This document shows, piece after piece, positions 1 to 34,406 of a DNA stretch of 34,406 nucleotides. The DNA comes from Okeania sp. KiyG1. Lineage in GTDB: Bacteria; Cyanobacteriota; Cyanobacteriia; Cyanobacteriales; Microcoleaceae. Position 1 is the stretch's first letter, and every line of letters starts with the position of its first letter. A model generated the notes under the pieces. That model was not told the DNA's origin. It was given only the letters and a program-made list of their open reading frames with translations, and did not search any database. The position numbers and the translations under genes are program-made. The stretch is from NCBI RefSeq assembly GCF_014132355.1, contig NZ_BLZO01000027.1, forward strand, positions 1-34,406. Direction: 5' to 3'.

Positions 1-45
1 AAACAATATTAACTTTATTTTACTATTTTATTACTTATTTTAGAT

Positions 46-3000
46 ATGTCAGGACGTTTACTTCGGAATATCTGGAGAGTTCTCGATACAGACATTGAGT
101 TTAACTTGGCCAACATTGATTTGATTTGGCTCACGCTTGAAGAAAAATTGCGCTTGAGAGGAGTCAAAGTAACTGGCGATTATATGACTATTTTGCGTCT
201 GATGCTGCGAAGCACCTCAGATGACGAAATAGCAAAAGAGCTGGGTAAAGCTAAATCAACTATCGCTAATAAAAAGACAGCTATTCGCAGAGATTTGAAC
301 GATCTGTTAAAAGATAATAATGTTTCTCTTCCCGATAGAGATGAAGAATACCTAAAACGTTTATCTGAAGCTGGTGCGATCGCTAGTAATCTTTCCGTTA
401 CTGGCAGTGGTATAGAGGCAAGCAAGGCAGTTTTTGAACTGATGGAGACCCTCCAAAAAGGTAAAAATGTGGGGGAACTCAAACCTATTATCGACAATAT
501 CAATTCGGTACTCGATGTGCTTAACTCGCCTTTGAAAAAAGTTGTCGAGGTGGGTTTACCTTTTTTGTCTATTGCAACTGGAATTATTTCTTATATTGTT
601 GAACAAACTCGTCAGGAACCCACCTTAGAAGATTCGGTGGAGTTGATAGCTCAGGTAGCTTATTTAGAAAGTATTAGACAATTTTTTATAGAACATCCAG
701 AAATTCAAGATAGGTTGACAGAAACTGAAGCTTCGGAAGCGGTACAAAAACAGATTAATAAGTTGGATGAAGAAATTAATTTTAATGACCGAGATGCTAA
801 GGATACTTTGATTTGTTTTTATGATTCACCTTTGAGAAAAAAAATTGATGAGATTTTATTTGCAAGTCTAAAAGAGTCTGGTTTGGATAAAAATACTGCC
901 AAAATTGTTACTGAAAGAATTTCTCGCAGTACCCATCGCTATATTAAGGAAATAGTGGTACAGGTGAAAAATGATGCTCAAAAATTAGCCGGATTTTATG
1001 GGGATAGTTGGCAGCAAAATTTGGAAGCTTATACCAGTATTGATAATTATTTGGAGGAGGCGATCGCTACTAAACCACAGGAAAAAGTATTTGACGAAAA
1101 TTTCACTTTTAGGCAAATTTATGTACCACTAGAAGTCAAATCTGTTAACTCTGATGGGAAGCTTGAAGAAAGAGCAACATCTCAGAATATTGAGGAGTGG
1201 GCAAAAACAATTTTGTTGGATGAAAACAAAGACAAACAAGTGTTATTTATTCAAGCGGGACCGGGAAGAGGAAAAAGTGTATTTTGCCGGATGTTTGCTG
1301 ACTGGGTGCGACAGGAATTACATCCTATTTATACGCCTATTTTGATTCGGTTGCGGGATATCAGAAATTTTGCAGCTAATATTGATGAGACTCTAGCTGA
1401 TGCTGTGGGTTGGGATTTTGTCAAGACTAATAGCGGTTGGTTGACAGACCGCAATACTCGGTTTCTATTTTTGCTGGATGGGTTTGATGAGTTGTTGTTG
1501 GAGCGGGGAGCGAGTAATGAGTTGAAGGTGTTTTTAGACCAGGTGGCGCAGTTTCAGAAACAGGCAGCAGAAAATAAGGAGCGCGGTCATCGGGTATTGA
1601 TTACAGGTAGACCTTTGGCACTTTATGGTATTGAAAGGTTGATGCCTCCTAATTTAGAGCGGGTGAGTATTTTGCCTATGGGTAATGATATTCAGCAAGG
1701 GTGGTTTCAAAAGTGGCAGATGATTTTAGGGGAGGAGGAAGCAGAAAAGTTTCGAGAATTTTTGCACAGCGAACAATGTCCGGTGCAGGTTAAGGTGTTG
1801 GCGCGGGAGCCACTTTTGTTGTATTTGCTTGCTGCAATGCACCGGGATAAGCAGTTACAGAGGGAGATGTTTGCTACTTCTGATGTTGGTGGGGCGAAAG
1901 TTTTGATTTATGATCAGGCGTTGGAATGGGTGCTGGAAAAACAGCGAGTAGAAAATGGTCAAAATCTTAATCCTAAAATTACGAAGTTGGAGTCAGAAGA
2001 TTTGGAAATTTTGTTGGCAGAAGCGGGGTTGTGTGTGGTGCAGTCTGGTGGGGAATATGCTGCTATAAAAATGATTGAAGACCGACTGGTGGAACAGGGA
2101 TATAAGGAGTTGCAGGCGTTAATTGAAAAAGCTAGGCAAGATAAACAAGAGGATGGGCTGAAAAATGCTTTGGCTGCTTTTTATTTGAAGTCGGCAGCGG
2201 AGGCGGAAAATTCAGTGGAGTTTTTCCACAAGAGTTTTGGTGAGTTTCTCTGTGCAAAACGGATGGCAGAAAGTCTGGAAGATTTGACGCTGAAAACTGG
2301 GAGGCGACGTAAGACTTATGTGGTGTCTGATAAGGAGTTGGAATGGCAGGTTTACGATCTGTTTGGTTATGGTAATTTGACGGCGGAAGTTGTGGAATAT
2401 TTGATGGCGTTGTTGGTGAAAAGTGAGGTTGAGTTAGTAGTGTTGTTTGAGCGGTTGCATGGGTTTTATGTAGACTGGAGTGAAGGGGAGTTTATTGAGG
2501 CGACGGAGGAAACTTTACCTCAGAAAAAGGCGAGGCAGTTGCAGCAGTGGGGTATTGAGTCTGGGCAACGTCGGGCGAATATTTATACAGGGTTGAATGT
2601 GATGATTTTGTTGTTTGAGTTGCATCGTTATGGGCAGTTTCAGGAGGAGTTGCAGGAGCAGTTGCATTTTTATCCTTGCGGTCAACCTGATAGTGAAGAT
2701 TTTGAGAAAACAAGATTATTAAGGATTATTGGTTATAGCCAATGTCTTGGAATTGCTGCTTTTGTGGAAATAGTAGGTAAGTTCCTCAGTAGTGCCGACC
2801 TCAGTAGTGCCGACCTCAGTAGTGCCGACCTCAGTAGTGCCGACCTCAGTAGTGCCGACCTCAGTAGTGCCGACCTCAGTAGTGCTGACCTCAGTCGTGC
2901 TGACCTCAGTAGTGCTGACCTCAGTAGTGCCAACCTCAGAAATGCCAACCTCAGTCGTGCTGACCTCAGTCGTGCTGACCTCAGAAATGCCAACCTCAGT

Positions 3001-3417
3001 CGTGCTGACCTCAGAAATGCCAACCTCAGTAGTGCCAACCTCAGAAATGCCAACCTCAGTAGTGCTGACCTCAGAAATGCCAACCTCAGTAGTGCCAACC
3101 TCAGTCGTGCTGACCTCAGTCGTGCTGACCTCAGTAGTGCCAACCTCAGAAATGCCAACCTCAGTCGTGCCAACCTCAGTCGTGCTGACCTCAGTCGTGC
3201 CAACCTCAGAAATGCCAACCTCAGTAGTGCCGACCTCAGTAGTGCCAACCTCAGTAGTGCCGACCTCAGAGATGCCGACCTTAGAAGTGCCAACCTCAGT
3301 AGTGCCAACCTCAGTGATGCCGACCTCAGTAGTGCTAATCTCAGTGATGCCGACCTCAGCAATATAAAATGGAATAACAACACAGTATGGCCTCGTGCTT
3401 TCGGGATACCTACATGA
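46..3417 (+). CDS. NACHT-type STAND ATPase with N-terminal HTH and C-terminal pentapeptide repeats
   Basis: This 1123-aa protein is a multidomain STAND NTPase. Residues ~45-95 look like a LuxR/sigma-4-type helix-turn-helix. Residues ~178-195 form a hydrophobic helix of the kind seen in cyanobacterial NACHT proteins. The NTPase core has Walker A GPGRGKS (405-411) and a Walker B/NACHT motif LLDGFDEL (~476-483), followed by an alpha-helical region to ~915. From ~917 to ~1107 there are about 38 pentapeptide repeats of A(D/N)LSS/R type, expected to fold as a right-handed beta helix. STAND ATPases of this class act as oligomerising sensors or switches, some in antiphage defence; the ligand and effector output here are unknown. 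The ATG at 46 has no clear Shine-Dalgarno, but the HTH follows directly. The next ORF overlaps its last 23 bases. ATPase identity is confident; any immune role is inference. Confidence 0.9.
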   Translation: MSGRLLRNIWRVLDTDIEFNLANIDLIWLTLEEKLRLRGVKVTGDYMTILRLMLRSTSDDEIAKELGKAKSTIANKKTAIRRDLNDLLKDNNVSLPDRDEEYLKRLSEAGAIASNLSVTGSGIEASKAVFELMETLQKGKNVGELKPIIDNINSVLDVLNSPLKKVVEVGLPFLSIATGIISYIVEQTRQEPTLEDSVELIAQVAYLESIRQFFIEHPEIQDRLTETEASEAVQKQINKLDEEINFNDRDAKDTLICFYDSPLRKKIDEILFASLKESGLDKNTAKIVTERISRSTHRYIKEIVVQVKNDAQKLAGFYGDSWQQNLEAYTSIDNYLEEAIATKPQEKVFDENFTFRQIYVPLEVKSVNSDGKLEERATSQNIEEWAKTILLDENKDKQVLFIQAGPGRGKSVFCRMFADWVRQELHPIYTPILIRLRDIRNFAANIDETLADAVGWDFVKTNSGWLTDRNTRFLFLLDGFDELLLERGASNELKVFLDQVAQFQKQAAENKERGHRVLITGRPLALYGIERLMPPNLERVSILPMGNDIQQGWFQKWQMILGEEEAEKFREFLHSEQCPVQVKVLAREPLLLYLLAAMHRDKQLQREMFATSDVGGAKVLIYDQALEWVLEKQRVENGQNLNPKITKLESEDLEILLAEAGLCVVQSGGEYAAIKMIEDRLVEQGYKELQALIEKARQDKQEDGLKNALAAFYLKSAAEAENSVEFFHKSFGEFLCAKRMAESLEDLTLKTGRRRKTYVVSDKELEWQVYDLFGYGNLTAEVVEYLMALLVKSEVELVVLFERLHGFYVDWSEGEFIEATEETLPQKKARQLQQWGIESGQRRANIYTGLNVMILLFELHRYGQFQEELQEQLHFYPCGQPDSEDFEKTRLLRIIGYSQCLGIAAFVEIVGKFLSSADLSSADLSSADLSSADLSSADLSSADLSSADLSRADLSSADLSSANLRNANLSRADLSRADLRNANLSRADLRNANLSSANLRNANLSSADLRNANLSSANLSRADLSRADLSSANLRNANLSRANLSRADLSRANLRNANLSSADLSSANLSSADLRDADLRSANLSSANLSDADLSSANLSDADLSNIKWNNNTVWPRAFGIPT
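2791..3362 (+). repeat. 15-bp tandem repeat encoding the pentapeptide tail
   Basis: About 38 consecutive 15-bp units of the form AGTGCCGACCTCAGT lie inside the NACHT gene. The first six or seven are almost identical at the DNA level, including synonymous sites; later units alternate among a few variants (AGTGCC/AGTGCT/CGTGCT/AGAAAT with GAC or AAC). Because 15 is divisible by 3, several other frames are also open, which creates long spurious ORFs on both strands. Near-identity at silent positions suggests recent expansion or homogenisation. Confidence 0.95.
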
Positions 3418-3990
3418 AGCAACTGGAGTACTAGAAACTCTCTCTCCCAAGCTATTTCTATTTTTTTACGACCGCCGAGAAGGTTTAGGAGAAAGCAAAG
3501 AAAACTTAGAAAAAAATCGCAAAATATTTGCCTCCAAATTACCCGAACATCTGCGCGATTCCCTATTTAATCTCGACGGCGTAATAGAAACCGAATACCT
3601 CGAACTTTTGACACAAAGAATCGAGTATTTTCGCGACGATATTCCCGACGAAGGCTATTATTATCCTGTCCGACTAAATGATACTTATGGACTTCTAATA
3701 GCCGCTTCTTTTCCTAACAATAAAACTCGTCATCCCACCAACAGCATCGCCCAACTAAAAAACCAAATCGAAGCCAAACTCAAAGATTCATCGGGCAAAA
3801 TTCAAACAGGTAATCTCGGACAAACTTGGTTAGTATTAGCGGAATTAGCTAATAACAAAAACCCAGAACAAATCGCCAAACAATGCTGCGAAACATTAAA
3901 TCTTGGCTACCACTGGAAAGAAGATTTACAAGGTCAAGGAAAACTGTTAGGAGGAACAATCTTTGAATTACGACAATACGGCATTACCAT

Positions 3991-4093
3991 GTCATTTCAG
4001 TTATCAGTTATCAGTTATCAGTTATCAGTATCAGTTAACAGTTATCAGTTAACAGTACCTCTGGCTAAACCCAGAGGCTTGAAATACTGAATC
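3991..4093 (+). repeat. CAGTTATCAG-type dispersed repeat inserted in the pseudogene
   Basis: It begins GTCATTTCAGTTATCAG, continues with several CAGTTATCAG/CAGTTAACAG copies, and ends with CAGTACCTCT...AGAGGCTTGAAATACTGAATC-like sequence. The same order of parts recurs at 6523-6629, so this is one defined element and not only a microsatellite. The AGAGG...CCTCT parts can pair. Confidence 0.8.
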
Positions 4094-4463
4094 TAAATTT
4101 TTTTTCATCCCCTTAAAAGGGGAGGCTTGAGACCTTATTTTTTGGTCAGAAAATATAGATTTTTCCTCACCACCAACTATTGAAGAAATCCAGAAAAATA
4201 ATCATCTCATAATTTCTCTCTATCCCAACGAACAAACAGCCACAAAAGCAGCATAATTTAACTTTGATTGGCTCCGTTTACTTTGTTACCTGCACAAAAT
4301 TTTCTGGGCTTATGCTCAGAGTCGCTATCTGAAAGAATTACTCAAAAAATCTGCCATAGAAATTCAACAATATATCCAAGAAATCCAGAACTATCAAAAC
4401 CCTAGTTTAAATCTCAAACTACTACAGAAAATATTAGTAAAATCTCAAACTACATTATCTAAC

Positions 4464-4611
4464 TATAGCATTTCCTAAGCTAGTGAGGTACAGTTCTTTC
4501 GATCCCCCCTAACCCCCCTTGAGAAGGGAGGAACTGGAAGTCCCCCTTTTTAAGGGGGATTTAGGGGGATCTATTGATGTACCTCACGCCCGTTGAAAAC
4601 TGCTATATTCA
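4464..4611. mobile_element. MITE-like element with TATAGCA ends, inserted in the pseudogene
   Basis: The left end reads TATAGCATTTCC and the right end, reverse complemented, TATAGCAGTTTTC. Just inside lies a second inverted motif, GTGAGGTACA...TGTACCTCAC. The centre is a C-rich/G-rich palindrome (GATCCCCCCTAACCCCC against GGGGGATTTAGGGGGATC). Coding sequence of the pseudogene is recognisable on both sides. There is no room for a transposase, so it would be non-autonomous. Confidence 0.75.
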
Positions 4612-5280
4612 ATTAACTTAGGCTATTTCGACAGTCAAATCCGCACCATAGAAATTAATCTGATAAACTACCAAAGACGCTTAGATAGAATCAGAGAAAA
4701 AGCTATATCAAAAGCCGTCGAAAATCTCTTACCTGAAAACATTCCCACTCCAATTTCCCAACTTTCCAAACTAACAATAAATGGAGAAGATATTTCATCA
4801 ATATTAGCTCGTTTAATAACCACCCCCGGAGTCACAACAGACCTCAAATTTCTCGAAAAATTCCCTCAATAAATAACCGAAAAATATCTGCTGCAAATGC
4901 AAAAAGACTATGCCAATCTCAGCCCCAATTGAAAACTATTAGAAGACCTAATAAACTCCATTCGTGGCATCACAGAAATAGAACAAGCAGAGAGCGATCG
5001 CCACTTTCAAGATTTAGTCGCCATTATCGGTGTGGGATTAGGTGCCGGTGCCAGCGTTGCTTCCATTTATGGTCACTTTCCTTATATAACCGATACTAAC
5101 AGAGTCAGCAGTCATCCAGTAGGCAACTTGCTCTCTAAATTTTCAGTCCCCGAACCCTGGTTAGCACCAGGAATTTCAATTATATTCAGTTTGAGTGCCA
5201 GCATTATTGGTATAGTATTGACTGTAGCGATCGTCAAACTGCGGTATATAACCAAAAACTGCAAGCAAAATTCTCAATAG

Positions 5281-5412
5281 ACATCTCCTTAACGAAGTCA
5301 GAAGTCAGAAGTCAGAAGTCAGAAGTTATTTTTGTAACAGGTATTTTGAGCAACTCTCCAAAAATATTTCGCCTTAAAAGGCAGGATTTTAGACCCAATT
5401 ATTTTGAGAAAA
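5281..5412 (+). repeat. dispersed ~130-bp element (copy 1)
   Basis: It starts at the stop codon of the pseudogene with ACATCTCCTTAACGAAGTCAG, includes four-fold AGAAGTC repeats, then TTTTTGTAACAGG, GAGCAACTCTCCAAAAATA, TTTCGCCTTAAAAGGC and CCAATTATTTTGA. The same order of blocks occurs on the opposite strand at 31481-31600. Confidence 0.85.
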
Positions 5413-5724
5413 GAGGGAGTAGAGAGTAGTGCAGGATGGCAGAAATAACGAAGCAGTTACAAAATCCTAAAAGCCTTACCAATCAATACTTTTTACTTTT
5501 AAATTTTGACTTTTAACTTCCGCGTAGTGGCAGTAAGTTTCAGTAAGTAAATACAAATAAATATTACACCAATAACATAGATTTTAGGTGAGTTAAGAAA
5601 AATCATAGAATCTCTGTTATTATTCACAACTCTTTGATATTTAATTCTACCTACTTACTGAATAATTAATGCGCGATCGCCCTCAGTTACTCAAATATTT
5701 TTCATGACCTAATTTGCTGTATTT
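5413..5724. other. gene-free stretch
   Basis: AT-rich sequence with a short run of CTTTTGACTTTTAACTTCC type near 5495-5522 and one HIP1 octamer (GCGATCGC) near 5673. No gene, clear promoter or terminator is visible. Confidence 0.5.
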
Positions 5725-5928
5725 CTATTTCTCTTCGCTTCTTGTATCTGTACGACTATCTCCTGGTTTAAACGGCTCTCTATTAGCAATAAGCTCGGAT
5801 TGAATATTGCCTTCATATTGTAATTTATCTAACTTTAGATTAGTAAAATTACTGGTTACTTCTGGAATAATACTGATTCCTACTAACGCAAAATTGACCA
5901 AAAGGATTGAGACGATATGTTTGTTCAT
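5725..5928 (-). CDS. small protein with N-terminal hydrophobic signal or anchor
   Basis: This 67-aa protein starts at ATG 5928 (MNKHIVSILLVNFALVGIS). The reading frame extends 14 codons further to a TTG at 5970, but the ATG sits directly before a typical signal or anchor sequence, so it is preferred. Residues ~5-22 are hydrophobic. The rest is polar and ends in a charged tail containing FKPGDSRTDTRSEEK. That arrangement suggests a small exported or membrane-anchored protein. No family is recognised and no cleavage site is clear. It stands alone on the minus strand in a repeat-rich spacer with only a weak purine stretch upstream, so it may be a real small gene or a chance ORF; the signal-like N-terminus favours the former. 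Confidence 0.5.
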   Translation of the reverse strand: MNKHIVSILLVNFALVGISIIPEVTSNFTNLKLDKLQYEGNIQSELIANREPFKPGDSRTDTRSEEK

Positions 5929-6287
5929 AACTTTAAAGATTGATAATAGTCTATATCCGCTTATTCTCAATCTCTAGATAGAAATCAGGATGATTTTAAT
6001 TACATCAATTTAATCCTCTTGAATCATATATTCAACACTAAAAATAAATTTTTCCAGAAAAATTTCACATATTAGTCGGAGAAAGTGTTTGCAAAATACT
6101 TAGTTTGTTTTAATTTCCTCTAACATGAGATCCGCTTCCTCAAAAATTTAATATTGTTTCCCTTTAAAATACTTAACAATAATGTGGGAAATACAAAATA
6201 AAGGAATAGGGGTAGTAAAGGTGAGTGAGGAGAATTGTTTGATTGACTAGAGGTAGATGAAGTAGAAAAGGGAGTAGGAAAGAATTT
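5929..6287. other. gene-free AT-rich stretch
   Basis: It would contain the promoter of the small minus-strand ORF. Otherwise only AT-rich sequence and purine-rich runs (GGGAGTAGG type) are visible, with no gene or strong palindrome. Confidence 0.4.
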
Positions 6288-6432
6288 ATATCATGTCCGG
6301 TTGAATACTTATAATTAAGATAGTAGGGGAGTAGGGAAGTAGGGGAGTAGGGGAGTAGGGAAAATAGAAAGATTTACTGTTGAAGCACTCATGATAAGTT
6401 TTTTCCAGAGCGCTCTTATCCGGACATGATAT
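6288..6432. mobile_element. MITE-like element with ATATCATGTCCGG inverted ends (copy 1)
   Basis: The ends are ATATCATGTCCGGTTGAATA and ...TTATCCGGACATGATAT, a near-perfect inverted repeat of about 14 bp; next to the left end is TTATAATTA. The interior is a GTAGGGGA repeat and is unrelated to the interior of the second copy at 13608-13737. Shared ends with different interiors suggest that only the ends are under constraint for movement. Confidence 0.75.
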
Positions 6433-6522
6433 TAGACCTTGAACTACTGTTTAAACAGTTATAGATTGGTTAACTCTTTTAGGAGTCAGGTAGGGGAGCT
6501 TTAGGTAGGGCGACGTACAGGG

Positions 6523-6629
6523 GTCATTTCAGTTATCAGTTATTCAGTTATCAGTTAGCCTCCTCCGGAGGAACTGCGCCCTTCAGTACCTCTTGACCTA
6601 GGAAAGTCAGAGGCTTGAAATATTGAATC
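6523..6629 (+). repeat. CAGTTATCAG-type dispersed repeat (copy 2)
   Basis: It has the same head (GTCATTTCAGTTATCAG) and tail (CAGTACCTCT...AGAGGCTTGAAATATTGAATC) as the element inside the pseudogene at 3991-4093. A CCTCCGGAGG palindrome lies in the middle. Confidence 0.75.
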
Positions 6630-6854
6630 AGGACTTACCCATGCTTCACCTTGAAAGCGCCATATGTAGGGACGTTAGCGGAGCTTTGCGCTAGCAAATG
6701 GCATTTGCCCCTACTGTGGTTGACTGAAATGAAAATCGCTGTACACCATACTTCTTGGCCAAAAAACCCTACCTTTGCAAAGATACCAAATGGCTTCTAT
6801 AAAATCTTACTTTTGACTTTTGACTTTTGACTTTTGACTTTTGACTTTTGACTT
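6630..6854. repeat. half-element of the AGGACTTACGCA family plus TTTTGACT tandem repeat
   Basis: From 6630 the sequence reads AGGACTTACCCATGCTTCA and continues with ...CATATGTAGGGACG...AAATGGCATTTGCCCC, resembling the interior of the elements at 10473-10602 and 31737-31825, but the right-hand TGCGTAAGTCCT end is missing. From 6809 to about 6854 there are six tandem copies of the octamer TTTTGACT. Confidence 0.6.
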
Positions 6855-7126
6855 CCGTGAAACGGAATGGCCTTTGCCTAGAATCTTAAATCAAAAAAGG
6901 TAGATTCTGACAAAAACTTTAAATATATTGTCACTTGTCAAGCTTTAAGGGCATTTTAGGTCCAAAAACCCCCTGAATATTACAAAATATTAAGAGAATA
7001 ATGAGAAAGTGAACAAAATGCCTCAAAATACTTGCTGAAGGTAGTTATGTCAGAAGGTATTTTGTCCTTCTTACTAGCTAACCAATTTTGAAGCAACCTT
7101 TTACCTTAACTCTGTTGGAATAAAGC
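6855..7126 (+). promoter_or_regulatory. leader and likely promoter region of apcA
   Basis: This is the 270-base repeat-free stretch just upstream of apcA and must hold its promoter or leader. A small hairpin AGAAGG...TCCTTCT is visible near 7050-7070. No convincing -35/-10 pair can be singled out by eye, and the ribosome binding site before the apcA ATG is weak (TTGGA about 10 bases upstream). Confidence 0.4.
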
Positions 7127-7612
7127 ATGAGTATAATTACCAAATCAATCGTTAATGCAGATGCTGAGGCTCGTTATCTGAGTCCCGGCGAATTAGACCG
7201 AATCAAGACTTTTGTTATCTCTGGCGAGCGTCGCGTTCGGATCGCTCAAATTATGAGTGAATCTCGTGAGCGTATTATTAAGGAAGCTGGAAATCAGCTT
7301 TTCCAGAAGCGTCCTGATGTTGTTTCTCCTGGTGGCAATGCCTACGGTGAAGAAATGACTGCTACTTGCTTGCGCGATCTAGATTATTATTTGCGTTTGA
7401 TCAGCTACGGTATTGTTGCTGGAGACGTTACTCCTATTGAAGAGATCGGACTTGTAGGTGTTACTGAAATGTATAAGTCTTTGGGCACTCCCATCGAAGC
7501 TGTTGCTGAAGGTGTTCGCTGCATGAAGAATGTTGCTACTTCCCTTCTCTCAGGTGATGATGCTAGCGAAGCTGGTGGTTACTTTGACTATGTTATTGGT
7601 GCTATGAGTTAA
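7127..7612 (+). CDS. apcA: allophycocyanin alpha subunit
   Basis: This 161-aa protein has the standard length and sequence of ApcA, a core biliprotein of the phycobilisome. Cys81 in [12 protein letters not shown] is the phycocyanobilin attachment site, and the SPGGNAYG loop at 67-74 is typical. It pairs with ApcB into the alpha-beta monomer that forms trimer discs of the core and passes excitation energy to the photosystems at the thylakoid surface. It is the first gene of apcA-apcB-apcC; apcE, often found just upstream in other cyanobacteria, is not here. Codon use looks optimised (GTT, GCT, CGT), as expected for a very highly expressed gene. The assignment is near certain. Confidence 0.98.
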
Positions 7613-7782
7613 GGCTAAATATTTTTTAGAGGTTAGATGAAAATTGATGAGAAGGGAAGATTTCAATAATTTGGAATTTCCTCAAATATCAAGTTGAAGT
7701 CTACTATCGAATATCTAAAATCCTGGCCTTCGCCTATCTAATAATTTTGAAGATTCAGCACATTTAAGGAAATCAATCAATA

Positions 7783-8268
7783 ATGCAAGACGCAATTACC
7801 TCTGTTATTAATTCTTCTGACATTCAAGGTAAATACCTTGATGGAACTGCTCTAGAGAAGCTCACTAACTACTTTGCCACAGGTGAACTACGGGTTCGGG
7901 CTGCAACTAGTATCAGCGCTAATGCTGCAACTATTGTTAAAGAAGCTGTAGCTAAGTCTCTACTTTATTCTGATATTACTCGTCCTGGTGGTAATATGTA
8001 CACCACTCGTCGTTATGCTGCTTGCATTCGTGACTTGGATTATTATCTGCGTTACGCTACCTACGCTATGCTAGCTGGCGATCCTTCTATTTTGGATGAG
8101 CGCGTATTAAATGGTTTAAAAGAAACTTACAATTCTTTGGGTGTTCCCATCGGTGCTACTGTACAAGCTATTCAAGCTATGAAGGAAGTTACTGCTGGTT
8201 TAGTCGGTCCTGATGCTGGAAAGGAAATGGGCGTTTACTTCGACTACATTTGCTCTGGGTTGAGCTAA
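7783..8268 (+). CDS. apcB: allophycocyanin beta subunit
   Basis: This 161-aa protein matches ApcB along its length. Cys81 in [12 protein letters not shown] binds phycocyanobilin, and Asn71 in RPGGNMYT is the position known to be gamma-N-methylated in beta phycobiliproteins. With ApcA it builds the allophycocyanin core trimers of the phycobilisome. It starts 170 bases after apcA with no terminator between them, so both are probably on one transcript. A strong hairpin 24 bases after its stop probably limits read-through into apcC. Confidence 0.98.
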
Positions 8269-8292
8269 TTTGGCAATCAGTAAAAAAGTCCA

Positions 8293-8314
8293 AAAAAGGT
8301 AGATTTACCTTTTT
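8293..8314 (+). terminator. hairpin after apcB, probable partial terminator or processing site
   Basis: A perfect 9-bp inverted repeat (AAAAAGGTA / TACCTTTTT) with a 4-base GATT loop lies 24 bases after the apcB stop. The run of T is within the stem's 3' arm, as in terminators that overlap their stem. In other cyanobacteria abundant apcAB and rarer apcABC transcripts are known, which fits a leaky terminator or an RNA-stability element here. Confidence 0.65.
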
Positions 8315-8643
8315 GATTTAACTGATTTTGTACTATAAGGCTAGGGAAGCCTAGTATGAGTGTTAGATTACCAAAGGCTGATTATTTAATAAATAATTTG
8401 TTTTGGTAAGCTAGCATTGATTCTATAGGTTCCCTGCCTTAGGATTTTTTAGGTTTGAGATTTGAGGCGATCGCATTGCTTAGAAATGCTGATGTTAGAT
8501 TTAAGTATGGGATCGTCAATCTATGAGTGTTAGATAATCTCAAAATTAAATGATAGTTTAGATAAGTATTTGACTGTTTACCTTAAGTGTTTTACAAAAA
8601 GATTTAAGAAAATCTTCACTAAGTATTAGGAGAAATTTGTATT
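8315..8643 (+). other. apcB-apcC spacer
   Basis: The spacer holds no ORF of note. It contains a HIP1 octamer near 8466 and, just before apcC, the strong ribosome binding site TAGGAGA about 8 bases upstream of the ATG at 8644. The length leaves room for a separate apcC promoter, which I cannot identify by eye. Confidence 0.5.
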
Positions 8644-8847
8644 ATGAGAATGTTTCAGATTACTGCTTGTGTTCCAAGCCAAACTCGTATTCGTACTCAA
8701 CGAGAACTACAAAATACTTACTTTACCAAGCTTGTTCCTTATGATAGCTGGTTCCAGGAGCAGCAAAGAATTATGAAAATGGGTGGTAAAATTGTTCAAG
8801 TCAAGTTAGCTACTGGTAAACAAGGAACAAATACTGGGCTACTTTAA
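8644..8847 (+). CDS. apcC: phycobilisome core linker polypeptide Lc, 7.8 kDa
   Basis: This 67-aa protein, MRMFQITACVPSQTRIRTQ onward, is the small core linker that caps allophycocyanin trimers and modulates their assembly and spectrum. It has the usual length and the conserved RTQRELQNTYFTK segment. A good Shine-Dalgarno (TAGGAGA) precedes it. It lies 375 bases downstream of apcB, behind a hairpin, and is followed directly by a strong terminator, so it closes the operon. Confidence 0.97.
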   Translation: MRMFQITACVPSQTRIRTQRELQNTYFTKLVPYDSWFQEQQRIMKMGGKIVQVKLATGKQGTNTGLL

Positions 8848-8870
8848 ATTACTTTTGAGAAATGGTAGTT

Positions 8871-8898
8871 AAAGAGAGGTCTTTTGACCTCTTTTTTT
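8871..8898 (+). terminator. rho-independent terminator of the apc operon
   Basis: AGAGGTC (8875-8881), a TTTT loop and GACCTCT (8886-8892) form a perfect 7-bp stem followed by a T run to 8898. It lies 24 bases after the apcC stop. Confidence 0.92.
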
Positions 8899-9036
8899 GT
8901 TTGTACTTTTTATCCAAAACTGGGTTTATGGAAAGTAATTTTCAGCCAAAACAATAGTGGAAATTATACCTATTTCTGACTCTAAAGTCACCGAAAAACT
9001 CCTTTCTACCTACTGACCCAGTCCCTCTGTGATATA

Positions 9037-9165
9037 AAATCCGGTTATATAATATATGTTGATAATTCTATAATTACTTCAATCTCCCCTACTCCCCTAC
9101 TCCCCTACTCCCCTACTCCCTTACTCCCCTACTCCCCTACTCCCCTACTTCCTTACTCCTCATAT
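9037..9165. repeat. dispersed repeat: unoccupied copy of the IS/MITE target, with a CTCCCCTA tail
   Basis: It reads AATCCGGTTATATAATATATG, TTGATAATTCTATAATTACTTCAA and then CTCCCCTA-type tandem repeats. The same sequence exists near 22213-22228 and 23676-23700/23953-23964, where it is split by an IS and by a GGGCTTGCTGA element. This copy is therefore the unfilled form. The 9085-9165 part is a run of CTCCC(C/T)TA units. Confidence 0.8.
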
Positions 9166-9175
9166 TTTAGCTGTG

Positions 9176-10021
9176 TCAGTCCACTGGTTTGCGACCTAAT
9201 ACCAAAAAAGTAGTACCATTATTCCAAATTCCTTCTGGTGTAATTAACTGTTCTAATTCTTCTTCAAATTCGGCTTTCATTTGTTCTATTTCCTCGGAGG
9301 AAAGTTGTGTAAGTGGATTAGGAATATTTCCTGGGGAAGGATAATAAACTAAATTCCACCTTTTTTTCGTATCTTCTAAACTCAGATAACTCCCATGATT
9401 TTCCATTTCAACAGAAATTATTTCTAAGTCTGCTTGTGTCAATAAATCCTGGTATTTTTCAATAGTATTTACGGTATTTGATAAATGAAAAACATCAAGA
9501 TTTATCCCATGATTTTCTAATACTTTTTCCAAAACAACTATCCCCGTAAAACCAGTTTCAGCTATACTATGAAGACCTATATAACCTCCAGGTTTGAGAA
9601 ATGTAGACCAAAGACGTAAAGTAGCTGCTTTATCTGCCATTAAGGGAAAAGCATTAGCACAGAAAATTAGGTCAAAACTGTTAGCTGGAAAGTCGATATT
9701 TTCCCCATCTGCCAACTGAAATTCTATATTTTTCAGGTTCAATTGTGCAACTTTTTTTCTGGCTTGTTCGAGCATTCCACTAGAAATATCTATCCCCACA
9801 ACCCGACCATCATCGCCTATTAATTGAGCTACTTCAATAGCAACATGACCTGTTCCAGTAGCAATATCTAAAACTTTATCTCCCGGTTGAATTTGTGCAA
9901 ATTCAACCAGACGATGGGTAATCTGAGAATGCCATTTACTTTCATCATAATTTTGGCTTCTCTGACTATAAATTTTAGCTAATTCCTGTTTATATCGGTC
10001 TAATTTTACTTGGTTATTCAT
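9176..10021 (-). CDS. class I SAM-dependent methyltransferase, UbiE/MenG-like
   Basis: This 281-aa protein has a Rossmann methyltransferase fold. Motif I is LDIATGTGH (51-59, AdoMet binding), followed by VVGIDIS (acidic loop end, ~75-81), the ADGENIDFP segment, and the FDLIFCANAF motif. The substrate is not evident; it resembles the UbiE/Methyltransf_11 group used on quinones, sterols or small metabolites. An in-frame ATG ten codons upstream (10051) lies inside the end of a dispersed repeat (GTAAGCATTCAG), so the ATG at 10021 (MNNQVKLDRY) is preferred. It is a single minus-strand gene between the apc operon and mutS. Methyltransferase identity is firm; the pathway is unknown. Confidence 0.85.
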   Translation of the reverse strand: MNNQVKLDRYKQELAKIYSQRSQNYDESKWHSQITHRLVEFAQIQPGDKVLDIATGTGHVAIEVAQLIGDDGRVVGIDISSGMLEQARKKVAQLNLKNIEFQLADGENIDFPANSFDLIFCANAFPLMADKAATLRLWSTFLKPGGYIGLHSIAETGFTGIVVLEKVLENHGINLDVFHLSNTVNTIEKYQDLLTQADLEIISVEMENHGSYLSLEDTKKRWNLVYYPSPGNIPNPLTQLSSEEIEQMKAEFEEELEQLITPEGIWNNGTTFLVLGRKPVD

Positions 10022-10043
10022 AATTAAACTTTGTAATTTAATA

Positions 10044-10379
10044 GTAAGCATTCAGCACTCAGCTATCAGCTATCAGCTATGAATTTATTGCTTTTTGAGC
10101 ATAAATTAACATTGATAGATTTCAGGATAATTAAAAAAGCGGTTAGTAGTCAGCAGTCAGCAAGATTATTTTTCTAAAGAAGGGAATTTAAAGCCCTCCT
10201 AAACAATCCTGATTATAGAAGCAGGGAATTTTAACCCAAGTTCAAAAAGCTGATAGCTAATTAAAAGTATTAGAAAAAAACTGACCTTGACGAGAGAGAA
10301 TGCATATTCATTATTTATGAAACAGCTAAAAGCTGAGTGCTAATAGCTGTTTGTACAGCATTCCACAGGAAATGCTTAC
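10044..10379. mobile_element. inverted-end element, GTAAGCATT family (copy 1)
   Basis: The left end is GTAAGCATTCAGCACTCAGC and the right end ...ACAGCATTCCACAGGAAATGCTTAC; inside the right end is AGCTGAGTGCTAATAGCTG, which pairs with the left. It sits immediately upstream of the methyltransferase and overlaps a possible upstream start. A second copy with the same ends is at 32577-32836. Confidence 0.65.
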
Positions 10380-10472
10380 ATTTAATACATAATAAATGAA
10401 GCAGTACATTCACTCAATTTATATTATACAGGTTGCTTTTTATCGGATTTTATGCTAATAAACAATATAATT

Positions 10473-10602
10473 AGGACTTACGCAAATTGACTTTTAAACC
10501 ACCATCTGTAGGGGCGAATGGTATTTGCGCTCCGCAAAGCTCCGCTTTATATGTTGCGGAGCAAAACGCCCTAGCCATAAGTAGAGTCTCTGCGTAAGTC
10601 CT
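10473..10602. mobile_element. MITE with AGGACTTACGCA inverted ends (copy 1)
   Basis: It begins AGGACTTACGCAAATTGAC and ends GTCTCTGCGTAAGTCCT, a perfect 12-bp terminal inverted repeat. The inside carries CACCATCTGTAGGGGCGAATGG and a TCCGCAAAGCTCCGC / GCGGAGC palindrome. The second copy at 31737-31825 shares ends and the left interior. Confidence 0.85.
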
Positions 10603-10787
10603 GATAATGTCTGCTAAACAATTAAAATTGGGAGCAGTATCAATTACTTGAAAATTTTATAAAATTTTTATCATTATTTATCAAAGCCTTAGAAGAAAAA
10701 TTAATTCTTTCAAAAATACAGGTATCTGTGTTGGTACAGGTAGGTCGCTATAATATTAAATCAATAAAATTATCTATCTAAATATCT
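10603..10787 (+). promoter_or_regulatory. upstream region of mutS
   Basis: AT-rich spacer that should hold the mutS promoter. TATAATATT near 10750 is a fair -10-like sequence; no good -35 partner and no clear Shine-Dalgarno (only ATCTATCTAAATATCT) are seen before the ATG. Confidence 0.35.
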
Positions 10788-13493
10788 ATGAAATATTCCG
10801 CATCTACATCTGCTCAAAAATCTCCAAAGGCAAAACAAAATCAAGCAGAAAATTCTCTTCCTCCTAATACTGATTACAGTCAAATTGACATTAGCAAACT
10901 ATCAGAAATGATGCAGCGTTATGTGGAAGTAAAATTACAATATTCTCATGCTCTTTTACTATTTCGAGTAGGTGATTTTTTTGAATGTTTTTTTCAGGAT
11001 GCTGTGACGATCGCTCAAGAATTAGAATTAGTACAAACTACTAAGCACGCTGGTAAGGAAATTGGTAGAGTACCGATGACTGGTGTACCCCATCATGCGG
11101 TGGAAAAATATGCTGCTATGTTGGTAGAAAAGGGTTACGCTGTAGTTGTTTGCGATCAAGTAGAAGATTCTGCTATTGCGAAAAAAGAAAACCGTCAAGT
11201 CAAGCGTGAAATTACTCGTATTCTTACTCCTGGGACTCTCACCGATGACGGAATGCTCAAACCTCGCTACAATAATTATTTAGCTGCTGTTGTCATTGCC
11301 AAAAATCATTGGGGTCTTGCTTACACTGATATTTCTACCGGAGAGTTTCTTACCACCCAGACCCAAGGTTTAGACCAACTCACTCAAGAATTGATGCGTT
11401 TGCAACCGTCGGAAGTGCTATTTCCTACAAATGCGCCGGATATTGGTTTTATGTTGCGACCGGGAGAAAAATCAGACCATCTTCCAGAATGTCTGCCGAA
11501 TTCTTTCTGTTATTCTCTACGTCCGCAACAACCTTTTACTTTAGGGGAGGCAAAAGAGCGACTATTGGCAAAATTTCAACTGACATCCCTAGAGGGTATC
11601 GGTTGCGAACGTATTCCACTGGGGGTGCGTGCTGCGGGTGGGTTGCTGGAATATCTCGAAGAAACTCAAAAGGAAAATCAAGTTCCGCTACAACGTCTGC
11701 GGAGCTATACTTTGGCAGATTTTTTGATTATCGACCACCAGACTCGCCGGAATTTGGAAATTACTCAAACGGTGCGAGATGGAAGTTATCAAGGGTCGCT
11801 GTTGTCGGCGATCGACAAAACTAGCACTGCAATGGGTGGTCGTGCTTTACGACGATGGTTGCAACAACCACTTTTGAGTCTGAAGGGTATTCGTGCTAGA
11901 CATGACACTATTGATGAACTTATAAGTAATAACGATTTGCGTCAAGATATTCAAAGAGTATTGCGTCAAATTTATGATTTAGATCGTCTAACTGGGCGTA
12001 CTGGTGCTGGTACTGCAAATGCTAGAGATTTAGTTTTTTTAGCTGATTCTTTAACGAAACTTCCTGAACTTTCGGCATTAGCATTGGCAGGTAATTCTCC
12101 CTATTTAAAAGTCTTGCAAAAAATTCCACCAATCTTACAAGAATTGGGAGAAAAAATTCATTCTCATTTAGTAGAATCTCCTCCTCAAAAGTTAAAAGAA
12201 GGTGGGTTAATTTCTCCTGGTATAAATCAACAATTAGATGAGATGCGGAGGTTAGCTGAAGAAGACCAACAATGGATTGCTAATTTGGAAGTTACGGAGA
12301 GAGAAAGGACGGGAATTTCTAATTTAAAGGTTGGTTATAATAAGGCTTTTGGTTATTACATTAGTATTTCTAAGTCAAAGGCAGATTTGGCTCCGGATGA
12401 TTATACTCGGAAGCAGACTTTGACTAATGAGGAGCGTTATATTACTGAGGAATTAAAGGAAAGAGAAGTGAGAATTTTGACGGCACAAGATGATTTGAAT
12501 GAGTTGGAATATGATATTTTTGTTGGTCTGAGAACTGAGGTGGGGGAACACGCAGAGGAGATTAGAAATGTTTCTCGCGCGGTGGCAGCTATTGATGTTT
12601 TGTGTGGTTTAGCAGAAGTAGCAATTTATCAAAATTATGTTCGTCCTACTATGACTGATAGTCGGGAATTGAAAATTATTGAGGGTCGGCATCCGGTGGT
12701 GGAAAAGTATTTGCCTGCTGGTTTTTTTGTGCCGAATACTTCGATATTAGGTAGTAAAAATGTAGAGGAAAATAATTCGGGAATTACTCCTTATCCTGCA
12801 CCAGATTTAATTATTTTAACTGGTCCCAATGCTAGTGGGAAAAGTTGTTATTTACGGCAGGTAGGATTGATTCAATTAATGGCACAAACTGGTAGTTTTG
12901 TTCCGGCAAGTTCTGCTGTTTTGGGAGTGAGCGATCGGATATTTACTCGTGTTGGAGCTGTGGATGATTTAGCAACTGGTCAATCAACTTTTATGGTGGA
13001 GATGAATGAGACGGCAAATATTTTGAATCATGCTACGGAAAAGTCTTTAGTTTTGCTGGATGAAATTGGTAGGGGAACGGCAACTTTTGACGGAATTTCG
13101 ATTGCTTGGTCTGTGGCAGAATATTTGGCAACGGAAATTTTGTCTCGGACAATTTTTGCTACTCACTATCACGAATTAAATGAACTTTCTTCTATTTTGG
13201 ATAATGTGGCAAATTATCAGGTAACGGTGAAGGAGTTGCCGGATAAAATTGTATTTTTGCATCAAGTACAACCTGGTGGAGCGGATAAATCTTATGGTAT
13301 TGAAGCGGGAAGGTTGGCAGGTTTACCAGATTCGGTAATTCAACGTGCTAGACAGGTAATGGGGGAGATAGAAAAGCATAGTAAGATAGCTATTGGTTTG
13401 CGGAAAGGTATTAAGAAAAAAGAGGAAGAAGAAGTAATAACTGTGGAGCAGTTAGATATTTTTAGTGAAGAGTTTGGAGATAGTTTGCTGTGA
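10788..13493 (+). CDS. mutS: DNA mismatch repair ATPase MutS
   Basis: This 901-aa protein recognises mispaired bases and starts mismatch repair. The mismatch-reading Phe-x-Glu motif is at 64-66 in GDFFEC. Core, lever and clamp domains fill the middle. The C-terminal ABC-type ATPase has Walker A GPNASGKS (679-686), Walker B/signature [12 protein letters not shown] (758-769) and the ATHYHEL motif. It is close to the usual MutS1 length, with ~30 extra N-terminal polar residues and a charged C-terminal tail. It therefore appears to be the repair-type MutS1, not MutS2. No mutL is present in the window. The stop is followed at once by a CAGTTATCAG repeat (13494-13525). Confidence 0.98.
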
Positions 13494-13607
13494 CAGTTAT
13501 CAGTTAACAGTTATCAGTTATCAGCATAGTTTGTAGAGTATTTTAGATGGCAAAAATTTAGACTGTGAAAAGTATTTGCTATAAACAGAGTTATCTTTAG
13601 ATGACTT
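13494..13607. repeat. CAGTTATCAG repeat directly after mutS, then gene-free sequence
   Basis: From 13494 to about 13525 there are tandem CAGTTATCAG/CAGTTAACAG units starting at the base after the mutS stop. The remainder to 13607 is AT-rich and without visible features. Confidence 0.7.
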
Positions 13608-13737
13608 ATATTATGTTCGGTAGAACAGTTATAATTAGGCTTGTAGTTGGACTTTAGTCCTAATACTAAGCATTGTAAGGGCTAAAGCCCTACTACAAAC
13701 AAAAACTTTATTATAAGTAATTATCCGAACATGATAT
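13608..13737. mobile_element. MITE-like element with ATATTATGTTCGG inverted ends (copy 2)
   Basis: The ends are ATATTATGTTCGGTAGAACA and ...TTATCCGAACATGATAT, related to the element at 6288-6432, and TTATAATTA is again next to the left end. The interior (TTGTAGTTGGACTTTAGTCC...GGGCTAAAGCCCTACTACAA) is itself palindromic and differs from copy 1. Confidence 0.75.
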
Positions 13738-13746
13738 TAAGCTATT

Positions 13747-13770
13747 AGCCAAGGATTGAAATCCTTGGCT
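13747..13770. repeat. perfect 11-bp hairpin
   Basis: AGCCAAGGATT, a GA loop and AATCCTTGGCT. There is no T run after it, so it is a palindromic repeat more than a normal terminator, although it could stabilise the 3' end of a mutS transcript. Confidence 0.7.
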
Positions 13771-13773
13771 TGG

Positions 13774-13813
13774 CTTTAGAAATTTATCAATGCTTAGGTG
13801 TTTCTGAAGTTTT
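13774..13813 (+). pseudogene. fragment of a Uma2-family gene
   Basis: Forty bases here match 14584-14623 inside the downstream Uma2 gene with about three differences, encoding LEIYQCLGVSEV against LEIYQGLGVSEV. The match stops at both ends, so this is a relic of a second Uma2 gene or of a partial duplication. Confidence 0.65.
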
Positions 13814-13875
13814 GAAAAAAGGATGCTTTACTTAGGTAAAACTTCAATTATTAAGTCATAGATACGAGGTATGAA

Positions 13876-14112
13876 ATGAGAATTATAAAAACAACAGGAA
13901 CCATGAAAAATGGAGAAGTAAAAATTACTGTTTCTCCAGAATTTGATAATGGCGAAGTAGACATTATTCTTATTGCCAAAAATGAGCCAGATGAATTTGA
14001 AATTATGCGGGAAATAGCAAAAGCAAAAGGGTATGATTCTCAGGAAAAGATACTCGACCTAATCAAGAAAGTTAAATTAGAAATGCTTCAGGAAAAAGAT
14101 AGAATAAAATAA
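13876..14112 (+). CDS. small hypothetical protein upstream of Uma2 nuclease
   Basis: This 78-aa protein starts MRIIKTTGTMKNGEVKITV. A GAGGT ribosome binding site lies six bases before the ATG. The first ~35 residues are predicted beta strands (KNGEVKITVSPEFDNGEVDIILI), followed by a charged helical region (PDEFEIMREIAKAKGY...ILDLIKKVKLEMLQEK). The size and beta-then-helix layout resemble small antitoxin-like or DNA-binding proteins paired with nucleases, but I do not recognise a family. The Uma2-family gene begins 56 bases downstream with its own ribosome binding site, so the two may be co-transcribed. Any functional pairing is inference from position. Confidence 0.75.
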   Translation: MRIIKTTGTMKNGEVKITVSPEFDNGEVDIILIAKNEPDEFEIMREIAKAKGYDSQEKILDLIKKVKLEMLQEKDRIK

Positions 14113-14168
14113 TATCTCAAATCAAACGTTATTATATCAGCAAAATGAAGTTATGAGAGGTTTATTTC

Positions 14169-14819
14169 ATGGTAGTTTCATCAGCTAATACCCAATCTTT
14201 TGTGAAACTTATCGAATACTTAAATTGTGACAATCTTGATAGCGATCGCTTATTAATTTCTACTGATATAAGCTGGAATATTTATGAAAATTTATTAGAT
14301 TATTTGGGAAATTCACCTTATTTCAAGGTTATTTATCATCGAGGAACTTTACAAATTATGTCTCCTAGCAGTCGCCATGAAATTTACAAGAAAATGTTGG
14401 GGATGTTGGTAGAAAATTATTGTTTAGAAACAGGGATTCGTTTTTATCCCTTGGGTTCTACAACCTTGAAATCTCAAGAGAAATTAAAAGGAATTGAGCC
14501 AGACCAATGTTATTGCATTGGTAGTAAAAAAAAGATTCCCGACCTAGCAATTGAGGTTGTTATTACTAGCGGAGGAATTCAAACTTTAGAAATTTATCAA
14601 GGTTTAGGTGTTTCTGAAGTGTGGTTTTGGCAAAATGGAAAGTTACAGGTTTTTTGTCTAGAAAATTTTGAATATTTGCAGAAAAACAATAGTCAGTTAT
14701 TACTAAATCTTGATTTAGATTTATTGGTTAGTTATTTAGATTGGGACGATCCTTTTGATGCTATTTGGGATTTTAAAGAAAGAAGGAAGAAGGGAGAAGT
14801 AGAAAGAAAGCTTTCGTAA
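14169..14819 (+). CDS. Uma2 family (DUF820) restriction-endonuclease-like protein
   Basis: This 216-aa protein belongs to the Uma2/DUF820 family, PD-(D/E)XK-fold proteins that are strongly expanded in cyanobacteria. Visible family features are YHRGTLQIMSPSSRHE (residues ~58-73), GIEPDQCYCIG (~113-123), KIPDLAIEVVITSGG (~127-141; the D...E-x-V core of the nuclease motif) and LEIYQGLGVSEVWFWQNGKL (~143-162). The biological role of the family is largely unknown. A GAGGTTT ribosome binding site precedes the ATG. The C-terminus is lysine/arginine-rich. A short relic of a similar gene lies about 0.8 kb upstream at 13774-13813. Confidence 0.9.
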   Translation: MVVSSANTQSFVKLIEYLNCDNLDSDRLLISTDISWNIYENLLDYLGNSPYFKVIYHRGTLQIMSPSSRHEIYKKMLGMLVENYCLETGIRFYPLGSTTLKSQEKLKGIEPDQCYCIGSKKKIPDLAIEVVITSGGIQTLEIYQGLGVSEVWFWQNGKLQVFCLENFEYLQKNNSQLLLNLDLDLLVSYLDWDDPFDAIWDFKERRKKGEVERKLS

Positions 14820-14824
14820 TAAAC

Positions 14825-14937
14825 GTAGGTTGGGTTGAGGAACGTTAGCGAAGCTTATCAGTTAGGATAAACCCAACCACAGAAGTCCCACAAAAATCAA
14901 AGTTTTGTTGGGTTTCACTTCGTTCTACCCAACCTAC
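14825..14937. repeat. inverted repeat element, GTAGGTTGGGTT family
   Basis: It begins GTAGGTTGGGTTGAGGAACG and ends CGTTCTACCCAACCTAC, with internal AAACCCAACC and GTTGGGTTTC. This is a common cyanobacterial intergenic palindrome. A partial copy (CAACCCAACCTACAAAAA) is near 17732. It may also act as a bidirectional end for the convergent Uma2 and Roco genes. Confidence 0.75.
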
Positions 14938-14960
14938 ATTCCGACCCTTTCCAATCAAAT

Positions 14961-17644
14961 TTATTTTGAAGTATTAGATTCATTTTCTTGTTGTGGAACT
15001 GGAATAATATCTTGAATTTGCTTTACCCATTTTGGTAATCCAGATGGATATAACTTAGGATAAATAATCAGCAAAAGAATGCCAATAATAGCAGAACTTA
15101 AGTAATAAATAATTTGCCCATTCTGCATCCAAGTCAAGAAATCTAAAAATCCAAATTTTTTGGGTTTCTCGATTTTTCGCTGAGAGGATATTTTTGGTTG
15201 AGAAGAATTTGCTGTTACTTTTCTTTTTCGCTGAGAGGATATTTTTGGTTGAGGAGAATTTGTTGTTACTTTTCTTTTTCGCTGAGGAGATACTTTTGGC
15301 TGAGGAGAATTTCCTGTTACTTTATTTCTGATATTACCCTCATCACCTAATACATTTCCCACAACATTTCCATTTTTATTTTCAATTTTCCTGCTTTGGT
15401 CATTGACAAATTTTTCAGCTATAGTTTGATTGCCAATAACATCATTATCATTAATATTGATTACTGAGTCAGTATAATTATTTATTGTGTAGTTTGTAGA
15501 ATTTTCAGGCTGTAAAAAACTACTACTCCGTTCTATTTCTATTACATCACCAATTAAACTTAATACCTCAACTGTATGATAGGGAGGTTTACCACATTCA
15601 GCAGTGTATTTGCCATGACTAATTCGTTCTTTTAATTCCTTAAAGTTGTAGAAGTAAGGATTCTGATTATTATGACAAGTCGTACAATTACAAGGAATTA
15701 ATTTATTATATTTGAGTCGATCATTGTAGGAACTATGAATTTTATCTAACTCGTGAGTCACAATAGTCATTAAATCCCGTTTTTGCTGCCCATAGATCCT
15801 AATTTTTATTTCTCTCTTACCGTAATATTCAATTACTTCTGCTCTGGCTCGATTTTTCTTGAGAATAACTCCGCTTTTCCAAACATATTTTTGCTTCTCA
15901 ATATCTTTGTGCATCACTACAATAAACTGAGTAATTATTCCCTTGGGCATAAATTCGTAAGTGTAACGTAAAATCAAATTATTACTTTCATCCCAGTCAT
16001 ATTCTGGTTGAGCTTCTGTTAAAAGTTGAGGTGCAATATAGGCTTGAGAAGTACCAGGAATTTTATAGCAGAGTTTAAATTTAATCATTAATTGCAGTAG
16101 TTCATCGTGCATATCTACATATTTATATTCATGCCAAATCTTGGTTAAATCATCCTTGGTAAATTTGCCAAAATTATCATAAACTTGCCGATTATCTAAA
16201 ACTTTATAAACTGCAGCTGTTCCCCATTCTGGTTTGAGAATAACTGTTTTATTTAACAACGGGTCATCTTGGAAATGAAGAAAAACTCCTAAGTCATGTA
16301 AATAGCCACTTAATTGTAATTTATCCTCTCGTTTCTTAAAGCCATTCTTTTCGCAAATAGATAAATATTTTGCCAAACTAATATAGTTACGACCATCTGT
16401 TTCTAATGCTTTACGGACTTTTTTCCAAGTCTTAGGAAGGGCATTGCCAATATGAGGTAAATTACTGATGTAATGTTGGATATCTGTTCTAATTTCTTCT
16501 AATCCTCTGTTAGTAGCTAGATTAGTAGCTAAAATTTCTTTGATATTAGAAAATTGACCTTGCAATGCTCTTTGATTAATTTCCCGTTTACGTTCTTGTT
16601 TCTCATTTTTGATAATTAATAAAGGGCTATTATCGCTCAACAATTCTGCTATATTCAGCCAAAAATAAAAGTCTGTATCTTCTTTACGAGTATCAGCTAC
16701 AAGAATATATAGGGAGCGCTTGGTCAGAAAAAATTGGTGAGTACCATGATAAATTTCTTGTCCGCCAAAATCCCAAATATTCATCTGAAATTCATGTTTA
16801 TTTGCTGTCTGAAAATTCCACTGATGAACTTCAATTCCTTTGGTTGTATCTTCATCTTGTAGTTGATAGTTTTGGTTTTGAATTTTATTAGCTAGAGTAG
16901 TTTTACCCGCACCGCCTTCTCCAATAATTAGTAATTTAGCCTCATAAATATAATCTTTTCCTTCTTCTTCTATTTGTCGGAAATACTTTCTAATTGGTTC
17001 TATCCCTTTTTGAGCAATTTCTATTGGTGGAGTTTCCAGAGTATTACCTCTTAAACCAAGGCAAGTTAAATTGGTGAGTTTACTTATTGATGGGATATTT
17101 TTTAATCGATTACGACTTAAATCAAGTATAGTTAAACCAGTAAGTTTACTGATAGATTCTGGAATATTCGTTAATCGATTATGACTTAAATCAAACTCAG
17201 TCAAATTGGTGAGTTTAGAGATTGATTCTGGGATACTTATTAATTGATTACTACTTAAATAAAGTGCAGTTAAATTGGTGAGTTTAGAGAATGAATCTGG
17301 AATATTTGTTAATTGATTACCACTTAAATCAAGCCTAGTTAAATTGGTGAGTTTAGAGATTGATTCTGGGATACTTGTTAATTGATTACCACTTAAATCA
17401 AGCCTAGTTAAATTAGTGAGTTTAGAGATTGATTCTGGGATGCTTGTTAATTGATGATTTCTGAAATTTAATTCTTTTAGCTGCTCTAACTCCCAAATCT
17501 CAGTAGGAATTTCAGTTAATTTTTCATTGCTATTCCAATGATCACTTAAATTTAACTCCTTAAGTTTTTATATTTAACTGCTTGTATTTTTTCTTGAAAA
17601 TGTTGTGGTATCCGATTCTGCTTATTTGTTTCAGTAGAAGTCAT
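14961..17644 (-). CDS. LRR-Roc-COR (Roco family) GTPase with C-terminal TM helix; N-terminal frameshift
   Basis: The gene encodes a bacterial Roco protein. An ATG at 17644 starts MTSTETNKQNRIPQHF...; near 17562-17570 the frame shifts by one base in an A-run (minus strand). From there an open frame continues to 14961, with TTG 17204 its first usual start codon. About seven 23-aa leucine-rich repeats (LTxLDLSxNxLTxIPESISKLTN) are followed by the Roc GTPase with P-loop GEGGAGKTT (~16922-16896) and the G3 motif WDFGGQE, then a COR domain, a Cys cluster CNCTTC near the COR end, three 17-aa basic repeats (NSPQPKxSxQRKRKV), and a TM helix (IIYYLSSAIIGILLLII) near the C-terminus. Roco proteins are GTP-controlled dimeric switches. 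If the shift is real, the LRR domain loses its normal start; read error or slippage could also explain it. Confidence 0.85.
15165..15322 (-). repeat. three 51-bp tandem repeats within the Roco gene
   Basis: These encode the basic linker units of the form NSPQPKxSxQRKRKVTx just before the TM helix. The nucleotide copies are very similar, indicating recent in-frame duplication. Confidence 0.8.
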
Positions 17645-17954
17645 AGCTCAATAAAATAATTTTTACAATCACTGTAATACCTACAAATACAAACATTGAT
17701 TTTCCATAAACATCAGAACTTTCTTACTTCAACCCAACCTACAAAAAATTTTGATAGATAACCACCCTATCCTTTAGCTAGAAATTTTCTTAGTATTTCA
17801 GTAGTGTGCCAGAATACCATTCTAGTAAAAATCATATAATAGTGAATAAATTAAAAAACTAAGACCTTGTAGTTTTCAGTGGCTGATTTTTCACCACCAC
17901 AAAATCTACAACAGAAGAAAAACTAAGACGTTGTAGTTATCATCGCCTCATTTT
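17645..17954. other. spacer with a 64-bp direct duplication
   Basis: This should contain the Roco promoter. AAAAACTAAGACCTTGTAGTT near 17854 and AAAAACTAAGACGTTGTAGTT near 17918 form a direct repeat of period 64 that leads into the tandem array. The first part also has an AACCCAACCTACA fragment. No gene is seen. Confidence 0.5.
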
Positions 17955-19685
17955 CACACACCTCAAATCCTTGAAGCTTCACAAAATGATATAGCTATTG
18001 CGATATCCGCAACAGAAAGGGGGAAGTAGATATTTTTCCCCATCACACACTCTCAAGTTATGCGCTTCACAAAATGAAATAGCTATTGCGACATCCGCAA
18101 CAAAGAGGGGAGGTAGATATTTTCCCCACCACACACTCTCAAGTTATGCGCTTCACAAAATGATATAGCTATTGCGACATACGCAACAGAAAGGGGGGAG
18201 TAGATATTTTCCCCATCACACACTCTCAAGTTATGCGCTTCACAAAATGATATAGCTATTGCGACATCCGCAACAAAGAGGGGAGGTAGATATTTTCCCC
18301 ACCACACACTCTCAAGTTATGCGCTTCACAAAATGATATAGCTATTGCGACATACGCAACAGAAAGGGGGGAGTAGATATTTTCCCCATCACACACTCTC
18401 AAGTTATGCGCTTCACAAAATGAAATAGCTATTGCGACATCCGCAACAAAGAGGGGAGGTAGATATTTTCCCCACCACACACTCTCAAGTTATGCGCTTC
18501 ACAAAATGATATAGCTATTGCGACATACGCAACAGAAAGGGGGGAGTAGATATTTTCCCCATCACACACTCTCAAGTTATGCGCTTCACAAAATGAAATA
18601 GCTATTGCGACATCCGCAACAAAGAGGGGAGGTAGATATTTTCCCCACCACACACTCTCAAGTTATGCGCTTCACAAAATGATATAGCTATTGCGACATA
18701 CGCAACAGAAAGGGGGGAGTAGATATTTTCCCCATCACACACTCTCAAGTTATGCGCTTCACAAAATGAAATAGCTATTGCCATATCCGCAACAGAAAGG
18801 GGGGAGTAGATATTTTTCCCATCACACACTCTCAAGTTATGCGCTTCACAAAATGAAATGACTATTGCCACATCCGCAAGACCAGAGAGGAAGTAGATAT
18901 TTTTCCTCATCACACACTCTCAAGTTATACGCTTCACAAAATGAAATGACTATTGCCACATCCGCAAGACCAGAGAGGAAGTAGATATTTTTCCTCATCA
19001 CACACTCTCAAGTTATGCGCTTCACAAAATGAAATGACTATTGCCACATCCGCAAGACCAGAGAGGAAGTAGATATTTTTCCTCATCACACACTCTCAAG
19101 TTATGCGCTTCACAAAATGAAATAGCTATTGCCATATCCGCAACAGAAAGGGGGGAGTAGATATTTTTCCCATCACACACTCTCAAGTTATGCGCTTCAC
19201 AAAATGAAATGACTATTGCCACATCCGCAAGACCAGAGGGGAAGTAGATATTTTCCCCATCACACACTCTCAAGTTATGCGCTTCACAAAATGAAATAGC
19301 TATTGCCACATCCGCAACAGAAAGGGGGAAGTAGATATTTTTCCCCATCACACACTCTCAAGTTATGCGCTTCACAAAATGAAATAGCTATTGCCATATC
19401 CGCAACAGAAAGGGGGGAGTAGATATTTTTCCCCATCACACACTCTCAAGTTATGCGCTTCACAAAATGAAATAGCTATTGCCATATCCGCAAGACCAGA
19501 GAGGAAGTAGATATTTTTCCACATCACACACTCTCAAGTTATGCGCTTCACAAAATGAAATAGCTATTGCGATATCCGCAACAGAGAGGGGAAGTAGATA
19601 TTTTTCCACATCACACACTCTCAAGTTATGCGCTTCACAAAATGAAATAGCTATTGCGATATCCGCAACAGAGAGAGGAAGCAGG
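17955..19685. repeat. about 20 tandem ~86/87-bp units with two conserved hairpins each
   Basis: Units start CACACACTCTCAAGTTATGCG and recur at 18044, 18130, 18217, 18303, 18390, 18476, 18563, 18649, 18736 and on, with alternating 86- and 87-bp spacing in the first half, a 173-bp higher-order pair. Each holds hairpin A (TTGCG-loop-CGCAA, shortened to TTGC/GCAA in many copies) and hairpin B (GGGGA(A)...T(T)CCCC). In the units near 18823-19090 hairpin B changes to GAGGAA...TTCCTC, altering both arms together. There are no unique spacers, and the 86-bp units break any reading frame. It ends at a TATAGCAGTCG element end. Function unknown; it might be a structured RNA array or a DNA structure. Confidence 0.95.
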
Positions 19686-19945
19686 TATAGCAGTCGCCTT
19701 CAAGATTCAGCACTTCGTACAAACCTTGCATACAAAATCCCTACCTTCCAATAACCAAAGATATGTAGCAAAACTTTTGATATAAAATCTCAAAATATTG
19801 CTTAATTTATTTTTCAAACTGTCAGAAAAGAAACTGCCAAAATCATCAGTTACTTACCAAAACCACTTTTGATAACCAAACTACCAGCTTTAATATTAGC
19901 TGTTAAAATTTCAACTTATAACTTCCTTCAACACAAAAAAATATT
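19686..19945. other. half-element TATAGCAGTCG and upstream region of the membrane protein gene
   Basis: TATAGCAGTCGCCTTCAAG at 19686 is the left end of the element family at 28749 and 31213, without the matching right end. The remainder is AT-rich and should hold the promoter of the gene at 19946. No other gene is seen. Confidence 0.5.
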
Positions 19946-20452
19946 ATGACAACTGAACAAAAAATTGCTAATTTCTTTCAAATGACAGACGAAGTTTGGT
20001 CACGTCATGCTCATCCCTGGAGTGTCTTAACTCGGTTCCCTATATTACCTTTAATTATTATTTCTCTTTGGAGCCGAACTTGGATTAATTGGTGGTGTCT
20101 AATTCCCATTATTATTGCCATTATATGGACTTGGATAAATCCCCGAATTTTTCCCAAACCAACCTCAACAAATAATTGGTTCTCAAAAGCAGTCTTCGGA
20201 GAAAGAGTTTGGTTAAACCGTCAAAAAATAGAAATTCCCAAACATCATCAACCCGTAATTAAGAATATTAATTTAATTTCTTTTGTAGGTTTACCATTTT
20301 GTATTTGGGGATTAATTCAGTTGAATATCTGGCCGACTTTATTAGGAATTACTCTGGTACTTTTAGGTAAAATGTGGTTTCTCGATCGCATGGTTTGGTT
20401 ATACGAAGAAATGAAAGATGCTAATTCAGAATATCAGAGTTGGTTGTATTAG
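19946..20452 (+). CDS. small integral membrane protein, DUF6653-like
   Basis: This 168-aa protein begins MTTEQKIANFFQMTDEVWSRHAHPW, a soluble tryptophan/histidine-rich N-terminus. There are four hydrophobic segments, at about 32-43, 47-64, 110-122 and 127-142, grouped as two hairpins, separated by a polar loop with GERVWLNRQKIEIPKHHQP. The ending is MVWLYEEMKDANSEYQSWLY. This fits the uncharacterised DUF6653 membrane family as I remember it; the family name is less certain than the membrane nature. The function is unknown. It stands alone between the tandem array and radC, with an A-rich leader and no strong ribosome binding site. Confidence 0.8.
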   Translation: MTTEQKIANFFQMTDEVWSRHAHPWSVLTRFPILPLIIISLWSRTWINWWCLIPIIIAIIWTWINPRIFPKPTSTNNWFSKAVFGERVWLNRQKIEIPKHHQPVIKNINLISFVGLPFCIWGLIQLNIWPTLLGITLVLLGKMWFLDRMVWLYEEMKDANSEYQSWLY

Positions 20453-21445
20453 TAATAAACTGAAAATTATATGCAGAAAAATCTAGAGTTAAATTGACGA
20501 TATTGCTAACTTAACCCTCCGGAATTACCAACTTCCTCTAATTTTAAATCAGCTTTCTCTTTGTCTTAAACTATTAAGAGTAATTTATCCTTTAAGTAAT
20601 ACCAATTCCCAAAAGTAACGCTATACTTGGGGGCAACTTCAGTTATTAAGTAATTAACATAGCTCGAATAACTTTTTTGCTAATTAGTAGCTAAATTTAA
20701 TGTTAATTATTCTTATTTGTACCGAATAATTAATAATTAATAATTAAATAATTCGCGCCTTTAAGCCGACCCTTTTAAGGGGAAAAAGCGGTCGTTAGCG
20801 TAGCTTCCCGTAGGGTGGGATGGCGAGGTCTCCTCGCCATATCCAATCGACCAAGAGAAGAAATAATATTTCCTTATATTCAATTCCGTAACAGTTTTAA
20901 CCAGAGGTAATTATCCATTATCCATTATCCATTATCCATTATCCATTATCCATTATCCATTAATGAATTCTCCCACACTCCCCTACTCTCCTACTCCCCT
21001 GCTCAATAAAATACGGTCAGCTTAAATAGGTAAAAAAAATATTTTTAGATTGACATTTCTAGCACCAAAGTATGATGTCCTAAAACATACTTACAACCGA
21101 ATAAATACTGAAATTATCTTGACTTTTCTCCTTTCTTCCCTCCTGTTTACGGAGCATGACAAACGGAAATTCTGAGTTCTAGCTAAGTTATTTATTAAGT
21201 ATTTAACCGAACATGGTATAACTTATATTATGTTTAGAAATTATCGACCTTAATTTTTTAACAAAAAAGTCAGGTCTTAAGACTTCCCTTTGAAGAGGAT
21301 AAAAAAGAAAAATCTCTATCTTCAAAACCTCCCTATTGGAGGATATACTGATAGCCTAGCTCATCTTTCTAAGGGTAGCTTCTCTCTCAAGAGCCTAACT
21401 AATAGCTAATAACTGATAACTGATAACTGATAACTGATAACTGAA
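20453..21445. other. 993-base repeat-rich spacer
   Basis: No credible gene. Contents in order: AT-rich sequence; a GC hairpin ATGGCGAGG-TCT-CCTCGCCAT at 20820-20840; seven tandem TTATCCA units at 20911-20962; CTCCCCTA-type runs near 20970-21000; ends of the ATATTATGTTCGG element family near 21206-21235 (TTAACCGAACATGGTATA and TATATTATGTTTAG); and TAACTGATAACTGATAACTGA units at 21407-21444, running to the radC start. Confidence 0.6.
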
Positions 21446-21450
21446 ATGAC
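21407..21450 (-). repeat. CAGTTATCAG repeat abutting and overlapping the radC start
   Basis: On the minus strand it reads GTCATTTCAGTTATCAGTTATC, the head of the element also found at 3991 and 6523. Its first bases, GTCAT, are the reverse complement of ATGAC, which is the radC start codon plus two bases. Confidence 0.75.
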
Positions 21451-22177
21451 CTACAGTCTCAGAATTGCAGACTTACCAAGCAATGAACGACCACGAGAAA
21501 GATTAATTGCCTCTGGTCCGAAAAGTCTTTCCACCGCAGAATTAATTGCTATTCTCTTAGGTACAGGTCAAGGAAAAGGGAAACTTTCTGCTGTAGGTCT
21601 CGGACAATACATATTAAATCAATTAAGTCAACATCAACGTGACCCCCTCTCAATTCTCCGTAATATTACAGTTCAAGAATTAACTCAAATTCATGGTATT
21701 GGTACAGCAAAAGCAACAACTATTTTGGCTGCCATTGAATTAGGAAAAAGAGTATTTCAATCTCGCCCTCCAGAATTAGCTCTTATTGAAAGTCCCCAAG
21801 CTGCTGCAGATGCTTTAAGTCAAGATTTAATGTGGCAAACCCAAGAAAAATTTGCCGTTTTACTCTTAGATGTAAATAACCGCTTACTCGGAACTCAAGT
21901 AATTACTATCGGTACCGCAACAGAAACATTAGCTCATCCCCGGGAAATTTTTCGAGAAGTGATTCGCCAAGGTGCAACCAGAGTTATTATTTCTCACAAT
22001 CATCCTTCTGGAAATGTAGAACCAAGCCCCGAAGATATCAACTTAACCAGGCAACTCTTAGCAGGAGCGCAATTTTTAGCTATTCCCCTACTCGACCATA
22101 TCATTATGGGTAATGGAGAACATTCCAGTTTGCGTCAGACAACTAATTTGTGGGAAGAATATCCTCAAGGAGATTGA
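21446..22177 (+). CDS. radC: RadC family JAMM/MPN domain protein
   Basis: This 243-aa protein is the standard RadC (UPF0758) protein. The N-terminal helix-hairpin-helix part includes [28 protein letters not shown] (11-41) and IHGIGTAKA (82-90). The C-terminal MPN domain has the metal-binding JAMM motif SHNHPSG...D with His184, His186 and Asp197. Despite its name a role in repair is doubtful; the fold resembles metal-dependent deubiquitinase-type proteases and the cellular role is unresolved. The start [11 protein letters not shown] agrees with other cyanobacterial RadC proteins, so the ATG at 21446 is right even though its bases coincide with the end of a dispersed repeat that replaces any normal leader. 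Confidence 0.95.
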
Positions 22178-22376
22178 TCTAAATTTAGAATTCAGAATTT
22201 AGAATTCATATAGAATCCGGTTATATAGTAATTTGGACTTTGGACAAAAACCTGGTTTAGTTAGCGTAAATATTACCCTAACTAAACCAGGCAATATCCC
22301 TCTATTTCTAGTGAATTTAATCACTGAAAAATAGAAACAATGGAGGGCAGTCACCGACGGGGATGCCAACTTTTAG

Positions 22377-23158
22377 TTATTTTCGAGAATTTTTATTCCC
22401 TTTTGTGATAACTTGATGACGAGTTCGTGGTGTTATTTTATATCCTTTAATCCGTCCGGTAGAATAACCTCGACGTTTGGGAGATGTAGCCATTGTACCC
22501 AAAGTCGAAATTATTCTATAAAAGTCTCTTTGAACTAAACTGGGAGTAATTTTAACTGATTTGTTACTCTTCAAATACTGTTCCCAATGATGGGAAAAAA
22601 AACACGATTATTCCTTGCTACCCATAAATTAACATAAGCAATAAGTGTTAATTTGAACCAATTTTCTTCATGTTTGACATCTGGAGTTGAATAAGCTGTC
22701 ATTAACAATCTTTGTTTACCAAATCGGAACAGATGTTCCATGTCATAACGTTGTCGATAAGATTCATAGCAATCAATGAGGCTTAACTCTTCACGACGAG
22801 AACCAATCACAATTAGCCACATTGGTTTCCAAATCTGATTACCAATTTCATCTGTGACAGTAATTCGCACTAAAGTAAAAGGATAACGGTTCATTTTATG
22901 GTTTTTAGTTCCCCTCATTAACATCTGGTTCCAACCCGAAATTGTCACTGTCATTTGACGACCTTTTTTAGTAGTAAACATGGATTGACTACAAAGAGTT
23001 GGTTCATGCCAAATATTCTGATCTTTGAGGTCAAATTTATCTCCGTAGCAACGGGGGTGTTCCGAGGTGATTTCCTGATTTTTTTCCCTGATAAATTGAC
23101 GGTAAAAGACTCGATTACTTCTATTATAAATTACAATCTGCGGAGCCAATTTTTCCAA
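22377..23158 (-). pseudogene. IS4-like DDE transposase, C-terminal remnant, frameshifted
   Basis: The frame from 23158 encodes the C-terminal half of a transposase. SLIDCYESYRQRYDMEHLFRFGKQRLL contains the Y-(2)-R-(3)-E-(6)-K signature of IS4-type enzymes, with the catalytic Glu. At a run of eight T (minus strand, near 22597) the frame shifts by one; the second frame continues SHHWEQYLKSNKSVKITPSLVQRDF... to a basic C-terminus at 22377. The N-terminal part carrying the first two catalytic Asp residues is not recognisable; an in-frame stop lies just before the TTG at 23158. It cannot be an active enzyme by itself, although other copies in the genome could act on its ends. Confidence 0.85.
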
Positions 23159-23367
23159 TGGCTACTGATTCTCACAAAAAAACTAAATATAAATATTTAG
23201 GAAAAGCCGGAAGTGAAGCTCATATTAATGCAGTGGAAAAAATGACTCGAAGAAATATTATTAATGAGTTGGAAAGGGTTGTTCATTCCCTTCAAGAAAG
23301 TTATTTAGATATCTGTTTCGGTGGAGAAATTGAACCAGACCCATCCTATGATTTTCAAATGGGATAA
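23158..23367 (+). CDS. hypothetical 69-aa protein inside the IS limits
   Basis: An ATG at 23158 opens MATDSHKKTKYKYLGKAGSE and runs to FGGEIEPDPSYDFQMG. The composition is protein-like: a lysine-rich start, then an amphipathic helix (INAVEKMTRRNIINELERVVHSLQ), then an acidic end. It points away from the transposase remnant and occupies the place where the transposase N-terminus would be expected. No family is recognised. It may be a passenger ORF of the IS, a piece of a host gene captured by it, or a chance ORF. Confidence 0.4.
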   Translation: MATDSHKKTKYKYLGKAGSEAHINAVEKMTRRNIINELERVVHSLQESYLDICFGGEIEPDPSYDFQMG

Positions 23368-23626
23368 ATAATGTCATAAACGAAGATAATTCCAGATTTA
23401 ATACCATTTTTAAAAAGAATGTTACGAATAATAAGCACTATAAAAAGACTTTCAAATAAAGTTTTTTGACAAAAATGTGATTTACAACATCAAAAATGGT
23501 ATTAAATATATCCATTCTGCATTCTAAATTCTAAATTCTAAATTAGAATAAACACCCTAACTATTTGTAGCAAACATTTATCAATTTGGTATAATTCGCT
23601 CTTTAAACCTTAATTAAGATTATTAG
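23368..23626. other. gene-free stretch inside the IS limits
   Basis: AT-rich sequence with CATTCTAAATTCTAAATTCTAAATTAG tandem units near 23517-23545 and ACCCTAACTATTTGTAGCAA...ATTTATCAATTTGGTATAATTC, which recurs near 31671-31715. No gene is visible. Confidence 0.5.
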
Positions 23627-23700
23627 TGTAAATATTACGCTAACTTTTTTATTTGCCCAAAGTCCAATAGTAATAGTATATGTTGATAATTCTATAATTA

Positions 23701-23952
23701 GGGCTTGCTGATTAAATATAAAAGTATTTACAGATAAAGGTTTTAGCCTTTTGGGGTCGAAAAAAGTGCCTAGTTTTCAGCCTAAAACCCTCAAAAAGGA
23801 GCGTATTTTAGGCGCATAGTTGGGCAGAAAAATCAAGGGACAATTCTTACTCCTACCTCCTCTAAGTTCCCATTTCTCCCCTCCTGGGAGGGGTTAGGGG
23901 TGGGTTGTCTCCTGTCTCCTACCCCCTACTAAAAGACTTTTTCAGCAAACCC
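23701..23952 (+). mobile_element. GGGCTTGCTGA MITE (copy 1), 252 bp
   Basis: The ends are GGGCTTGCTGATTAA and ...TTTTTCAGCAAACCC. It is flanked on both sides by TAATTA (23695-23700 and 23953-23958), a 6-bp target duplication. Interior blocks AAAGGTTTTAGCC, CCTAAAACCCTCAAAAAGG and TTGGGCAGAAAAATCAAGGG recur in the other copies. No ORF. Confidence 0.9.
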
Positions 23953-24004
23953 TAATTACTTCAATATTCTCCTAACTCCTGTCTCCTGTATCCTGTCTCC
24001 TACC

Positions 24005-26524
24005 CTAATTAGACCTAACAACTGACTTGACAGTTTTTACTTGATTTGGATTCATTGCCGCTTTCGGATAAGCAATACGTTTGTGATTGTACTGTTCCCA
24101 TACCTGTACAAAAATTTCAGCAACAGTTGACATTTCTGCCCTCGTCAAACCAGAATCAACCAATTGATTATCCTGCCACCGTGCCCGCATAATTTTCTTC
24201 ACCATCTGTAAAGCATCCTTATGAGTCGCATCTTTAAGCGATCGCAAAGCTGCCTCACAAGAATCTGCCAACATCACAATAGCAGTTTCTCGTGATTGTG
24301 GAATTGGTCCTGCATAGCGAAACATCTCTTCCTTAACTACCTTTGCTCCCTTCTCAGCTCTTTGTTTAGCTTGATAATAAAAATAAGCAATCAACATTGT
24401 ACCCTGATGTTCAGGAATAAACGCCGTAATAGCCTTTGGTAATCGGTGTCTACGAGCCATTACCAATCCTTCAGTAACGTGCTTTCTGATAATTTCCACA
24501 CTCACCCACGGGTCTTTAATTTCATCATGTTTGTTCGGCCCACCCATTTGATTTTCAATAAATCCCAATGGATCGTGCATTTTACCAATATCGTGATACA
24601 AAGTACCCGTTCTCACCAATTCCACATTACAACCAATTGCCCGTGCTGCCGCTTCTGCCAAACTTGCCACAAACAGAGTATGCTGAAAAGTACCAGGTGC
24701 TTCCGATGCCAAACGCTTCAACAGAGGGCGGTTAGGATTAGCCAATTCAGACAAACGAATTGGAGTAATCAAATCAAACAAATGCTCCAAATATGGACTC
24801 AAACCCAAAGCAACAATACTCCAAACCAAACCAGCTACCGTTTGCAAACCCACCGGACCTGCGATCGCATACCATAGTAATCCTGGTGTTGCACGAACAA
24901 TCAAATTTGTCAACAAATAAACAGTACCTTGAGTTAATCCTACCCCAAAACCTAACAATGCTTGTTCTTCACGCGATCGCATCTTTTCCGCTATTACACT
25001 ACCAACAATACCACCAGCAGCACTAGCAAACCAATCTATTTTATCAACATCCATCCCAATAGGCAGTATCACAGAAATTAATCCCACCACTGTTACTCCC
25101 ATAGTTGAACCATAGAAAGTTCCTACCAATAATCCAATAGCTGGTAAACTGCTCAATGGCACTCTCAAGCTAATCAGCAATGGTGCGCTCAAACTCAAAA
25201 GCAACAAAAGTATATTATCTCTGCGCCTAAAACAAGGTTTAAATTGCCTTTCTACTATAACTACTATACCTACAGCTCCACTGACAATCCCCACAAAAAC
25301 CACCAAACCATGCCAATTCACTGTACGGCGACTTAAGCCAAAATGATCTAGTAACACAAATGCCTTACGGCTAATATTTTTCCCCTTCCTAACAATGACT
25401 TCATCCTTTCTGACCTTGTATGTTACTGTTTCAATATCTTGTGCTGCCAGTTCCACTGATTGCTTAGTTCCTTCTGGATCTAGAGATAAATTAGCCTCCA
25501 AAGCAGCCTTCAAAACATTAATTGCTAAATCCTCCGCCGCCAGAGGAACTACACCAGTTACTTGAACCTTCAATGCTTTCACCCATTCCTGTTTGGGTAA
25601 ATTTGGCGATATTCCTTGAGCCAGCATTCGCTCTTTTACATTTTTAATACCTAATTGAGTTTTTTGCCAATCAGTTTCAGACAGTTCTAGTAAAGTAGAA
25701 TCGTATACCTCATAACCCTCAATTTCTTGCTGTTTAGCCAGAGCTTCTGTTGCGTCTTTGTATAAATCACGAGCTTGTGATACCTCATACAAAACTCTCT
25801 CATAGTTTTGAAAAAAACTTCTTTTGCGATAAGTTAATAACTCTGAAATTGCTTGTCGATCTTTACTACTAATAACTATAGAATTTTGACTATTTTCTTG
25901 ATACTCTGCTAGGATTAATGCCTTACTTAATAATTGATTATTGTCTATCAAATTATTATTGTTACTGACAAATTCTATAGAGTCTATTGACTCTTTAGTT
26001 AACATAGAATCAGCAGTTATTCCTGGTTGAGGTCCAGGAGGTCTTTCTTTTAACTCTTCCTCTACTATTTGTTGAATACCCAGCCACTTTTCTTGGGAAA
26101 TTTGTCGCAGGTGTTGCTGAGTAGCTGTTGATAATATACCTGTATTCACAAATGGGAAATTAACAACTATCTCTCTGATTTGATTACCCAGTGCCAGTAT
26201 TTCAGCTAATTCTTTATCAACCTTTTGATTCACTGACTCATTAATCATCAACACAGTGATATCACCAAGTCTAGCTGACTTGCGCTGCTCTTCAGTAACT
26301 TTATTGTCGGGAACTGTAGCACTTTCCGGAGCCAGGATAGTTTGAGGAGCAACAGTTCCCTCATCTAACTTTGGCTGACTGTAGTAACGTTGACCTATAG
26401 TAGCTGTTAGAGATGCTATTGTCAGCACCACTAAAATTGGTGAAGTTGCCAGAGTTGACCAACTCGGTAGTTGTTGTTTTTTCTGAGGCTTCAATAATTT
26501 CCCAATTAAATCTGTCAGATGCAT
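24005..26524 (-). CDS. pgpH: 7TM-HD family (PgpH-like) HD-domain phosphodiesterase
   Basis: This 839-aa membrane protein has the PgpH/YqfF layout: a short cytoplasmic N-terminus, one TM segment (~28-45), a large extracytoplasmic 7TMR-HDED region (~50-395), a cluster of TM helices (~400-570), and a C-terminal cytoplasmic HD domain with HTLFVASLAEAAARA, YHDIGK (around residue 643) and EHQGT metal/catalytic motifs. Characterised members hydrolyse cyclic di-AMP, so a c-di-AMP phosphodiesterase role in osmotic and potassium control is likely but not shown here. The length is normal for cyanobacteria. It starts 30 bases downstream of the broken ADP-ribosylglycohydrolase-like gene on the same strand, suggesting a former two-gene unit. 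The ATG at 26524 follows an AAGAAA-like site. Confidence 0.9.
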   Translation of the reverse strand: MHLTDLIGKLLKPQKKQQLPSWSTLATSPILVVLTIASLTATIGQRYYSQPKLDEGTVAPQTILAPESATVPDNKVTEEQRKSARLGDITVLMINESVNQKVDKELAEILALGNQIREIVVNFPFVNTGILSTATQQHLRQISQEKWLGIQQIVEEELKERPPGPQPGITADSMLTKESIDSIEFVSNNNNLIDNNQLLSKALILAEYQENSQNSIVISSKDRQAISELLTYRKRSFFQNYERVLYEVSQARDLYKDATEALAKQQEIEGYEVYDSTLLELSETDWQKTQLGIKNVKERMLAQGISPNLPKQEWVKALKVQVTGVVPLAAEDLAINVLKAALEANLSLDPEGTKQSVELAAQDIETVTYKVRKDEVIVRKGKNISRKAFVLLDHFGLSRRTVNWHGLVVFVGIVSGAVGIVVIVERQFKPCFRRRDNILLLLLSLSAPLLISLRVPLSSLPAIGLLVGTFYGSTMGVTVVGLISVILPIGMDVDKIDWFASAAGGIVGSVIAEKMRSREEQALLGFGVGLTQGTVYLLTNLIVRATPGLLWYAIAGPVGLQTVAGLVWSIVALGLSPYLEHLFDLITPIRLSELANPNRPLLKRLASEAPGTFQHTLFVASLAEAAARAIGCNVELVRTGTLYHDIGKMHDPLGFIENQMGGPNKHDEIKDPWVSVEIIRKHVTEGLVMARRHRLPKAITAFIPEHQGTMLIAYFYYQAKQRAEKGAKVVKEEMFRYAGPIPQSRETAIVMLADSCEAALRSLKDATHKDALQMVKKIMRARWQDNQLVDSGLTRAEMSTVAEIFVQVWEQYNHKRIAYPKAAMNPNQVKTVKSVVRSN

Positions 26525-26554
26525 ATTTCTTGATGTCTACACATCATAGAGTTT

Positions 26555-27698
26555 TCAATATCCACTAGCTTTGCGTGGGCGAGGACGAATTACGTTGCTG
26601 GCAGCAACTGCTGGCACTATATTTTGTGTCATATTGTTTGGGTCATAAACTCCACACCAAACGGCCCAAAGATTTTTGGCCAACTTCAGAATTTCTGCTT
26701 CATTTATTCCCAACAGTTCTCCTCCCATTTTTTTTCGCCATTCTACAGGAATTCCAGCAGTACTATTATAAGCTCCTGATAAAGTACCTACTATAGTACA
26801 GATTTGAGTTGGCCATTTTGTTCTTGCACCTCGTAATATTGCTAAATTCATATCTTCCGGGGTACTGAGGAAACAGTATAAGGCTAAACAAGTAGGTATG
26901 AAAAAAGGACAAGAGATAGAGTTTTCTTGTTGTTCAGAAAATATCTGCTGTTTGGAAAAAGATTTAACATTTTTTGATAACTGAGTTATTGCAGTATCTA
27001 AATTTGCTCTCCGGTCGATCAATTGTTCTACTTTTCTTAGTTGCCCTACTAATGGTTCTTTTTCTCCAATATAGTCGATAATTTTGGGTATTATAGTTTT
27101 GGGATATAGTTGTTCTGTCAAAGCTTGGGCTATAACATATCCAATTGCTAAGTTACTTGGATTGATCTCTGAGGAATTTTGCCAAACTTTTCCCCATTGC
27201 TGTAATTTTTGTTCCAGTTTTAATTTATCTTCGTGATAAAACAAGGTTACTGGCAAACTTGCTATAACTGCATTACTAGCTGTGGGATAAAATACATCAT
27301 CTTTATCCGTGTAGTTAATATCGGGGTAGTTAATATCAGGCAATTTATTATCAAATTTTTCTGCTTTTTTTGATAATATTTTACCTGACTTGTTTTGCTG
27401 CTTTGGTCTTTTTTATTAGCCCAGTTATCTTGCCATTCCCCATAAATTTTCTGCCAATCTTCTTGATTAAATTCCTGATTTCTAATTAAGCTATTTGCAC
27501 AATTAACTGTAATTTCTCCCCATTTTTGCAATCTTTGTTTCTCTAAATCTAACGGGTAAAATTTATGTTTATTTATCGATCTTTATAATTTTTTCGTTCT
27601 TTCTCTATTTGTTGATACTCAAAGTAATAACCTAAATGATTACCTAAAACTGCTCCTAATAAAGCGCCTTGGAATTTGATTAATAGAGAATGCTCCAT
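26555..27698 (-). pseudogene. ADP-ribosylglycohydrolase-like gene with two frameshifts
   Basis: An ATG at 27698 begins MEHSLLIKFQGALLGAVLGNHLGYYFE, the FxGxxLGxxxG start of the ADP-ribosylglycohydrolase (DraG-like) family, but the frame stops after about 40 codons. A second frame carries LDLEKQRLQKWGEITVNCANSLIRNQEF...KYYQKKQ. A third, shifted near an A-run at ~27365, carries the remainder to 26555, ending with TIVGTLSGAYNSTAGIPVEWRKKM. The usual GGDTD metal motif before the TIVG segment reads RTKWPTQIC, so the Mg-binding Asp residues appear absent; cyanobacterial members near pgpH may be catalytically divergent. Both shifts are at or near A-rich tracts, so read error is possible. The product would not be made as written. 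Confidence 0.75.
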
Positions 27699-27773
27699 TA
27701 TTTATTCATTTCTTTTATAAATTTATTTTTTTATACAGGTAATCAACAGTAGAGGTAAATTTAATCAAGTTAG

Positions 27774-27889
27774 ACTTACAGAAATTTTGGAGTTTATGAG
27801 GTACAGAGTTTTACGAGTTTAGGGAATAGGGAATAGATATTAGTATTAAACTGTACCTCACGCTTCCTCAAAAGTCCTGTAAGTTTCAT
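27774..27889. mobile_element. MITE-like element with ACTTACAG ends and TGAGGTACAG inner repeat
   Basis: The left end reads ACTTACAGAAATTTTGGAG then TGAGGTACAG; the right end, reverse complemented, reads ACTTACAGGACTTTTGAGG then GTGAGGTACAG. It shares the inner TGAGGTACA motif with the element at 4464-4611, whose outer ends differ. Confidence 0.7.
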
Positions 27890-28031
27890 ATCTACTTTTT
27901 CAGACTAACATTTGTTCAAAACTTATTTAGGGTCGCTATCTATAATTAACTATATTAAATCTTATTATGTCATCTGTAAAGATTTATATTACTACTTATT
28001 CTCAAAATAAATGTTTTTTATATGAATCATT

Positions 28032-28125
28032 TATAGCAGTTTTCATGTTTCATAGAATACAAAAATTTTTGCCTTAAAGGCAGAAGGCAGAAGTTTTGTA
28101 GTCTACCTTTGTGAAAACCGCTATA
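28032..28125. mobile_element. MITE with TATAGCAGTTTTC ends, 94 bp
   Basis: It begins TATAGCAGTTTTCATG and ends GTGAAAACCGCTATA, an inverted repeat of about 15 bp. The interior has TTGCCTTAAAGGCAGAAGG and TTTTGTAGTCTACC. A related left half is at 32356. Confidence 0.8.
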
Positions 28126-28147
28126 ATTCTTGTGACTGGCATTAGAT

Positions 28148-28298
28148 ACTGTTTGTCAAAAAAAAGATTAAGTAGGGCGTGTGACAGTAGGCTTAAAATT
28201 TATGGTATGGAATGATGGTTAGTTTTACTACCACGCTCTGCTTGATGTGGGAGGTCGCTTCTCACCCTATGTTGTCTAATATTTGTTTGACAAATACT
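28148..28298. mobile_element. candidate short element with TTTGTCAAA ends
   Basis: ACTGTTTGTCAAAAAAAAGAT on the left is matched on the right, as reverse complement, by AGTATTTGTCAAACAAATATT; further inside AGTAGGGCGTG pairs loosely with CATAGGGTGAG. Only one copy is in the window, so its identity as a mobile element is tentative. No ORF. Confidence 0.45.
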
Positions 28299-28435
28299 CT
28301 CTTAATACTGATACTATTAATAATAGTTATTACTTAATAAATATAATTTTTTATATAAAAGTTTCAACAAATTTGTTTTTCTAATTTTTTGAATAATTAT
28401 AGTGTTCTATGATCTGAACTACATAGGGTTTGCTG

Positions 28436-28680
28436 AATAAAGTCTTTTGGTAGGGGTAGGACTCCGAATTTCCTAAGTCATACTCCGCAAACATAATTCA
28501 GGAGAAATGGGAATTATACAGGAGGTAGTTGGAAAAATTGTCCCTTGATTTTTCTGCCATAATCATCCCAAAATACTAGCTTTATGCCGCTCTTGCCACC
28601 GAAAAGCTGGCACTTTTTTTTAAACCTAATAAGGCTGAAACCTTTATATGTCAATGCTTTGATAGTTAATCAGCAAGCAC
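28436..28680 (-). mobile_element. GGGCTTGCTGA MITE (copy 2, reverse orientation), 245 bp
   Basis: The ends are GGGTTTGCTGAATAAAG and ...GTTAATCAGCAAGCAC, flanked by TACATA on both sides (28430-28435 and 28681-28686). Blocks AAATTGTCCCTTGATTTTTC and AATAAGGCTGAAACCTTTA are the reverse complements of those in copy 1. Confidence 0.88.
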
Positions 28681-28748
28681 TACATAGTTATTACTTTAAT
28701 AATTCATTAAAGTTTACGCTATTTACTAACTATTATTAATTTAATTAA

Positions 28749-28842
28749 TATAGCAGTCGAAGGAAAGGTTAGGACAGATAGAAAGCTTAAAGCTCAGACA
28801 AAGCAAGATTTTTCCTTCTTCCTCCTTCTTTCTTCTGCTATA
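28749..28842. mobile_element. MITE with TATAGCAG ends (copy 1), 94 bp
   Basis: It begins TATAGCAGTCGAAGGAAAGG and ends CCTTCTTTCTTCTGCTATA. The interior has AAAGCTCAGACAAAGCAAG and GATTTTTCCTTCTTC, shared with 31213-31310. Confidence 0.8.
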
Positions 28843-28892
28843 TATTTTTTCAAATATAAAATTTCCAGCCATGTTTAGATTTGGAAAATTAT

Positions 28893-29339
28893 TTAACGGA
28901 TACTTTTTTGAAGATAATTAACTATTGCTTTTAGCCCTAAAATATAGCTTTCTGAACCAAAGCCACTAATCTGACCTACAGCTACTGGTGCTATAAAAGA
29001 ATGATGTCGAAATTGTTCTCGACGATAAATATTACTGAGATGTACTTCCACCGTGGGAATATTCACCCCAGAAATAGCATCCCTAATGGCAATACTTGTA
29101 TGAGTATACGCCCCAGCATTAATAACTATGCCTTGGTGTTGCTCACTAGCTGAGTGAATTGCATCCACCAAGACACCTTCATGATTGGACTGTAATACAG
29201 AGATTTTTATTCCCAGGGCTTCCGCCTCTTGCTCTAACAGTCCATTTATATTATCTAAAGTTTCAGAGCCATATATTCCTGGTTCTCGCAGACCCAGGAG
29301 ATTTAAGTTTGGCCCATGTAAAACTAAAATGCTAAACAA
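28893..29339 (-). CDS. aroQ: 3-dehydroquinate dehydratase, type II
   Basis: This 148-aa protein catalyses dehydration of 3-dehydroquinate to 3-dehydroshikimate in the shikimate pathway, as a cytoplasmic dodecamer in this family. Motifs: [18 protein letters not shown] (8-24) with catalytic Tyr23 and the active-site loop Arg18; [12 protein letters not shown] (73-84) with Asn74; and [17 protein letters not shown] (98-114) with His100. The start codon is TTG at 29339 ([12 protein letters not shown] follows, as in relatives); no ATG is available upstream. A 44-aa ORF ends 28 bases upstream on the same strand, so the two may form an operon. Confidence 0.97.
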
Positions 29340-29367
29340 ATAATTTAAACGTTGAATGATAGAATTA

Positions 29368-29502
29368 TCAGCGACGAGAGCGGTCGTTGACTGGAATAGG
29401 AATGAGTTCTGGTTCTGGTTCTGGTTCTGGACCTAATAAAGAATCAACCAGCTTGCGAGTCCATTCCTTTAATTTTTCTATTACCTTGTCAATGAAATCC
29501 AT
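29368..29502 (-). CDS. 44-aa ORF directly upstream of aroQ
   Basis: An ATG at 29502 opens [23 protein letters not shown], followed by a [21 protein letters not shown] tail and TGA. The first ~23 residues form an amphipathic helix with charged and hydrophobic faces; the tail is a Pro-Glu repeat with a basic end. It is 28 bases from aroQ. I recall similar short proteins in filamentous cyanobacteria, but I cannot name a family or function. A membrane-surface or protein-binding peptide is a reasonable guess. The ribosome binding site is weak. Confidence 0.7.
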
Positions 29503-29788
29503 CAATATTTTATTCCCGCTGAATACTCTCACCTTTTATAGTGAGGGGTAAGCGGGGCGGGTTCTGCCGCTTCCCTTTTCATACAAAAGTTTTGAAAGAT
29601 TTTAACAACTTGGCCACAATAAAACAAATAGTCATCGTGGCTTTTATTTGTTTATCTTTACTCTTATATTAACACTATCTTTGCTTTAAGGTTTAAATGG
29701 CCATTCAGCAAAGATTAGTTAAGTTGTCTTAAAAAGTATGGACTTTTGTCCATAAGTTGATTTATTATTGTTATTATAATCAAGTCTT

Positions 29789-31057
29789 TTATGATTGTGT
29801 TTTTCCTACAGATAAATATAATTTTCTTCTCAACAGATCGAGAGCTGTACAGGAACTCACTCTTCTAATCCAATCTCTACTGCGTAAAGCACCAAAGCGG
29901 TGTTCAAAACTTTCGACCTCACCAGTTATTTTGGCAATGCCAATATAAACTAAACCTACTGGCTTAGATTCTGTTCCACCTCCAGGCCCAGCAATACCTG
30001 TAATACTAATTCCCCAGTTACTTCCTAACTTTTTCACCACCCCAGTTGCCATTTGTTTTGCTACTGCATGACTCACAGCACCTTCTGTAGCTAAATCTTC
30101 CTGACTAACATCTAACAAAGAAATTTTTACAATATTTTCATAAGCTATAACTCCACCATAAAAATATTGCGAACTACCTGGAGTAGAAGTCAACATACTA
30201 CCTAAACCTCCACCAGTACAAGATTCGGCCACAGTTAAAGTTTCCCCTGCATCTAACAATAATTTTCCTACTACAGAAGCTATAGAGTCATCATTAATGC
30301 CATAACAGTCAACTCCTGCAATATCTCGTATTTTTTGTTCTACAGGCAAAATTAATTCATCTGCTAATTCTTGAGACTTAGCACGAGCAGAAATTCGTAA
30401 TTTTACCTCTCCAAAATTAGCATAGGGGGCAACAGTAGGATTTTTCATTTCCAACAATGGGGCTACTTTTTCTGCCAAAGCTGACTCTGCAATGCCCCAA
30501 AATTTTAATGTCCGACTATAGATAGTTTCACCACACCAACCCTGATTTTGCATATAAGGTACAGCAGTTTCTTGCCACATTAATTTCATTTCGGTGGGAA
30601 CTCCAGGAAAGGTCATTATTGTGACATTCGGCATTGCTTGCCAAATAATTCCCGGAGCACTACCAATAGGATTAGGCAAAATACTTGCGCCCTCAGGAAT
30701 TAAGGCTTGTTTCCGGTTGCTGGCAGTCATGGTGCGACCCCGATGGGCAAATTTTTTGGCAATATCTTCTATTATTTCGGGTCTTTCTATCAGTGGAGTA
30801 TTAAAATAGTCCGCGATGGTGGCCACAGTTAGATCGTCTGGAGTCGGGCCTAAACCTCCTGTGAAAATTAAAATTTGGGAGCGTTGGGTAGCGATCGCTA
30901 ATACTTGTTTAATTCTTTCTGGATTATCTCCTACTACGGTTTGATAGTAATGAGCTATTCCTAAAGTTGCTAATTCTTGTGCTAAATATTGAGCGTTGCT
31001 ATTCAGGATATCTCCTAATAACAATTCTGTGCCAACACATATTATTTCTGCAATCAT
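29789..31057 (-). CDS. cinA: CinA-like protein
   Basis: This 422-aa protein has both standard CinA domains. The N-terminal MoCF/COG1058 domain begins MIAEIICVGTELLLGDILNSN and has FTGGLGPTPDDLT (65-77), characteristic of the ADP-ribose pyrophosphatase-type site. The C-terminal CinA/PncC domain has VAESCTGGGLGS (near 280) and ITGIAGPGGGT, as in nicotinamide mononucleotide deamidases. In cyanobacteria full-length CinA is expected to function in NAD-cycle salvage; the competence link of the name is historical. It is intact and of normal length. The stop at 29789 is 287 bases from the aroQ-side ORF, so it may be transcribed separately. Confidence 0.96.
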   Translation of the reverse strand: MIAEIICVGTELLLGDILNSNAQYLAQELATLGIAHYYQTVVGDNPERIKQVLAIATQRSQILIFTGGLGPTPDDLTVATIADYFNTPLIERPEIIEDIAKKFAHRGRTMTASNRKQALIPEGASILPNPIGSAPGIIWQAMPNVTIMTFPGVPTEMKLMWQETAVPYMQNQGWCGETIYSRTLKFWGIAESALAEKVAPLLEMKNPTVAPYANFGEVKLRISARAKSQELADELILPVEQKIRDIAGVDCYGINDDSIASVVGKLLLDAGETLTVAESCTGGGLGSMLTSTPGSSQYFYGGVIAYENIVKISLLDVSQEDLATEGAVSHAVAKQMATGVVKKLGSNWGISITGIAGPGGGTESKPVGLVYIGIAKITGEVESFEHRFGALRSRDWIRRVSSCTALDLLRRKLYLSVGKTQS

Positions 31058-31212
31058 ATCAAATAGTCGTCCTAACCTAATTTGATGTTTAATTTTATCG
31101 CATTTTTCAAATTAATTAATTACCACAAACTAAAGTTACAGCCATCCTATTTCAGTTGTGAAAAATATATTTTAATTTAGAGAACAAGGAATAGAGAATA
31201 GGGAAGAAAATG
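31058..31212. other. upstream region of cinA
   Basis: AT-rich sequence expected to hold the cinA promoter, ending in GGGAATAG-like units near 31180-31207. No other feature is seen. Confidence 0.35.
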
Positions 31213-31310
31213 TATAGCAGTCGCAGGAAAGTTTAGGAAATATCCAAAACTTAAAATTCAGATAACGCCAGATTTTTCCTTCTTTCTTCTTCCTGCTTCA
31301 TTCTGTTATA
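31213..31310. mobile_element. MITE with TATAGCAG ends (copy 2), 98 bp
   Basis: It begins TATAGCAGTCGCAGGAAAG and ends CTTCATTCTGTTATA, with the interior GATTTTTCCTTCTTTCTTC shared with 28749-28842. Confidence 0.78.
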
Positions 31311-31480
31311 CTTTTATGCACAAAATGTCAATCTAAAAGTAATTTTTCTTACCTATTTAAGTTGACCATCTAAAGATACAATTAATTTTGCTTGACTACT
31401 TACTTTCAGGTTTTATTTAGCGATCGGTCTTAGAGCAATTAAAAAAAAGAATGTTACAAATAATAAGGGGGATAAAAATA

Positions 31481-31600
31481 CTTTATCAAAATAATTGGGT
31501 CGCGCAGCCCCGCCTTTTAAGGCGAAATATTTTTGGAGAGTTGCTCAAATCCCCGTTACAAAAATAACTTCTGACTTCTGACTTCGTTAAAGGAGATGTC
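31481..31600 (-). repeat. dispersed ~120-bp element (copy 2, reverse orientation)
   Basis: Reverse complemented it reads GACATCTCCTTTAACGAAGTC, AGAAGTTATTTTTGTAAC, GAGCAACTCTCCAAAAATA, TTTCGCCTTAAAAGGC and CCAATTATTTTGATAAAG, the same order as 5281-5412. Copy 1 has two extra AGAAGTC units. Confidence 0.85.
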
Positions 31601-31736
31601 CCTTTGACTAATAAGATAAGTTACGAACCAATAAATAGCATCGAAGCTATTCATTCTGACTCCTAAAAAATACCCTAGGTATTTGTAGTAAACATTTATC
31701 AAATCGGTATAATATTCAACAATTAATTATTAATTC

Positions 31737-31825
31737 AGGACTTACGCAAATTGACATTTAAAACACCATCTGTAGAGGCGAATGGTATTCGCCCTCACTA
31801 TATGTATAGTGTCTGCGTAAGTCCT
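31737..31825. mobile_element. MITE with AGGACTTACGCA inverted ends (copy 2), 89 bp
   Basis: The ends AGGACTTACGCAAATTGAC and GTCTGCGTAAGTCCT match copy 1 at 10473-10602. The interior keeps ACACCATCTGTAGAGGCGAATGG but lacks about 40 bases of the longer copy. Confidence 0.85.
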
Positions 31826-31949
31826 GTAATTATTAAAATTAATAATTACCTCTCCTTGAAAAGAAGAGGATTGATTCAAAGGATTTTTTTTCTCCTTTTT
31901 TTCCCTTAAAAGGGGAGGCTTTAAACCTGAATTATTTAATTATTAATTA

Positions 31950-32275
31950 GGGCTTGCTGATTAATTCTAAAACCATTGAAAAGTAAAGGTTTTAGCCTTC
32001 TTGAATGCCCAATTTGTGCGCTGGGAGTAGTCTAAAACCCTCAAAAAGGCACGCATAAAAGGCAAACCTTCGGACAGAAAAATCAACGGACAAAACGCCC
32101 GCTCCTACCTCCTCGCTCCCGACCCGTTTCTCCTGTCTTCCCCTCCCCTCCTGGGAGAGGTTAGGGGTGGGTTGGTAGGGGAGGGGCGAGGGGTGGGTTG
32201 TCTCCTGTCTCCTCCTGGGAGGGGCAGGGGTGGGTTGTCTCCTACCCTTACCCATAAGACTTTTTCAGCAAACCC
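31950..32275 (+). mobile_element. GGGCTTGCTGA MITE (copy 3), 326 bp
   Basis: It begins GGGCTTGCTGATTAATTC and ends ACTTTTTCAGCAAACCC, flanked by TAATTA (31944-31949 and 32276-32281). Compared with copy 1 it has a longer interior, rich in GGGTGGGTTGTCTCCTGTC repeats. Confidence 0.88.
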
Positions 32276-32281
32276 TAATTA

Positions 32282-32576
32282 TTCGGTAAGCTAATTCGAC
32301 GAAAGAGGAAAATTTAAAATCAGGTGTGAGTATTTCCGTGACTTTATACCGGATTTATAGCGGTTTTCCAATAGATAGACTACAGTGGTAAAAGCACTCT
32401 TCTACTGCCTACTTCCTGCTCCCTACTCCCTAACCTAAAAAAAATTTGTAGTCTACTTGTCTACTTAAAAAGCGTTTCCTGATGGAAATGCTGTTTGCAG
32501 AGTATTCCGGTACGGAAAATGCTGATAGCTAGTTAAATTAATTGCGCTATTAAGATGTCAATAAAATACTTAAGCT
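32282..32576. other. spacer with a partial TATAGCGGTTTTC element
   Basis: TATAGCGGTTTTCCAATAG at 32356 and TTTGTAGTCTAC near 32447 match parts of the element at 28032-28125, but the right end has diverged; TTTCCTGATGGAAATGCTG and TTCCGGTACGGAAAATGCTG near 32477-32524 are related to the GTAAGCATT family ends. No gene is seen. Confidence 0.5.
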
Positions 32577-32836
32577 GTAAGCATTCAGCTATTAGCCATC
32601 AGCTATCAGCAATAAGACCCTGTGCTTAAGGACGAGGTCTAAATGAATTATAGACTTTGGAGCTGACTTTTATAGCAAGATTTTTCTAGCTCAATTAAAT
32701 ATTACTTTCATCACTCACTAAAAGCAATAGCTGAAGTCCGCAGTTCCGACCACAGGAGGCTAGCTGAAGTCCGCAGTTCCGACCACAGGAGGCTAGCTGA
32801 CGGCTGTTTGCGCAGCAGTCCGCAGGAAATGCTTAC
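32577..32836. mobile_element. inverted-end element, GTAAGCATT family (copy 2)
   Basis: It begins GTAAGCATTCAGCTATTAGCC and ends CAGTCCGCAGGAAATGCTTAC. It contains two tandem 33-bp units at 32729-32794 (AGCTGAAGTCCGCAGTTCC...). It abuts the stop codon of the following minus-strand gene, as copy 1 abuts the start of the methyltransferase. Confidence 0.65.
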
Positions 32837-32837
32837 C

Positions 32838-33875
32838 TTAAGCTTGTTTGTGTTTCCAAACTTTCCAACTGGTATAAATAAGTAAACCTGTAGCACTAAA
32901 AGCATAAATTGCACCACTAGGAATACCAGAAAAAGCCATAGCTAAACTTCCTACCCAAAGTGTTAATGAATAGATAAAAAAAACTGTCAATCTTTGAGAT
33001 AAACCAGCATCTAATAAACGATGATGGAGATGGCGTTTATCTGCAATAAAAGGAGATTTACCATTTCGTAAACGGTCTAAAATTACAGCAGACATATCAA
33101 TAATTGGCACTGCTAATATTAGATATGGCAAAAGAACAGAAGTAACTACAGTAGTTTTTACTAAACCTATTACTCCTACTCCTGCTAAAGTAAATCCTAC
33201 ATAATAAGCTCCTCCATCCCCCATAAATATTTGAGCTGGATTAAAATTATAACGAAGAAAACCTAATGTTCCACCAGCTAAAGCTGCCGCAATTAAAGCT
33301 GCTGCCGGTTGATCCATAAATATACTTACAATTAACATCACAAAAGCTGCAATACCAGAAACACCAGCAGCCAACCCATCTACACCATCAATCCAATTAA
33401 TTGCATTTGCCATCCCCACTAACCAGATAATAGTTACAGGCCAGCTCAGAATATTAATATGTACTAGCCCATAAAAAGGAATTGTCAGAAATTCAATTTG
33501 TACGCCTACTATCCAAGCCATACTAGCAGCAATAGTTTGCATGAATAACCGAAATAAGGGAGATAAACCAAACAAATCATCTGCTAAACCAATTAGGAAA
33601 AAAGCCAAACCACCAATTGTTACACCCCAGATTTCAAACTCTTTTTCTGGAGGTAAAATATTACCATTAGCATCTATAAATCCTCCTAACCACCAAACAA
33701 ATAAAAGAGCAATTAAGCTACCAATAAAAATAGAAACTCCTCCCAAACGTACCATAGGCTGTTTATGAATTTTTCGACCGCCTGGACTATCTACAAGTCC
33801 AATTTTTAAACCAATTTTGCGGATAATTGGTGTAATTAAAAGTACAACAAAAATTGAAATTATTAAGGTAATCAA
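32838..33875 (-). CDS. WecA/TagO-like polyprenyl-phosphate sugar-1-phosphate transferase (glycosyltransferase family 4)
   Basis: This 345-aa polytopic membrane enzyme transfers a HexNAc-1-phosphate from UDP-sugar to undecaprenyl phosphate, the first step in making surface polysaccharides. Motifs of the MraY/WecA superfamily: GGRKIHKQPMVRLGG (32-46), Mg-binding GLADD (96-100), NAINWIDGVDGL (157-168), FMGDGGAY (217-224) and the WecA-type HLHHRLLDAG (282-291). About ten hydrophobic helices are visible. The DGVDG and HxHH motifs favour the WecA/TagO group over MraY. The best available start is TTG at 33875, because a stop lies upstream with no ATG between; alternative starts are therefore few. 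The exact sugar substrate is not determined. Confidence 0.92.
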   Translation of the reverse strand: MITLIISIFVVLLITPIIRKIGLKIGLVDSPGGRKIHKQPMVRLGGVSIFIGSLIALLFVWWLGGFIDANGNILPPEKEFEIWGVTIGGLAFFLIGLADDLFGLSPLFRLFMQTIAASMAWIVGVQIEFLTIPFYGLVHINILSWPVTIIWLVGMANAINWIDGVDGLAAGVSGIAAFVMLIVSIFMDQPAAALIAAALAGGTLGFLRYNFNPAQIFMGDGGAYYVGFTLAGVGVIGLVKTTVVTSVLLPYLILAVPIIDMSAVILDRLRNGKSPFIADKRHLHHRLLDAGLSQRLTVFFIYSLTLWVGSLAMAFSGIPSGAIYAFSATGLLIYTSWKVWKHKQA

Positions 33876-34259
33876 ATGGTATAGATAATGAGGTATCTGA
33901 AGTAATGGGGGTTAAAAGTTAATAAGAAATTATTAATTTGGTCTAGCATTATTAGGATATTTTGCTACTATATAAATAATTGGGTATAGTTATAAAAATA
34001 CTTTAGTTTTCGAGGGTAGAAATTTAGTCCAAATACCATATATAGTGTATTTAAACTATAGTGCTAAATTAGATATAGCATTTTATGTTGACAAATGAGT
34101 TTTTATCTATAATGGTGGAGACATTGTATTGAACGCCTCTACTAATTAATATTGCAATATACAGGTTGGGGATTAAATCTAGTCTTTTAATTTGCTAGTA
34201 GCTCAAGACTAGAAATCAATCCCAAATTGGAAGTTACCGATTTACAATACTTATAAATA
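33876..34259. other. gene-free AT-rich stretch
   Basis: This should carry the promoter of the sugar-phosphate transferase gene. TATAGTGTATTTAAACTATAG near 34040-34060 is an imperfect palindrome. No gene is seen. Confidence 0.4.
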
Positions 34260-34406
34260 GGGCTTGCTGATTAAATATAAAAGCATTGACATATAAAGAC
34301 TAAAGCCTTTTTGGAGCCTTTAAAAAGTGCAAATTTTTCAGCTCTTTATGCTCAAAAAGCTAGTATTTTAGGCAAGACTTGGGCAGAAAAATCATTCTTA
34401 CAATTC
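34260..34406 (+). mobile_element. GGGCTTGCTGA MITE (copy 4), cut by the window end
   Basis: It begins GGGCTTGCTGATTAAATATA after TAAATA (34254-34259) and carries the shared blocks TAAAGCCTTTTTGG, CTCAAAAAG and TTGGGCAGAAAAATCA. The right end lies beyond the window. Confidence 0.85.

Follow-up and report, generated by a model that had tools for sequence, protein, structure and literature searches.

REP/BIME elements are mostly single or paired palindromes with a GTAG or CGTC tag and with RAYT transposases, and the CENP-B box is a motif of set length that is shared between unrelated satellites. The NsiR1 array yields an expressed RNA, with a promoter in each repeat and discrete transcripts. Dispersed non-coding satellite families with long repeats are reported to be rare, as in Leptospira interrogans and Methanocella conradii (Subirana and Messeguer 2019, PMC6749651), and the recognition of prokaryotic satellites by proteins has been suggested (Subirana and Messeguer 2021, PMC8161180). 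The string 'cyanobacter' has no match in the main text of PMC6749651, and no description of the palindrome family analysed here was found in the literature on tandem repeats of Okeania and Trichodesmium, mainly non-subscription papers and including part of PMC4060949. The reason for the large amount of non-coding DNA in such cyanobacteria is an open question, as stated for Trichodesmium (PMC4649490).

Here we analysed a stretch of 34,406 nucleotides from Okeania sp. KiyG1 (the window), which sits on contig C27 of an 11-Mb genome; this genome encodes a phycobilisome protein and is therefore cyanobacterial. The tandem array in the window belongs to a non-coding satellite family that is restricted to one clade and dispersed over many loci. 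Like the prokaryotic satellite families described in PMC6749651 and PMC8161180, where their function is unknown, this family has non-coding tandem units of more than 30 bp and several related arrays per genome; unlike the satellites surveyed there, it has a defined box and palindrome that are conserved, its arrays occupy orthologous loci, and the palindrome is common to unrelated units. It resembles the NsiR1 array of heterocystous cyanobacteria in being a cyanobacterial tandem array with short direct repeats (PMC4734099), REP/BIME elements (PMC3733652) in having short intergenic palindromes in many copies, and the CENP-B box of eukaryotic centromeric satellites in having a short motif within satellite units, the last as an analogy of layout only (PMC4446444, PMC7438015). 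Bacterial satellite DNA is a known kind, and the shared palindrome is the unusual part: the arrays are abundant, clade-specific, located at orthologous loci and united by one short palindrome. As a motif common to unrelated satellites can serve as bait for its putative protein, part of the question of non-coding DNA becomes testable.

A tandem array between divergent genes

TRF reported a repeat at 17976-19672 of the window (period 87, 19.5 copies, score 2631, 92% matches), in agreement with 20 boxes that start from 17977 to 19633, and the array of about 20 units given in a preliminary description of this DNA is thus real. The features of the locus are as follows.

17976..19700, plus strand: tandem array of 20 units of 86-88 bp, the last one truncated; intergenic, with divergent genes on either side
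17977..17989, plus strand: box CTTCACAAAATGA, first of 20 (unit list), conserved across arrays
18065, 18151, 18238, 18324, 18411, 18497, 18584, 18670, 18757, 18844, 18932, 19020, plus strand: starts of the following box repeats
19108, 19195, 19282, 19370, 19458, 19546, 19633, plus strand: starts of the remaining box repeats
17996..18012, plus strand: palindrome (hairpin A) TATTGC-N7-GCAA, first of 20, the last at 19652-19668; shared with other satellite families
18020..18041, plus strand: region of hairpin B (GGGGAA...TTCCCC) in unit 1, which lies in the fast-evolving linker; covariation not significant
18844..19107, plus strand: three near-identical GAGGAA...TTCCTC units, reported earlier as a compensatory change; one linked event
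17955..17976, plus strand: 5' edge, a partial linker (CACACACCTCAAAT...), by eye similar to the subtype found throughout the orthologous arrays of G002 and G001
19686..19695, plus strand: TATAGCAGTC, just beyond the last unit (by eye)
14961..17204, minus strand: left neighbour, gene for an LRR-Roc-COR (ROCO) protein, pointing away from the array
19946..20452, plus strand: right neighbour, gene for a DUF6653 protein, pointing away from the array; anchor of the orthologous locus

The successive box spacings are 88, 86, 87, 86, 87, 86, 87, 86, 87, 87, 88, 88, 88, 87, 87, 88, 88, 88 and 87 bp. An alternation of 86 and 87 bp had been reported for the array; it holds for about 18065-18757 only, where two unit types alternate, the spacing elsewhere being 87/88. 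Likewise, the start that had been given, 17955, takes in the partial linker, and the first full unit begins at 17977; the last unit (19633) is cut inside hairpin B. With unit lengths of 86, 87 and 88 bp no reading frame runs through the array, as had been claimed, and because the frame is broken in this way the array is non-coding and a coding function was ruled out. A CRISPR array, with a conserved repeat and unique spacers, was also rejected, whole units being repeated at the match level given above. The units are head-to-tail and non-coding, as in a prokaryotic satellite family, and the periods found elsewhere, such as 76, 80, 85, 86 and 92 bp, likewise permit no continuous reading frame.

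Distribution and unit architecture of the family

A search for the unit in related genomes, which the preliminary description had proposed, revealed a large family of related arrays both by BLAST and with a covariance model built on the box and the palindrome (the core). BLAST of two units found more arrays in the window genome, and 10 of 60 genomes, the own genome among them, had matches. With the strict filters that were used for family-level counts, the core was present in 13 of the 62 genomes of the taxonomic family (own genome included), which belong to three genera (g1, 6/6; g7, 6/7; g8, 1/1), and in none of the 48 genomes of its other eight genera; across the phylum sample it was found in 2 of 386 genomes, namely the own genome and one of g7. 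The six genomes of g1, G000 (the window genome) to G005, are referred to as Okeania-type. A unit-pattern scan of named genomes gave 52 stretches, 49 of them from Okeania, Hydrocoleum sp. CS-953 and a Microcoleaceae MAG; three lone pattern matches outside the cyanobacteria (Bacteroidetes, Hydrotalea and Clostridium) were taken as chance. An origin from phages or plasmids was rejected, since viral contigs did not match the alpha pattern, nor did plasmids and phages match the two-unit query; the bare palindrome had 10 single matches in viral contigs, which by our guess is about chance.

In the window genome, 150 candidates out of 11098 at first look were scored with model R1, and all 150 core matches belong to 11 arrays, which are spread over 10 contigs, with no solitary match, so that several related arrays are dispersed within this one genome, as in a satellite family. 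For the unit counts, loci were fetched by motif or BLAST and identical contexts were removed, and the arrays in these counts are not independent because orthologs remain. A looser first set of 751 units was reduced to 560 units in 67 arrays, and 59 of the 67 entered the alignment, the rest being excluded because they were duplicates, had unsuitable lengths or contained N. The median period was 69-92 bp in 50 of 53 arrays, with three longer ones (114, 146 and 146.5 bp). Helical phasing of the spacings in these 53 arrays was uninformative (vector length 0.46 for a 10.5-bp period and 0.53 for one of 10.0 bp).

Each unit is composed of the box (GCTTCAnAAAATGA), the palindrome (CTATTGC-N7-GCAATAG) and a fast-evolving linker. 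Across 53 arrays, the information per position was 1.87 bits in the left arm, 1.79 in the box, 1.45 in the right arm, 0.84 in the spacer, and 0.61 and 0.15 in the linker, the values of arms and box being biased upward because both served to find the units; the right arm is less conserved than the left. The spacer measured 7 bp in 355 of the 368 units with good arms, ties being resolved in favour of 7, and the other lengths were 0 bp (7 units, all in one G011 array), 8 (2), 10 (2), 5 (1) and 1 (1). The G011 array (L126, 1689-2242, 7 scored units) has the palindrome without its 7-bp spacer (AACTATTGCGCAATAGTT). In units of the window type the spacer is variable and occurs in both orientations within 8 of the 67 arrays (in-place inversion); in L101, for example, GTATAGA and TCTATAC spacers are found in otherwise like units.

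The palindrome in unrelated repeat units

In these genomes the palindrome recurs in at least six repeat units that have nothing else in common. Its 17-bp version, TATTGCGACATNCGCAA, has 122, 77, 92, 56, 103 and 68 copies in G000 to G005, respectively, against 0 for the reversed control. Elsewhere among the 62 genomes it was found in G012 (16 copies), in three g7 genomes (17, 14 and 4) and in G009 (1), the other 51 having none, and in the phylum sample 3 of 386 genomes matched (the own genome and two single copies; 1 match for the reversed control). The shorter version, TTGCGACATACGCAA, has 55 copies in the window genome and none for its reversed control. Exact copies are strongly clustered: another one lies within 500 bp for 50 of the 55 copies of TTGCGACATACGCAA in the window genome and for 51 of the 56 copies of TATTGCGACATNCGCAA in G003, whereas random placement gave 0.26-0.37 clustered copies on average and a maximum of 4-6. 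This clustering, the head-to-tail order of the cores and the lack of solitary cores in the window genome (0/150) distinguish the family from REP/BIME elements. By eye, GTAG occurs in the linker of many Okeania-type units and is absent from the g7-type units inspected.

Repeat units that hold TTGCGACATACGCAA in the window genome measure 52 bp (C190), 59 bp (C145), 63-64 bp (C58) and 86 bp (C78, not of the window type), and longer ones 143 bp (C9), 146 bp (C121) and 167 bp (C47); on C97 and C109 the copies are mere pairs beside PEP-CTERM-like sequence, with no TRF array. When the palindrome was masked in six units (alpha to zeta), 14 of the 15 pairs aligned no better than shuffles, the exception being alpha-epsilon (7/300 shuffles); the comparison covered the same strand only, and three of the six units were taken from arrays with just two to four copies. 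Across 108 anchored units of family beta, the palindrome hardly varies, adjacent bases are equally conserved, and the spacer is GACATAC or GACATCC in 99 of the 108. In family delta its conservation is 0.834 vs 0.838 for the rest, the T[A/G]TTGC-N7-GCAA pattern is absent from 10 of 30 units, and the spacer is inverted in place in 2 of 30. On contig C9 of the window genome (L152), two PEP-CTERM-like ORFs (by eye) that end at 9562 and 10571 carry the palindrome at their 3' end, where it encodes the final LLRMSQ before the stop; flanks similar to those of L152 are found at L157, L158, L191 and L193.

Orthologous loci and turnover of the arrays

As judged by flank similarity, the array at the DUF6653 locus is present in five of the six Okeania-type genomes, with 20 units in the window, 19 in G004, 11 in G002, 9 in G005 and 5 in G001; the first 19 residues of DUF6653 have no match in G002. 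In G003 the DUF6653 match is limited to residues 88-168, with a stop, and no palindrome lies ahead of this piece. Four genomes of other genera (G017, G022, G035 and G012) possess the DUF6653 gene with 0 or 1 palindrome upstream and no array.

Units of the DUF6653 locus diverge by 0.083 within arrays vs 0.167 between orthologs, and the subtypes at one locus differ between species. For the comparison of loci, arrays were grouped by their flanks, yet single units were picked by motif. The divergence of the core without its spacer was lower than that of the linker at all six loci compared, and at loci whose 3' flank could be used the values for core, linker and flank were 0.077, 0.187 and 0.063 at the DUF6653 locus, 0.060, 0.150 and 0.073 at the larE locus, and 0.022, 0.297 and 0.092 at the prfC locus. 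For the BMP arrays, core plus spacer diverged like the linker (0.172 vs 0.166) because spacer orientation differs between species; the flank value of this locus (0.228) is doubtful, and for loci II and V the 3' flanks (0.45 and 0.53) were left unused, as they look like misaligned windows. The linker has a rapid turnover, with homogenisation inside each array. The orientation of arrays relative to neighbouring genes follows no rule, and convergent, divergent and co-directional ORFs all flank arrays.

Possible roles of the palindrome and its arrays

Our best explanation, to which we assign a probability of roughly 0.4, is that the palindrome is read as DNA by a putative protein of this clade and that the arrays act as multi-site docking platforms. 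A putative sequence-specific, probably dimeric, protein would recognise the palindrome, each array would provide docking sites for nucleoid organisation or would titrate the putative protein, and the copy number of an array may change through unequal recombination or slippage. The conserved half-sites, the mostly fixed 7-bp spacing and the spacer that can be inverted in place would fit the duplex DNA site of a dimeric protein. Together with the recurrence of the palindrome in unrelated satellites, they support in part the idea of a DNA site, which derives from the chromosome-organising site proposed in the preliminary description and which is the best fit among the roles suggested there. However, the spacer-free array, the weaker right arm and the constant spacer of family beta speak against a strict dimer site, and the spacer deletion in L126 is something that a fixed-spacing dimer should not accept. 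Also counting against the docking reading are the bases beside the palindrome in family beta, which are conserved to the same degree, the ordinary conservation of the palindrome in family delta and the lack of its pattern in 10 of 30 units there, the like divergence of linker and core with spacer at the BMP locus, array orientations that obey no rule with respect to genes, and clustered copies that are mere pairs.

Alternatively, the palindrome may be a determinant of amplification or mobility (a hairpin or nick site that would trigger tandem duplication, or the recognition site of a transposase-like enzyme), with arrays that are selfish or mutational and have no host function, and we regard this as a serious, if still tentative, possibility. 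The spacer flips point to an element that occasionally forms a DNA hairpin or undergoes template switching, and the in-place inversions in 8 of 67 arrays and 2 of 30 delta units may be a trace of template switching at a small DNA hairpin. An amplification determinant would also accord with the clustering of exact copies far above random placement, with a DUF6653-locus array in five Okeania-type genomes and none in the four genomes of other genera, with the homogenisation of units within arrays and the species-specific subtypes at one locus, and with the TnpB-like ORFs that by eye adjoin 3 of the 26 arrays inspected (L073, L087 and L093). On the other hand, arrays are retained at the same loci in different species, the core without its spacer diverges less than the linker at six loci, most arrays inspected by eye have no adjacent transposase-like ORF, the alpha pattern is absent from viral contigs and the two-unit query from plasmids and phages, and the arms, at 7 bp, are rather short to cause strong hairpin mutagenesis. 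The docking version is favoured because arrays persist at their loci and the core is conserved, and the amplification version because nearly all copies are clustered and the spacer flips. A palindrome that did no more than drive amplification would likewise be conserved and shared. The two versions remain close to each other.

A bacterial system resembling the CENP-B box, in which a 17-bp palindrome, bound by a putative clade-specific protein, would be the shared functional element of several independently arisen satellite families across the chromosome and their docking arrays would organise a large nucleoid, seems rather unlikely to us.

Hairpins, folding and transcription signals

The two potential hairpins per unit that had been described both exist in the window array. 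Hairpin A keeps TTGC/GCAA in 20 of 20 units, as had been noticed, around varying spacers (GACATCC, GACATAC, GATATCC, CACATCC and CATATCC). The main point of the preliminary description was a compensatory change in hairpin B, with GAGGAA...TTCCTC in several units around 18823-19090. This variant is present, but in just three consecutive units (18844, 18932 and 19020), and because these are near-identical and adjacent the change is counted as a single linked event, as the caveat that such units may share one ancestor had allowed; units 19458 (GAGGAA with TTCCAC) and 19546 (GGGGAA with TTCCAC) are uncompensated. For an arm-swap test of hairpin B, 30 arrays with a loop resembling TAGATATTT provided 27 haplotypes, each from a different array. 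When their 3' arms were exchanged, the native mean was -7.27 kcal/mol vs -6.90 +/- 0.29 for swapped arms, and 209 of 2000 swaps were at least as good; the numbers were 571 of 2000 on the reverse strand (27 haplotypes, 30 arrays) and 223 of 2000 at least as stable as native for the window alone (9 haplotypes). Within-array swaps in 22 arrays gave a low value for L016 (7/300), followed by the window (42/300), with 84-300 of 300 in the other 20. In the box and hairpin A, none of 10 pairs was changed on both sides among 59 sequences from 59 different arrays, the shuffles averaging 1.3. Compensatory covariation was rejected on the arm-swap test and the pair counts, neither of which was significant.

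A representative unit was obtained from 63 of the 67 arrays, and 60 of the 63 were folded. Compared with dinucleotide shuffles, the mean z was -1.52 on the plus strand and -1.34 on the complementary strand (-0.79 and -0.58 for the part after hairpin A alone), a mild effect, alike on both strands, that was not accepted as a sign of RNA. The strand asymmetry of G-U pairs gave a mixed result: G-U type variants outnumber A-C type ones at pair 2 of hairpin A (20 arrays vs 2), and the bias is absent at pair 1 (6 vs 7 arrays). Because arm swaps and pair counts show no significant signal and fold energies only a mild one on both strands, selection on a folded RNA, as had been suggested for the array, is not supported. 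The palindrome, not a folded RNA, looks like the working part.

It is improbable that the arrays are tandem non-coding RNA genes of the NsiR1 type or encode a long structured transcript acting as a sponge. There is a cyanobacterial precedent for a non-coding RNA from a tandem array (Ionescu et al. 2010, as listed among the references of PMC4734099), satellite transcription has been reported in Bacillus coagulans (PMC8625621), and about 80% of the non-coding fraction of Trichodesmium is reported to be transcribed (PMC4649490); the plus-strand folding and the G-U variants at pair 2 point in the same direction. However, covariation is absent in both hairpins, pair 1 lacks the G-U bias, folds of the complementary strand have the greater stability (on average -16.8 vs -14.6 kcal/mol, and in 40 of 60 arrays), and the orientation to genes is not fixed. 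A scan for sigma-70-like sites, the only type considered, found 3 vs 7.6 expected in the scanned region, all of them outside the array and none within it, and the array has no match at the gathering threshold nor up to E = 1 in Rfam, which may or may not include NsiR1; unlike NsiR1, the family also occupies many loci. The minus strand carries nine terminator-like sites, where shuffles have 1.5 +/- 1.1, and each is a palindrome followed by CTATTTCATT; this excess would speak for an array that insulates the divergent ROCO and DUF6653 genes from each other or that stacks weak transcription terminators. Such a role is very improbable: the nine sites are copies of one motif and not independent, their T run is broken, the sequence after the palindrome differs in other repeat families, and arrays lie between ORFs of every relative orientation.

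Other repeats in the window and its genome

By eye, arrays at three different loci, including the window, larE and L049 (L035, L017, L033 and L049), have TATAGCAGTC or a string much like it immediately after their last unit, and the string is also found beside a 207-bp satellite on C121 (L150). As a test of TATAGCAGTC as an element end, TATAGCAGTCNNCAAG was searched in the own genome and has two copies only, one of them away from any array of the palindrome family. Satellites with no visible palindrome were observed in L017 (6115-8499, 160 bp), L150 (583-3001, 207-229 bp) and L160 (572-1299, units of 89-191 bp), and the window genome seems rich in satellites generally. In L018 (3587-5912) and L059, two unit types with a common box (CTTCACAAAATG) alternate; the second type is without the palindrome, and other inverted repeats are seemingly present in it.

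In the window itself, the protein encoded at 46-3417 has NNH3, matches NACHT weakly and carries a long tail of pentapeptide repeats. TRF also reported heptanucleotide tandem repeats of TCAGTTA (3997-4057), GAAGTCA (5294-5326), ACTTTTG (6809-6854), CAGTTAT (13494-13524), ATTATCC (20910-20962) and TAACTGA (21396-21444). The LRR part of the ROCO gene contains 69-bp repeats (17043-17640), and by eye a different frame seems to carry it on upstream, beyond the called start, perhaps because of a frameshift.
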